Origin: Candidatus Rifleibacteriota bacterium
GTDB taxonomy: Bacteria > Muiribacteriota > Ozemobacteria > Ozemobacterales > Ozemobacteraceae
Length of the DNA: 64,000 nucleotides
Assembly (NCBI GenBank): GCA_905236675.1
Contig: CAJOND010000008.1
Span: forward strand, 1 to 64,000
Direction: 5' to 3'
Made by a program: the position numbers and the translations under genes. Positions 1 to 64,000 of this stretch are shown here, one piece after another (the first letter of the stretch is position 1; every line of letters starts with the position of its first letter). The notes below the pieces were generated by a model that did no database searches, was not told where the DNA came from, and was given only the letters and a program-made list of their open reading frames with translations.

Positions 1-544
1 GATTTGGATCATCTGTGGTTACTGAAGTATCGGTATTTGTATTTGTATCGGTATTATTTTCTTGATCACCATCGTTTCCTGGAGTTCTGCCAATGTCGGT
101 AGTATCAGTAGCAACTTCGTCTTCATCGTCAGTTGTTGGGTTGTTAACGTCTGAAGAGGTGTCGTCTGGATCTTGTTGATTACCATCTTCACCTTTAAGT
201 TTCTCACCTGTTTCTTTGATCTTTTGACCGAATTCATCAACTTTATCTACAACTCCACTAACTTTATCTAGAGCACCGTTGATTTTATCACCGATTGTAT
301 TTTCTTTGCCTGTTAATGCAGAAATAGCATCAGTTACAGCTGTAACTACGGGTTTAACTACTTTTATAACAGTCTTAGCTACTTTTGCTACAGATGAAAC
401 AATATTGCCAACACCTTTGAAAACACTACCAAAAGTGTTTTTGAAACCATCTACTATGTCACTGAAACTACAACCTGTTAAGGTAATAGAAAGAACAAAC
501 ATAAGGCAAATGAAAAATGAGCCACGAAATAATTTTTTAGTCAT
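1..544 (-). CDS. Putative lipoprotein, 3' end truncated by window edge
   Basis: Reverse-strand translation MTKKLFRGSFFICLMFVLSITLTGCSFSDIVDGFKNTFGSVFKGVGNIVSSVAKV... has a signal peptide with LTGC lipobox; AGGAGG at 552-557 precedes the ATG at 542-544. D/T/N-rich C-terminal part. Absent from ORF track because no stop lies inside the window. Confidence 0.8.
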   Translation of the reverse strand, partial: MTKKLFRGSFFICLMFVLSITLTGCSFSDIVDGFKNTFGSVFKGVGNIVSSVAKVAKTVIKVVKPVVTAVTDAISALTGKENTIGDKINGALDKVSGVVDKVDEFGQKIKETGEKLKGEDGNQQDPDDTSSDVNNPTTDDEDEVATDTTDIGRTPGNDGDQENNTDTNTNTDTSVTTDDPN

Positions 545-799
545 TAAAAAACCTCCTAAGGTATTTTCTAAATTAAATACGTTTAAGAGGTTTGTTTTGT
601 TGCAAAAAAAAAAATTATTTTTTAATTTGAAGTGTTATTTATTAATCTATGCCAGCTGGGATTAATAGCATGTCCATCTACATATGAATGAACATATTCT
701 GGATACACTACATCAAAATATTCTGCCTTGATGACTTCTCTTGAACCGTTATTGATTTCATCTTCGGTAAGTTTTTCTCTATGATTTTCATGAAGAACG

Positions 800-1378
800 T
801 CAACTAGAGATAAATTTATGAAAAATTTCTAATTTTTCATCTATTGTTACAGATGCTTTTTCTATATAGAAACGATTAACGTTATCACATAGTTTTGTAG
901 TGGTGGTTTTGCCTCCAAATTCAACTGTTCTTTTAAGAGTTTTTAAAATAGTATTAGGGGTATCTTCTACACTATAGGTTACCTTACAAACATTACAGTT
1001 AAAATCTGTAGTTCCATAACTATTAGAATTTGTTTCAAAAATATCTTTGTACTGTTCATGAATAGGAAAGCATATAAATTCATATTTTACATTTGGAACG
1101 CCACCATCTTCTGTTAGTGAATTAGAAAAATTAACTTTTCTGTAGTGATCTCTATCTACTTCGTCATATTTCTGACATAGCATTTTTAGGTCTGCGTAAA
1201 CTTGTTGAAGAACTCTTCTGGCTTTTAGAGTGGTTTCTATTCTGGTCATTCCTTTTAATGATGAATCGGAACCAGATCTTAATAACATAAAAATAGGCCC
1301 TACTAGTATTCCTATGCATACACAGACAATCATGATTTCAACAAGAGTGAAAGCTTTTTTTCTAAAGATTATTTTCAT
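800..1378 (-). CDS. Prepilin-type N-terminal methylation protein (pseudopilin); likely frameshifted, original end probably 622
   Basis: N-terminus KKAFTLVEIMIVCVCIGILVGPIFMLL is a type IV prepilin motif; a -1 shift near 821-825 extends the protein by about 60 residues. Confidence 0.8.
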   Translation of the reverse strand: MKIIFRKKAFTLVEIMIVCVCIGILVGPIFMLLRSGSDSSLKGMTRIETTLKARRVLQQVYADLKMLCQKYDEVDRDHYRKVNFSNSLTEDGGVPNVKYEFICFPIHEQYKDIFETNSNSYGTTDFNCNVCKVTYSVEDTPNTILKTLKRTVEFGGKTTTTKLCDNVNRFYIEKASVTIDEKLEIFHKFISS

Positions 1379-1382
1379 ATTA

Positions 1383-1883
1383 TTACCTTTTTGGGGTTTT
1401 CATTATAATAGAATCAAGTTGTACTGAGTATTTATTCTCATATACAGCTTTTTTCCTAAGCCAGTTTTCTGCTTTACTTCCACCTTTTGGACCAACCATT
1501 ACTGTTATTATTATATAATCATCATTATCGGTATTTAAATCTATATAACGTTGAAAATTAGTGACTTCATTAGGGTATGCAAAAGGATAGTTATCTTCAT
1601 CATCTGGATTACATTCTATTACTGCAAAATCGTCTAATGCCGCTCTATATACTAATGGAGCTAATTCATGATTTTTACTTATGTCTAATACTTTTTTGTA
1701 ACCAAAGGCTCTGAATACTTCTATTGGTTCTCTTGCTAAAGAAAAACAAAGCATTTCATAATAAGCATCCATAGAGTTTTTTTCAGCGTTTTGATTGAGC
1801 ATAAATACTGAAAGTATTACGATCGTCATCAGAAACATAGCAATCATTATTTCTACAAGGGTAAAGGCTTTTCTTTTTCTCAT
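1383..1883 (-). CDS. Prepilin-type N-terminal methylation protein
   Basis: N-terminus MRKRKAFTLVEIMIAMFLMTIVILSVFML; 4-bp overlap with upstream gene. Confidence 0.85.
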   Translation of the reverse strand: MRKRKAFTLVEIMIAMFLMTIVILSVFMLNQNAEKNSMDAYYEMLCFSLAREPIEVFRAFGYKKVLDISKNHELAPLVYRAALDDFAVIECNPDDEDNYPFAYPNEVTNFQRYIDLNTDNDDYIIITVMVGPKGGSKAENWLRKKAVYENKYSVQLDSIIMKTPKR

Positions 1884-4099
1884 TCTTTTTCTAAAACCCT
1901 TTCGAATGTGATTGCATCATTAAAAGTTATTTGGTATACGTCATCACCTTTTAAAACTTTATCATATTTTATTTTATGTTTTGCATCATGTTCCCAAAAG
2001 ACAAAATCAGCTCTATCGGTAGCAAGTGAACCTGTAAGATTCAATTCTCCATTGCATTTTACGTAAGTGTCATCATTTTTTGTGTCGTCTTTATTATTCT
2101 TCCTTTTTTGTCCCATACAAATCAAAGCAGCTTCTATTGGTTCTTTGGTGTTAATAATCAGATTACCATTTCTTGAATATAGAACACATACTGAATCTTT
2201 GTTTGCTTTTTCTATTCCGCAATTTATTTTTATACCCTTGGCTATCAAAACCCCACTCCCTTTTAATATTAGCTTTTGGGAAGGGTTGGATTCATCTCCT
2301 AATATAACTGGTTCTGTAACGTGGTTTATTCCTCTTAAATATAGAGTATTTGTTTCTTTGTCATACATTCCAGATTTTTCTAAATAATCGCTTTTCATTT
2401 GGCGTTTATTCCATAGATTAAAATCTGCAAAAGGATATGTCATATCTTGAGGAAAACATTCTTCACTATTAGCACTGGATATTTTATAAAACTCATTACT
2501 ATTGGGTAACTTTTCCAGATCACTTTCAGAAGATTCAACATAAGGCAGTTCATTACTGATATAGGTAAAAGCTTGAGATGCAACATGATGGCTTTTTAAG
2601 ACTTGTGTTAGTTTTTTATAATTGACTCCACCGTTACTTGTATCTTCGAAAGTTTTCTTAACGTCATTGTCAAGAATAATATTATCGTAATCAAAGCAAA
2701 GGTAGTCTCTTTTTGCAATTTCTCTTAACTGTCTTACTTTTTCCCTGGCGTCAGAATCATGATTAGCAATTTTGTCTAGTGTTTCACCTTCTACTTTTCC
2801 GTTAGACAAATCTATATAAAAATAACCATAATTCAAAAATTGTTTTCTTACATCTGATGTAAGAATATCTTTTAATTGATTAACAGGTTTTATTTTTATG
2901 CCCTCAAAAAAAGTAGGTTTATCTTCATCATCCGAATTATATAGGAAAAACTGAGATTTATTGAATTTCTTTTTTAATTTCGTTTCAAATAAAATAGTTG
3001 AATTTATTAAGGCAGAGTTATAGTTTTCATCATTACTATAACCTGATATGATCGGCATTCTATAATATTTAAATATAGCTTTTTTATTGGTTACTTGAGA
3101 TAAATTTTTTTCTCCTGGTTTTGGAATTAATAATTCATTTATTATAGAGTCATCGGTTATTTCAAATTCCAGTTTATGGGGTTCAGTAGCGTTTTTCCCG
3201 TCTTCAAATTTTAATAAATCTATTGTATCGGTAGATATGTTAAGACACTGATAACTTTCGTATTCACTAGAAGTATCTCTGCTTCCTAGGTTTACTTTGC
3301 CTAATCCATTTTCTGATTCTGCATCTATTTCTAAGGAAATAGATGGATTTACACTACATCCGTAATGCATTAAAGCATTAGATTCTTCTGGATCATATTT
3401 ATTAAAGTTGTTGTAATCATCTTGCCCTTTTTTTATAAAAAAGACATAATCTAATAAGCTGCTGCCAACATATGAGTTCGCTCTATTAGAAGCTTTAGAA
3501 CGTATACATACAACTTTATAGTCATGCTGACGAATCATGTTGCAAGAGCCGGGAGCTTTTGTTTCGAACCCACTTTTAGCTGTAACATTTACGGCTATTT
3601 CGATTGTACCAATGCCTTCTTTTTCATAAAAATGACGACCTTTTATGTCTTTATCTCGAAAATCAACCACTCTTACTGTGGCAGTGACATCCATACCTGC
3701 TTTTTCTGCTAATTCTTTTGTTTTTATAAGAGTAATAGTAAATAATGGACTTGATTCTTTTGGTTCTTTTATTGTTGACTCATTTACTAGCGAAGAACCT
3801 GCTTCGATTATTTTATCAAAATAATCACTTACATTAGAAGTTTTACTCTCAGAATTATCTGTTTCCTTATAAATAATAGCATAAGCTTCTTCTTGAGCTG
3901 CAACAGCAATTTGTCGTGCCATTTCAGAAGAATAAAAACGATGAGCAGTGCGTTGTGCTTGTTGGCTGTTTACAAAAAACTGAACCATTAGTATCCCGAG
4001 AAACATCATTATAAAAAGAACAGCAAAAAGGGCGACACCACTCTTGTTTTTTATAGGCTTTAGTTTATTCATATTTTTTGCCTTTTTTTTAGTCTTCAT
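1880..4099 (-). CDS. Large PilX/GspK-like pilus assembly protein (739 aa)
   Basis: N-terminal NKSGVALFAVLFIMMFLGILMVQFFVNSQQAQRTAHRFYSSEMARQIA resembles the PilX/GspK N-terminal helix; operon with two prepilins. Confidence 0.6.
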   Translation of the reverse strand: MKTKKKAKNMNKLKPIKNKSGVALFAVLFIMMFLGILMVQFFVNSQQAQRTAHRFYSSEMARQIAVAAQEEAYAIIYKETDNSESKTSNVSDYFDKIIEAGSSLVNESTIKEPKESSPLFTITLIKTKELAEKAGMDVTATVRVVDFRDKDIKGRHFYEKEGIGTIEIAVNVTAKSGFETKAPGSCNMIRQHDYKVVCIRSKASNRANSYVGSSLLDYVFFIKKGQDDYNNFNKYDPEESNALMHYGCSVNPSISLEIDAESENGLGKVNLGSRDTSSEYESYQCLNISTDTIDLLKFEDGKNATEPHKLEFEITDDSIINELLIPKPGEKNLSQVTNKKAIFKYYRMPIISGYSNDENYNSALINSTILFETKLKKKFNKSQFFLYNSDDEDKPTFFEGIKIKPVNQLKDILTSDVRKQFLNYGYFYIDLSNGKVEGETLDKIANHDSDAREKVRQLREIAKRDYLCFDYDNIILDNDVKKTFEDTSNGGVNYKKLTQVLKSHHVASQAFTYISNELPYVESSESDLEKLPNSNEFYKISSANSEECFPQDMTYPFADFNLWNKRQMKSDYLEKSGMYDKETNTLYLRGINHVTEPVILGDESNPSQKLILKGSGVLIAKGIKINCGIEKANKDSVCVLYSRNGNLIINTKEPIEAALICMGQKRKNNKDDTKNDDTYVKCNGELNLTGSLATDRADFVFWEHDAKHKIKYDKVLKGDDVYQITFNDAITFERVLEKE

Positions 4100-4145
4100 T
4101 TTTAAGTATATTATTAATTAAGTATACAAGCAAATAATTTGTTGC

Positions 4146-5273
4146 TTAATTTGAACCAAGGTTAGCTAGCTCTTTAACAATTATTGCTCCAGCATTACCA
4201 TTACCATATAAGTCAGGGTAGGGAAGTTTTTCAGAAGACGTAGAGAGCATCTGTTTAACGGCATAAATAATATTTTCCTGCTCTAGTCCAGCTATTTTAT
4301 TCCAACCAAGTTCGATTAATTCAGACCACTCTGTTTCTGTTCTTATTGTTACACAGAGTTTCTTATGAAAGAAAGCTTCTTTTTGTAATCCACCGGAATC
4401 GGTTATTATAAGTCGACTGTTTTTTTCAGCACAAAGCATATCTAAATAGCCTATTGGCTCTATAATGTCAATGTTACTTTTTTCTAATAACTTTTGTAGT
4501 TCATTATTCTGAGTAATTTTGGCTTTTGTACGTGGGTGTATGGGCCAGACAACTTTTAAACATTCTTTAGAAATTTTGTCTAGTGCCTTAATAATATTAT
4601 TTGTTTTTTCAGTAAAATCAGTGCTTTCAGCTCTATGAACGGTTGCCAATATATATTGGTCTTTTTTTAGATTGTGCCTTTTTAACCAAGAGCCCGTCGT
4701 TTGTTTATCATAAAATAAGGCGGAATCCAGCATTACATCACCAGATTTTATTACTTTACAATTATATCTTTTATTTGGTATTCCCTCTTGTTTTAGAATT
4801 TCTATTGCAGTATCAGTAGGGCAAAAGAGTAGGGAAGATATTCTGTCGGTTACTACTCTGTTTATTTCTTCTGGCATATTAGGATTAAAAGACCTTAAAC
4901 CTGCTTCAACATGGGCTATTGGAATATGTAATTTGCTAGCGGTCAAAGCTCCTGCAAGAGTAGAGTTTGTATCTCCATAAACCAAGACTAAATCAGGTTT
5001 TTCTTTTAAATAAATTTTTTCTAAGGCAATCATCATATTGCCTGTCTGTTCTGCATGACTTCCAGAACCAATAGCAAGGTTGATATGTGGTTTAGGAATC
5101 TGTAATTCTTCAAAGAAAATATCAGACATATTCTTGTCGTAATGCTGACCAGTATGAACTATTATTTCATTAATCCTGTTCGATGAACTTTTATTGAAAT
5201 CCGCGATAGCTCTGCTTAATACAGCAGCTTTTATAAATTGAGGTCGTGTACCTACTACTGTTAGTATTTTCAT
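4146..5273 (-). CDS. wecB: UDP-N-acetylglucosamine 2-epimerase (non-hydrolysing)
   Basis: MKILTVVGTRPQFIKAA..., VYGDTNSTLAGALTASKLHIPIAHVEAGLRSFNPNMPEEINR, TDSGGLQKEA motifs. Confidence 0.95.
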   Translation of the reverse strand: MKILTVVGTRPQFIKAAVLSRAIADFNKSSSNRINEIIVHTGQHYDKNMSDIFFEELQIPKPHINLAIGSGSHAEQTGNMMIALEKIYLKEKPDLVLVYGDTNSTLAGALTASKLHIPIAHVEAGLRSFNPNMPEEINRVVTDRISSLLFCPTDTAIEILKQEGIPNKRYNCKVIKSGDVMLDSALFYDKQTTGSWLKRHNLKKDQYILATVHRAESTDFTEKTNNIIKALDKISKECLKVVWPIHPRTKAKITQNNELQKLLEKSNIDIIEPIGYLDMLCAEKNSRLIITDSGGLQKEAFFHKKLCVTIRTETEWSELIELGWNKIAGLEQENIIYAVKQMLSTSSEKLPYPDLYGNGNAGAIIVKELANLGSN

Positions 5274-6394
5274 TTTCTATATTCACCTAATATATTTTTG
5301 TAGACAGAAATCATCTGTCTGATACTTTCATTCCAGTTAAATAGCCTTTTGACTCTTTCTCTGCCTGCTTTTCCCATTCTTTCTCTAAGTTCTTTATCTA
5401 ATACAAGTTTTTCAATAGCTTTGGCAGTTGTTTGAACGTCTTTTGGTGGCACAATAATGCCAGTAATTCCGTCTTCAACTACTTCTGGCAACCCTCCTAT
5501 GTGGCTAACCACCAATGGTTTTGAACAAGCACTGGCTTCTGTCGCTGAAACTCCAAAGCTTTCTGAATCCTGGGTAGAAACAAACACTGAAATGTTTATC
5601 ATATTATGATAAACATTAACCTGATTATATGGAACAGCACCTGATATTATAACTGATTTTTCAAGGCCTAGTTCGTTTAATAATTTTTGAATTTCTTTTG
5701 TTTGTTCCCCTCCACCGACCAGAAGAAGCTTTAAAGGTAGTTCTGGATATTTTTTCTTTACTAAGTTAAATGCTTGAACCAGATACTTTATTCCATATTT
5801 TTCAGATAGACTTTTAACAGTTCCAATAACAATGTCATTTGTATTAAACAAGCTTTTTACTTCTTTTGGTTTGAATGTTTCTAAGTCAGTTCCGAAAGGT
5901 AAAATCTTAACTGTTTTCTTTGTGTATTTGTTGGTTTCCTTTGCCATAATATTAGAAGTGGATAATATTACATCAGCTTTTTTTAATATTAATCTTACTA
6001 GTGCTTTATGAAATAAAGATAGTTTAGGAAAATCAAAAATGTCACTTCCCCAGACAGAAATTACAAAGGGCTTAAAAAAAGTTAAAGCTCCTATTAAACC
6101 ATAGCTGGTAAGATAATGAGCATGAAGGATGTCTGGTTTAAAAGTTTTTATTACTTTTTTTAATACAGGTATACCTTTAAAATAAGCTATTTTAGATATA
6201 TTATAAGAATGAGTATTGCAAAGATTAGAGTCTATATAACCACCATATAATGAAATATTTGGTATACCGGAATAAATATTCTTGTCATATTTATTTATTG
6301 AAAAAAGAGCTACTTTTATCCCATTCTCAGCTAATGATTTAACCCATTTTAAAGTGTGAGAAGAAGCCCCATCTGAAAGAATTAATATTTTCAT
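5270..6394 (-). CDS. Glycosyltransferase family 4-like
   Basis: HAHYLTSYG, SVWGSDIFDFPK, LLVGGGEQTKEIQKL, ESFGVSATEASACSKPLVVSHIGGLPEVVEDGITG motifs. Confidence 0.9.
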   Translation of the reverse strand: MKILILSDGASSHTLKWVKSLAENGIKVALFSINKYDKNIYSGIPNISLYGGYIDSNLCNTHSYNISKIAYFKGIPVLKKVIKTFKPDILHAHYLTSYGLIGALTFFKPFVISVWGSDIFDFPKLSLFHKALVRLILKKADVILSTSNIMAKETNKYTKKTVKILPFGTDLETFKPKEVKSLFNTNDIVIGTVKSLSEKYGIKYLVQAFNLVKKKYPELPLKLLLVGGGEQTKEIQKLLNELGLEKSVIISGAVPYNQVNVYHNMINISVFVSTQDSESFGVSATEASACSKPLVVSHIGGLPEVVEDGITGIIVPPKDVQTTAKAIEKLVLDKELRERMGKAGRERVKRLFNWNESIRQMISVYKNILGEYRK

Positions 6395-7482
6395 AAGTTT
6401 TTACCTTTCAGGTCATTTATAACTTCTTTAGCTCTTTCATTCCATGTATTGATATGAGCTAACTCATTACATTTTTTCATTTTTTCATTTATTTCTTCTG
6501 GAAAATTTTCAAGATGAGTTAATAATTCGTCTAGTGCTTTTTCATCGTATGGTATAGTCCAGCCAATATCATGTTTTTTTACATAATTCCCAACATAGGT
6601 ATTTTCTGAAGCTATTACTGGTTTAAGATTTCCTATATATTCAAAGAGTTTTACAGGAACAGCAAATTTCCTATATTCTTGAGGTTCAACAAATAGACTG
6701 GAACAATTTGAATTAGCATATAATTCTGATAATTCCGAGCCATATTTGTGTACAATTTCTATGTTTTCTCCCATGTATTGTGAATACTGATCCTTTACTG
6801 TTTCCCATTCTTCTTTTCTTGTACATATGATAAAATGGATATTATTGTGCTTTTTAACTACAGAAAAGAGTTTTTGCATTTTATAATGAGAACTTATGCC
6901 ACCAATATAAATTATAGACAATTTATCTAAGGATAGCATTCGGGGATTATCATAATTAAATGCGGGAGGTAATGCTTTGATAATATTTCTGTTTTTTATG
7001 GATATGTATTTTGCCATTTCTTCTGATGGCAAATAAAGCTTATTAAGCAGTTTACTGTATTGTAATAAATCATACTTATAAAAAAAAGATGTGATAAAAG
7101 TTTTGAATATACCTATTCTTTCCTGAAATTCTGGAAAACGCCAGTAAATATCTCGATAGAATAAACCGATCGGGATATTATTTCTTTTTAATTTGATGAA
7201 AAAGCTAAAATCCAGGAATGGATACAGTGGGAGGTGATTTTTATCACAGAGCAAGGTTGGTGTTGTTGAGCTTTCAGAATAGCAAAAATCATATTTTACG
7301 CCATTTTTAATTTTTTTTAATATGTTGTGAATTGCTGATTTTCTTTCAAACGAATAACCGACTGCTAAGTCAACTTCATAGCCTAGATTTTTAAAGGCAT
7401 TCAACATTCTTATGGGTCTAATACCACTTGCTGATCTTGCATTTAAATCAAGTGGCAATGGATGATGAAATATTATTTGCAT
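6391..7482 (-). CDS. Glycosyltransferase-like protein
   Basis: Position in glycan operon; C-terminal VPVKLFEYIGNLKPVIASENTYVGNYVKKHDIGWTIPYDEKALDELL pattern. Confidence 0.7.
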   Translation of the reverse strand: MQIIFHHPLPLDLNARSASGIRPIRMLNAFKNLGYEVDLAVGYSFERKSAIHNILKKIKNGVKYDFCYSESSTTPTLLCDKNHLPLYPFLDFSFFIKLKRNNIPIGLFYRDIYWRFPEFQERIGIFKTFITSFFYKYDLLQYSKLLNKLYLPSEEMAKYISIKNRNIIKALPPAFNYDNPRMLSLDKLSIIYIGGISSHYKMQKLFSVVKKHNNIHFIICTRKEEWETVKDQYSQYMGENIEIVHKYGSELSELYANSNCSSLFVEPQEYRKFAVPVKLFEYIGNLKPVIASENTYVGNYVKKHDIGWTIPYDEKALDELLTHLENFPEEINEKMKKCNELAHINTWNERAKEVINDLKGKNL

Positions 7483-8818
7483 AGTTTTTTTGTCTTTCTT
7501 TTTTTACTGATTTTGCAATCAGATAAGTAACAAAAAGAATTATTATTATTGAAAACATTACTGCGTTATAAATAAAATCATTAAATCCGCCTGTGACGGG
7601 AAGTTTTATAGAGATATACGTAAATAAACCAACCATGAACGGCGTTTTTTTATGAGTTAAAAAGAATAAAAAGATTATCTGAATAACCATTCCAACTATT
7701 ATAGGAGATATTAGAACTCCGTAAAAACCCCAATTGGCCCAGGCCTCTGCAACGAATAAAGAGTTTACAACTCCTGCCGTTCCATTTTCGATTCCTTTTG
7801 AATTGACTATAGTCATTATGGTTCTTGCTGATCTAGGTTCAAAATTTTGTCCAAATAGAGAAGAAAGGTATCTGGATATAGATGAAAATCCTATGTGTTC
7901 ATGGTTGTTTGGAAAATATTGATAAGATAAATAAATCCCTGCTGACTGTGAAAGTAATATTCTGCCTAATAGACTTTTGTTATAACTAAGTAAGGTATGA
8001 ATCTATTTTTGTAACTGATATATAGGTAAATAAAATTAGAATCAAACCCAATATTAGAGCTATTGAAAAAGATTTTTTGCTTATTTTCCCTTTTAATAAA
8101 ACACAGCAGAAAATAAAGCCTATAAAGAAATTAATAATAGGACTCTTAGATAAATCGTAAGTTAAAATAAGTAATGATGCAGCTAAGAGACTTAAGAACC
8201 AGTAAAAGTCTTTTTTGTTCCTGGTTGTAAAGCAAATGAAATATATGTCAATAACGGCGTCATTCCTATTGCTAATATATTTCTAATGTATTCATTACCC
8301 GTAAAATTACGTGATACTTCTTGCCGCAGAAAAGATAATTCAATAGCTGACCTGTTATTGAATAGAGCCAATAATGGAATTTTCTTGAGGTTAAGAAAAG
8401 TATATATTACTGCACCAAAAGAAATGAAGCTAAGAAAATATAGAAATTGTCTTAAATAAGTTTCAGATTTTATGTTTCTGAATGTTATTTTGGTTTTTAA
8501 ATAGCGTTTTAACTTATTTTTTGCCGAGTAGCCTGTAATTTTATTTACTAAAAGCATAGCCAAAGGAAGCATAAACATTACATATTGTATGGTTATCCAA
8601 CCTCTAAATCTTGCTTCTTCACTGACTTTAGAAATTAAATAATGGTTATCGAGATGGTTAATGGTTAATAATGATGATATAAAACTCTGGATAATAAGAT
8701 TATAATAGAAAATCCAGTTTATCATGTTCAGGCGTAACAGAGACAGGCTACCTACATTCATTTGAAAAAGTTTTATAGAAGCAATTAAAACTATGAAACT
8801 CAAAAGATTGTATATCAT
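7448..8818 (-). pseudogene. O-antigen/polysaccharide polymerase-like (Wzy-type) membrane protein interrupted by two frameshifts
   Basis: ORFs 8192..8818 and 7448..7816 join through an untracked segment (KKDFYWFLSLLAASLLILTYDLSKSPIINFFIGFIFCCVLLKGKISKKSFSIALILGLILILFTYISVTKIDSYL ... LLSYNKSLLGRILLSQSAGIYLSYQYFPNNHEHIGFSSISRYLSSLFGQNFEPRSARTIMTIVNSKG) using two frame changes. Confidence 0.7.
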
Positions 8819-9013
8819 CTGAATTGTACCCTTGTATCAGCTGGGAATAGTTTACCATAAATTTTTAATACCTGTTAGAGTTATCTTAATCAGTTTAGTT
8901 TCTGAGATTTCAAAAATATCATTGCTTTGAAAGAGCTTGTGATATATTATAAAAAATTAGACTAATTAACTAACAATAAAATTGATAATTATCTCTTTTA
9001 TCGGGAGGGAAAT

Positions 9014-12000
9014 GTGGACGCCACGAAATTGTTTTGGTTAGCACCAGTTGGTTCTTTAATGGCACTGGTTTATTCATATTACTTTTATGCTTCGATGAAA
9101 AAATCTGATCCTGGCAGTGAAAAATCTCAGGAAATAGCCGGATATGTTAAAGAAGGTGCAAAGTCTTATCTCTTAGCACAATATAAAGTTGTAGGTTTAT
9201 TTTTTATAATTGCATTTGCTTTTTTTGCATTCTTAGCCTTTGTTCTTGAAGTTCAAAGTCCATGGACTCCAATTGCTTTTTTAACAGGTGGTTTTTTCTC
9301 TGCTTTGTCAGGCTATTTAGGAATGAAAACAGCAACTAATGCAAGTAATAGAACTGCGGCAGCTGCTAATCATTCTTTGAATGCGGCACTTCAAATTGCT
9401 TTCAGAAGTGGTGCCGTTATGGGATTTGTAGTTGTTGGACTGGGTCTGCTTGATATTTCTATCTGGTGGAAGATACTGAATTATGTTTTAAACCATCAGG
9501 AATTATTTAAAGAAAGTATTTTTGCTGTTCATAATTATACTGAAATAACAACTATAATGCTCACTTTCGGAATGGGTGCCAGTTCTCAAGCCTTGTTTGC
9601 AAGAGTTGGCGGCGGTATTTTTACAAAAGCTGCAGATGTAGGTGCTGACTTAGTAGGTAAAACTGAAGCAGGCATTCCTGAAGATGACCCGAGAAATCCG
9701 GCTTGTATTGCTGATAATGTTGGTGATAATGTTGGTGATGTTGCTGGTATGGGAGCTGACTTATATGAGTCATACTGTGGTTCTATTTTGGCAACAGCCG
9801 CACTTGGTGCTGCCGCATTCAATACTCCAGAACTTCTGAAGCTTCAGTTAAATTCAATTCTATTGCCTATGGCTATTGCAGGTGTAGGTATTATTTTTGC
9901 TATTTTTGGAACTTTTTCTATTAGAACAAAAGAAGAAGCTACTCAAAAAGAACTGATGGAATCAATAAACAGAGGTGTTAATTTTGCTGCATTTTTTACA
10001 GCTATAACTAGTGTTGCCCTAGTAAATTCGCTTCTGCCAGGACATTTTGAAATTTTCGGTTCTATTGTTGTTGGTTTAATGGCTGGTATCATAATAGGTT
10101 GGGCAACAAACTACTATACATCCGAAGATTATCCGCCAACCGTTCACATAGCGGAACAATCTACAACAGGTTCTGCTACTGTTATTATAGAAGGAATAGC
10201 AACAGGTATGCTTTCCACTGCAATACCTGTAATTACTATAGGTGTGGCTATACTTACCGCATATGGTTTTGCAAATGGTTTTAATAATCCTGCAATGGGG
10301 TTATATGGAATAGGTATAGCTGCAGTTGGTATGCTTTCTACCCTTGGTATAACCTTGGCAACAGATGCTTATGGTCCTATTGCTGACAATGCTGGTGGTA
10401 ATGCTCAGATGTCAGGGATGTCTCCTGAAGTAAGAAAAAGAACAGACGCTCTTGATTCTCTTGGTAATACAACCGCTGCAACTGGAAAAGGTTTTGCTAT
10501 TGGGTCTGCGGCTTTAACTGCATTGGCTTTGGTAGGGGCATATATTGAAGAAATAAGAATGGCCTTACTAAGAATAGCAAAGTATAGTGGCAATTCTTTA
10601 AATGGTTTCATTTATCCAACTCCCGACAAGGCTGTTCCAATAGATAAAGCAACAATGTATGATTTCATGAATTATTACAATATAAACCTCATGAATCCAG
10701 TTGTTTTGGTTGGTATATTTCTTGGTGCGATGCTAGTGTTTGTTTTCTGTGCTATGACTATGAAAGCAGTGGGCAGAGCTGCTCATAGTATGGTTGAAGA
10801 AGTTCGTCGTCAGTTCAAAGAAATTCCTGGGCTTTTAAAAGGCGAAGCAAAAGCTGATTATGCTTCATGTGTTGCTATATCAACCTATGGAGCACAGAGA
10901 GAAATGGTTGTTCCTAGCCTGTTAGCTATTATAATTCCTGTAATAGTAGGATTATTGCTTGGAGTTGCAGGAGTTATAGGAATGTTGGTTGGAGGATTAT
11001 CAACAGGTTTTGCTTTGGCAGTAATGATGTCAAATTCTGGCGGAGCTTGGGATAATGCTAAAAAATATATTGAATCTGGACAATTTGGCGGAAAAGGTTC
11101 CGAAAACCATAAAGCTTCTGTAGTTGGTGACACTGTAGGTGATCCGTTCAAAGATACAGCAGGACCTTCTTTAAATATCCTTATAAAATTAATGAGTATG
11201 GTTGCTGTTGTTGTTGCAGGTCTTACAGTCAATTATTCTCCAAGTATACAGTATTTGATCGGATTAAATCCGACAGAACTGAGCAACAAAAAAGCTTATG
11301 CTATAACAAGCGGAGCAGAAGACACTGAAGATGTTTTAGTTTCAAGAGATTCATCTAGCTCTATTTATGATGATCCTTTACTTGGAACAGAAGATATAAT
11401 ACTTCCGTCAGACGAAACCTTGTTAAGGGTTAGAACTAATTCAGCCAAATCTGAACAGAAAGAAACTGTTGCAACTCCTGCAAAACAAGATAGTACAAAA
11501 CCGCAAAGTTCTACTTCTCAAAAATCTTCTAGTGGATTTGATTCTGGCTTTAGCGATGGATTTGATTCTCCTTCAACTCAAAAGAAAGAAGAAAATAAAT
11601 CTACATCTGGTGGCTTTGATTCCGGTTTCAGTGGAGGATTTGACGACTTTGGTTCAGAACCTGCTGCAGAAAAGAAAGAAGAAACTAAAGCCGATACTTC
11701 AAGCGGCTTCGATGGTGGCTTCGATTCCTTTGATACACCTACTACTGAAAAGAAGGAAGAACCGAAATCTGATACTTCAAGTGGCTTCGATGGTGGCTTC
11801 GATTCCTTTGATACACCTACTACTGAAAAGAAGGAAGAACCGAAATCTGATACTTCAAGTGGCTTCGATGGTGGCTTTGATTCCTTTGATACACCTGCCA
11901 CAACGGAAAAGAAAGAAGAAACTAAACCTGCTGAACCAGCTAAGGTTGACGAAGCTCCAAAAACAGAAGAAACAAAACCAGCTGAACCAGCCAAGGTTGA

Positions 12001-12325
12001 AGAAACTCCAAAAGCAGAAGAAGCAAAACCAGCTGAACCAGCCAAGGTTGAAGAAGCTCCAAAAACAGAAGAAACAAAACCAGCTGAACCAGCCAAGGTT
12101 GAAGAAGCTCCAAAAGCAGAAGAAGCAAAACCAGCTGATTCTGTTGAAAAGAAGTTGGATGAAGTTAAAAATCAAGCTTCTGATAAAGCAGATGAAGCAT
12201 TAAAAGAAGTTACTAATAAAGTAGAAAGCAATCTTAATAAAGCTGTTGAATCTATTAAAGACAAAGTAGAAGAAAAGGTTGAAGAAAAAAAGGATGCTTT
12301 TGAAGGTGGCTTCGACGGTTTCTAA
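9014..12325 (+). CDS. hppA: Membrane-bound pyrophosphatase with ~350-aa repetitive C-terminal extension
   Basis: Motifs [56 protein letters not shown] and [26 protein letters not shown] start with GGGAGG upstream. Confidence 0.97.
11696..11929 (+). repeat. Three near-identical 78-bp tandem units (26 aa: [26 protein letters not shown]) inside hppA
   Basis: Direct reading of near-identical nucleotide units. Confidence 0.85.
11924..12139 (+). repeat. Four 51-bp tandem units (17 aa: [17 protein letters not shown]) inside hppA, alternating T/A variants
   Basis: Direct reading; [17 protein letters not shown] / [17 protein letters not shown] / [17 protein letters not shown] / [17 protein letters not shown]. 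Confidence 0.85.
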
Positions 12326-12342
12326 TTAAAAAGAGGTGAATC

Positions 12343-13647
12343 ATGAGTCTTAAACAACTAGAACGAACGTTAAAACTTGACCTTAAGGCAGCTCTCGGTT
12401 GTACTGAGCCTATAGCTATAGCTTTAGGTGCTTGTAAAGCAAAAAGACTGACTTCTGGAAAAACTACGAAAATCTTGTTAAGGCTCTCTACTAATCTCTT
12501 AAAGAACGCAATGGAGGTAGGAATTCCTGGCACTGGTGGTCAAAGAGGTATTACTTTGGCGGCTGCATTGGGTTCTCTATCTCCTGCTGAAAATCCTTCT
12601 TTAACTCTACTTGAAGGAATGAATGACGAATGGCTTCAAGAAGCTAAAAAAATAAATGATTCTGGTATTGTTCATGTAGAGCTTGTTCCAGAAATGCGTG
12701 GACTATATATGGATGTTATAGTCACTGATGACAAAAATAATAAAGGCAGATGCGTTATTTCTGGTAGTCATGAAAACATTATTTTGCTAGAAAAAAATGG
12801 AGCTGTTGTTTTTTCTTCCCATTCAACTGGTGATAACGGCACTGGTGAGTTATTGCAGGAAAGAGAAAAACTTTCTAAGGTGCCTTTTAAAGAAATATGG
12901 AATGATATAGGCAGTCTTTCAGATGAAATGCGACAATTTATGCTTGATGGAATTGAAATGAATTTGAAAGTAGCCAATGCTGGTTTGCATAAGGAAGGTT
13001 TTCTTAATATTGGTAACATTTATAATCAAATGATTGCAGAAGGATGGATAGGAAACGACATTATTAATAAAGCCAAAGCTCTTACTTCTGCAGCAGTTGA
13101 TGCAAGAATGTCCGGCTGTGATCTGCAGGTAATGAGTGCCGCAGGTTCTGGTAATCAGGGACTTGCCATTTCATTACCTCTATATGTGTTAGCAAAAGAA
13201 AACAAAATAGATGATAAAAAGCTAACAGAAGCTTTAGCTATAAGTTATGGAGTTACAAGCATTTTAAAACATCATTCAGGAACCCTTTCAGCAATGTGTG
13301 GTTGCATAGTTTGTGCTGGAATAGGTCTTGCAGCAGGCATTACATATATTTTAGGTGGTACTTTACAACAGGCTACCGATGCCATTAATAATATGGTTGG
13401 AAGTATAACAGGCGTTATTTGTGATGGTGCAAAAGTAGGTTGTGCAATGAAGCTGGTCTGTGCAGTAGATTCAGCTTTCCAGTCCTCATTAATGGCTTTA
13501 AAAGGATTGAAGCTTCCTATAACTAACGGTGTTCTTGGTGACTGTGTTGAAACAAGTCTTGGTAATATTGGTCGAATAGCAGCTCCTGGTATGGTTCAGA
13601 CCGACGACCAGATTCTTGCTATTATGTTAGGAAAACCTAATCATTAA
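12343..13647 (+). CDS. L-cysteine desulfidase / UPF0597 (serine dehydratase alpha-like) family
   Basis: KLDLKAALGCTEPIAIALGACKA..., GTGGQRGITLAAALG, CGCIVCAGIGLAAGITYILGG Cys-rich motifs. Confidence 0.85.
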   Translation: MSLKQLERTLKLDLKAALGCTEPIAIALGACKAKRLTSGKTTKILLRLSTNLLKNAMEVGIPGTGGQRGITLAAALGSLSPAENPSLTLLEGMNDEWLQEAKKINDSGIVHVELVPEMRGLYMDVIVTDDKNNKGRCVISGSHENIILLEKNGAVVFSSHSTGDNGTGELLQEREKLSKVPFKEIWNDIGSLSDEMRQFMLDGIEMNLKVANAGLHKEGFLNIGNIYNQMIAEGWIGNDIINKAKALTSAAVDARMSGCDLQVMSAAGSGNQGLAISLPLYVLAKENKIDDKKLTEALAISYGVTSILKHHSGTLSAMCGCIVCAGIGLAAGITYILGGTLQQATDAINNMVGSITGVICDGAKVGCAMKLVCAVDSAFQSSLMALKGLKLPITNGVLGDCVETSLGNIGRIAAPGMVQTDDQILAIMLGKPNH

Positions 13648-13708
13648 GGTTTGTTCTTTTTCTGGTATTAAATATATTTTAGGTAAATAAAACAAAGAGG
13701 GTAAAAGA

Positions 13709-14557
13709 ATGGAATTTGAAAAAGAGGTAATTCAACAACTATTAATAGGCGAAAGAGTTCTTTTTGGCACAGATAATGTGAGAGTGGTTGATTCAGTATT
13801 TGATGCTGGTGAATCTCCTCTTAAAGAATGTAATAATATTGAGATTATAAAATCTGTTTTTAAATGGAAATATCCGCTTTGGTATTGTAACAATGTTTTA
13901 GCTGAAAAAACCAATTTGCTTGATACGGCACGTGCTGGAATCTGGTATAGCAATAATGTAAAAGTTTCAAATTGTATTATAGAAGCTCCAAAAACTTTCA
14001 GACGCTGTGATACTCTGGAAATTTCAAATACTTATATTCCAAGAGCAGATGAAACATTATGGAACTGTAAAAATATTAAACTTAATAATGTTCAGGCTAA
14101 GGGCGATTATTTTGGAATGAATAGTTCCGATGGGGAAATTGAAAATCTTTCTCTTGATGGTAATTATCCTTTTGATGGTGCCAAATATTTGCTTGTAAAA
14201 AATAGTCGTTTACTTTCAAAGGATGCTTTTTGGAATACAGATAATGTTATTGTTCAAGATTCATTTATATTAGGTGAATATCTTGGCTGGAACTCAAAGA
14301 ATCTTACATTCGTAAATTGTGTTATAGAAAGTCTTCAAGGTTTATGCTATATCCAGAACCTTGTAATGAAAAATTGCCGTCTGATTAACACTACTTTAGC
14401 TTTTGAATATTCTACTGTTGATGCTCAAATAGAAGGAGATATAGACAGTGTATTAAATCCCAGTGGTGGAACGATAAAGGCTGAACGAATCAAGGAACTT
14501 ATTCTTGAACACGATAAAATAGATCCTAGTCAGACAACAATTATAGTTAAAGGTTAA
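13709..14557 (+). CDS. DUF3737-family protein (right-handed beta-helix-like repeats)
   Basis: Repeated xxCNNxxxxxxxxxx pattern; VVDSVFDAGESPLKECNNIEIIKSVFKWKYPLWYCNN... typical of the family. Confidence 0.8.
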   Translation: MEFEKEVIQQLLIGERVLFGTDNVRVVDSVFDAGESPLKECNNIEIIKSVFKWKYPLWYCNNVLAEKTNLLDTARAGIWYSNNVKVSNCIIEAPKTFRRCDTLEISNTYIPRADETLWNCKNIKLNNVQAKGDYFGMNSSDGEIENLSLDGNYPFDGAKYLLVKNSRLLSKDAFWNTDNVIVQDSFILGEYLGWNSKNLTFVNCVIESLQGLCYIQNLVMKNCRLINTTLAFEYSTVDAQIEGDIDSVLNPSGGTIKAERIKELILEHDKIDPSQTTIIVKG

Positions 14558-14561
14558 GTTT

Positions 14562-15737
14562 ATGAACAAAGCCTATGATTTCGATAAAGTTATAGATAGA
14601 AGTTTAACCTTTTCTTCAAAATGGTGCGTGAAAAAAAATGAGCTTCCAATGTGGGTAGCCGATATGGATTTTGAAGCTGCTCCAGAAATAATGGAAGCTT
14701 TACAAAAAAGACTTAGTAATGGAATCTTTGGCTATACTTATGTGCCTGACGAATGGTATAAAGCTTATCAATATTGGTGGAAAAAAAGGCACAACCTAAA
14801 AATAAATAAGGATTCTTTGATTTTCACTACAGGGGTTGTTCCCGCTATCTCTACTGCTGTTAGAAAGTTAACTACACCAGCAGAAAATGTGCTTATTCAG
14901 CCCCCTGTTTATAATGTTTTCTACAATTCAATAAGTAATAATGGAAGAAATATATTGGAATCTCCTTTAATATATTCAAATGGAAGTTATTCTATAGATT
15001 GGGAAGACTTAGAAAGTAAATTATCTGATCCTCAAACTACTTTAATGATTTTATGCAATCCTCATAATCCGATTGGTAAAATTTGGAATAAACGAACTTT
15101 AGCTAAAATAGGCAATCTTTGTGCAAAATATAATGTAACAGTAATATCTGATGAAATTCATTGTGATTTAACAGATCCTGGAAAGAACTACATTCCATTC
15201 GCTTCTGTTTCTGATACCTGTGTAGATATTAGTATTACATGCATAGCTCCAACTAAGTGTTTTAATATTGCTGGGTTGCAGACTGCCGCAGTAATGGTTC
15301 CTAATAAAAACTTAAATCACAAAATGTGGAGAGCATTAAATACCGATGAAGTTGCAGAACCTAACGCTTTTGCTATAGCTGCCACTATTGCGGCTTTTAC
15401 AAAAGGTGATAAATGGCTTGATTCCTTACGAAAATATATAAAAATAAATAAAAACAGGGTAAGGGAATTCATTTCTAAAAAGATTCCAAAAGTTTCGGTT
15501 GTTTCTTCAGAGGCTACTTATCTTTTATGGTTTGATTGTTCGAAAATAACAGACAATAGTGAAGAACTGGCTGAATTTATCCGAAATAAAACAGGGCTCT
15601 TTTTAGCTAAAGGAACCTTATATGGTGGAAACGGACAGCATTTTTTAAGGTTTAATCCCGCTTGTCCGAAAGTTTTACTTGAAGATGGTCTTTCTAGATT
15701 GGAAAAAGGAATAAAAAGCTATTTAAAACGAGTTTAA
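14562..15737 (+). CDS. patB: MalY/PatB-type PLP-dependent aminotransferase / cystathionine beta-lyase
   Basis: WVADMDFEAAPEIMEAL, CNPHNPIGKIW, SDEIHCDLT, APTKCFNIAGLQ (PLP lysine) motifs. Confidence 0.92.
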   Translation: MNKAYDFDKVIDRSLTFSSKWCVKKNELPMWVADMDFEAAPEIMEALQKRLSNGIFGYTYVPDEWYKAYQYWWKKRHNLKINKDSLIFTTGVVPAISTAVRKLTTPAENVLIQPPVYNVFYNSISNNGRNILESPLIYSNGSYSIDWEDLESKLSDPQTTLMILCNPHNPIGKIWNKRTLAKIGNLCAKYNVTVISDEIHCDLTDPGKNYIPFASVSDTCVDISITCIAPTKCFNIAGLQTAAVMVPNKNLNHKMWRALNTDEVAEPNAFAIAATIAAFTKGDKWLDSLRKYIKINKNRVREFISKKIPKVSVVSSEATYLLWFDCSKITDNSEELAEFIRNKTGLFLAKGTLYGGNGQHFLRFNPACPKVLLEDGLSRLEKGIKSYLKRV

Positions 15738-16432
15738 GAGTTAAGTTTTAAATATTTTATTAACAAAGCAAAAAAAAATCTAAAAAGCAGTAAGATTTGT
15801 TTTATTTTTTCTTTACTACCATTATTTTCTATTATTAACAAATTATGTTTTTTCTTAAAAAAACTCATGGTATTTTTAATATTAGTGAATAAATCTTTGG
15901 TAGGAAGAATTATTTTTTTGCCTAAAGGCTCTTTGTCTTGAGCGAAAAGGCGTTCTCTGGCTCTTTTTTCAGTCATGCCTCGAGTAGAGATTAATCTCTT
16001 TACTCGAACTTCTGGGTCTGCTTCAACATATATGATTTTATCGCATAATCTAGCTAAATTCATTTTATAGAGCAAAGCTGCATCTATAATAATAATTTTT
16101 CCCCTAGTATTTTCTTTATTGGTCTTTATTATATCTTCGACTATCTTAACCATTCTAGGATGCATTATTGAATTTAGTAGTTCTGTTGTTTCTTGGGAAA
16201 CAAAAACTTTTGCTCCTAGTTTTTTACGGTCTATTTTAGAATCTGTTAGAATGTCTTCCCCAAAAGCTTTTGTTAATTGCCCGATTGTTTCTGAGTCATT
16301 TAAAACTTTGTGTCCAAGAGAATCTACATCAATATAAATTACAGAAAATAAGCCGTCAAAAGTTTCTTTAAAACTGTTTGCAAAAGTTGTTTTACCTGCA
16401 CCTGTTTGACCAGAAATTCCTATAACTATCAT
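15734..16432 (-). CDS. coaE: Dephospho-CoA kinase
   Basis: MIVIGISGQTGAGKTTFANSF Walker A; LGHKVLNDSETIGQLTKAFGEDIL; GMTEKRARERLFAQ. Confidence 0.88.
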   Translation of the reverse strand: MIVIGISGQTGAGKTTFANSFKETFDGLFSVIYIDVDSLGHKVLNDSETIGQLTKAFGEDILTDSKIDRKKLGAKVFVSQETTELLNSIMHPRMVKIVEDIIKTNKENTRGKIIIIDAALLYKMNLARLCDKIIYVEADPEVRVKRLISTRGMTEKRARERLFAQDKEPLGKKIILPTKDLFTNIKNTMSFFKKKHNLLIIENNGSKEKIKQILLLFRFFFALLIKYLKLNS

Positions 16433-18411
16433 ATTTGTTTTTTCTCCGGTAGATAAACTGTAAAGGTCGAACCTTCACCAAGCACACTTTGAACTTCTAG
16501 AGTACCACCATGTTCTTCGACTGTTCTTTGAGCCATAGGAAGTCCTAAACCTGTTCCATCTTCCTTTGTTGTCATAAATGGGTTAAAAATATCTCTGAGT
16601 TTTTCATGGGGAATGCCGCAACCTGTGTCTTCAAAAGCAATTTTTACTCTTTCATCAACTGGTTCAATATATACGGTTAGTTTCCCATTTCGTCCTATTG
16701 CTTGAATAGCGTTAACCATGATATTGATGAAAACTTGTTTGAGCTGGTCTGGGTCAGCAGTTGTTAATGGGCAGTTCTCAGCCTGTTTTATCTCAAATGC
16801 TATCTGTTGCTTATTCAACTGATTTTTAATAAGCATATAACAGTCATTAACAATGTCGATAGGGGCAATATCAACAACTTTTGGTTTGCTTGGTCTGGCA
16901 AAGTCTAACAAACTACCGATGATTTTTTCCAATCTGTCTATTTCTCTTTGAATAATTTCAAGAGGCTCTCTATGGCTATCGTCTTCCTTGAAATCACTTT
17001 CTAGAAGTTGAACAATCATTTTCATGCCAGTAAGTGGGTTTCTGATTTCGTGAGCAATTCCAGCTGCTAATACACCAATAGCCGAAAGCTTGTCTGCACG
17101 CATAAGCTGTTCTTCTAAGGCTGTAATTCTGGTAACATCTTTGATGAAGCAAGCTATTCCATCAACATCTCGGCCTGTTTCATTTCTGATTGGGAAAGTG
17201 TTGATAGATAGTATTCTAATTTGCCCACCTGTTTTTACTCTTATCTTCGTGTCTTCATGAGTAACTTTTGTGTCTATAACTTCTCTTATAACTTCAATAA
17301 GAGTTTGAGGTAGATTGTCATTGTTTTTGCTGATAACCCAACCTTCTGGGAACTGGTGAGTAAGCATTATCTTTACTTCTTGATTTGAATAAGTGATTTT
17401 GCCCTCTGGGTCGAAGATTAAAACACCAGAATTCATGCTTTCTAAGATACGTTCAGTAAACCCTTTTAATTTTATAAGATTTTTAAACATTGTATCAATA
17501 GAAGCAATTTGGGTTGCTATAATCTGCAAGCCTATAATATCTTCGTCTCTGTATGCATAAGGTTTCTGACTACCTATTGCGAGAACACCCGTCAATCTGC
17601 CAGATACTTCAAATGGCAGAATTAAAACAGAGTTGAATTCCTGAGTGTAAGTCAGATAAGGCTTCATTTCTTTGGCGGCAAGTCCAACTGGCCCTTCACC
17701 AATATTAATTGTTTTTGGAAAAGATTTAGAAACATTGGCTTCGTTCCTGGCTTCTAATTGTTTGCCATCATTACTTAAAAAATAAAGAACATATGAATCG
17801 AATTTAATAAAGCTTCTTGCTACTTTTCCTAAAGCATCATATATATTTCTAAAGTCTATGACAGATTCAGCCTGTTGAGAAATTTCGTAAAGCGCCGACA
17901 AACGAGAGTTCTTGTGAATCATTTCGTTGTTGAGTCTGAAATTCTCAAACAAAGAACCCATAATTGGGGTAATGCTTTCTAGAAACAAGCATTGTTCCTC
18001 ATTGTAGCTTTGCTGATTATTTACCATTACTAACAAGGCTTGAGTCTTGCTAGAAAGATTGACCGGCCAAATTGAAGCATAATAATCAGGATATTGTTCA
18101 TATGTTATGTGTTGATATTCTTGAACAACCTGAATATCATCGTAAATTCTTAAAAAAGCATTAAAACATTCTTGTAGAAAATCATCACCTATGACTGGTT
18201 CTTCTTTTGTATTAAGAAAGCTTTTCACAAAAGGAACCATTATATTGTTCTTTTCATGAGGGCTTAGAATCATAGCACCTACTGAATTAGTAGCTGTTAC
18301 AGCGCTTTCGGTGAGATATAGCAAAGCACGGTCTGGAGTTAAATTTGAAATAGCTTTGCCGACATCTCTAAATAAGGTTAAGGATATTTCATTATTATTT
18401 TCTTTATTCAT
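16429..18411 (-). CDS. GAF/PAS sensor histidine kinase
   Basis: AGIAHEIRNPLTGMKMIVQLL H-box, GLGLPMAQRTVEEHGGTLEVQS, GAF-like and PAS regions. Confidence 0.93.
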   Translation of the reverse strand: MNKENNNEISLTLFRDVGKAISNLTPDRALLYLTESAVTATNSVGAMILSPHEKNNIMVPFVKSFLNTKEEPVIGDDFLQECFNAFLRIYDDIQVVQEYQHITYEQYPDYYASIWPVNLSSKTQALLVMVNNQQSYNEEQCLFLESITPIMGSLFENFRLNNEMIHKNSRLSALYEISQQAESVIDFRNIYDALGKVARSFIKFDSYVLYFLSNDGKQLEARNEANVSKSFPKTINIGEGPVGLAAKEMKPYLTYTQEFNSVLILPFEVSGRLTGVLAIGSQKPYAYRDEDIIGLQIIATQIASIDTMFKNLIKLKGFTERILESMNSGVLIFDPEGKITYSNQEVKIMLTHQFPEGWVISKNNDNLPQTLIEVIREVIDTKVTHEDTKIRVKTGGQIRILSINTFPIRNETGRDVDGIACFIKDVTRITALEEQLMRADKLSAIGVLAAGIAHEIRNPLTGMKMIVQLLESDFKEDDSHREPLEIIQREIDRLEKIIGSLLDFARPSKPKVVDIAPIDIVNDCYMLIKNQLNKQQIAFEIKQAENCPLTTADPDQLKQVFINIMVNAIQAIGRNGKLTVYIEPVDERVKIAFEDTGCGIPHEKLRDIFNPFMTTKEDGTGLGLPMAQRTVEEHGGTLEVQSVLGEGSTFTVYLPEKKQI

Positions 18412-18818
18412 AAAAAATATAATACTCTAAACAGATAAATTGTTAAAGATGTAAGATATAAGATATAAGACCATAAATGGAGAGAGAAGAAAGATGAATG
18501 AGACTGAAAACTGAGAATTGATTGATTATCACTCTTTTAATCTTCAATCTTCAATCTTTAGTCTTTAATAAAATTGACTTTTAAACTTCTTATGATAAAA
18601 TAACGGCGGATTATATATTTAATTAGGAATGAGGAGTTAAGAGTTTGGAATGAAGAATTAGGAGTTAGGAATGAGGAATTTGTTCCTAGTTCAGAGTTTT
18701 ATCTGTTATTGCAAGCCTCTGAAAGATGTTAGCAATTAAAAAAACAAATCTCTAATCTCTAACCTCTTATCTCTATTCTCTATAGTAAAAACAATTATAG
18801 CAAAATATAGACTGTTAA

Positions 18819-20270
<1,452 letters not shown>

Positions 20271-20294
20271 GTAGACTGAAAGCTGAAAACTGAA

Positions 20295-20330
20295 AACTGA
20301 GAGTTGATTTTTTCACTCTCAGTTTTTTAT
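20295..20330 (+). terminator. Intrinsic terminator after ahcY
   Basis: AACTGAGAGT (20295-20304) / ACTCTCAGTT (20315-20324) followed by T-run. Confidence 0.85.
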
Positions 20331-20700
20331 TTTCTTTTTGTAATAATTAGTTTACAACTTTCAATTCTCTACTCTTTCTAAATAAGGTTAGTTGTAAAAA
20401 CATTTATTAGGTTATGATTGTTGTAATTGGTTTTGGGTTTTATTGCTTAGTTTAAGCTTCCAGATATCGGTTAATTATAATGTTCTATAGATTACAGACC
20501 TACTTCTAAACAATCACTCCAATCACATCCAACACCAATAAAACCTAAAGATAATCTCCAGCAAAAGCCAAATCCCTTCTCTCTTCTCCATACACCCTAT
20601 ACTCTACAAAACTGGATGGACTTCGTTTTGCTTTCAGCAACGCCACGCAATCTTCGATTACTCACAATGATGGTTATACCAAAGACTATCGTTTGCTCCA

Positions 20701-20780
20701 GCTCTTCCGCTCTCCAGCTCTTCTGCTCTTCCGCTCTTCCGCTCTTCCGCTCTTCCGCTCTTCCGCTCTTTTGCTCTCCA
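20701..20780. repeat. 8-bp tandem repeat (GCTCTTCC)n, about 10 units
   Basis: Consecutive GCTCTTCC/GCTCTCCA/GCTCTTCT units read in register. Confidence 0.9.
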
Positions 20781-20860
20781 ACTCTCCAACTCTCTCCCCT
20801 CTTCTATCTTCCATCTTCATTGTTCATTCATAAATCTTATATCTTTTTAAAAAAATAATG

Positions 20861-20889
20861 TTGCATATTAATAAGATTTAGTGTACAAT
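20861..20889 (+). promoter_or_regulatory. Candidate sigma70 promoter for cmk-rpsA
   Basis: TTGCAT (20861-20866), 17-bp spacer, TACAAT (20884-20889). Confidence 0.6.
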
Positions 20890-20945
20890 TCTGCCCATTG
20901 GTCTAGGACTAAAAAATAGACATCTCAACAGGAGATATTTTCGGG

Positions 20946-23654
20946 TTGAATTCGCAGAACAATAAAGCTTTTTGTGAAGTTGTAGCAATAGATGGGCCTG
21001 CTGGTGCAGGTAAGAGCACAGTAGCAAAAAAAGTAGCCGACAAACTTGGTTACGGCTATTTAGATACTGGAGCTATGTATCGTGCAGTGACTTTGAAAGC
21101 ACTAAACGAGAAGATAGATTTTTCTGATCATCAATCACTAAAGCGTTGTGCCGAAGAAAGCGGACTCAGGTTTGAAACCAGAGAAAACTCCTCTCAACCC
21201 CATGTATTTCTTAAAGATATTGAAGTAACTAAAGAAATCAGAACTCCAGAAGTATCCAAGAACGTTTCAATCGTTTCTGCTGTTAAGGAAGTTCGTGAAG
21301 TTATGACCAGTCTCCAAAGAGAAATTGGTTATAATGGCAAGTGGGTTGTAGATGGTCGCGATATAGGCACTATAGTATTCCCAAATGCTAGAACAAAGAT
21401 TTTTTTAACTGCTTCCATTGAAGAAAGAGCAAGAAGACGTCTTAATGACCTTAAAGATAAAGGTTTTGATGCCGATCTTGAATCTCTTAAGAAAGATATA
21501 GCACAGCGCGATGAACTTGATTCAAGCAGGGCTTGTGCTCCCTTAGTCCAGGCTAAAGATGCCACATTAGTGGATACAACCGCAATGACTATTGAACAGG
21601 TCGTTGATCGGATTATCATAATTGTAACAAATACTCGGGACACTTTGATCCCAACGGAGGAAACTATGACTGAATTAGAAAATAACAAACAGGAACAACC
21701 AAGTGCCGAAGCAAATCAGATGACTATGGAACAGGCACTTAATGAAAGCGAACAGTTCCGACCTATCTCCAGAGGGGCCATCGTAACAGGCACTGTTATC
21801 GATAAGAATACCAGTGGCATTTACGTAGACTTAGGTTATAAGTCTGACGGTATCGTCCCATCTGAAGAATTTGAACCTGGTGAAACTGACAAATTTAATG
21901 TTGGTGACCCAATAAAGGTTTTGGTTAAGAAGATAGATGACAAACAGGGTCAGATTCTTCTTTCTTATAGAAAAGCTCAAGAACAAAGCTCTTGGGATGA
22001 ATTGGATGAAGCTTACAGAAACAAGACTCCAATAGAAGGAATTCTGAAAGAAAGAATTAAAGGCGGTTATAATGTAACTGTTCTTGGTAACAGAGCTTTC
22101 TTGCCACAGAGCCAGCTTTCTCATGGTAAAAATGTAAAAGAAAATATCGGTAAACCATTCCAAATGATTATTACCGAATTTGATCGCAAGAGAAAGAATA
22201 TTGTTGTTTCTGAACGCGCAATACTCGACGAAATACGCAAAAAGAAAAAAGATGAAATTTTTGATAAATATCAAGTTGGTGATATTATCAAAGGTAAAGT
22301 TGCTAGAATCGTTGAATACGGTGCTTTCGTAGACTTAGGCGATGGAGCAGAAGGACTAATTCATAGAAATGACCTTAGCTGGTCTGTAATTTCTAATCCT
22401 CGTGAAGTTGTAAACCCAGGCGATGAAGTTGAAGCTAAGATTCTAAAGATGGATAAAGAAAAAGGCAAAATCAGCCTTGGCCTCAAGCAGAAAAAAGAAA
22501 ATCCATGGGAATCTGTAGACGTAAACTACAAAGCTGGTCAGAAGTATCATGGTAAGGTAAAGAACCTTATGGATTTCGGTGCTTTCGTTGAATTAGAAGA
22601 AGGCGTTGAAGGTCTTGTTCATATCTCTGATTTATCATGGGCAAGAAACATAAAACACCCAAGCGAAGTTGTAAAGACTGGTGACGAAATCGACGTTATC
22701 GTTAAAGAAATTGATAAAGAAAAGAAACGCATTTCTTTGTCTTACAAAGAAGTTCTTCCACATCCATGGGAACAAGTAACTTCTCAGTATAAGATTGGCG
22801 ATATCGTAACAGGTAAAGTCAACAACATGACTGAATTTGGTGCTTTCATCGAAATCGCCCAGGGAGTTGAAGGTCTGCTTCATATTTCTGATATGGATTG
22901 GGTTAAGAAAGTTAACCATCCAAAGGAAATCCTTGAAAAGGGTCAGGAAGTTAAAGTTAAGATTCTCAATATTGATTCAGCTAACCACAGATTGTCACTT
23001 GGTTTGAAACAAACAACAGATGATCCTTGGAACAAGGTCGAATACGAATATAAGATCGGTGACAAGGTAACAGGCGTTGTTAAGAATATCGTTTCTTATG
23101 GTGCTTTCATCCAGTTAGACAACGGTCTTGAAGGATTGCTTCACGTTTCTGAACTTTCTTGGCAAGGCGATGTTGAAAAACCAGAAGATGTTCTTAAGAT
23201 TGGCGATCAGGTAACTGTAGTTGTATATGAAATAGACAAGGGCAAACAGAAGATTGGTCTGTCACTGCGCCGTATGCAGGAAGATCCTTGGAAAGAAATC
23301 GAACGCAAGTTCACAAAAGAAAGTATTCACCAAGGCAAGATTACAGCTCTGTTAGACAATGGTGCTGAAGTTGAAGTAGCTGAAAATGTAACTGGTTTTG
23401 TTCATATTTCTCAGCTTTCTGCAAATCGTGTTAACAACCCAGCCGAAGCAGTTAAGGTTGGCGATGAAGTTACTTATAAGGTTCTTGAACTTGACCGCAA
23501 GAATCGCAGACTTAAACTTTCTATAAAAGAAGCCACAATGGATAGCGATACCAAGGAACTTAAGAAATATCAGGCTGAATCTGAATCTGGATTCTCTGAT
23601 ACAATTGGTGACCTCTTCAATGTAGAATCAATTAAATCTCAATTAAAAAAATAA
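20946..23654 (+). CDS. cmk-rpsA: Cytidylate kinase fused in frame to ribosomal protein S1
   Basis: AIDGPAGAGKSTVAKKVADKLGYGYLDTGAMYRAVTL (Cmk) followed from residue 241 by about seven S1-like repeats (e.g. GKVARIVEYGAFVDLGDGAEGLIHRNDLSW). TTG start. Confidence 0.9.
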   Translation: MNSQNNKAFCEVVAIDGPAGAGKSTVAKKVADKLGYGYLDTGAMYRAVTLKALNEKIDFSDHQSLKRCAEESGLRFETRENSSQPHVFLKDIEVTKEIRTPEVSKNVSIVSAVKEVREVMTSLQREIGYNGKWVVDGRDIGTIVFPNARTKIFLTASIEERARRRLNDLKDKGFDADLESLKKDIAQRDELDSSRACAPLVQAKDATLVDTTAMTIEQVVDRIIIIVTNTRDTLIPTEETMTELENNKQEQPSAEANQMTMEQALNESEQFRPISRGAIVTGTVIDKNTSGIYVDLGYKSDGIVPSEEFEPGETDKFNVGDPIKVLVKKIDDKQGQILLSYRKAQEQSSWDELDEAYRNKTPIEGILKERIKGGYNVTVLGNRAFLPQSQLSHGKNVKENIGKPFQMIITEFDRKRKNIVVSERAILDEIRKKKKDEIFDKYQVGDIIKGKVARIVEYGAFVDLGDGAEGLIHRNDLSWSVISNPREVVNPGDEVEAKILKMDKEKGKISLGLKQKKENPWESVDVNYKAGQKYHGKVKNLMDFGAFVELEEGVEGLVHISDLSWARNIKHPSEVVKTGDEIDVIVKEIDKEKKRISLSYKEVLPHPWEQVTSQYKIGDIVTGKVNNMTEFGAFIEIAQGVEGLLHISDMDWVKKVNHPKEILEKGQEVKVKILNIDSANHRLSLGLKQTTDDPWNKVEYEYKIGDKVTGVVKNIVSYGAFIQLDNGLEGLLHVSELSWQGDVEKPEDVLKIGDQVTVVVYEIDKGKQKIGLSLRRMQEDPWKEIERKFTKESIHQGKITALLDNGAEVEVAENVTGFVHISQLSANRVNNPAEAVKVGDEVTYKVLELDRKNRRLKLSIKEATMDSDTKELKKYQAESESGFSDTIGDLFNVESIKSQLKK
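21656..21668 (+). promoter_or_regulatory. Internal Shine-Dalgarno and ATG for S1 portion
   Basis: GGAGG (21656-21660), 5-nt spacer, ATG (21666-21668), in frame with the fusion ORF. Confidence 0.65.
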
Positions 23655-23684
23655 AATTTTGAGACAAAAAAAAATGAAATAAGC

Positions 23685-23713
23685 TTGACAAAAAACGATG
23701 CACCTAGTATAAA
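23685..23713 (+). promoter_or_regulatory. Near-consensus sigma70 promoter for gap
   Basis: TTGACA (23685-23690), 17-bp spacer, TATAAA (23708-23713). Confidence 0.8.
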
Positions 23714-23728
23714 AGGGGCATCGTTTTT
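23691..23728 (+). terminator. Terminator-like hairpin downstream of rpsA
   Basis: AAAAACGATGC / GCATCGTTTTT with T-tract. Confidence 0.75.
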
Positions 23729-23770
23729 ATTTCAAAGCAAAAAACAAAGAAAAAATAAAAACAGGAGTAG

Positions 23771-24793
<1,023 letters not shown>

Positions 24794-24822
24794 TTTTGGA
24801 ACTGTTATTTTGATTTGAATAG

Positions 24823-24865
24823 AAGGAAACCTGGTAAAATCATCGGGTTTCCTTTTTCTTTTTTC
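24823..24865 (+). terminator. Terminator/attenuator-like hairpin between gap and pgk
   Basis: AAGGAAACC (24823-24831) / GGTTTCCTT (24846-24854) then TTTCTTTTTT. Confidence 0.7.
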
Positions 24866-24881
24866 ATAGGAGATTTTATTA

Positions 24882-26054
24882 ATGTTTAGAACAATCAAAG
24901 ATGTAAATGTAAGCGGTAAAAAAGTACTTGTAAGAGTTGACTTTAACGTTCCCTTAGATGAAAATCTTAAAATCACTGATGACACCAGAATGAGAATGGC
25001 TGTTCCTACTCTTAAGCACATCATCGACAATGGTGGAAAGCTTATAATAATGAGCCATCTTGGTCGTCCAAAGGGAGAAGTTGTTGCCAAATATTCTCTT
25101 AAATCAGTTGTTGGTCATTTGAGCGAACTTCTTGGCAAACCAGTTGCTTTTGCTAATGACTGCATTGGCGAAGAAGCTACAAAGGTTGTAAACAGCCTTA
25201 AAGACGGTGAAGTAGCTCTTCTTGAAAACTTACGCTTCCATAAAGAAGAAGAAAAGAATAATCCAGAATTTGCTAAGGCTTTAGCTTCTCTTGGTGACAT
25301 TTTTGTTAGTGATGCATTTGGTACTGCTCACAGAGCCCATGCTTCTACTGCTGGAATAGCAGATACTCTTCCGGCTTATGCAGGTTTCCTAATGGAAAAA
25401 GAAATCACTTATTTAAGCAAAGTTACTGAAAATCCAGAACGTCCATTAGTTGCTATTATGGGTGGTGCTAAAGTTAGTGACAAGATTCTTGTTATCGAAA
25501 ATCTTTTGGAAAAAGTTGATACATTGCTTATTGGCGGTGGTATGGCTTATACTTTCCTGAAATCACAGGGTATTAAGATTGGTAAATCACTTTGTGAAGA
25601 TGACAAACTTGATTTAGCAAAATCTCTTATAGAAAAAGCTAAAAAGCTTGGTAAGAAGATGCTTTTCACTCAAGACGTTATTGGAACCAAGGATTTTGCC
25701 ACAGTTTGTGGAACTTACACTATGGCTGAAATTCCTGATGATGCAGAAGGCGTAGATATTGGTCCTGAAACAATCAAAGCATTTGAAGCAGAACTTAAGA
25801 AAGCCAAGACTGTTCTTTGGAACGGACCAATGGGTGTTTTTGAAAAACCAGCTTTTGCTAACGGCACTAGAAAAATCGCTGAAATTCTTGGAACTTTAAA
25901 TGCTATCACAGTAATCGGTGGTGGTGACTCTGTTGCAGCTATCGAACAAATGGGCTGTGCAGACAAAGTTTCTCACGTTTCAACTGGTGGTGGAGCCTGC
26001 TTGGAATTCCTAGAAGGCAAAACACTTCCTGGTATCGCCGTTTTCTCTAAATAA
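24882..26054 (+). CDS. pgk: Phosphoglycerate kinase
   Basis: KKVLVRVDFNVPLDE; LIIMSHLGRPKG; GGGDSVAAIEQMG. Confidence 0.98.
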   Translation: MFRTIKDVNVSGKKVLVRVDFNVPLDENLKITDDTRMRMAVPTLKHIIDNGGKLIIMSHLGRPKGEVVAKYSLKSVVGHLSELLGKPVAFANDCIGEEATKVVNSLKDGEVALLENLRFHKEEEKNNPEFAKALASLGDIFVSDAFGTAHRAHASTAGIADTLPAYAGFLMEKEITYLSKVTENPERPLVAIMGGAKVSDKILVIENLLEKVDTLLIGGGMAYTFLKSQGIKIGKSLCEDDKLDLAKSLIEKAKKLGKKMLFTQDVIGTKDFATVCGTYTMAEIPDDAEGVDIGPETIKAFEAELKKAKTVLWNGPMGVFEKPAFANGTRKIAEILGTLNAITVIGGGDSVAAIEQMGCADKVSHVSTGGGACLEFLEGKTLPGIAVFSK

Positions 26055-26078
26055 TTTAAAGTAATATGGAGTTATACA

Positions 26079-26831
26079 ATGACTAGAAGACCATTAATAG
26101 CTGCTAACTGGAAAATGCACAAAACGAACCAGGAAGCTAAAGATTTTATGACTGAACTTCTTCCTTTAATAGCAGATTTAAAGGATGTTGATGTTTTGGT
26201 TTGTCCCCCATTTACACTGATTTCTACTGTAAATCAGGGTAGAGAAGGTAGTAAAGTTCTTCTTGGCGCACAGAATATGTATTTTGAAGAAAAGGGCGCT
26301 TTCACTGGTGAAGTTGCTCCTGCAATGCTAAAAGACTTAAATTGCGAATTCGTAATTCTTGGTCACTCTGAACGCAGATGGATATTCGGTGAAAATGACG
26401 AATTAATCAATAAAAAGGTTATTTCTGCATTCGAACATGATTTGATTCCAGTTCTTTGCGTTGGTGAAAAGTTAGAAGAACGCGAAAGCGGTCAGACCGA
26501 ACAGGTTATTTTGAAACAGCTTGAAAATGACCTTAAAGGTGTAACTGAAGATCATCTTAAAAACATCGTTATTGCTTACGAACCAGTATGGGCTATTGGA
26601 ACTGGTAAGAACGCTTCTGAAAAAGACGCAAAAGAAGCTTGTGATCTTATTAGAGAATTTATTCACAGCCGCTTTGGCAGTGATACTTCCGATAAGGTTA
26701 GAATCCTTTACGGTGGTTCAGTAAAACCAGAAAACGTTTCTATGTATATGGCTCAAGAAGGTATCGACGGTGCTTTGGTTGGCGGTGCAAGTCTCAAAGC
26801 TGATTCATTCGCCAAACTGACTAAGTTCTAA
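26079..26831 (+). CDS. tpiA: Triosephosphate isomerase
   Basis: RRPLIAANWKMHK; VILGHSERR; AYEPVWAIGTGK; ILYGGSVKPEN. Confidence 0.98.
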   Translation: MTRRPLIAANWKMHKTNQEAKDFMTELLPLIADLKDVDVLVCPPFTLISTVNQGREGSKVLLGAQNMYFEEKGAFTGEVAPAMLKDLNCEFVILGHSERRWIFGENDELINKKVISAFEHDLIPVLCVGEKLEERESGQTEQVILKQLENDLKGVTEDHLKNIVIAYEPVWAIGTGKNASEKDAKEACDLIREFIHSRFGSDTSDKVRILYGGSVKPENVSMYMAQEGIDGALVGGASLKADSFAKLTKF

Positions 26832-26840
26832 GTTAGATTA

Positions 26841-26882
26841 AAAAAGAGCAGTTTCTGATTATTAGAAACTGCTCTTTTTTTA
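26841..26882 (+). terminator. Intrinsic terminator after tpiA
   Basis: 16-bp stem AAAAAGAGCAGTTTCT / AGAAACTGCTCTTTTT plus T-tract. Confidence 0.92.
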
Positions 26883-26986
26883 TTTTTAGTGGTTGAGAGA
26901 TTAGAGATGAAATAATGCTAACTATAATAACTACAACTGCCATAGCTTATAATAAAAGGCCAACAACTTTTTCTTTATGAAGCACG

Positions 26987-27811
26987 TTATTTATTAATAT
27001 TATAAAACTTTCCGTTTTCTATAAAAGCTTGTTGAATTCTTTTTATTTCCGAAATCATATATTTATACGTATTAGGATTTATTGTTTTACCTGCTAAGAT
27101 TATTATATAATTTTTGTGTCCACAAATAATATAATCCTTATCAATAAAACTCATAAATGTTTTTCGGACTTTTTTGTCAAACAGGTCTCTCGCTAAGACA
27201 TTTTCAGAACTAGCTAACCACCATGAATCAGAGAATTCTTTATCGTCTTCAAAATCAATATCTTCAGTTTCTTCTTTTTTTAAAAATTCAGAAGCCTTTT
27301 TTTCTATAGTTTCTTTTACTAAGTTAAAATGTGGCAAACTAAAATTATTATTGTAGACAATACAAAGCGTTGTACATTGTTTAAACTGACTTTTTGCTCC
27401 GCTAGTGCCGAATAAAGAATCGTAATCTTCATAAACTCCGTCAATGGCTTTTTTACCATATCTAGTAGACCATTCCAAATCCCCTATATATGTTTTGCTT
27501 CCATCTTCATTTTCTATTTCTAAAACATTGGTGAATTTTGGATCAAAAAAATAATTAAAACAATCCATTTTTTCAATGTCTGTGATTACCTGATTAAAAC
27601 TATCTTTATAAGTAGCTCCAATTGTTTGAGCTATCGCAGAAACTGCTTTAGGATTATTTCCTGTGTTACTGTATTTTTTGTTTTTAATATCTTTATCTCT
27701 TAATCTTTTTGCCAAGAAGATATATAAAACGAACCCCCCTATTAAAATTAAGGAAAAAATAGCTTGTACAGGAGTTAATTCTTTATTTCTACTTGAAGAA
27801 TAATAGTTCAT
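26987..27811 (-). CDS. Uncharacterised membrane-anchored protein
   Basis: N-terminal TM segment FSLILIGGFVLYIFLAKRL; no confidently recognised domain. Confidence 0.75.
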   Translation of the reverse strand: MNYYSSSRNKELTPVQAIFSLILIGGFVLYIFLAKRLRDKDIKNKKYSNTGNNPKAVSAIAQTIGATYKDSFNQVITDIEKMDCFNYFFDPKFTNVLEIENEDGSKTYIGDLEWSTRYGKKAIDGVYEDYDSLFGTSGAKSQFKQCTTLCIVYNNNFSLPHFNLVKETIEKKASEFLKKEETEDIDFEDDKEFSDSWWLASSENVLARDLFDKKVRKTFMSFIDKDYIICGHKNYIIILAGKTINPNTYKYMISEIKRIQQAFIENGKFYNINK

Positions 27812-28007
27812 AATAATAACAACCTAAATATTAATTAATATCGTATTTAATCATTAGTTACATTAAGATGCGACTTTATGATTATTAACCTAGGGCCCTT
27901 TCATGTGAGCACCCCAATGAAAGCTATGGTTATTGTTTAGTATAACATATATAACCAAAATACAATAACTACTTGTACATTGCTATTCAATGATGTAGAA
28001 TAGCAAT

Positions 28008-29708
28008 ATGGGAATTAGAACAAAGATAGCAATAGGTTTTGTGGTATTAACAGTAGCTGTTATTGCTATGGTTTCTTTTTGGGGCGCTAAAAGTCTTGGT
28101 TTTACCGTAGAAAGCTCTGATTTGATTTATCTTGAAAAAATTAAGAATGATATTTCAAAACAGACTGCTGAACAGCAGATTTTATTAAATAAACAGCTTA
28201 AAGAGGCTTTAAAAGCCATAGAAAATGCTAATTTCAACGATTGTTCCGCAGAAAATCAGGATTTTACTAAGTTTTTATTAAAAATTAAAGAAAATTTAGA
28301 GTTAGATTATGCGGGAACTTTTCAGATTTCAAATTCTAATGAAAAATGGAAAACAAACCTAATTAAAAGCGACTACCAGATAGTCAGATTATATAATGAA
28401 GGACCACTTTCTTATAATGGGTATCTAGTTGCTGAGGGGTTAATAAACAGCAAAAAGAATATAATGCTTGTAATTGCTAAGAAGCCAAGAATAAGCACAA
28501 ATATGGATGATATATTCTGTGTTTATGACTCTAATGGAATATTAGCGGGAAGTGGTTTTTTAACAGATTATTCTCTTGACGAATTACAGGAAATTGCTCT
28601 TTCCGATTCAACCAAACAAAAACAAATCAACAACAAAGTATACAGATTAAGAGGATTTGAATTAAGTAAATCTTCAAAAATAATCACAGGATATTCGGTT
28701 CAGGCAGCAACTTTAGTAAAGTCAGAAATAAATAGTATGATGTTAAGGTTGGCTATACTAGAAATATTAGGATTTTTGATTTTAGGTTATTTTTGGGGCA
28801 ATAAAATATTTGAACCGATGACATCATTTAAAGAATGTATAGATAAAGTTTCAGCTGGTCAATTACAAGAGATTCCTCCAGAAATTACAGATAACAGTTA
28901 TGAAGAGATTGGAAGCGTAGCAAAAAGTTTTAACCAGATGATGAGTCAATTATCTACGGCAAGAGCTACTCTGATTAAGACTCAAAAAGAACTGGCAGAA
29001 AAGGATAAAATGGCAACTCTAGGACGTTTTTCTGCTGGTATAGCTCATGAAATAAATAATCCTTTAGGCACGATCCTGATGTCTGCAGGAATGATCAAAG
29101 AATCTGTTGAGAAGAATTTACAGATTGAAAATGAAGATATATCTACGATTATAGAAGAAGTTAAAAGATGTCGAGATATTATAGAAAATCTTAGAACTTA
29201 CACTAGAAAAACTAAGCCTAACTTAATAAAAACTTCTTTTGAAAAATTCTTTAATGAAGAAAAGTCTGTAATAGAAAAGAATATAAAAGATATTCAAGAA
29301 AATGTAAAAATAAGCTTTTCTTTTAATGCTTCGTCAGAAAGCTATATTGAAGTAGATAAAAAAGCTATGGAGCAGGTTTTTAATAATATTACAAAAAATG
29401 CTATAGAAGCTTCAACTGATGGTAATTTAACTATAGAAATAATGGCTGAAGAAACAGAGAATGAATGTATAATTAAAATATTAGATAATGGAAAAGGCTT
29501 TGAATGTAATTTAGAGCATATTTTCGAACCTATGTATACTACTAAAGCTCAGGGAACTGGCTTAGGGCTTGTTATTTGTCAGGCAATAGTTGAAGGTCAT
29601 AATGGAAAAATTTATGCAGAAAGACTTGAAAAAAAAGCTCTAACCTGTTTCAATATTTGTTTGCCAAAGACTAAAGAAGAATCAGAGGGTAATTTAAGTG
29701 AAAAGTAA
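28008..29708 (+). CDS. HAMP-containing sensor histidine kinase
   Basis: AGIAHEINNPLGTILMSAGMI H-box; GTGLGLVICQAIVEGHNGKI; N-terminal TM. Confidence 0.93.
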   Translation: MGIRTKIAIGFVVLTVAVIAMVSFWGAKSLGFTVESSDLIYLEKIKNDISKQTAEQQILLNKQLKEALKAIENANFNDCSAENQDFTKFLLKIKENLELDYAGTFQISNSNEKWKTNLIKSDYQIVRLYNEGPLSYNGYLVAEGLINSKKNIMLVIAKKPRISTNMDDIFCVYDSNGILAGSGFLTDYSLDELQEIALSDSTKQKQINNKVYRLRGFELSKSSKIITGYSVQAATLVKSEINSMMLRLAILEILGFLILGYFWGNKIFEPMTSFKECIDKVSAGQLQEIPPEITDNSYEEIGSVAKSFNQMMSQLSTARATLIKTQKELAEKDKMATLGRFSAGIAHEINNPLGTILMSAGMIKESVEKNLQIENEDISTIIEEVKRCRDIIENLRTYTRKTKPNLIKTSFEKFFNEEKSVIEKNIKDIQENVKISFSFNASSESYIEVDKKAMEQVFNNITKNAIEASTDGNLTIEIMAEETENECIIKILDNGKGFECNLEHIFEPMYTTKAQGTGLGLVICQAIVEGHNGKIYAERLEKKALTCFNICLPKTKEESEGNLSEK

Positions 29709-31041
29709 GATTATAGTAATAGATGACGAAGTAAAGCTGTTAAAAGTTATTAAACGTGCCCTAGAAATAGATGGTTATGAAGTTTATGATTTTAATAATC
29801 CTTTTACAGCTTTAGATTTTATTAAACAAAGAGAATTTGACTTGGTCATATCTGATATTAGGATGACAGGAATGTCAGGTCTGGATATTCTTAGCAACAT
29901 AAGAGGCCTTTATCCTCAGAAGCCTGTTATTCTTATGACAGCATACTCATCTGTGGAAACAGCTATTACTGCAGTTAAACTTGGAGCAACGGATTATCTG
30001 CTTAAGCCTTTTGAATTTTCTGAATTGAAAGAAACGGTAAGTAAAATTCTCGAAAAACATGAAGAACAGCAAATAAATGATAATATTACACGTAAAATAA
30101 TTGGTAATTCCCCTGAAATATTAAAGATTCAAGAAATAATAAACAACATTTCAGATACTGAAAGTACTATTCTTATTACTGGTGAAAGTGGTACAGGTAA
30201 AGAATTGGTTGCAAACTGTATACATCAATTATCTCCCAGGTCTTCAAAAGCCTTTGTCCCTGTAAATTGCAGTGCTATTCCTGAAACTCTTTTTGAAAGC
30301 GAGATGTTCGGACACAAAAAAGGAAGTTTTACTGGTGCAATTATAGATAAAAAGGGGCTTTTTAAAGAAGCGGAAGGCGGAACTCTTTTCTTGGATGAAA
30401 TTGGAGATTTACCATTAAATACGCAAGCAAAGCTACTTAGGGTTTTACAGGACGGAACTTATAGGCCTGTTGGAGCATCTGGCCAAATAAAAGCAAATGT
30501 TAGAATTCTTTGTGCAACAAATAAAAACCTTTCAGAAGAAGTGAAAAAGGGGAATTTCAGAGAAGATCTTCTATACAGAATTAATGTTGTCGAAATAGAA
30601 TTGCCACCTTTAAGAAAACGAAAAGGCGATATTAAGATTCTTGCCGAATTCTTTATTAATCAATTTTCCAAAAAACACAACAGAAAAATAAAAGGTGCTT
30701 CAGCTGATTTCTATGAAATATTGAATAATTATACTTGGCCTGGTAATATCAGACAACTTGAAAATACCATTGAACGAGCAGTTATAATGAGAAAATCAGA
30801 TATTCTTGATTCTTCTGATTTAAGATTGCCATCGACTCAAGAAAATAATTCGTCTTTAACTATTCCTGATTCAGGGCTTCCATTGGCAGAAACTATAGAT
30901 AAAGTGGAAATGTCTATTATTAACCAGGCTCTTCAGGCAACAAAAGGAAATTATTCCAAAGCGGCATCACTACTAGGTATTACCCGTCAAAATCTTAATT
31001 ACAAATTAAGAAAATATAATATAACCAAAGAAGATATATAA
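29698..31041 (+). CDS. NtrC-family sigma54-dependent response regulator
   Basis: Receiver DDEVKLLKVIKRALE; ITGESGTGKELVANCIHQLSPR; GSFTGAIIDKKGLFKEAEGGTLFLDEIGDLP; Fis-type HTH C-terminus. Confidence 0.96.
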   Translation: MKSKIIVIDDEVKLLKVIKRALEIDGYEVYDFNNPFTALDFIKQREFDLVISDIRMTGMSGLDILSNIRGLYPQKPVILMTAYSSVETAITAVKLGATDYLLKPFEFSELKETVSKILEKHEEQQINDNITRKIIGNSPEILKIQEIINNISDTESTILITGESGTGKELVANCIHQLSPRSSKAFVPVNCSAIPETLFESEMFGHKKGSFTGAIIDKKGLFKEAEGGTLFLDEIGDLPLNTQAKLLRVLQDGTYRPVGASGQIKANVRILCATNKNLSEEVKKGNFREDLLYRINVVEIELPPLRKRKGDIKILAEFFINQFSKKHNRKIKGASADFYEILNNYTWPGNIRQLENTIERAVIMRKSDILDSSDLRLPSTQENNSSLTIPDSGLPLAETIDKVEMSIINQALQATKGNYSKAASLLGITRQNLNYKLRKYNITKEDI

Positions 31042-32250
31042 TTGAAAAGTTTATCTAAGCTCATAATTATTCTTTTACTTTTTCTTATTATCTTTTGTCC
31101 TCAGACAAAGGGGGAGAAGATATATAGAATAATTAGGAATAATAATAAAATAACAATAAAATTTAATGATAGCTGGCGATTTAAAAAAATATCAATTCCT
31201 GTCTGTTCGAATAAAATATGGGGTGATGACAAAACTCATAATGTTGCTATTTTAGAGTTTAATAATGAAAAACATATTTTATCATCGAAGCAAGGGGAGA
31301 CTTATTTACAATATTTAGAAGAAACAAAGGTGATAAATTCTTTTACATTAACATCTATAAATACTTCTTTTGAAAAAATAGCCGAATCTTTGCCTAAATT
31401 TGAAGCAACTATTTCAAAAACAAAAGAAATAGAAGATGAACTCTTACTTATGTCTAATAAAGAAATTTCTAATATAAAGAAGAATAAGTGCTTTTCTTGT
31501 CATACTTTGATTCCAGTTGCTTTAACTCTAAAAACAGCAAAATCAAAAGGTTTTAATATAGAAAACTCAAAAGTTGAGGAATTATTTGATTCTATATCTG
31601 AAGTTCAAAAAGATAATGGTTCTTTCTTTTTTGAAAGTCAGCCAATTTATGGTGTTAGAACAACAACACTTTCTTGCTCTTATATTATTTCTTTATTAGC
31701 TGATTTTTCTCCTCAAAAATTTTTAAAGATTGGTGAAAAAATTAGTGATTATTTTGTTGTTACACATAAATCCGATGGAATTATACAACCAGATTTTATC
31801 TTCAAGCCATTTTTCAATGAAGTAACTACTTCTATTTTATTTGAAATTATATTTCGTAAAACTTTGTATTTAAATCAAAGAAATAACGAGGAAGCTAATA
31901 AAAAGTCTAATTATCTATTGAATTTGGCTGTTCAATACAAAAATATAGATTTTATCAATAAGCTTATATTATTAACGGGAATTCCTTACAGTTATCAGTT
32001 TAAACCAGGTGAAAGAGCTCGTATTCTAGAGGAATTAAAACAAAATTTTGTTTTACCTAAAGGTCAGTTGACAGCAAAATTGAGGATTCTTATTCTTTAT
32101 ACATTTAATAGAATTGCTCCTGATGACTCTTTACCTCCAATGATGTCTTTTGATAAATTAAAAAATAATGAATTATTTATATGGAATTGTTTAGAGAAGG
32201 TTCTCTACAACAGCCCAAATTATTTAAATGGAAGTTATGATGAAAACTAA
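31042..32250 (+). CDS. Secreted protein with CxxCH haem-binding-like motif and possible alpha/alpha-toroid fold
   Basis: Signal peptide; NKCFSCHTLIPVALTLKTAKSKG; VQKDNGSFFFESQ pattern; TTG start directly abutting previous stop. Confidence 0.6.
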   Translation: MKSLSKLIIILLLFLIIFCPQTKGEKIYRIIRNNNKITIKFNDSWRFKKISIPVCSNKIWGDDKTHNVAILEFNNEKHILSSKQGETYLQYLEETKVINSFTLTSINTSFEKIAESLPKFEATISKTKEIEDELLLMSNKEISNIKKNKCFSCHTLIPVALTLKTAKSKGFNIENSKVEELFDSISEVQKDNGSFFFESQPIYGVRTTTLSCSYIISLLADFSPQKFLKIGEKISDYFVVTHKSDGIIQPDFIFKPFFNEVTTSILFEIIFRKTLYLNQRNNEEANKKSNYLLNLAVQYKNIDFINKLILLTGIPYSYQFKPGERARILEELKQNFVLPKGQLTAKLRILILYTFNRIAPDDSLPPMMSFDKLKNNELFIWNCLEKVLYNSPNYLNGSYDEN

Positions 32251-33559
32251 AAAATTATTGCTTTTATTATTTATTATTTTATTTAATCAAGTAAGTGTAG
32301 ATGCTGCAAGAAACTCTTTTGATCAACATACACCTCCAGATGTAAAAAAGGATTTTGTGCTTTTGCGAGATAGGGTAAAGCGTAATCCTAGAGATGTAGC
32401 AGCTATAAATTCTTTAGGTATAATATATGCTAATGCTGGTCAGTTAGATGACGCAATTAAACTCTGGCAATATGGATTAGGCATAAATCCTGATTATATT
32501 CATCTTTACAATAATCTTGGTTCAGCTTTGAAACAAAAAGGAAGAATTGACGAAGCGAGAATGATTTTTAAAGCTGGATTAATGCATGAACGTTCGCATC
32601 TTATTTACTATAATTTGGGTACATTAGAAAAAGAAAATAAAGAAATGGTTAGAGCTGCAGAATATTTTAAAAGCTGTTTGGAAATCAGTCCTGATTTTCA
32701 ACCTGCAAGACAGCAGTTAGAACAGATGGGATACTTCCCCAAAATGGCAGCAAAAAATACTCATATTCCTACAATGACTCTTGGTAGTTACAAACCACCA
32801 GTAGAAATAGGAAATATAGAATTAACTCCAATTTATCCTAGTGGAATATCACAAGACGAAAATAAAGAAAAGAAAACTAAAACTCCCACTACCAAAAAGA
32901 CCGATAAAATTGTAAAAGAATTTAAACCTTTAAGCTATGATGAATGTTGTAAGATTATTCGCAATCTTAATGCGCCTTCCCACAGAAAGTATGTGGCTTT
33001 AACATTTGATGATGGACCTCATCATACACTAACTCCAGAAATATTAAATATATTAAAGAACGAAGGGGCTAAAGGAACTTTTTTTGTTGTGGGAAACAGA
33101 GCGGAAACTTATCCTGACCTTGTAAGTCGCATATCTGCAGAAGGGCACGATATTGGAAATCATACATGGAACCATATTTCGTTAGCAAAAAATACAACAG
33201 AAGTAGATTTAAAATCTCTTAACAAAACAAATAATTTAATTGCCGGCATTATCGGAAAAAATTGTAATTTAGTAAGACCTCCATATGGAGCTACAAGTAG
33301 CAGAGTTAAAGCAATGTTACAAGAAAATGGCTGGCATCAGGTTTTATGGGATTCTGACAGCCGAGACTGGCAGAATAAAAACCCTGACGTAATTCTATAT
33401 AGAGTTATGAAATCAATAGAACCTGGTGGAATTATTCTATTTCATGATATTCATCCAGGAGCTGCTAAAATGCTTCCTACGCTTATAAGAGCTTTGAAAT
33501 CAGAAGGCTATAGATGCGTAACTATTTCAGAATTGATAGCTTTGAAGAATGCTTCATAA
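32228..33559 (+). CDS. TPR protein with C-terminal polysaccharide deacetylase (NodB) domain
   Basis: TPR units; KYVALTFDDGPHHTLTPEILNILKNEGAKGTFFVVGNRAETYPDLVSRISAEGHDIGNHTWNH. Confidence 0.93.
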   Translation: MEVMMKTKKLLLLLFIILFNQVSVDAARNSFDQHTPPDVKKDFVLLRDRVKRNPRDVAAINSLGIIYANAGQLDDAIKLWQYGLGINPDYIHLYNNLGSALKQKGRIDEARMIFKAGLMHERSHLIYYNLGTLEKENKEMVRAAEYFKSCLEISPDFQPARQQLEQMGYFPKMAAKNTHIPTMTLGSYKPPVEIGNIELTPIYPSGISQDENKEKKTKTPTTKKTDKIVKEFKPLSYDECCKIIRNLNAPSHRKYVALTFDDGPHHTLTPEILNILKNEGAKGTFFVVGNRAETYPDLVSRISAEGHDIGNHTWNHISLAKNTTEVDLKSLNKTNNLIAGIIGKNCNLVRPPYGATSSRVKAMLQENGWHQVLWDSDSRDWQNKNPDVILYRVMKSIEPGGIILFHDIHPGAAKMLPTLIRALKSEGYRCVTISELIALKNAS

Positions 33560-33629
33560 ATTTGTAGAAGGTTTATACTTTATTGGCAATAAAAAAATAA
33601 CTTGATTAAAAATAAATAAAGAGTAAATT

Positions 33630-33658
33630 TTGACAAATAGCTAAAAAATGTTTAGGAT
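33630..33658 (+). promoter_or_regulatory. Candidate sigma70 promoter for Sel1 lipoprotein
   Basis: TTGACA (33630-33635), 17-bp spacer, TAGGAT (33653-33658). Confidence 0.5.
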
Positions 33659-33689
33659 TTTAATAGTAAATAATTGTGGTGGAATCAGT

Positions 33690-34169
33690 ATGAAAAAATG
33701 TACAGCTTATTTAATGTTATTTTTATTTTCGCTGTTGTTTGCTACTGGTTGTTGCAAGAAGGAACTTGATATAAAAGAAGCTTCCAAAGCTTATTTGAGG
33801 GGTGACTATAAGGCAGCGGCAGAGATATTTCTTCCCAAAGCAGAAACAGGGGATGCTGAAGCTCAAGTAAATATAGCTTTTATGTATTATTGTGGTATGC
33901 ACGTCAATCAGGATTTTGTTAAAGCTGCCCAATGGTATAAAAAAGCTGCTGATAGAAATCATCCAAATGCACAATTCAGCCTTGCTACTCTTTATGAAAA
34001 TGGTGAAGGAGTTGAGCAGGACATAGAAGAAGCCTATTTTTGGTACAGTCTTGCGGAAAGGCAGGGCGATGAAGATGCAAAGCGTTCTAGAATAGAATTA
34101 GAACAAAAAATATCAAAAGACCACATTAAGTATTTAAAAGATAGACTTTCAAAGTGGCAGCCACTTTAG
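33690..34169 (+). CDS. Sel1-repeat lipoprotein (start re-assigned from 33648)
   Basis: MKKCTAYLMLFLFSLLFATGCC lipobox; Sel1 repeats AEAQVNIAFMYYCGMHVNQDFVKAAQWYKKAAD. Confidence 0.85.
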   Translation: MKKCTAYLMLFLFSLLFATGCCKKELDIKEASKAYLRGDYKAAAEIFLPKAETGDAEAQVNIAFMYYCGMHVNQDFVKAAQWYKKAADRNHPNAQFSLATLYENGEGVEQDIEEAYFWYSLAERQGDEDAKRSRIELEQKISKDHIKYLKDRLSKWQPL

Positions 34170-34192
34170 TTTATTATATTAAACTGTTTTAT

Positions 34193-34208
34193 TTTTTCAC
34201 GTGAAACA
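34193..34208. promoter_or_regulatory. Candidate parS (ParB/Spo0J) site
   Basis: TTTTTCACGTGAAACA matches TGTTTCACGTGAAACA at 15/16 positions; intergenic. Confidence 0.7.
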
Positions 34209-34295
34209 TCGAAGGATTTTTAACAAATCAGAAAATATTATGTTTAGTTTTATGAGCTAAAGTTGCTACTAAAAAAGAATAGAAGAATTATCTTC

Positions 34296-35633
34296 TCATT
34301 CAAAAGCAATGATTTTTCCTTCAAGATCTTCCTGGGTTTCGCCTAATATCTCATTTGCTGCTTCATCAAAGTTTTTACCTATTGATAACATACGTAAAAT
34401 GTCAGATATGTTGCTCCAGCCATATTCTTTCAGTAATCTGGCTGATGCATTAAATGATAATTTATAGAGTTTAATAGCTGTAAGTCTATCTGGTGAACTT
34501 TTAAAACCTTTATCGATTGTTTCCAAATTTATATTGTTTTCTAAATAATCATTACTAATAATTTCACTTATGTCATCGATATCTTTCTCGAATATTTGGG
34601 CTAGACCTTCGTTAAGCCAGATGGGGCAATTCCCGGAAGATGCTAAATAGATTACATGGTGAGCATATTCGTGGTAAATAGCACCTTTTAACGCTGATGG
34701 AAATGAATTGTTTGGAACAGGAAGCTTAATTTTTCCGTCATAGACGCCGCCTGCCCAGTCTGGTAAATCATGTACCATCTTAAAATCATTTGTTTGAAAT
34801 AAAATAACTTGAGCTTTTTGCTCAGGGTAAAAACTAAGTTTATTGCCTATTTCTTCATAGGCATTTTCAAGCTGTTCAACTAATTCTTCTGCCCATTCTT
34901 CACTGAATGAATCAGGATAAGATAGTTCGAAATGCTTTCCTGTGAACGTATTTGTATTTTGTTCGAGTATTGCTTCTTTTTCTAATTTTTGTAAAAAGTT
35001 ATTGCTCTTTTTGTCTAGTGGATTTATTTCTAGGCTTCTATTTAAATAGTATTTGCTTTCGGTTAAATTTCCATTTAGATATAGCAGTCTTGATAAAACA
35101 TAATTAACTTTTGCATTGTCCGGATAACGTTCAACAAATTCTTGCAGAGTATTTATTGCAGATAAGGAATTTTCGATTTTTTGATAAGCTGTAGCTGCTT
35201 TTATTGCTAATTCACTGTCGTTCGGACGAAGTTTAAGCAATTCTTTTATTTCTTTATCCGCTTCTTCTGTATTTTTTACTGTTACTAATGTGGAAAGTAG
35301 ATTTAATCTTATAGATATGTCTTCTGGTTTTTGAGCCTTAGCATTTTTGAATTGCCTTATAGCTTCTTTGAAATTTTGCTTTTTAGCATAGTTTACTCCA
35401 AGATTATTTCTTGCGCAGGCTAGATTTGATAAGGCTGTATCGTTGAAAGGATCTAACTTGCAAGCTTTTTCAAAATCATCTATGGCTCCAAGTGTGTTTC
35501 CTTGAGATATTTTATACATACCTTGACGGTTCAATATCCACGAATCATCTGAATTATTAGCAAAGCTTGGAGAATTCAATAGTAAGGAGAATAGTAAAAG
35601 GAGTTGAAAGTTTAATTTATTGCAATTAGGCAT
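34296..35633 (-). CDS. Secreted TPR protein with gluzincin (peptidase MA-like) domain
   Basis: TPR repeats; GAIYHEYAHHVIYLASSGNCPIWLNEGLAQIFE contains HExxH. Confidence 0.85.
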   Translation of the reverse strand: MPNCNKLNFQLLLLFSLLLNSPSFANNSDDSWILNRQGMYKISQGNTLGAIDDFEKACKLDPFNDTALSNLACARNNLGVNYAKKQNFKEAIRQFKNAKAQKPEDISIRLNLLSTLVTVKNTEEADKEIKELLKLRPNDSELAIKAATAYQKIENSLSAINTLQEFVERYPDNAKVNYVLSRLLYLNGNLTESKYYLNRSLEINPLDKKSNNFLQKLEKEAILEQNTNTFTGKHFELSYPDSFSEEWAEELVEQLENAYEEIGNKLSFYPEQKAQVILFQTNDFKMVHDLPDWAGGVYDGKIKLPVPNNSFPSALKGAIYHEYAHHVIYLASSGNCPIWLNEGLAQIFEKDIDDISEIISNDYLENNINLETIDKGFKSSPDRLTAIKLYKLSFNASARLLKEYGWSNISDILRMLSIGKNFDEAANEILGETQEDLEGKIIAFE

Positions 35634-35657
35634 TTTAGTCTATTTTGAGCAAGTTCG

Positions 35658-35987
35658 TCAGGCTTTTAGATCAAGGGAACCATGTATTCCGTCTTTTATA
35701 ATAGGTTTAGGTTCTTCAATGTCTTTTTTCGGATTTTTATAAGGTTTTCCTTTTGAATTTTTCCCTTCGCCTTGTCCTCTAGGGTTTTCTTCATCTTCTT
35801 TTCTTATTACTTTTCCTTCCGAAGCTTGTGTGTTTTGTATGCGATCTGTTCTTGTTTCCTGATTGTGCCTGTTTTGGGCAACCTGTTCAGCAAGGCCAGC
35901 TTCTTGGTTCTTTTGATTTTCACGCATTTTACTAGCATCATCAGCGGTTAGAAGTGAAGTTTTCATATCTACAGGACGTATAGACAT
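35658..35987 (-). CDS. Small charged uncharacterised protein
   Basis: 110-codon ORF with AGGAGG-type RBS upstream (TCCTCC near 35995-36000); Q/N/E/K-rich. Confidence 0.65.
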   Translation of the reverse strand: MSIRPVDMKTSLLTADDASKMRENQKNQEAGLAEQVAQNRHNQETRTDRIQNTQASEGKVIRKEDEENPRGQGEGKNSKGKPYKNPKKDIEEPKPIIKDGIHGSLDLKA

Positions 35988-36194
35988 ATTAGAATCCTCC
36001 TTATACTACTTACTAAACTTATCGACAAAGATTGAGGCAATAATTAGAAATTATCGATTATAAAGGCTAAGATAATAATTATTATGTAATTTTAACGAAT
36101 TGTTCCTAGGAAGATAAAAAAGTAATTTTGATTAAAATAACAGTAGATGTTATCATTAAAAGAGTGTGATTTATTAATTCCTTAACTGACTTTT

Positions 36195-39053
36195 TTGTTT
36201 ATGAATATTTTAAAAAAATATTTGTCTATATTTCTAAAATATGGGGCACCCATAGGACTTTTTATTATACTGCCTTTGCTGGTAGCTCTTTTTGGTGCTC
36301 ATAACATAATAACATCAGAAAAAAACAAGCATATTGGAGAATTATCTGTAAAAATAGAAAATAGTTTAAAAGATATAGAAAGCGAGATATCTCAAGATTC
36401 TTTTATGTTAAAGATAGGAAGAGGAGCTTGGTATACTTTTAAACAGGTAGATAATGATATAGATAGATATTGGGATTATTACCGTAATCTTTGCTCTTTT
36501 CTTTCTTCTGAACCAGATTTATATGTTTTTGATGATAATGGTTTATTAGTAACTCCGCGTAATATCAATTTAAAATCAAGATTTTTGGGTACAAAGCTTT
36601 GGAATACCATAGATTGTTCTTTTGAGGAAAAAACAAATGCAGCTTTGAAATTAAAAAAACAGTTTAAAAGTTTTTTGGGTAATGAATTTAAATTAGGTGC
36701 TTTTTTAGAAAGCAGAAATCATTTGATGCCAATTATAGTTAATACTAAAGAGGGATACCTTTATTGGATGAATTTTCCTAACAATCCCCAAAAAGGTATT
36801 TTGTTGATTTTTTGGGAAATTCCATCTTTTGATTTCAGATTTGGGCAGATAATAAAGCGTTATTCTTCTAGATTTGAAGATGCTTTGACTAGAGATTTCT
36901 TTACAAATGTAAACCAGTTTGTAATTTATAAATCTGATAATTCAAAAATTGATTATAATAGTATTTTCCTTAATTCTGCTTTGTTAAATCCAAATGAACC
37001 ATTTATCGATTCAAGAGGGTACATATGGCGTTCTATTCGTTTCGATAAAGTATGGTTTTTAGCAAGTTTAAAAAGTAAAAAAAATCAATATGACAAATTA
37101 CATTTTAATACTATTGCATTTATTCTAGTAATAGGATCGATTTCCATATTCTTTTATTTCTGGCTGGAAAAACAGCAAACTTATTATTTATCAATTCGTA
37201 CAAAACTTATAGGTCTTTTTTTAATTGCTGTATTGATTCCAGTAATGACTTTTTCTTTACTAGGGTACCTTTATGTGAGCGATATGAGAAAAAATCTTTA
37301 TAGCCAGTTTGGTAAAAATAGTAGAGATGTTCTTTTAAATATAGATAGAGAATTAGGAACTTCTGGTAATGTGTTTCGAGATGATTTTAAGAAATTAATG
37401 AATGATTTCCAACGTTATGATGAGGATGATACGGTTCGTAAAAAAATATATGATAGTCTAGCCAGTTATGAGCTGGTTGAAATAGATAGAAGAGTGGCTT
37501 CAGATGTCAGTATTATAAAACAAATAACTAATTATGTTGTTTATGAAGATATGACCACTGTTACAGATGCTTTTTCCAAATGCTGTATTGATACTATGCT
37601 AAATACTAATTTTATGGATAGTTTGGATCCTGCATTAAAAAGTGCGATGACCAGTCCAGAATGTGGATTAACAAGTTTTTGGACAAGACCAGGTAATGTT
37701 CAGGATTTTGTTTTCGGTTCGTTAGAGCTTTATCTTTATTGGGATTTTTCTTATTCTGAAAAATATGGAAAAGAGTATTTTTTCATATTAAAAAAGACAG
37801 ATAATGTTCTACGTGATCATTTACAAAAACGTTTAAAGAAATGTCAGATTAATCCAAAAGAAAAAGATTTTATAATTTATGTGTGCAATGATAAAAATGA
37901 GGAATGGTTTCCCAACAATTCGATAGCAAATGCTTTAAAAGATGTATCTAGAAGAATAAATTATATGGGAAGACCTATAGAAACGGAAATAAATATTAAT
38001 TCTAAGCACTATTTGCTTTTAGGTTTAAAAAGCGAGAAAATCAGAGGTTACTCTTTTTATGCTCTGTACCCATATGAAAAAATAGAGAAAAAGTTGAATA
38101 ATATTATTATGTTAATTATTACGGGAATAATAATATTTATTTTAACTGCATTTGCTATAGGCTATAAGTTGTCAGAAACTTTTCTTTACCCTGTTAATTG
38201 TTTGAAAGAAGGGGTTATAGCAATAAAAGAAAGAAATACTGAATTTAGAATAGAAAAATTACAAAATGATGAATTCGGTGTTTTGGCTTCAAGTTTTAAC
38301 AATATGATTGGAGACCTGAAAGAAATAGAGCTGGCAAAATATATTCAGGAAGCTTTACTCCCTACAACTTTGCCCGAACTGAAAGGCTATCAGATTTATT
38401 TTAAAAACAAGATGGCTTCAGGGGTTGGAGGTGATTATTTTGATACTTATCTTCTTGATGAAGAAAACCTTTGTATTATTATAGGAGATGTTTCAGGTCA
38501 CGGTATAGCTTCTGCTCTGGTAATGGCAATGGCAAAATCAGTTCTTTATCAAGGATTTAAAGAAACAAGAAACCTTATGGATTTGTTTATTGATTTAAAT
38601 TCTGTTATTACAACTTACTTTTATAAACCTCCTGTAAAGAAAATGATTACTCTTTTTGCAACTATAATTAATCTGCCAACAGGCAAAGCTACTTTTTTAG
38701 ATTCGGGTCATAATTTTCCCATGAAAATATCTAAAGATGGTGAAATAACAGAACTAAAAATGGTTGGTGCGCCTGTGGGTTCTTTAAGAAAAATGAAAAG
38801 TAAACCTGTGTCAGAATTTTCAATCGAAGAGGGAGAAATTGTTGTTTTCTATACAGATGGAATTATTGAAGCAACTGGTAAAACTATAGAACAATATGGT
38901 TATACACGTTTTAAAGAGAGTCTTTCAAAATTATCTGGTGAATGTCCCGAGGCAATAGTTAATATACTTTTTAAATTATATGAAGAATGGGAAGATGGAA
39001 CGGAGCCTGATGATGATGTTACATTAGCAGTCTTGAAGAGGCTTTCTTCTTAA
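36195..39053 (+). CDS. Membrane sensor with HAMP and SpoIIE/RsbU PP2C-type phosphatase domain
   Basis: MASGVGGDYFDTYLLDEENLCIIIGDVSGHGIASALVMAMAKS; DSGHNFPM; two TM regions. Confidence 0.93.
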   Translation: MFMNILKKYLSIFLKYGAPIGLFIILPLLVALFGAHNIITSEKNKHIGELSVKIENSLKDIESEISQDSFMLKIGRGAWYTFKQVDNDIDRYWDYYRNLCSFLSSEPDLYVFDDNGLLVTPRNINLKSRFLGTKLWNTIDCSFEEKTNAALKLKKQFKSFLGNEFKLGAFLESRNHLMPIIVNTKEGYLYWMNFPNNPQKGILLIFWEIPSFDFRFGQIIKRYSSRFEDALTRDFFTNVNQFVIYKSDNSKIDYNSIFLNSALLNPNEPFIDSRGYIWRSIRFDKVWFLASLKSKKNQYDKLHFNTIAFILVIGSISIFFYFWLEKQQTYYLSIRTKLIGLFLIAVLIPVMTFSLLGYLYVSDMRKNLYSQFGKNSRDVLLNIDRELGTSGNVFRDDFKKLMNDFQRYDEDDTVRKKIYDSLASYELVEIDRRVASDVSIIKQITNYVVYEDMTTVTDAFSKCCIDTMLNTNFMDSLDPALKSAMTSPECGLTSFWTRPGNVQDFVFGSLELYLYWDFSYSEKYGKEYFFILKKTDNVLRDHLQKRLKKCQINPKEKDFIIYVCNDKNEEWFPNNSIANALKDVSRRINYMGRPIETEININSKHYLLLGLKSEKIRGYSFYALYPYEKIEKKLNNIIMLIITGIIIFILTAFAIGYKLSETFLYPVNCLKEGVIAIKERNTEFRIEKLQNDEFGVLASSFNNMIGDLKEIELAKYIQEALLPTTLPELKGYQIYFKNKMASGVGGDYFDTYLLDEENLCIIIGDVSGHGIASALVMAMAKSVLYQGFKETRNLMDLFIDLNSVITTYFYKPPVKKMITLFATIINLPTGKATFLDSGHNFPMKISKDGEITELKMVGAPVGSLRKMKSKPVSEFSIEEGEIVVFYTDGIIEATGKTIEQYGYTRFKESLSKLSGECPEAIVNILFKLYEEWEDGTEPDDDVTLAVLKRLSS

Positions 39054-41915
39054 TATAACGAAAGTAAGATCATCGCTTAATTCTGCTTCCCCATGGTGTT
39101 CTTTAAAAACATCTAATAGGTTGTTTTTCATATTTTCAGCTGTTGTTGATGGTTGGTCGGTTATAAGTTTGTTAAATTTATTATAACCGAATTCCTCACC
39201 CTGTTGGTTTTCTGCTTCTGGAAAACCATCGGTAAATAATAATAGTGTTTCTCCAAAGTCGATTTTTTCTGATTCAGAAGTATATTTGCAGCGTCTTTTG
39301 GAAGCTCCTAACGGAAAACCAGAAAGATGTGTAGTTCTAGATTTCCCTATTTCTTTTTCTTTTATAATAGGGAAGGGATGTCCAGCGTTACATACTGATA
39401 TTTCCCCTGTTTTTTCATCCAATATTACTGCACAGAAAGTCATGAGCTTTTTCTTGTTTAAAAGCTCATAAATCATTTGGCTTGTTTTGGAGAGTATTTC
39501 ATTAAGGGGAACATTTGTTTTTTTCGCAAATCTGAAAACAGAAGCTTTCACCATAGCTGTTAATAAAGAAGCTGATATTCCATGACCTGTTACATCTCCA
39601 ATAACTATCAAGGCTTTATCTTCTGGTAATTCGATTATATCAGCATAATCGCCACCTAAATTTGCTGCCATTTGGTTATATACAAGACAGTCGTAACCTT
39701 CTAATTTATATTTCCCCGATGGAATCAGACATTGTTGTACTGCACTTGCCAAAATCAAGTCTTTGATTTCTATCATCATCTGATTGAAAGCCTGTCCTAA
39801 AAGACCAAGCTCATCTTTGTTTTCGATCTCTATTGAGGTTTCTGTTTCTCGTTTTCTCAAGGCTACCAAACCTCTATCTAGTTCGTTAACTGGCATAATA
39901 AAGTTTTTTGCTAGTAAGAGACCGGTGAGAACAGAAATTATAAATAATAGAACCATAACAGTATAAATAGCTGAGCGAAGCTTATCTATCTGATTGTCTA
40001 TTTCTGATATTGGATACATCGAAAGGATAAAACAGTTCTTTAAAAGACTACCTGGTGTACATAAACAAAGGTATTTTTCGTTATTATATGTTACATTAGC
40101 TGATTCAATAGTTTTATTTATATTGGAAACATTGATTAAATCCAGTAAGTCATTATTCCCTGAATTATCAGGCACAAACACGTGATTGGTATTATGAAAA
40201 AATAATACTTTAAGATTTGTTTTTCCATAATTATATCTTTGTTTAGTAAGCTCTTTAAAGTATTCTAGGGCACAGTGCTGAGCAGAAGCATTAGATAAAC
40301 AGAAAGATATTGGGTTTGTTTTATCTGGATAATAATTCCACCACCAGTAGGTTTCAGAACCATCAAAATTTAAATAGATTAGTTTATTTGGTCTTTCAAA
40401 GACAGAAGCAAACCCAACTACAGGATTTTCGAATAAATTTCCTACCATAATATCAGACTGGCTAGGTTTTATACCAATAGCTGCTAAACGTTCAGGGCAG
40501 TATTTGTCTAAGCAGAGTATAGACAAGACTTTTCCTATTTTGTTTAACCTTTCATTACTCTCTGAATTTGAAGTAGTATAAATCTGAGTCTGATCTATGT
40601 TACGAATATCGATCCAGTTAAACTGGTATGAGAAATTATCTGTATTTTTTGAAGCAATTTCTGTTAATTTTAAATGAACTTCTTGGGCTGTCGGTGGTTT
40701 TTTCCCGCTAAAACTTTTTAAATAAGTATCTAGTTTATGAAATCCATTAATCAACTCCTCTTCATTTTTTTTGTAATCAGAATCTATTTTTGTTAGAATA
40801 TCCTGCATTCCTTTTAAAACATCATTTTCAATTGCTAATCTATGATCGTTTAAACTGACATAAGATAATATCCAGATGCTTAATGCTGGCATATATACGG
40901 CAAGTGCAAAAAGAAAGACAAGCTTGTATCTAATAGAAATAAACATTCCTGTATTACTTGCAATATTTCTAAAAAAGAAAAGTGTAGATATAACAAGAAG
41001 AATAATAAAAATAGCTACAGATATTAATAAATTAATTAAATATTTATTTTGATAATCGACTTTTTGTCCTAGTAATAATTTATAATTATCTGAAATGAAT
41101 CCTTTCCAAACCATATTGTCTCGGTAAAAACCATTTAGAAATTTCTCTGTTTCGGTTTCTGTAAAAGATATTTCTTTGTGCCCTAAAGTAGGAGTCTTTC
41201 TTTGACGAGTTTCTAAATTATAAAGAATGATGGGTTGTTCTTCGGTAGCGTAGTCTTTTATTTTTGCCTCTATAAGTTCTAAGCTGGTTCTTTTATATTC
41301 AACAAATATTATTATTCCGTTTTGATTGTCTTTAGCGTTTTTAAAATAAAATAATCCTGTTTTTCCTAGGCTTGAAGTTGTTATACAATTCTCAGAATAA
41401 TCTACCAAATGCCCAATATTGAATTCTTTGCCTAATACTAATGCTTGGTCAGATCTTCTTTCTTTGTAGTGAGCATTGGGTAATTTATGTATTTCTTTCC
41501 AGGCATAGGTGAAAAACCTTTGTTCGTAATCTAATAGGTCTTTAGGGTTTAATAGTTGGGCTTCCTTATTGAAAAGTGCACAGCGAATATTTTCGCCTAA
41601 AGAAATATTGAAACTATTAATAATATTTGTAACATCAGTATTTGTTAGAACTATTCCTTTTTCGTTTTTTCTATTTTCTGCAAAGGGTAAAAGATTGTTT
41701 GCCAGTTTCTTAAAATATGGCTGAAAATAGTCTAAAGCTGTAGTTTTAGCCATAAAATCTGTTGCTCTCTCTGAGATTCTGGCTTTTGTTTGTTCTATGT
41801 TTATATTTTTATCTATATTTAAAACAATAATATAAAGAGTCAACCCAAATACCAAGGGTAGCAAAATCAATATAAAATAGCTTGGGAAGGTTTTTGCCAG
41901 GTTGATTCTATCCAT
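39024..41915 (-). CDS. Membrane sensor with HAMP and SpoIIE/RsbU PP2C-type phosphatase domain (paralogue of the convergent gene)
   Basis: MAANLGGDYADIIELPEDKALIVIGDVTGHGISASLLTAMVKAS; NAGHPFPI. Confidence 0.93.
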   Translation of the reverse strand: MDRINLAKTFPSYFILILLPLVFGLTLYIIVLNIDKNINIEQTKARISERATDFMAKTTALDYFQPYFKKLANNLLPFAENRKNEKGIVLTNTDVTNIINSFNISLGENIRCALFNKEAQLLNPKDLLDYEQRFFTYAWKEIHKLPNAHYKERRSDQALVLGKEFNIGHLVDYSENCITTSSLGKTGLFYFKNAKDNQNGIIIFVEYKRTSLELIEAKIKDYATEEQPIILYNLETRQRKTPTLGHKEISFTETETEKFLNGFYRDNMVWKGFISDNYKLLLGQKVDYQNKYLINLLISVAIFIILLVISTLFFFRNIASNTGMFISIRYKLVFLFALAVYMPALSIWILSYVSLNDHRLAIENDVLKGMQDILTKIDSDYKKNEEELINGFHKLDTYLKSFSGKKPPTAQEVHLKLTEIASKNTDNFSYQFNWIDIRNIDQTQIYTTSNSESNERLNKIGKVLSILCLDKYCPERLAAIGIKPSQSDIMVGNLFENPVVGFASVFERPNKLIYLNFDGSETYWWWNYYPDKTNPISFCLSNASAQHCALEYFKELTKQRYNYGKTNLKVLFFHNTNHVFVPDNSGNNDLLDLINVSNINKTIESANVTYNNEKYLCLCTPGSLLKNCFILSMYPISEIDNQIDKLRSAIYTVMVLLFIISVLTGLLLAKNFIMPVNELDRGLVALRKRETETSIEIENKDELGLLGQAFNQMMIEIKDLILASAVQQCLIPSGKYKLEGYDCLVYNQMAANLGGDYADIIELPEDKALIVIGDVTGHGISASLLTAMVKASVFRFAKKTNVPLNEILSKTSQMIYELLNKKKLMTFCAVILDEKTGEISVCNAGHPFPIIKEKEIGKSRTTHLSGFPLGASKRRCKYTSESEKIDFGETLLLFTDGFPEAENQQGEEFGYNKFNKLITDQPSTTAENMKNNLLDVFKEHHGEAELSDDLTFVILRRKPLQDC

Positions 41916-42212
41916 ATTTCTCTATAAAAATAATAGCATAATGATTTTTTTTGAGCAATTCTATTATTTTCAAAAACTTGTAACTGAAAGCGGAAAGATA
42001 TAAGACCAAAAACGGAGATTGAAGAAGAAAGGATTAGGGCGTAGAGAGGATGGAGAAAGGGAATTGAAAGATGAGAAATGAAAGATGAAAGATGGAAGAT
42101 TGAAGATGGAAGAGAGATGAGATCGAAAGAGCGGATGAGGCTAAAGCCTCTTAGAGATGAGAGCCAAAAGCTTCCAGCCTTGTGGTGAGTCACTAACCAA
42201 GATGCTGCCCCA

Positions 42213-42255
42213 CGATAGTGGGGAAGCTGGCGAGCGAAGCGAGACTGAAGTGGGA
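42213..42255. repeat. REP-like hairpin repeat (GGGGAAGCTGGCGAGCGAAGCGAGACTGAAGTGGG), copy 1
   Basis: Similar to reverse complement of 50420-50465. Confidence 0.55.
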
Positions 42256-42413
42256 GCAATGCAAAGCCTGACACCCTTCCTTGAGGAGGGGCTTTAGATC
42301 CATCGACCAAAGCAATCTTTAAGAAAATTCAAACAATCACACCAAGAGCCGAAGGCTCTGAACCATCACACCAATCATAACCTAAAAAATAGATTGCAAG
42401 GCAAAGTTTCACG

Positions 42414-42456
42414 TAAAAAAAAAGACTTAGGTTATAAAACCTAAGTCTTTTTTTTA
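42414..42456 (-). terminator. Intrinsic terminator downstream of pnp
   Basis: GACTTAGGTT (42424-42433) / AACCTAAGTC (42438-42447) flanked by A and T runs. Confidence 0.88.
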
Positions 42457-42472
42457 TGGTCTAAGGTTTAAA

Positions 42473-44590
42473 TCAAGCTTGAGTTTCTTCTAAGGCTGCT
42501 TTTCTAGAAAGGTTGACTCTGCCTTGAGCGTCAATTTCTATACATTTAACCTTTACTTCGTCACCAATGTTTACAACGTCTTCAACCTTGTTTACACGGC
42601 GATTTTCAAGCTGGCTTATATGTACAAGTCCTTCAATACCAGGAAGAATTTCAACAAAAGCACCAAAATTCATAATGCGTTTTACTGTTCCAATATAAAT
42701 TTTGCCTACTTCTGCATCATCTGTTACCTGATGAACCATATTAACAGCTTTGTCATTAGCAGCTGCATCTGGACTCATAATAACTACTTTACCATCATCG
42801 GTAACTTCAATCTGAGCACCAGAATCTTCTGTGATCTTACGAATCATCTTACCGCCTGGTCCTATAACATTCTTAATCTTGTCTGGATTAATGGTCATAG
42901 TAACGATACGTGGAGCATACTGAGAGAGAGTCTTTCTTGGTTCGCTCAAGACTTCCATCATCTTGCCAAGAATATACATACGACCATCTCTAGCTTGTCT
43001 TAATGCGGTTCTCATAATATCAAGAGTTACACCAATAATCTTAATATCCATTTGGAGAGCATTAACACCATGTTCTGTACCAGCTACCTTGAAATCCATA
43101 TCGCCGAAGTGGTCTTCGTCGCCAAGAATGTCGCTCAATACTGTGAAACTGTCGCCTTCTTTAATGAGACCCATTGCAATACCTGCAACTGGAGCTTTTA
43201 TCGGAACACCAGCATCCATAAGAGCTAGACAGCCAGAACATACAGAAGCCATTGAAGAACTGCCGTTACTAGACATGATTTCAGAAACTACACGAATTGT
43301 GTATGGAAATTCTTCTTCGGATGGAATAACTTGCCTGAGAGCTCTTTCTGCAAGAGCACCATGACCTATTTCACGGCGACCAGGTCCACGCATTGGTTTG
43401 CATTCACCTGTTGAGAATGGTGGGAAGTTATAGTGAAGGATGAATCTTTTCTTGGTTTCGTCATCAAGACCGTCAATGACTTGTGAATCAGCATTGGCAC
43501 CAAGAGTGCAAACGCCGAGTGATTGAGTCTGACCACGTTTGAAGATTGCAGAACCATGAGTGCGTGGTAATATGCCAGTGTAGCAGGTAATTGGTCTTAT
43601 ATCAAATACTCTGCGACCGTCAATTCTTCTGCCTTCTTCAAGAATCATTCTGCGCATTTCTGCCTGAAGTCTATTTTCTAGAATTGCATGAGCAGCTGGG
43701 AATTTTTCAGTTCCAACTTCTTCACCTAACTTTTCGTTAAGTCTAGCTGCTAGATTTTCATTTAGAAGTCTTAGTTTTTCAACTCTGGCGGTTTTTTCTG
43801 CTGTGTTGAGGCAGTCTTTTAAATCATCCATAAGAGTATTAACGACTTCTTCACATTCTGGTTCTGGATCAGGTTCTGGAACAGCTGTCTTTTCTTTGCC
43901 ACAGCGGCTTGCTAATTCTTTTTGAGCATGAGCAAGTTTTTTGATATTTTCATGAGCAAAGCCAAGAGCTTCGATTAATTCTTCTTCTGAAACTTCAGAA
44001 GAACCAGATTCAACCATTGTGATTGCCTGTTCAGTACCTGCAACAGTCATATCTATGGTGCTGTTTTCTAGAGAGGCTGGTGATGGGTTGATTACCAACT
44101 GACCGTTAATTTTTCCAACTCTTACAGCAGCTACAGCGTCAACTATAGGAACTTCAGAAATCATGAATGCTGCACTTGCGGCATTGATTGCTAGTATGTC
44201 TACTGGATTAACTTTATCGTATGAAAGAACATAAACTGCAACCTGTAAATCGTTGTGGTAGTTCTTTGGGAACATTGGGCGGAGAGGTCTGTCGATAAGT
44301 CGGCTAGAAAGGATTTCTTTTGTTGTAGCGCGACCTTCTCTTTTGAAGAAACCGCCTGGAATTTTACCGGCTGCATAGGCTTTTTCAATATAGTCAACTG
44401 TTAATGGAAGAAAATCATTTCCTTCTTTTGGTTCTTTGCTGGCTACTACTGCTGCAAATACAACAGAATCACCCGAACGAACAGTAACAGCACCAGAAGC
44501 CTGTTCTGCAAGTATTCCTGTTTCAAAAACTACGCTCTGAGCATTTTGAGCATTAAGATCACAAGAAACTATTTCGTAAGTATTTTCCAT
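42473..44590 (-). CDS. pnp: Polynucleotide phosphorylase
   Basis: RNase PH domains, KH motif VIGPGGKMIRKITEDSGAQIEV, S1 domain GAFVEILPGIEGLVHISQL. Confidence 0.98.
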   Translation of the reverse strand: MENTYEIVSCDLNAQNAQSVVFETGILAEQASGAVTVRSGDSVVFAAVVASKEPKEGNDFLPLTVDYIEKAYAAGKIPGGFFKREGRATTKEILSSRLIDRPLRPMFPKNYHNDLQVAVYVLSYDKVNPVDILAINAASAAFMISEVPIVDAVAAVRVGKINGQLVINPSPASLENSTIDMTVAGTEQAITMVESGSSEVSEEELIEALGFAHENIKKLAHAQKELASRCGKEKTAVPEPDPEPECEEVVNTLMDDLKDCLNTAEKTARVEKLRLLNENLAARLNEKLGEEVGTEKFPAAHAILENRLQAEMRRMILEEGRRIDGRRVFDIRPITCYTGILPRTHGSAIFKRGQTQSLGVCTLGANADSQVIDGLDDETKKRFILHYNFPPFSTGECKPMRGPGRREIGHGALAERALRQVIPSEEEFPYTIRVVSEIMSSNGSSSMASVCSGCLALMDAGVPIKAPVAGIAMGLIKEGDSFTVLSDILGDEDHFGDMDFKVAGTEHGVNALQMDIKIIGVTLDIMRTALRQARDGRMYILGKMMEVLSEPRKTLSQYAPRIVTMTINPDKIKNVIGPGGKMIRKITEDSGAQIEVTDDGKVVIMSPDAAANDKAVNMVHQVTDDAEVGKIYIGTVKRIMNFGAFVEILPGIEGLVHISQLENRRVNKVEDVVNIGDEVKVKCIEIDAQGRVNLSRKAALEETQA

Positions 44591-44605
44591 TACAACCTCT
44601 TATAA

Positions 44606-44875
44606 TTAGCGACGTAAGCCGAGCTTTTGGATTAAAGAAACATAGCGTTCTGCATTCTTGTTCTTCAGATAAGCAAGATGGCGTTTACGAGCACCAATCA
44701 TTTTTAATAGACCACGGCGAGAAGCATGATCTTTTGGATTCTTTTCGAAATGTTTAGAAAGATTGTTGATTCTTTCGGTAAGGATAGCGATCTGAACTTC
44801 TGGAGAACCAGTATCTTTTTCAGACTGCTGATAGGTTTCAATAACCTTTGCTTTACTTTCTTTTGTGATAGACAT
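44606..44875 (-). CDS. rpsO: 30S ribosomal protein S15 (start corrected to 44875)
   Basis: [43 protein letters not shown]...; AAAGGAGAT upstream of ATG. Confidence 0.97.
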
Positions 44876-45199
44876 TTTTTTATCTCCTTTATATTTAGTT
44901 GCAAAACCAAGTATTGACATAATGGGTACAACCCTAGTAATGCATACATAAGTCAGTATAGCACATTTGAAATGAAATTTAAACCATTATTTTATCTGTG
45001 TTAAGGAAAAAGGGAAGAGCCAAGCGAAGCTTGGCGTGATTGGTGGTGAGTGATGAGTTGAGAAATGAAAGATGAAAGATATAAGAAGAGCAAGAGAGTG
45101 AACGAGGCTAATGCCTCTTAGAGCAGAGAGCATATGAGCGGAGAGATGAAAATTGAGAATTGAGAGATGGATTGCTATGCAGTCTAGCGACTGCTCGCA

Positions 45200-45379
45200 G
45201 AGGCTGTGCTAAAATTAATTTTTAAGTCCAAATTAGATTGTGCTAATTGCCTACACATTTGTCATAAAAAGTATAGCGTATGGGCTTTAGCCCTGAAAGC
45301 TATACGTTTATGACAATGGGTAGGCTTCAAACAAATAAATACTGATTTTTCATCAAATTACGAGTTTTAGCACAGCCTC
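45200..45379. mobile_element. MITE-like element, 180 bp, 15-bp perfect TIRs, 5-bp TSD (TCGCA)
   Basis: GAGGCTGTGCTAAAA ... TTTTAGCACAGCCTC; TCGCA at 45195-45199 and 45380-45384; internal long imperfect hairpin. Confidence 0.75.
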
Positions 45380-45481
45380 TCGCAATGACGGAATTAATTT
45401 AAGGTGTAGAGCAAGAGAGTTGAAAACTGAAAATTGAAAGATGTTGAATTCAAAGTGTTTTGACGGAATTAATAAATAAAT

Positions 45482-45538
45482 CTCTAAAAACCAGAATCAC
45501 AAGGTTCTGAAAGAACCTTGTGATTCTGGTTTTTAGAG
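45482..45538 (-). terminator. Perfect 26-bp stem-loop downstream of RNA methyltransferase gene
   Basis: CTCTAAAAACCAGAATCACAAGGTTC-TGAAA-GAACCTTGTGATTCTGGTTTTTAGAG. Confidence 0.8.
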
Positions 45539-45553
45539 TGTAGTGTTTGTTGG

Positions 45554-46846
45554 TTATTGTCCTCTGGTGAAAACACCTAAGGTTTCCATGTGGTAAGTGC
45601 CTGGGAATAAATCGAATGAATATACTTTTTCTAATTTATAACCCATCTGTTTTAGTGCTTTTGCATCACGTCTAAAGGTCATTGGGTTGCAGGACAGATA
45701 AGTTATCATTTTAGGTTTAATTCCGGAAAGACCTCTTGTAACTCTTTGAGAAATGCCTGTTCTTGGCGGATTAAGATGAAGTGCTGCTATAACACCTTTT
45801 GTTATAGGTGTGTTGAATATGGCTTCAGCTTTTTTACAGATGAAGTTGATTTTTGATGAACTTCTTGTTTTTTGATGAGCTAAAGCATCTTGGAATGAAG
45901 ATACGTTGCATTCAACAGCATAAACTTCTTCGAACATTGATTCTAATAAAAATGTCTGAGTTCCGCAGCCACAATAGAGGTCTAGAAACTTACCTTTGTG
46001 CTGATAGGCAGCATAAGTAGATATAAGGGTGTGAAGTATGGCTTCAGCCCCTTCTATATTGTTTTGGAAAAATGAATTGGGAGAAACACGCCAATTACGG
46101 TTCATGAAAAAGAAGGGTTTCTTTTCACGCATTTGAGTTAAAAGGTTCCCTACTTCTGCGTAAACTTCTAGTCGGCTTAAGCTTTCATTATCGTCAAAGA
46201 ATTTTTTGAATGGTGCCAAAGCTTCTTCGCTACTGGTAGGAATTTTTAAAGCAAAGGTACAATGTTGCTGTTCTCCTAAAGTTCTAACTGTAATGGTATG
46301 AATATTTTCAAGTGTTTCACGGTTTTCTGGCTTATTGGCAAATTCCAAAAGTTTGTCGTAGAGGATCATGTTTTCGTAACATTGAACAATACAGCCTTTT
46401 AATGGAACAACATCATGAGAATTGTATGAATAATTTCCTAGAATTACGCTTCCATCTTCATGAAAAGCTACTTTTAATTCCATTTTGTTTCTATAACCGC
46501 GCATAGGAAGAGGTTCCATAGGATATACTCTTTGTGGATTCAAGGCCTTTGTTATAAAATTAAGAATATTTTCTTTTTCGCTTCTTTGGGTTTCTGGATG
46601 CATTTCTTGCCAATGACAGCCACCACATTTTGGAAAATTGGGGCAGGGCGATTTCCTTCTATAAGGAGATGGTTCAACGATTTCTGTGATTTTAGCTCTA
46701 ATATAATCAGGTTTTTCGTCTACGACTTCTATTTTTATTTTATCGCCTGGAACAGCATAAGGAACAAAAACAACTTTGCCATTTAAGTGAGCAAGAGAAT
46801 CGATACCATAAGTCATTTTTTCTATGGTTACTATATTATCTTCCAT
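45554..46846 (-). CDS. TrmA/RumA-family class I SAM-dependent RNA (uracil-5-) methyltransferase
   Basis: TRAM-like N-terminus; CPNFPKCGGCHWQ; FLDLYCGCGTQTF; LNPPRTGI; YLSCNPMTFRRD. Confidence 0.92.
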   Translation of the reverse strand: MEDNIVTIEKMTYGIDSLAHLNGKVVFVPYAVPGDKIKIEVVDEKPDYIRAKITEIVEPSPYRRKSPCPNFPKCGGCHWQEMHPETQRSEKENILNFITKALNPQRVYPMEPLPMRGYRNKMELKVAFHEDGSVILGNYSYNSHDVVPLKGCIVQCYENMILYDKLLEFANKPENRETLENIHTITVRTLGEQQHCTFALKIPTSSEEALAPFKKFFDDNESLSRLEVYAEVGNLLTQMREKKPFFFMNRNWRVSPNSFFQNNIEGAEAILHTLISTYAAYQHKGKFLDLYCGCGTQTFLLESMFEEVYAVECNVSSFQDALAHQKTRSSSKINFICKKAEAIFNTPITKGVIAALHLNPPRTGISQRVTRGLSGIKPKMITYLSCNPMTFRRDAKALKQMGYKLEKVYSFDLFPGTYHMETLGVFTRGQ

Positions 46847-47040
46847 TACAATCCTTCTTAGTGTAAATAAAATTATTAATTAGGTTAGTAGATAAGTCAC
46901 AACAAAAATCAAAAATAATTCTTTAAATTTTGGTTCTTCAGGTAATTATAATCTATATTACTTGATAAATAAGTATTTTTGAAATTTGATCTGGGTCTGT
47001 TACTAAATCTTAGATGCGATTTAGATTAATAAAATCAACC

Positions 47041-47067
47041 GAAAAGAAAGCACAATTCTTTCTTTTC
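47041..47067. terminator. Perfect inverted repeat, possible terminator
   Basis: GAAAAGAAAG / CTTTCTTTTC, 7-nt loop. Confidence 0.45.
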
Positions 47068-47119
47068 TAGAGGTAAATTACAGCATTAAAGAATATTTGT
47101 CAAATTATTTAGATTTGTT

Positions 47120-47956
47120 TTATTTCTTGAAGCGTTCGGACTTCAAAACTTCCATTGTAGCTAATTGTTCTTCCTTGTCTGATTGAGGCAAGAAAATGGC
47201 ATCGTTATAGTTGTCAGTATCTGTTGTTTTATAAGTGTAGACTTTTTTATTCTTAGTTACATCCTGCCAGATGTTTTCATAAGAAGTAATAATCGTAAAG
47301 TTTTCTGGAGTTTTGATTTCCAGGCTAATCTTTTCAAAATCAACAGGGAAAAGGCCCCATTTTGATACTAATGGACCTATCTGGAAGCGCTTACCATATC
47401 TATCGTTAGATTTGAAAAAGCGTAAAAATGAGTTTGCCAAATCTTGTCCTTTAGATTTGGCAGATTTTTTTACATCTATGACTCCGCCTGATTTTTCTTC
47501 TTCTTCCATCTTTTTTATAGATTTGCGAACGGCGTCTATGCTATAGAGAATAGATACATCAGCTTTCATTTCAAGCTTTATTTCTTCATTAGGTTTGAGT
47601 GAAAAACTGTATCGGGGTTGTTCAGGGTCGTATTTAAAAGGTTTGTTGTTAATTTTTATATTTATATTATTAATGTTCATAGGATAAAGAATTCTAAATT
47701 TTATTGAACTAGAAATATCTTTATCAGAAATATTAGCTAAAACAGCTTTGAGATCAGTTGATGCATGGTCACCTTCTATTATTGCTTTTGCCTGACAATC
47801 TTTAACTTTAAAATATTGTGAATATTCTTTTTCTATTACGATTTCAGGAAAACGTGGCAGAAGATTATGCTCGGTAGCATTTGCTAAAGATGAAATAAAT
47901 AGACAGATATAAATATATGTAAAAATTGCAAATAATTTGCAGATGTTTCTTTTCAT
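47120..47956 (-). CDS. Secreted uncharacterised protein (start re-assigned from 48082)
   Basis: Signal peptide MKRNICKLFAIFTYIYICLFISSLANA; RBS AAGGGGAAAAG before ATG at 47954-47956. Confidence 0.7.
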   Translation of the reverse strand: MKRNICKLFAIFTYIYICLFISSLANATEHNLLPRFPEIVIEKEYSQYFKVKDCQAKAIIEGDHASTDLKAVLANISDKDISSSIKFRILYPMNINNINIKINNKPFKYDPEQPRYSFSLKPNEEIKLEMKADVSILYSIDAVRKSIKKMEEEEKSGGVIDVKKSAKSKGQDLANSFLRFFKSNDRYGKRFQIGPLVSKWGLFPVDFEKISLEIKTPENFTIITSYENIWQDVTKNKKVYTYKTTDTDNYNDAIFLPQSDKEEQLATMEVLKSERFKK

Positions 47957-48048
47957 TCTTTTCCCCTTATAAGATAATAAAATTATATTGCTAGAATATA
48001 AATTTGTCAAAACTATGGAACTTTTAGGAAAATTACTATAAAATAAAA

Positions 48049-48939
48049 ATGATATATAGTGAAAGGAATAATTTTGTGACAAAAAGACCAGTTTTTTATG
48101 CAGACCTACATACGCATAGTACTGCGTCAGACGGTATTCTTACCCCTACACAGCTAGTTGAAAAAGCGGAATCTAAAGGTTTGGGTGCACTTGCTATTAC
48201 AGATCATGACACTGTTTGTGGAATAAAAGAAGCTCTAGAAGCTTCAAAGGGGAAAAATATTAAAGTAATTTCAGGCACTGAAATATCCTGCGGAAGACCA
48301 GGTTGGGAAAAATCGGTACACGTGCTTGGCCTTTTTATCTCTCCAGATAAGTCTAAACTCACAGAAATTTTAGACGAACAGCAGAAGTTAAGATTTGCCA
48401 GAGCTTTTAAAATTTTGAATCTCCTTAGAGATCAGGGCTTTAATATGGATAAACTTGAAAAAGAATTTAATAATAGTCCTGATAAAGTTATTGGTCGTCC
48501 TGTATTTGCACACTATCTACAGGATAATGGCTATATAAATAGCTTTGATGATGCTTTTAAGAAGTATTTAGGCTCTGGATGTCCAGCATATGTTCAAAAA
48601 GACTATATTAATTTTGAAGATGCAATAGAAGCAATTCATGATGCGGGTGGATTAGCAGTAATTGCTCATCCTGGATTAATACCTAACTGGAATGATACCT
48701 GGGAGAATATAAAAGATCTGCCTTGGGATGGAATAGAAGTTTTTTATATAGAACATAGTAACGGTCAAGTAGAAAAATTTCATCAAATAGCAGAAACGTT
48801 GAACATTGTTTCGACTGGTGGGAGCGATTATCATGGTGATTTTGGTAAACACAGAAATAGACTCGGGAATGGCGGACTAACAGAAGAACAATACAATGAG
48901 TTTATTGATTTTGCTAAAACAAGGGGGATTAAAATTTAA
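48049..48939 (+). CDS. PHP-domain phosphoesterase (YciV/RNase AM-like); true start may be GTG at 48075
   Basis: YADLHTHSTASDGILTPTQLVEKAESKGLGALAITDHDT; STGGSDYHG. Confidence 0.92.
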   Translation: MIYSERNNFVTKRPVFYADLHTHSTASDGILTPTQLVEKAESKGLGALAITDHDTVCGIKEALEASKGKNIKVISGTEISCGRPGWEKSVHVLGLFISPDKSKLTEILDEQQKLRFARAFKILNLLRDQGFNMDKLEKEFNNSPDKVIGRPVFAHYLQDNGYINSFDDAFKKYLGSGCPAYVQKDYINFEDAIEAIHDAGGLAVIAHPGLIPNWNDTWENIKDLPWDGIEVFYIEHSNGQVEKFHQIAETLNIVSTGGSDYHGDFGKHRNRLGNGGLTEEQYNEFIDFAKTRGIKI

Positions 48940-50318
48940 TGAAGAATACGCAAAAACCAAGACAGACATTTAATTATTCTAAATTTCAAAATAAACCTCT
49001 AGTTGCAAATAAAAATTTCAAAAAAAATAATAATAGGGATAAACAGTATTTTCATTCACATCCTAAACATCGTAATGACGATTATGATGATTTTGAAGAC
49101 TTCGATGATGATGAAGAATTTGGTAGCTTTAAAAATATAGAAAGAATAAACCGCCGAAACGAAACGGCTTATGGTAGAAAACATAAGTCTGCTAAGAATA
49201 TTAAGCCGGCTAATGTATGTGTTATTGCTAATTTTAGATCTCCTACATTCACTGGTAGGGTAGGAACCGCAATTCTTGAAGCTGCAAAAAATCAAAACCT
49301 GATGTTTGCTGGTTCTGAACGACGTTCGTATGCTTGGCAAAAAGAATTTGCACTTCCTGAATCTGTTAGTAAAACTCTTGAACAACCCGATGTAAGCAAG
49401 TCTCGTTGTTATGTTTCTCCTTTGAATAGTTTTTCACAAGAACACGCAGGTCCTCAAGATACTTGGATAGCCAGCTTTGATCCTATGAATCCTGATATGG
49501 CTCAACTTAAAAGACTTCATAGAGCTGGATTGGTAGTAGTTCCTTCAGAAAAACATGCTCAGGCTTGCAAAAAGGCTGGAATAAAAGCTCAAAACATAAA
49601 AATTGCTCCAATTCCTGTAAATACGGAAATATTTAATCCAAAAGCAGTTTGTCCTAGTGAGTATTTTAATAAAAAAGATTATTTTAGAATTATTACTTCT
49701 GGGAATCCATTGAACCGTAAAGGTTTGGAAGATGTTTTAGCAGCATATCTTAAAGAATTTAAACCAACTGAAAAAGTAGAACTTATAATTAAACTTACTC
49801 ATATGCCAAAAATAAAAAAGGATTATGCATATGAAGTCTTAGATTTTAGAAAAAAATTAGGTGCTTTAAATTCAATGTTTGCTAAAGTCACTGTTATTGA
49901 CAATACTATGTCAGATAGTGATTATGCAGGTTTACTGGCTTCTGCCGATGTTTATGCTGCTGGTAACATGGCCTTCAATTCCGCTGTAAGTGTAAGAGAA
50001 GCGGTTGCCTGTGGTCTTCATATTATTGGTGCTGATTACTTGAATTCAATATCTAATTTGCCAATGAACACTATAATACCTGTAAAAACTACAGAGTATG
50101 AAATGCCAAAGGGTGAGCTATATGCTGATTCTCCTTCAATTAAGGTAAAGAAACTTGATTCTCAGGGGTTGAGCTACGCAATGAGAAGGGCTTTCAATTC
50201 CAAAGACAGTTTAAGAGGACGGAAAGCAGGAATAGCAGCTTCTTTTAAAAATACAATTACTTGGGACGAGTTAGCAAGGCTTGTACAACCAAAACCTAAG
50301 GAAGAAAATCAGGGTTAA
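48939..50318 (+). CDS. Glycosyltransferase-like protein with charged N-terminal extension
   Basis: GLVVVPSEKHAQACKKAGI..IPVNTEIFNPKA...ITSGNPLNRKGLEDVLAAYLKEF; SVREAVACGLHIIGADY. Confidence 0.75.
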   Translation: MKNTQKPRQTFNYSKFQNKPLVANKNFKKNNNRDKQYFHSHPKHRNDDYDDFEDFDDDEEFGSFKNIERINRRNETAYGRKHKSAKNIKPANVCVIANFRSPTFTGRVGTAILEAAKNQNLMFAGSERRSYAWQKEFALPESVSKTLEQPDVSKSRCYVSPLNSFSQEHAGPQDTWIASFDPMNPDMAQLKRLHRAGLVVVPSEKHAQACKKAGIKAQNIKIAPIPVNTEIFNPKAVCPSEYFNKKDYFRIITSGNPLNRKGLEDVLAAYLKEFKPTEKVELIIKLTHMPKIKKDYAYEVLDFRKKLGALNSMFAKVTVIDNTMSDSDYAGLLASADVYAAGNMAFNSAVSVREAVACGLHIIGADYLNSISNLPMNTIIPVKTTEYEMPKGELYADSPSIKVKKLDSQGLSYAMRRAFNSKDSLRGRKAGIAASFKNTITWDELARLVQPKPKEENQG

Positions 50319-50419
50319 AAGATAACCTCAACTCATCCAACCACTAACCACTAACCACGCCAAGCTTTGCTTGGCTCAATTATACGCTACGCTAAACAAG
50401 GCTTACTCTGGTTAGGTCA

Positions 50420-50465
50420 CCCTTCAGTCAGACATTCGTCTGACAGCTCCCCTCAAGTGGAGCCT
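50420..50465. repeat. REP-like hairpin repeat, copy 2 (opposite orientation to 42213)
   Basis: CACCCTTCAGTCAGACATTCGTCTGACAGCTCCCC; inverted-repeat core. Confidence 0.55.
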
Positions 50466-50645
50466 TTAGGGCATCTCCACATCTCATTTCTCAATTCTTG
50501 CGACTCGCTTGCCATCCTGGCGCTCGCTTGCACTTCGCACATCCTGTGCTCGCAATTCTCAACTCTCAATTCTCAATTCTCATCTCTCCGCTCTTCTGCT
50601 CTAAGAGGCTTTAACCTCGTCCGCTCTCTTGCTCTTCTTCCCTCT

Positions 50646-51938
50646 TCAATCTTCCTTCTGTATTATATATGTAGACGCCAACAGGATTAGTAGTTGCACA
50701 AAACCAGCGGTAATAGCCGCTACAGCAACTCCATTAATTCCGTATTTCGGAACAGAAGAATAGCACATATAAAGCTGTAGTAAAGCAGCTATTAAACCAG
50801 CAGTAAAAGGTATTCTAAAACTGCCTGAAGCAAAAAATCCTCTATTTAACATTAAATTAAGAGAAACAGGTAATAAAGCTATTGAGTAAAGTCTGAATAG
50901 ACTTGCAGCAATTTCAGCATCTTCTAAAGAGAATTTCCCTCTCATAAACACTATTTTAACAATATATTCTGCTCCAAACCATATCACTGCAATGATGGGA
51001 ACTATTACTAATGCTGCTAATCCTAACGATTTGGTCAGAAACTTTGTTCGTTCTTTTCCTTGCAAAATACTTAAATTAGGCAATATTACATGAGCCAGGC
51101 TTATAGAAATAACGCCTAAAGGCAAGTTGAATAGCTTTTCTGTATAATTCAGAGTTGAAATGCCACCTTGGTTAGCGGAAAGAAGATGTCTTTCGTATAC
51201 GGGTATCAGTGGAAGTATAGATATCCAGGCTACTACTGGTGCAGAAGCTACAACAAATTCATTCGCTATGCTTTTATCATATACAAAACAGTCTTTAAAA
51301 GTATTGTTTAACAGATTGTCTTTATATATTAGATAAAAAAGCCATATTAATTGTAATAGGGCACCTATGGTATTGGCTATTGCTATGATTTCTATAGCTT
51401 TTCCAGCGGCTATAAAAGTTCCTATAATTATTGAAAGATTTACTAATAAAGCACCAATAGCTGGTTTTGCAAAACTAAGCTTTGCATTTAAAAGGGAAGT
51501 TTGGACACCGCTAAGCAAACCTAATGTCAAATAAGGTATTAGAATAAGCCACATTTGGCATAGGATTGGCTCATGAGCAGAGCTGATTTCAGGCATCAGT
51601 AAAGCGCATATGGTTTTTGTTCCTAACGCAAGTATAACACTGATAATGAATCCTATTATTGCTGTTACCCAAAAGATGCTCCAAAATGCACTACTAAGAG
51701 AATTTTTATCTTCCTGTTTTTTTACGAAAATTGGTACTGCTGCTCCAGAAACCAAACCTTCGCTTAAAAACTTATATACAAGATCTGGTAAAACCATTAC
51801 TGCAGTAAGCATGTCGGCTTCTATTGAGCGGCCATAGAAAGCTGCTATAGCCGCTACTTTAATGAAACCACTTGCTCTTGAAAGCACTGTTAATGCTGAG
51901 AGCGAAAAGAATGATTTTACTATTCTTCCTAATTTCAT
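50646..51938 (-). CDS. murJ: Lipid II flippase MurJ/MviN family
   Basis: SRASGFIKVAAIAAFYGRSIEADMLTAVMVLPDLVYKFLSEGLVSGAAVPIF; multiple TM. Confidence 0.9.
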   Translation of the reverse strand: MKLGRIVKSFFSLSALTVLSRASGFIKVAAIAAFYGRSIEADMLTAVMVLPDLVYKFLSEGLVSGAAVPIFVKKQEDKNSLSSAFWSIFWVTAIIGFIISVILALGTKTICALLMPEISSAHEPILCQMWLILIPYLTLGLLSGVQTSLLNAKLSFAKPAIGALLVNLSIIIGTFIAAGKAIEIIAIANTIGALLQLIWLFYLIYKDNLLNNTFKDCFVYDKSIANEFVVASAPVVAWISILPLIPVYERHLLSANQGGISTLNYTEKLFNLPLGVISISLAHVILPNLSILQGKERTKFLTKSLGLAALVIVPIIAVIWFGAEYIVKIVFMRGKFSLEDAEIAASLFRLYSIALLPVSLNLMLNRGFFASGSFRIPFTAGLIAALLQLYMCYSSVPKYGINGVAVAAITAGFVQLLILLASTYIIQKED

Positions 51939-51962
51939 ACTTTGTAATTAGAGAATTTAATA

Positions 51963-52952
51963 TTATAAATCTGGAGTAACATAAACCAAACTGTGTTCGC
52001 GTCTTGCCTGATTTTCCATATTAAGTTTAGAATTGACTATAGCTTGACTAACTTGATCAGCAACGGATTTTGATAGATTTATATGCTGTAATGAATAAGC
52101 TTTTGGCTGAGGACTGACCAAAACAGCGATTCCAGCTACTTTATTGACTGTTTTATAATTTTGAATAGGATCTTCAACTTTTACTATTAATGGAGTATAC
52201 ATAACAGAAGGCTGATTAAATCCCAATTCTATAGGTTCAACAAATTTATCGCTGGTATTTTGAGTAACCGGAATATCCAAATTCATCCAATACTTAGCTA
52301 AATGACTGTTATTTGGTAAAAAAGTTACTGGTGGTAATTCTGGTAGTCCAATTGTACATTCAAAGCATTCTACAACATCGTTCCATAGCATGACGAAACC
52401 TGCAGAAGAATTAGTAACTTTAATCATTCTGTCTAAGATTTGAGAAACTATTTCGTTAAAGTTGTTGTTTTTACCGATAATTCTACCTGTTTCATAGAGG
52501 GTTACAACATCTGTGCTTGTATTTCTCAATCTTTCAGACAAGCTGTTAACTAGTGCGCCAAGAATCAAAGAAGCAATTTGTGGAGTTGAAGCCATAAAAT
52601 TCATGAACTCATTACGATCAACTTTTATAAGTTTGCTGTCTTCGCCTCTTAATACTGCAGATGCAGATCTGGCTTCACCTGTAAGTAGAGCCATTTCTCC
52701 AAAAAATGAACCAGCTGGCAATACCGCAAGAATTTTATAAGTTCCTTTTTCAGCGTCTATGGTTTTCTGAATTTCAACTGTTCCTTTTAATATTAGAAAT
52801 AATGAATCACCAACTCCGCCTTCTTCAAAGATTCTATAATTTGGTTCGTTGGGTTCTATTAGTTTAAAAATCTTTAGACTTGCTTCAATTTCTTTATCAC
52901 TAAGTTTTGCAAATAAAGGCAAGTTTTTTATCATTTCAACATTAATTTGCAT
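51963..52952 (-). CDS. Cyclic nucleotide-binding domain plus GAF-like domain protein
   Basis: GVGDSLFLILKGTVEIQKTI...GSFFGEMALLTGEARSASAVL. Confidence 0.88.
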   Translation of the reverse strand: MQINVEMIKNLPLFAKLSDKEIEASLKIFKLIEPNEPNYRIFEEGGVGDSLFLILKGTVEIQKTIDAEKGTYKILAVLPAGSFFGEMALLTGEARSASAVLRGEDSKLIKVDRNEFMNFMASTPQIASLILGALVNSLSERLRNTSTDVVTLYETGRIIGKNNNFNEIVSQILDRMIKVTNSSAGFVMLWNDVVECFECTIGLPELPPVTFLPNNSHLAKYWMNLDIPVTQNTSDKFVEPIELGFNQPSVMYTPLIVKVEDPIQNYKTVNKVAGIAVLVSPQPKAYSLQHINLSKSVADQVSQAIVNSKLNMENQARREHSLVYVTPDL

Positions 52953-52966
52953 AGACCCACCTGCTT

Positions 52967-54115
52967 TTATTTAATGTTTCCGTAAGTTGAGGAACTATTA
53001 GAACCATAATTATAACTTGAACCGTATGCAGAACCGCCATAGGACGAGCTGGTTTGTGCTGTGTTATTTGAAGTTGTATTCATACCGAAACTAGATTTTG
53101 CTCTAGTCTGATAAACTTCATTAGAAATAGTTCCATTGTTTTTAAGTGCCTGCAAAGACTGTTCCATTGAAACCATACCCAAGGCATTGCCTGTTTGTAT
53201 AGCTGTTGGAATTTGATAAACCTTACCTTCTCTAATCAGATTTGAGATTGCGGAGTTTACTACCATTATTTCTCTGGCTGCAATTCTGCCGGAACCATCT
53301 TGTTTTGGTAGAAGAACCTGGGAAATAACACCTTTTAAAGTTGTTGCTAATTGAGCTTTAATCTGTTGCTGCTGATATGGTGGGAAAACATCAATAATTC
53401 TGTCTATAGTTTTTGCTGCTGATTGAGTATGTAGAGTTGCAAAGACTAAATGGCCTGTTTCTGCAATTGTTAATGCGGCAGCGATTGTTTCCAAGTCTCT
53501 CATTTCCCCAATAAGAATAACATCTGGACACTGTCTTAGAATATATTTTAAAGCTGATGAATAACTCTCTGTGTCTTTACCAACTTCTCTTTGCTCAATA
53601 ACAGAAAGTTTATGGGAGTGAACAAATTCAATAGGGTCTTCGACTGTAATAATATGGCAAGCTCTAGTAAGATTAATATGGTTTATCATAGCGGCCAGAG
53701 TGGTTGATTTACCACTTCCAGTCGGACCAGTAACACAGACTAACCCACTTGGCAAATTACAGAATTCTTTCGTAATAGGCGGCAGATAAAGAGATTCTAA
53801 TGTTGGAATACGGCTCATTATAGGTCTGAATGCTGCTCCTATTTTGCCCATCTGCTTGAATACATTGACTCTGAATCTCCCAGAATCAGAGAACTCTATA
53901 GCCAAATCTAATTCAGAATGAGTTTCAAATTCGGCTTTTTGTTCATCGTTCATAATTGAATATAATAATGATTCTAAGTCATTTTCATTGAGTTGACTGG
54001 CTTCATCTGCTCTCAGACTGCCATTGATACGTAACATAGGTGGTCTTCCATCAGTCAATATAATATCTGAGGTGTTTTTTTTCATTGCTGAAGCCAATAT
54101 TTGTTTTAAGTCCAT
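52967..54115 (-). CDS. pilT: Type IV pilus twitching ATPase PilT with Gly/Ser/Tyr/Asn-rich tail
   Basis: VTGPTGSGKSTTLAAMINHIN; ITVEDPIEFVH; EMRDLETIAAALTIAETGHLVFATLHTQSAAKTIDRIIDVFP. Confidence 0.96.
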   Translation of the reverse strand: MDLKQILASAMKKNTSDIILTDGRPPMLRINGSLRADEASQLNENDLESLLYSIMNDEQKAEFETHSELDLAIEFSDSGRFRVNVFKQMGKIGAAFRPIMSRIPTLESLYLPPITKEFCNLPSGLVCVTGPTGSGKSTTLAAMINHINLTRACHIITVEDPIEFVHSHKLSVIEQREVGKDTESYSSALKYILRQCPDVILIGEMRDLETIAAALTIAETGHLVFATLHTQSAAKTIDRIIDVFPPYQQQQIKAQLATTLKGVISQVLLPKQDGSGRIAAREIMVVNSAISNLIREGKVYQIPTAIQTGNALGMVSMEQSLQALKNNGTISNEVYQTRAKSSFGMNTTSNNTAQTSSSYGGSAYGSSYNYGSNSSSTYGNIK

Positions 54116-54413
54116 ATTTTCCCCTTTTCTACTTTTTGGAGGTGAGAAATTAGAATTTTGTTTAGATATTTCGGCAATAAGTTAATAAAAGTTTTGCTTT
54201 TATAAGTCTTTATTTTAAGTTTAAAGAAAAAATTTATTAGTTAAGTAAAAAACATGAATTGTTTCCCTAGTTTATTATTGACAGATTTCTTTGTCATTCA
54301 GTAAACTGTATAATGTAAAGAGGCTAACGCCTCAAAGAAGAAGAGGAAAGAGAGGATTGTTTTCGTTAGCTTATTAAACTAGACAATTCTCAATTCACCT
54401 AAAGAGTTTTTAA

Positions 54414-55523
54414 ATGACTTTAGTTTACACTCTTATAACTATACTGGTTTTTATTTTATTGCTTTGCATATTTATTACTATATCTGAACACTTTTTAGGA
54501 CTTAGGGGCGAAGCAGAAGTTTGCATAAATTCAGAGAATAAACTTAAATCAAAAAGAGGCACAAAACTCCTTCAGGTATTGGCTGAAAATAATATATTTT
54601 TGCCGGCAGCCTGCGGTAGCAAAGGGAGTTGTGGCAGGTGCAAAGTGAAAGTGCTTTCTGGCGGCGGCTATCTAACTTCTTTAGAAAAAGCTCTACTTTC
54701 TGAAAATGAATTAAAAGATAATTTCAGATTAGCTTGCCAAGTAAAACTACGAGAAGACATTGATTTAAATATTCCTCAAGAACTTTTAAACGTGCGTGGC
54801 TTCAAGGCAAAGCTTATTGAAAAAGATAACTTAGCTTTCGGAATTAAAAAATTGTGTTTTAAGCTGGAGAATGGAGAGAAAATTGATTTTAAACCTGGAC
54901 AATATGTTCAAATAATTAGAGATCTTCCTCGGGAAAACGTTATTAGGGCTTATTCTTTTTCTTCATCACCTAAAGTTAAAGATGAGTTCACCCTTGATGT
55001 TCAGCTTGTTGAAGGTGGATTAATGAGTACATATCTACATTCTTTAGAATTAGGCTCAGTTATTAATTTTTGTGGAGCTTTCGGAGATATGTTTGTTGAT
55101 TTGGATAAGCATAATTACAATAATATTTTACTTATAGCTGGTGGGGTGGGGTTAGCTCCTATGAGGTCTATTATTAATTATTTAAAGGAAAACTCGTTTA
55201 AAGGAAATGTAGTCCTTTTTCATGGAGTTAGAAGTAAAAAGTATCTTTACTGTGAAAATGAATATAAAAAGCTTCAGAAAGAATATGAAAATTTCAAATA
55301 TTATCCAGTTTTGTCGGAACCTGCTTTGGAAGATGGTTGGATAGGAAAAACAGGATTGGTTACAGAAATATTTTCAGAGTATTTAAATGAGACCGAGTTG
55401 TCGTCTGATTCTATAGAAGCCTATCTTTGCGGACCTTCCAAAATGATGGAAGCCGCAGAAAAATTGCTACTTGAAAAAGGTATTGAAAAGAAAAGTATCC
55501 ACTCAGACCCTTTCAGTTTTTAA
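54414..55523 (+). CDS. NqrF-like membrane-anchored 2Fe-2S/FAD/NAD(P)H oxidoreductase
   Basis: N-terminal TM; CGSKGSCGRCKVKV ferredoxin cluster; RAYSFSSSPKVKDEF; GGVGLAPMRSII; LCGPSKMMEAAE. Confidence 0.88.
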   Translation: MTLVYTLITILVFILLLCIFITISEHFLGLRGEAEVCINSENKLKSKRGTKLLQVLAENNIFLPAACGSKGSCGRCKVKVLSGGGYLTSLEKALLSENELKDNFRLACQVKLREDIDLNIPQELLNVRGFKAKLIEKDNLAFGIKKLCFKLENGEKIDFKPGQYVQIIRDLPRENVIRAYSFSSSPKVKDEFTLDVQLVEGGLMSTYLHSLELGSVINFCGAFGDMFVDLDKHNYNNILLIAGGVGLAPMRSIINYLKENSFKGNVVLFHGVRSKKYLYCENEYKKLQKEYENFKYYPVLSEPALEDGWIGKTGLVTEIFSEYLNETELSSDSIEAYLCGPSKMMEAAEKLLLEKGIEKKSIHSDPFSF

Positions 55524-56758
55524 TTCAGTGAAAGCATTAAGTCTAAGAATTTTTTACCCAAAACTTTATAATCATGGTATTTTTTTACGTATTCTTGCCC
55601 TTTTTTACCCATTTCTTCCCGCTTTGATTCCGGAATTTCTGTCATTTGTCTTATTGCTTCTGCAAGGGCTTTTGAATCCTCCGCAGAAACAGATATGCCA
55701 CAGCTAGAATCTCTTACCATGTCATTTCCAGCTTCAATTGCCTGGATTATTGGCTTTCCAGACATCATATAATCCATGAGCTTATTGGGACTTATTCCAT
55801 ATAAAAATAAAGGTTGTTTTTGAAGACCTATGTATAAAGAGTCAAATTTAGGCAGCAGTGAAGGTATTGATGTTTTTGGAACATTATCAAAAAAGAATAT
55901 ATTTTTTAATTGTAAATCCTTAGCTAATTTAACAAGGTTTTCTTTTTCTGGTCCCTTTCCAACTAAGAAAAAAGAAACTTTTTCATTTTTTAAAATATCT
56001 GTTGCTTTTATAAAATTTGTCAATGCATTTGCTATTCCATGCTGACCTACATAAGCAATGGTGAAATTGCTATTTTGTTTTTGTTTAATTATTTCTTTAC
56101 TAATTTTATCTGGAGTTTCGCCACAATTAGACCAATCATCTATACAAATTCCGTTTTCAACAATATGAAGTTTTCTTAAATCTAATCCATGTTCTTTTAC
56201 ATGTTTTTCAACTTTTGGTAGCATACTTACTACAGCATCACAATATTTATAACAATAGTTCTCTGCATATTGTAATAACATAATAAATGGATGGTAATTA
56301 GGCATATTTCCAAGCTGAATAGGCGATAAGGGCCATAAATCATGAATTTCATAAATAAGTTTCGCCTTTGTAATTTCAGCTATATGATGTGCTGGGAAAA
56401 TATCTAGAGGATAAGTTGAAGAAGCTATTACAATATTTGGCAAAAATTCTTTGCTTATTATTCTGGAGAATCTATAAAGTTGCGCAATGAAGGAAAAAAT
56501 ATTAATCGCTCTTTTTACACCATTTTTAGAATACTTAGTTGTTTTAAGCCATAAATAGTCTATGCCATCAATATTTTCATATAAATAACTTTTATTTTTG
56601 GGAATAATTATTTTTGTATTTCTGACATGAGATTGGTCTGATGCTGCTATTAAAACTTTATGTCCGGCTCTGACCCATTCTTTTGCCAGGTAGTAGGTTC
56701 TATATTCCATACCATGGTAAATAGAGCCTGCATAATGGTTTATTAATAAAATGTTCAT
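55520..56758 (-). CDS. Glycosyltransferase family 4 (WcaI-like)
   Basis: NHYAGSIYHGMEYRTYYLAKEWVRAGHKVLIAASDQSH; YEIHDLWPLSPI; C-terminal GT-B features. Confidence 0.88.
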   Translation of the reverse strand: MNILLINHYAGSIYHGMEYRTYYLAKEWVRAGHKVLIAASDQSHVRNTKIIIPKNKSYLYENIDGIDYLWLKTTKYSKNGVKRAINIFSFIAQLYRFSRIISKEFLPNIVIASSTYPLDIFPAHHIAEITKAKLIYEIHDLWPLSPIQLGNMPNYHPFIMLLQYAENYCYKYCDAVVSMLPKVEKHVKEHGLDLRKLHIVENGICIDDWSNCGETPDKISKEIIKQKQNSNFTIAYVGQHGIANALTNFIKATDILKNEKVSFFLVGKGPEKENLVKLAKDLQLKNIFFFDNVPKTSIPSLLPKFDSLYIGLQKQPLFLYGISPNKLMDYMMSGKPIIQAIEAGNDMVRDSSCGISVSAEDSKALAEAIRQMTEIPESKREEMGKKGQEYVKKYHDYKVLGKKFLDLMLSLN

Positions 56759-56944
56759 ATAATTGCCTAACTATATTACTATCCACTTATTATATAATAT
56801 ACATTAAATAGCGACAACTTTATTCAAATTGTAAGCAGGGCAAACGCATTTAATATTCAAATAAAGATTTGCTAAAAATAGATATTCACTATTTTGTTAA
56901 TGTGCTAAAATTATGTCATTAATAGAATATATGGAAAATAAACA

Positions 56945-57880
56945 ATGATACTAAACACTGGTGGAAGAACAGATATTGTTCAGTATTATTCCGAGTGGCT
57001 TTTAAATAGATTCAAGGAAGGTTTTGTCTATTCAAGAAATCCCTTTTATCCTTCTAAGGTTAGTAAATATGAGCTTTCACCAGATAAAATAGATTGTGTT
57101 GTGTTCTGTTCAAAAAACTACGAGCCGATTCTAGAAAGATTGCACGAAATAACTGATAAATATAATACATATTTTCATTACACTATCACTGCCTACGGGA
57201 AAGATATTGAGCCTAGGGTTCCTTCCATAGAAAAAAGCATTGAAACATTATTTAAGCTTGAAAAAATCGTAGGCAAACAAAGAATTGCCTGGAGATATGA
57301 TCCTGTTTTGCTTACAAATAAATATACGATTGATTATCATTTAAAAACTTTTGAATGTATGGCTGAAAAGTTATCAAAGCATATAGACCGTTGTATTTTC
57401 AGTTTTGTACAAATCTATAAAAAATTAAAGACAAATATGCCTGAAGCAAGAGCTTTAAATGATGAAGAAAAGAATTTAATTGCAAAAGGATTAGGTAAAA
57501 TTGCTAAAAAATTTAATATACATTTGCAATCCTGTGCTGAAAATGGCGATTACCAAAAATACGGAATCTATCCATCTGGTTGTATGACTTTTGAAATTCT
57601 CGGCAAAGCAAACAATATAGCTTTTAAAAAGCTGAAACACAACGGAATGAGAAAAAACTGCAATTGCATTGAGTGGAGAGATATAGGTGCTTATAATACC
57701 TGTCCTAATGGTTGCCGCTATTGCTACGCAAATGCAAACCCTGAAAAGGCTATTGAAAACTATAAGCATCACGACAAAAATTCGCCTATTTTACTAGACA
57801 AAATCAACGATACAGACGTAATTCTTCAAGCTAATCAGACTTCTTTTATTGATAGATCTTTGAATCTAGGGCTATTTTAA
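56945..57880 (+). CDS. DUF1848-family protein (radical-SAM-like Cys cluster)
   Basis: ILNTGGRTDIVQYYSEWLLNRFKEGFVYSRNPFYPSKVSKYEL; YNTCPNGCRYCYAN. Confidence 0.9.
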   Translation: MILNTGGRTDIVQYYSEWLLNRFKEGFVYSRNPFYPSKVSKYELSPDKIDCVVFCSKNYEPILERLHEITDKYNTYFHYTITAYGKDIEPRVPSIEKSIETLFKLEKIVGKQRIAWRYDPVLLTNKYTIDYHLKTFECMAEKLSKHIDRCIFSFVQIYKKLKTNMPEARALNDEEKNLIAKGLGKIAKKFNIHLQSCAENGDYQKYGIYPSGCMTFEILGKANNIAFKKLKHNGMRKNCNCIEWRDIGAYNTCPNGCRYCYANANPEKAIENYKHHDKNSPILLDKINDTDVILQANQTSFIDRSLNLGLF

Positions 57881-57892
57881 AGGGAAAAAATC

Positions 57893-58135
57893 TCACTTTA
57901 TTTCCTGTTCTAACTCATCAAATTCAGGTGTTGAAAAAAATTCCCCCAAAGTAATACCGAAACCATCACAAAGCTTTTTAATGGTTACGGTACCAGGATT
58001 CTTGCTCTCTCCTAACAGAATGCTTTTTACAGTAGCTTGGGGTACAGCAGAAATATAGCTAATTTTATTAGGTGTTATCCCTTTAGGTTTACATAACTGT
58101 TTTATTCTAAATGCTATTGCTTCTCTTGTGTTCAT
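57893..58135 (-). CDS. XRE-family HTH transcriptional regulator
   Basis: RIKQLCKPKGITPNKISYISAVPQATVKSILLGESKNPGTVTIKKLCDGFGITLGEFF. Confidence 0.93.
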   Translation of the reverse strand: MNTREAIAFRIKQLCKPKGITPNKISYISAVPQATVKSILLGESKNPGTVTIKKLCDGFGITLGEFFSTPEFDELEQEIK

Positions 58136-58175
58136 TAATCATAACTCACTGAAATTTATTATAAAGCAAAATTTT

Positions 58176-58209
58176 TTATTGCTTTAGTGATGTATCACTA
58201 AAGCAATAA
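58176..58209. promoter_or_regulatory. 34-bp perfect palindrome, probable operator between xre and dynamin operon
   Basis: TTATTGCTTTAGTGAT-GT-ATCACTAAAGCAATAA; overlaps the -35 position of a TATAAT (58158-58163, minus strand) upstream of xre. Confidence 0.75.
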
Positions 58210-58351
58210 GCTTTTAAGTTTTATATTATTTAAAAATGTTTTTAGATTCTCTTAAAAGTGGATTTAGATAATGTTTTTTCAAAATAAACGAGTTATACAA
58301 AACCAAAAAACAAATTAGAACTTTGTTTAAAAAAGGTTAATAAAGGGGGAA

Positions 58352-60127
58352 TTGTTGATGGATAATCTTCAAAAAAATTTTTTGCTGAAAGATAATATAA
58401 ATAAGCTGAGTAAATTTGCTAATGATGCAGGATTTGCAGAAATTTCAAAAGCAACTCGAAAGATAATAAGCGATACTAAAAAACATGCTTTTACAGTTGC
58501 TGTAGTAGGTGAGTTCAGTCGTGGTAAAAGCACTCTTATAAATATGTTGTTAGGCGAAGATGTTTTACCTATTGGAGACTTACCAACAACGGCAATGCTT
58601 ACTTCCATAAAATATGGTGAAGAAAAAAACATTAGAGTCTTTAATAATAGTGGCGAGCAAATAGGCGAGTTTCCATTTAGCGAAGATTCTTGGGATAATA
58701 TCTGTAATAATAAGAGTTCAGCTGAACTTGCCAATGAAAAAGCTGTTGTATCTTTTAATTCTTCCTGGTTAAAGGAAAACGAAATTGAAATCTTCGATAC
58801 TCCTGGCGCTGGCGATTTGGAAGAAGAACGAGCTAAAGTTATTGGGGATGCGTTGCTTTCCTGTGATGGAGCTATAATCGCAATTGCTGCTACCTCTCCA
58901 TTAAGTTTAAGCGAAAAACTATTTATAGAGCAACGTTTGATTATGCATAAGGTTCCTTTTTTAATGCTGGTTATAACGAAGCTTGATTTGGTTAAGGAAA
59001 ATGAGAGAGATGGAATAATAAACTATATAAAAAGTAAGTTGCAGACTCTAAAAACTGAAATACCTATATTCATTGCTGATAAAAATACTATTCCTCAAGA
59101 TTTCGATATGAATTTTGTTGGAATAGAAAAAATAAAAGAACAAATTGTTTCATGGAAAAACAACCATGAACGTTTAAATCTTATTAATCTTTCTATGGCT
59201 GCAAAAGCTTTCTATTTTTCTAAGTCTTTATTAGACAGTCTGAAAGAAAAAAAATCTTATGTTGATAAAGATGACAATGAAATAAAAAAAGCAATTGAGG
59301 CCAAAAAGCTTCAAATTTTGCAAACCAGTTTGGAATGGGAAAATTTAAGACTTAAATTAGATGAAAAGGCAGATGAATGTACTGATTGGCTGCTAAAACA
59401 AATGTCTGCCTACAAAGATGACCTAATAGAAAGTTTAAGGGTTAGTATGTATCAAACAGACGATTTGAATAATTGGGCTGCAAAAACTTATCCTAATAAA
59501 GTAAGGTTGGAATTAACTACCATTGCATCAAACCTTTCTAGCGATCTGAAATCCAGATTTTATAGCGATAAAAAATGGTTTAATGATGAATTGCAAAAAC
59601 AATTTAATGTTCAGGTTCAAAAAGACATCATTTTCAAAAGTATAGATTTAGAACAGACGAATGCTGACTATTTCAAAGATATTATAGATAATAAAAAGGG
59701 AAATGAATCTAAGAAAACAATGCAAAATTTAGGAGTTATTGCAATATCTTTAGGTCTATGGATATTTACTCCAATTCCTCCTGTAATCTCTGTTCTTGGT
59801 GGTAAACTTCTCTCTGACTATTTTGTAAATAAAATTAGTGCAAAAACTAACATAAATTCACAGCGTGAAATTATTTGGAAAGCTATTCTTGATGAAATTC
59901 CAAGTGTAATAAATAACGCAACCTCACCAACTAGAGACAGAATTAAAACTATTTATAAAAATTTAGCAAGTGAATCTGAGGAACTTGAAAAAGTTTGGAA
60001 AGACACTCAGCAACAGTTTATAGACCAATTGTCAAATAAAGTTAAAACCAGCGGTATTGATATATGCGTGAATATTCTAGATATAGAAAATCTGCAAAAG
60101 CAGTTTCAGGCTTTTCTTGCAAAATAG
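58352..60127 (+). CDS. Dynamin-like GTPase 1 (591 aa)
   Basis: P-loop GEFSRGKST, DTPGAGD, TKLD; hydrophobic segment LGVIAISLGLWIFTPIPPVISVLGGKLL; helical C-terminal half. Confidence 0.9.
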   Translation: MLMDNLQKNFLLKDNINKLSKFANDAGFAEISKATRKIISDTKKHAFTVAVVGEFSRGKSTLINMLLGEDVLPIGDLPTTAMLTSIKYGEEKNIRVFNNSGEQIGEFPFSEDSWDNICNNKSSAELANEKAVVSFNSSWLKENEIEIFDTPGAGDLEEERAKVIGDALLSCDGAIIAIAATSPLSLSEKLFIEQRLIMHKVPFLMLVITKLDLVKENERDGIINYIKSKLQTLKTEIPIFIADKNTIPQDFDMNFVGIEKIKEQIVSWKNNHERLNLINLSMAAKAFYFSKSLLDSLKEKKSYVDKDDNEIKKAIEAKKLQILQTSLEWENLRLKLDEKADECTDWLLKQMSAYKDDLIESLRVSMYQTDDLNNWAAKTYPNKVRLELTTIASNLSSDLKSRFYSDKKWFNDELQKQFNVQVQKDIIFKSIDLEQTNADYFKDIIDNKKGNESKKTMQNLGVIAISLGLWIFTPIPPVISVLGGKLLSDYFVNKISAKTNINSQREIIWKAILDEIPSVINNATSPTRDRIKTIYKNLASESEELEKVWKDTQQQFIDQLSNKVKTSGIDICVNILDIENLQKQFQAFLAK

Positions 60128-60139
60128 GAGTTTTATAAA

Positions 60140-62152
60140 ATGGGAAATACAATCGGTTCTTACGCAGAATTTAAGGATAAACAAGAAAGATTAAGTGCAA
60201 TAATAAGAGAAAGTTCAGATTGCTTAAAAGAACTTTCTTCAAATCAATATGCAGAAAAATTAAACCAGCTTTCTAAGAAGGTTTTAGATGACAGTTTTAA
60301 AATTATGGTAGTAGGAACTTTTAAAAATGGAAAATCTACCTTTATCAATTCCATTTTAGGAAAAGAAATATTGCCTGCTTATGCTGTTCCTTGCACAGCT
60401 GTAATAAATGAAGTTAAATATGGGAAAGAAAGTGCTGTTTTATACTTTAGAAACCCTCTTCCAGATAAATTGCCTAGCGAACTTCCTGGTTCTGTCGAAA
60501 ATCATATAAACAGAAATGGGAAAAAAGATTTACCACCTATAACTATTCCATATAAGGAAATAGAAGACTATGTCTGTATTCCAATGAATAAAGACTTTAA
60601 TGAAATAGCCTTAGAAAGTCCATATGAAAAATTAGAATTGTTTTGGCCTTCTAATTTGCTGGAAAATGGTGTGGAAATCATTGACTCTCCAGGTCTTAAC
60701 GAGCATGAAACAAGAACAAAGGTAACTAGTGAATATTTGTCTAAAGCTGATGCTATTCTTTTTGTTTTAAATGCGCAGGCTATTTGTTCACAAGAAGAAA
60801 TGAAATTTATTAAAAATAGCTTAAGTTCTTATGGTTTTACAAATCCTTTCTTTATTGTTAATAGATTTGATGCTATCAGAGAACGTGAAAAACAAAAACT
60901 GATTGATTTTACACATAGCAAATTAGATCAATATACAAAACAGAAAATTTATTTTGTTTCTGCTCTCGATGCCTTAGATGGCAAAGAAGAAAATGATGAG
61001 GCTTTGCTTAATAAATCTGGTATTCCTGAGTTAGAAAATGACTTAGCTGTATTTTTAACTAACGAACGTGGAAAAGCAAAACTTAGACAACCTGTCAATG
61101 AACTTACACATATTCTTCAGAGAATTGTTCTAAATAAATATATTCCTGACCAACGCAAACTTTTAGAAGTTGACTTAAACGAAATAAAAAGACGTTTGGA
61201 AAATGAAAAGCCTAAGTTGGATGTTTTAAAAGAGAAAAAAGAGCAGTTAAAAAAGAATTTTACAAACAGAATTAATAGCACTTCTAAACAGCTAGCTTTC
61301 TTGGTCAAAGAAAACACAAGAAGTCTTGGAAATAAGGTTTCTACTTGGGTTAATGAATGTAATATTGACAAAGATGTATGGGCAGTTTCTGGTGAAGATG
61401 CGCGTAAAAAAGCTGCTGAAAAAATATTGAATTATGTTTCTGCAAAAATAGAAGCAGAACAGCATGAATGGAACAATGAAGTATTAAGGCCTGAAATAAC
61501 TAAAGGGATTGAAGAAATATTTGAATCTGCTGAAAACCGCATTTCAGAAATATATAGCGTTATTGATTCTATAAATATTGGTTTGACTGGTGGTAACCCA
61601 AATACAGAAGCAGTTCCAACATGGGAACGTATTGCAGGTGCTGTAGGCGGTTTGATGGTTGGTGATTTTTCTTCAGCTATTTCTGGTGGAATAAATGGTT
61701 TAAGTAAAGAATTTTTTCAAAATTTAGGAATAAACTTAGGTTTGGCATTTGGTCTTTCTATGCTAGGAATTTTAAATCCTGTAACTGCTATTCCTGCTTT
61801 AATAGGTTTAATTGCTCATAGCTTCATTACTGGTGGCAATAAAGTTAGAGAGCAGATTAAAAAAGGTGTTGCAGAAGAAATAGTAAAACAGCTTAGCCAG
61901 CAGTCTAATAAAATTGCAGATAATATGCAGCAACAGTTTGAAGACAAGTTTTTCAAGCAGGCAAACCAGATTATTGATGCACTGGACTTTGAAATAAATT
62001 CTGTTGAACAGAAAGTAAACGATATTATTTCGGAAAAAGAAAAAGGCGAAGAAGCTGTTTCACAAAAGAAAGCTCTCTTGAACCGCTGTGAAAAGCATAT
62101 TAGGACTATTCTCGGTTCTTTGCAAGAGTTCAACGAATTTGTGTCCGCTTAA
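60140..62152 (+). CDS. Dynamin-like GTPase 2 (670 aa)
   Basis: P-loop GTFKNGKST, DSPGLNE, NRFD; hydrophobic segment LGINLGLAFGLSMLGILNPVTAIPALIGLIAH. Confidence 0.9.
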   Translation: MGNTIGSYAEFKDKQERLSAIIRESSDCLKELSSNQYAEKLNQLSKKVLDDSFKIMVVGTFKNGKSTFINSILGKEILPAYAVPCTAVINEVKYGKESAVLYFRNPLPDKLPSELPGSVENHINRNGKKDLPPITIPYKEIEDYVCIPMNKDFNEIALESPYEKLELFWPSNLLENGVEIIDSPGLNEHETRTKVTSEYLSKADAILFVLNAQAICSQEEMKFIKNSLSSYGFTNPFFIVNRFDAIREREKQKLIDFTHSKLDQYTKQKIYFVSALDALDGKEENDEALLNKSGIPELENDLAVFLTNERGKAKLRQPVNELTHILQRIVLNKYIPDQRKLLEVDLNEIKRRLENEKPKLDVLKEKKEQLKKNFTNRINSTSKQLAFLVKENTRSLGNKVSTWVNECNIDKDVWAVSGEDARKKAAEKILNYVSAKIEAEQHEWNNEVLRPEITKGIEEIFESAENRISEIYSVIDSINIGLTGGNPNTEAVPTWERIAGAVGGLMVGDFSSAISGGINGLSKEFFQNLGINLGLAFGLSMLGILNPVTAIPALIGLIAHSFITGGNKVREQIKKGVAEEIVKQLSQQSNKIADNMQQQFEDKFFKQANQIIDALDFEINSVEQKVNDIISEKEKGEEAVSQKKALLNRCEKHIRTILGSLQEFNEFVSA

Positions 62153-62222
62153 AATAGTAGTTTTATAAATCGAGCGTTAATTGTTCTTTTTTTATATAGT
62201 TGGTCATGGATAGGAGATTGTT

Positions 62223-62699
62223 ATGGGTGATGAATTATACTTTAGTTTCATCTGTATTGGAATTGGTATTATTATAATGTATTGGGTTATGTGGGCTATT
62301 TTCAGCATTAATTGCAATAAGTGTCATACTCAAATCTGGCCTTTAAAAAAATGCCCCCATTGCCATGATGACCCAAGAGCTGAATATAAAAATTGCAATT
62401 ATTGTAACAATAGAATAAGAGCTTCTATATATAATAATTGCCCAAAGTGCGGTTATGATCCAGATGCTAGATATGTTGTATGTAGCAATTGCGAAAATAA
62501 AACCTATTATTCAAATCAAGTTTGTCCTTTTTGTAATGAGAATCCGCATGAATTTAGACCAGTAACTAAACTATTTAGATTTGGTGAAAAATTGGTAAAA
62601 GGAATAGCAAGTTCAGCACCTAAAATCGGAAGAGATTTGCAAAGAGGAGTACAAAATGTTGGAAGTAAGATGCTTTACGATTTTTTTAAGAATTTATGA
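62223..62699 (+). CDS. Membrane-anchored multi zinc-ribbon protein (158 aa)
   Basis: N-terminal TM YFSFICIGIGIIIMYWVMWAIF; repeated CxxC pairs (CNKC, CPHC, CNYC, CPKC, CSNC, CPFC). Confidence 0.82.
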   Translation: MGDELYFSFICIGIGIIIMYWVMWAIFSINCNKCHTQIWPLKKCPHCHDDPRAEYKNCNYCNNRIRASIYNNCPKCGYDPDARYVVCSNCENKTYYSNQVCPFCNENPHEFRPVTKLFRFGEKLVKGIASSAPKIGRDLQRGVQNVGSKMLYDFFKNL

Positions 62700-62753
62700 T
62701 TAGAAAGCAGAAATCTCACAGAATTAAATTTGGATAATTCAAGGACGAACTCA

Positions 62754-64000
62754 ATGTCAGATAATTCAAAATTTTATGATCATATATTATTTATAGAGCG
62801 TTTAATTGAAAATTATAAAGATAGATTAGATACTTCTCTTATCGAAGATTTAACAACTCAGTTAAATTATATAAAAGAAAAACAGCAGGATAAACTGTTA
62901 AATATAAGCGTTGTCGGTGATTTCAGCACTGGTAAAAGCACATTTATAAATGCTTTGTTAAAATGTGGTCTGCTTGAAATGGAGGATTTACAAAGCACTA
63001 CTACCGCTTCTACTATAATTGAACATGCAAACTTCTTTGGCATAGAAATAGACTATAAAAACAAAGAAAAAACTCAAAAAACTCAAAAGAAGAATAATAG
63101 TTTAATAAGTTATTTCAGCTCTTTGTTCTCTTCTAGTAAAAATAATAATATCACTAAATTTAGAACTATAGAGGAATTGAAAAATGAAATAAAAAACTTT
63201 GGAGCTTCTATAGATAAATCTAAAGATATAGAGAAGATAAATGTTTATCTGCCTGCTTTTTCCCTTAAAGATATTTTCAGAATTATAGATACTCCTGGTT
63301 TAAATGCTACAGATTTATGGCTGGAAGACATCACAAAATCAACAATAGAAAAGCTTTCCGATGCTTCCGTAATAATTGTTGATGCTAATAAGATTTTACC
63401 CAAAAACTTTTGTGATTTTATAAAAGCAAATCTTTCTAATGTGCTTTCTCAATGTGTTTTTATAGTAACTAAGATAGATCAGATTCGTAGAGAAAAAGAG
63501 CGAATAAGGGTGTTAGAGGCTATAAAAAATAAGGTGGAATTAGAATTTAACTTTAAAGACCCACTTATTTTAACTTATGTTTCTACTGAAATATTGAAAA
63601 AAAATAAATTAGAAGATGGTGAGGTAAACAGTGATTTTTTACAAATAACAGAAGAAAACGAAAGAAAACTATTGGATTACGTTAGAAATAAGAAAAAAGA
63701 AGTTCAGACTAAGAAGTTGATTTCAATGATACAACGTTTATATAACGCTATTAGTATGCAGATGAAAAATATTCGAACAGACTTTGAATCAGAACTTGCA
63801 ATGCTGATGCGCTCAAAACAAAGTGATTTGAAATCCTTTGTTTCTATTCAAAAAGATAAAAGAAGTAAAGAGTTTAAAGATGTTTTTTCTGAGCTTTCTT
63901 CTGACTATAAATTGAATTGTAAAAATGCTGGCAATACATGCGTTTCCATTTTCTTAGAACGTATAGATGAAGTTCAATGTAAATCAGTTCAAGAATTAAA
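62754..64000 (+). CDS. Dynamin-like GTPase 3, 3' end truncated by window edge
   Basis: Own translation MSDNSKFYDHILFIERLIENYKD...NISVVGDFSTGKSTFINALLKCG...FRIIDTPGLNATDLW...FIVTKIDQIRREKERIR; frame open to 64000, absent from ORF track. Confidence 0.88.
   Translation, partial: MSDNSKFYDHILFIERLIENYKDRLDTSLIEDLTTQLNYIKEKQQDKLLNISVVGDFSTGKSTFINALLKCGLLEMEDLQSTTTASTIIEHANFFGIEIDYKNKEKTQKTQKKNNSLISYFSSLFSSSKNNNITKFRTIEELKNEIKNFGASIDKSKDIEKINVYLPAFSLKDIFRIIDTPGLNATDLWLEDITKSTIEKLSDASVIIVDANKILPKNFCDFIKANLSNVLSQCVFIVTKIDQIRREKERIRVLEAIKNKVELEFNFKDPLILTYVSTEILKKNKLEDGEVNSDFLQITEENERKLLDYVRNKKKEVQTKKLISMIQRLYNAISMQMKNIRTDFESELAMLMRSKQSDLKSFVSIQKDKRSKEFKDVFSELSSDYKLNCKNAGNTCVSIFLERIDEVQCKSVQEL

Follow-up and report, generated by a model that had tools for sequence, protein, structure and literature searches.

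At its right edge, the 64,000-nucleotide stretch analyzed here (the window, positions 1 to 64000 of contig C8, with window and contig numbering identical) carries a divergent XRE gene followed, on the opposite strand, by genes for three dynamin-like proteins (DLPs) and several small partners, in the order DLP1-DLP2-zinc ribbon-DLP3-ORF5-ORF6. The source genome comprises 5.17 Mb in 228 contigs, and this contig goes on past the window edge to position 75,758. The sequence-only reading had proposed that the system extends beyond the right edge, and the downstream sequence bore this out: past DLP3 were two extra genes, ORF5 and ORF6, the latter ending the operon 2.0 kb outside the window and ahead of uvrB (66293-68365, minus strand). 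The gaps of 12, 70, and 54 nt that it gave for DLP1/DLP2, DLP2/zinc-ribbon, and zinc-ribbon/DLP3, respectively, were correct.

The three GTPases had been described as consecutive, distinct, and encoded on the same strand. Indeed, all three were intact and scored above the Pfam Dynamin_N cut-off. DLP1 (58352..60127, plus strand; 591 amino acids; likelier start, ATG at 58358) matched Dynamin_N at 2.8e-25; DLP2 (60140..62152, plus strand; 670 amino acids) matched it at 5.3e-28 and the bacterial dynamin helical domain PF21808 at 6.9e-23; and DLP3 (plus strand, from TTG at 62730 to 64712, beyond the window; 660 amino acids) matched Dynamin_N at 5.7e-19. For DLP3, the ATG at 62754 is the better start since homology to the copy in a sister genome begins there. 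Each protein carried the P-loop (GEFSRGKS, GTFKNGKS, and GDFSTGKS in DLP1, DLP2, and DLP3, respectively), G3 (DTPG, DSPG, and DTPG), and G4 (TKLD, NRFD, and TKID) motifs previously listed, as expected of a GTPase domain of the bacterial dynamin superfamily. A match to small GTPases of the Era/EngB type, which would have spoken against a dynamin assignment, was not obtained; Era, EngB, and Der families scored about 34 bits or less against curated equivalog cut-offs of 116 to 307 and were rejected. The Dynamin_N matches were far above the cut-off and are therefore neither chance nor Era/EngB-like.

Outside the G domain, hydropathy analysis placed one strong hydrophobic stretch on the C-terminal side of each DLP (residues 461 to 479 in DLP1, 541 to 559 in DLP2, and 529 to 547 in DLP3). 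Thus, the paddle-like hydrophobic segments ascribed to the first two GTPases were found, but they are not limited to those two, as DLP3 also has a candidate paddle, of the glycine-zipper type. DLP2 aligned with Nostoc BDLP1 (PDB 2j68) over its whole length (residues 31 to 658; 1.8e-42), and this match, together with PF21808, indicated a helical neck/trunk with a paddle; by alignment, DLP2 is homologous to BDLP1 along its full length. DLP1 matched BDLP1 (2j68; 2e-15), Cj-DLP2 (5owv_C; 1e-10), and IniA (6j72; 6e-9) in the G domain, and DLP3 matched Fzo1 (2.6e-8) and Cj-DLP1 (5.2e-7, over residues 36 to 508). Both are predicted to be helical and contain a hydrophobic stretch, with weak AlphaFold models (mean pLDDT of 55 for DLP1 and 47.5 for DLP3). 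The G domain of the DLP1 model had pLDDT values mostly of 65 to 87, with IniA and BDLP as its closest folds, the models being weak outside the G domain. Fold comparison of these weak models ranked IniA, BDLP, and Cj-DLP first for DLP1 and Cj-DLP1, Fzo1, and BDLP first for DLP3. In the predicted G domain, DLP1 thus resembles Cj-DLP2, IniA, and BDLP1, and DLP3 resembles Cj-DLP1 and mitofusin. In a G-domain tree, in which many deep forks were unresolved, DLP1, DLP2, and DLP3 did not form one clade, so a recent tandem triplication was not supported.

The predicted membrane zinc-ribbon protein between GTPases 2 and 3 was also present (62223..62699, plus strand; 158 amino acids), with a single N-terminal transmembrane segment (residues 9 to 27), three CxxC-CxxC ribbons, and a C-terminal tail; its match to DZR (PF12773) was at 4.7e-6 and 27.1 bits, against a cut-off of 27.3. 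ORF5 (64836-65357, plus strand; 173 amino acids), which lies outside the window, is an orphan with no family match. ORF6 (65361-66044, plus strand; 227 amino acids), also outside the window, encodes a hydrophobic DUF697-like membrane protein that had no direct match to Pfam PF05128 and was 29.7% identical (tblastn; 5e-4) to a plasmid GTPase in the DUF697 portion of the latter. No relatives of the zinc-ribbon protein or ORF5 were found on plasmids. Elsewhere in the source genome, a stand-alone DUF697-like small protein (105-amino-acid frame; G000:C12:176893-177210; L127 6894-7211) adjoins a 106-amino-acid XRE gene, and its counterpart in the sister genome G016 (L128 7094-7642; 182 amino acids) is longer.

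The repressor gene (57893..58135, minus strand; 80 amino acids) encodes a Cro/C1-type protein that matched Pfam HTH_26 above the cut-off (7.8e-7). Across the remaining 39 genomes of the phylum, it had no homologue at E of 1e-6 or less, and relatives up to 50% identical occur on Bacillota plasmids, which points to an origin from outside. Upstream of this gene lies an unstranded palindrome (58176..58209) that is perfect over 34 bp (16+2+16: TTATTGCTTTAGTGAT-GT-ATCACTAAAGCAATAA) and beyond chance: none of 2,000 shuffles of the intergenic stretch reached perfect 16-nt arms. Its core was unique in its own genome and absent from the relatives searched except for one site with one mismatch. The stem is AT-rich, and the palindrome also scored as a terminator-like hairpin. 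An XRE gene 46% identical in product, on a Subdoligranulum plasmid, is preceded at 52 to 85 nt from its start by a perfect 15+3+15 palindrome of other sequence; two further XRE relatives examined had no comparable palindrome. The palindrome is a probable XRE operator, and its natural reading would be autoregulation of XRE together with control of the divergent operon. The earlier proposal that the GTPase genes are under XRE control is plausible in view of the repressor's position inside the inserted unit and the similar spacing in Subdoligranulum, but autoregulation is the safer claim because only 41 nt separate the palindrome from the XRE start, compared to about 148 nt from DLP1. At 45482-45538, the window holds a separate perfect 27-nt inverted repeat with a 3-nt loop, longer than any other perfect hairpin detected there.

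Comparison with a genome of the same genus (G016) defined the borders of the locus. Similarity stopped at position 57882, just past a DUF1848 gene, and restarted at 66293-66294, at the end of uvrB. In G016, some 2 kb separate DUF1848 from uvrB on a single contig (C297), without the operon genes, and the XRE-to-ORF6 block therefore behaves as one inserted unit. In this genome pair, the block of about 8.4 kb (57883-66292), which holds XRE, the palindrome, the three DLPs, the zinc ribbon, ORF5, and ORF6, either occurs complete or is missing entirely. Its GC content was 0.311, compared to 0.337 upstream and 0.358 downstream. In G016, the gap between DUF1848 and uvrB is occupied instead by an ATPase gene (C297; L155 2320-3648) whose product matched the PADLOC candidate-defense family PDC-S01 at 9.5e-109; the homology break and the different occupant indicate an accessory gene hotspot. 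The flanking DUF1848 gene matched PADLOC RTasDUF1848; it was rejected as a part of the operon because it remains beside uvrB in the sister genome, where the operon is missing. PADLOC gave no defense gene match on the block flanks in the source genome, the PDC-S01 match being confined to the sister's substitute gene, and a classical defense island was rejected for this reason. No integrase or transposase was seen at the block edges. A phage-borne system was likewise rejected, since viral contigs held essentially no relatives of the operon proteins and no PHROG was found for DLP1, DLP2, the zinc ribbon, ORF5, or ORF6. The locus thus comprises seven genes (XRE and six others) between defined borders.

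A scan of contigs from close relatives returned a single match, a 3,009-bp contig binned with the sister genome (G016 contig C60, RUG334 contig ONIU01000269.1; L011), which is short and could have been misbinned. It carries the DLP2 end, the zinc-ribbon gene, DLP3, and the ORF5 start in the same order; the zinc-ribbon protein at this position has 86 amino acids, a transmembrane segment, and one ribbon. Scattering of the three GTPase genes would have counted against a single system; this part-copy keeps the order of those genes that it holds. The survey of the arrangement, three GTPases plus zinc ribbon, found it in that one other genome only and in part, so within the genomes searched it is not widely conserved. 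DLP1 was not found in G016, and the full gene set has therefore been seen once only. DNA identity to this copy was 97.4% for DLP3, 95.3% for ORF5, and 77.9% for the DLP2 end, compared to 82 to 86% for DUF1848 and uvrB and 67 to 88% for other shared genes. The DLP3 and ORF5 values, above those of other shared genes, indicate recent transfer. Residues 530 to 580 of DLP3, the paddle, account for half of the nonsynonymous and 10 of the 23 synonymous codon changes (10 of each kind in 51 codons). Positive selection on the paddle was rejected because synonymous changes were equally enriched there, which makes recombination likelier. Judged from these identities, the operon is a mosaic in which some segments have been recently shared, whereas others have diverged or been exchanged, namely, DLP2, the zinc-ribbon gene, and the paddle of DLP3. 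Together, these results support the conclusion that the gene block is horizontally acquired and mobile, comprising three distinct, complete DLPs and their partner genes. We also considered that recombination may swap the membrane-contact parts (the DLP3 paddle, the zinc ribbon, and the DLP2 end) and keep the rest, as in a three-subunit dynamin immune complex whose modular membrane recognition diversifies like that of other defense sensors; this idea is quite unlikely.

DLPs are common and often clustered in the 40 genomes of the phylum, and no cluster examined has the gene set of DLP1 to ORF6. A second multi-GTPase cluster in the source genome (G000:C15:52800-60000; L087 4824-11984) encodes a 431-amino-acid MMR_HSR1+DUF697 GTPase, a 359-amino-acid P-loop protein, products of 224 and 425 amino acids, and a divergent dynamin of 787 amino acids that narrowly missed the Pfam cut-off. 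In another genome of the genus, a 17-kb contig (G017:C43; L079 469-16182) holds four very large, divergent dynamin-like ORFs (688, 948, 904, and 889 amino acids) and a 760-amino-acid P-loop protein. Three consecutive DLP genes on accessory replicons, with an extra partner gene, were also found on the Lysinibacillus plasmids pFN9B (1000, 642, and 575 amino acids) and pFN9A (759, 786, and 793 amino acids) and on the Escherichia coli plasmid pZ1323PEC0011-3 (L094 5111-12699), where DLPs of 563, 725, and 406 amino acids accompany an 829-amino-acid CFI-box-CTERM protein. The E. coli operon occurred in 5 of 5,426 E. coli genomes, always plasmid borne. These triples differ from the operon described here in their partners and in having no one-to-one tree pairing with DLP1, DLP2, and DLP3: the three DLPs of pFN9A formed a clade of their own, and the second and third E. 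coli DLPs grouped with a DLP pair of the source phylum. Three-DLP operons were therefore probably assembled independently, more than once, as far as the G-domain tree can tell. The multi-DLP operon is an already known kind, of which three DLPs with three small partners and a repressor represent an unusually elaborate version and no new category.

Bacterial DLPs usually work as heterotypic pairs and have mostly been described as pairs or fusions; some members serve in repair or secretion. The Campylobacter pair Cj-DLP1/Cj-DLP2 (PDB 5owv and 5oxf) follows the same heterotypic operon logic, with DLP3 and DLP1 as the respective likenesses; it forms a 2:2 tetramer that tethers membranes, but its neighbor is beta-lactamase-like, and both a third DLP and a zinc ribbon are missing (PMC6104087). 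BDLP1 of Nostoc (PDB 2j68, 2j69, and 2w6d), which shares Dynamin_N and the bacterial helical domain with DLP2, is encoded together with BDLP2 (PMC4159319) but without the two more DLPs, zinc-ribbon protein, and DUF697-like gene found beside DLP2. That the three genes here are a chance gathering in an island of separate units, such as one pair and one solo protein, might be argued from their failure to form one clade and from a gene order known from two genomes only, one of them partial. Yet the genes share a strand with gaps of 12 to 70 nt, and in the sister copy the zinc-ribbon gene still separates DLP2 from DLP3, with ORF5 next in line, which makes this explanation unlikely. A LeoABC-like (Eleos) system, in which DLPs would bud membrane vesicles that export cargo, was considered because DLP2 matched PADLOC LeoA (3.9e-26; 90 bits) and also LeoBC; LeoABC, too, is a multi-gene dynamin locus carried on islands, and leo mutants release about half of the vesicle cargo (PMC4159319). 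However, bacterial dynamins in general resemble PADLOC LeoA, with matches across plasmid DLPs, and the score with the NCBIfam LeoA subfamily (LeoA_gen) was 34.1 bits against a cut-off of 325. Leo consists of LeoA and one DLP split into LeoB and LeoC (PMC4159319), whereas the present operon has three complete DLPs, other partners, and no cargo gene, and vesicle export is very unlikely.

The main rival is a role in envelope maintenance, in which the DLPs would mend damage from membrane-active compounds and confer antibiotic or bacteriocin tolerance, as IniA/IniC or DynA do. The G domain of DLP1 resembles IniA, such roles of DynA and IniA are known from the literature, and tolerance predicts the same anatomy; a conflict role is favored over it because the accessory, transferred, and mosaic nature of the block and its candidate-defense alternative occupant fit conflict better than housekeeping, so that tolerance is possible but doubtful. 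In Bacillus subtilis, the DLP DynA acts against phage: it forms clusters at the membrane, and phage lysis is delayed (PMC8844932). It differs from the proteins described here in being a two-headed fusion; DLP1 to DLP3 are single headed, and DLP1 and DLP2 scored 39 to 56 bits with NF052648, against a cut-off of 1600.

We therefore favor, at a probability of roughly 0.5, a mobile, self-regulated membrane-GTPase operon whose products would form a heterotypic complex that tethers and reseals membrane, most plausibly against phage. A hetero-oligomer of DLP1 to DLP3 in membrane surveillance or defense is consistent with known DLP pairs, and the circumstantial evidence of island, transfer, and alternative occupant makes an anti-phage role of the predicted complex plausible. 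Counting against it are the lack of an adjoining defense gene in the source genome, of an integrase or transposase at the block edges, and of more than a few viral relatives, as well as the repair and secretion roles of other DLPs. The three DLPs would assemble at the inner membrane, with the BDLP1-like DLP2 as the main membrane-inserting remodeler, DLP1 and DLP3 as a tethering/adaptor pair, and the transmembrane-anchored zinc-ribbon protein and ORF6 anchoring or recruiting the complex. Upon envelope damage, most plausibly from phage infection or lysis, the complex would be derepressed or assembled, and membrane tethering and resealing might then delay lysis or limit the intruder. An operon with three divergent, complete DLPs and dedicated membrane partners suggests that heterotypic dynamin complexes extend beyond pairs. 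Moreover, as a defined transferable unit of 8.4 kb, it allows direct tests of the number of DLPs and the kind of anchors that a working machine requires and of whether that machine protects against phage.
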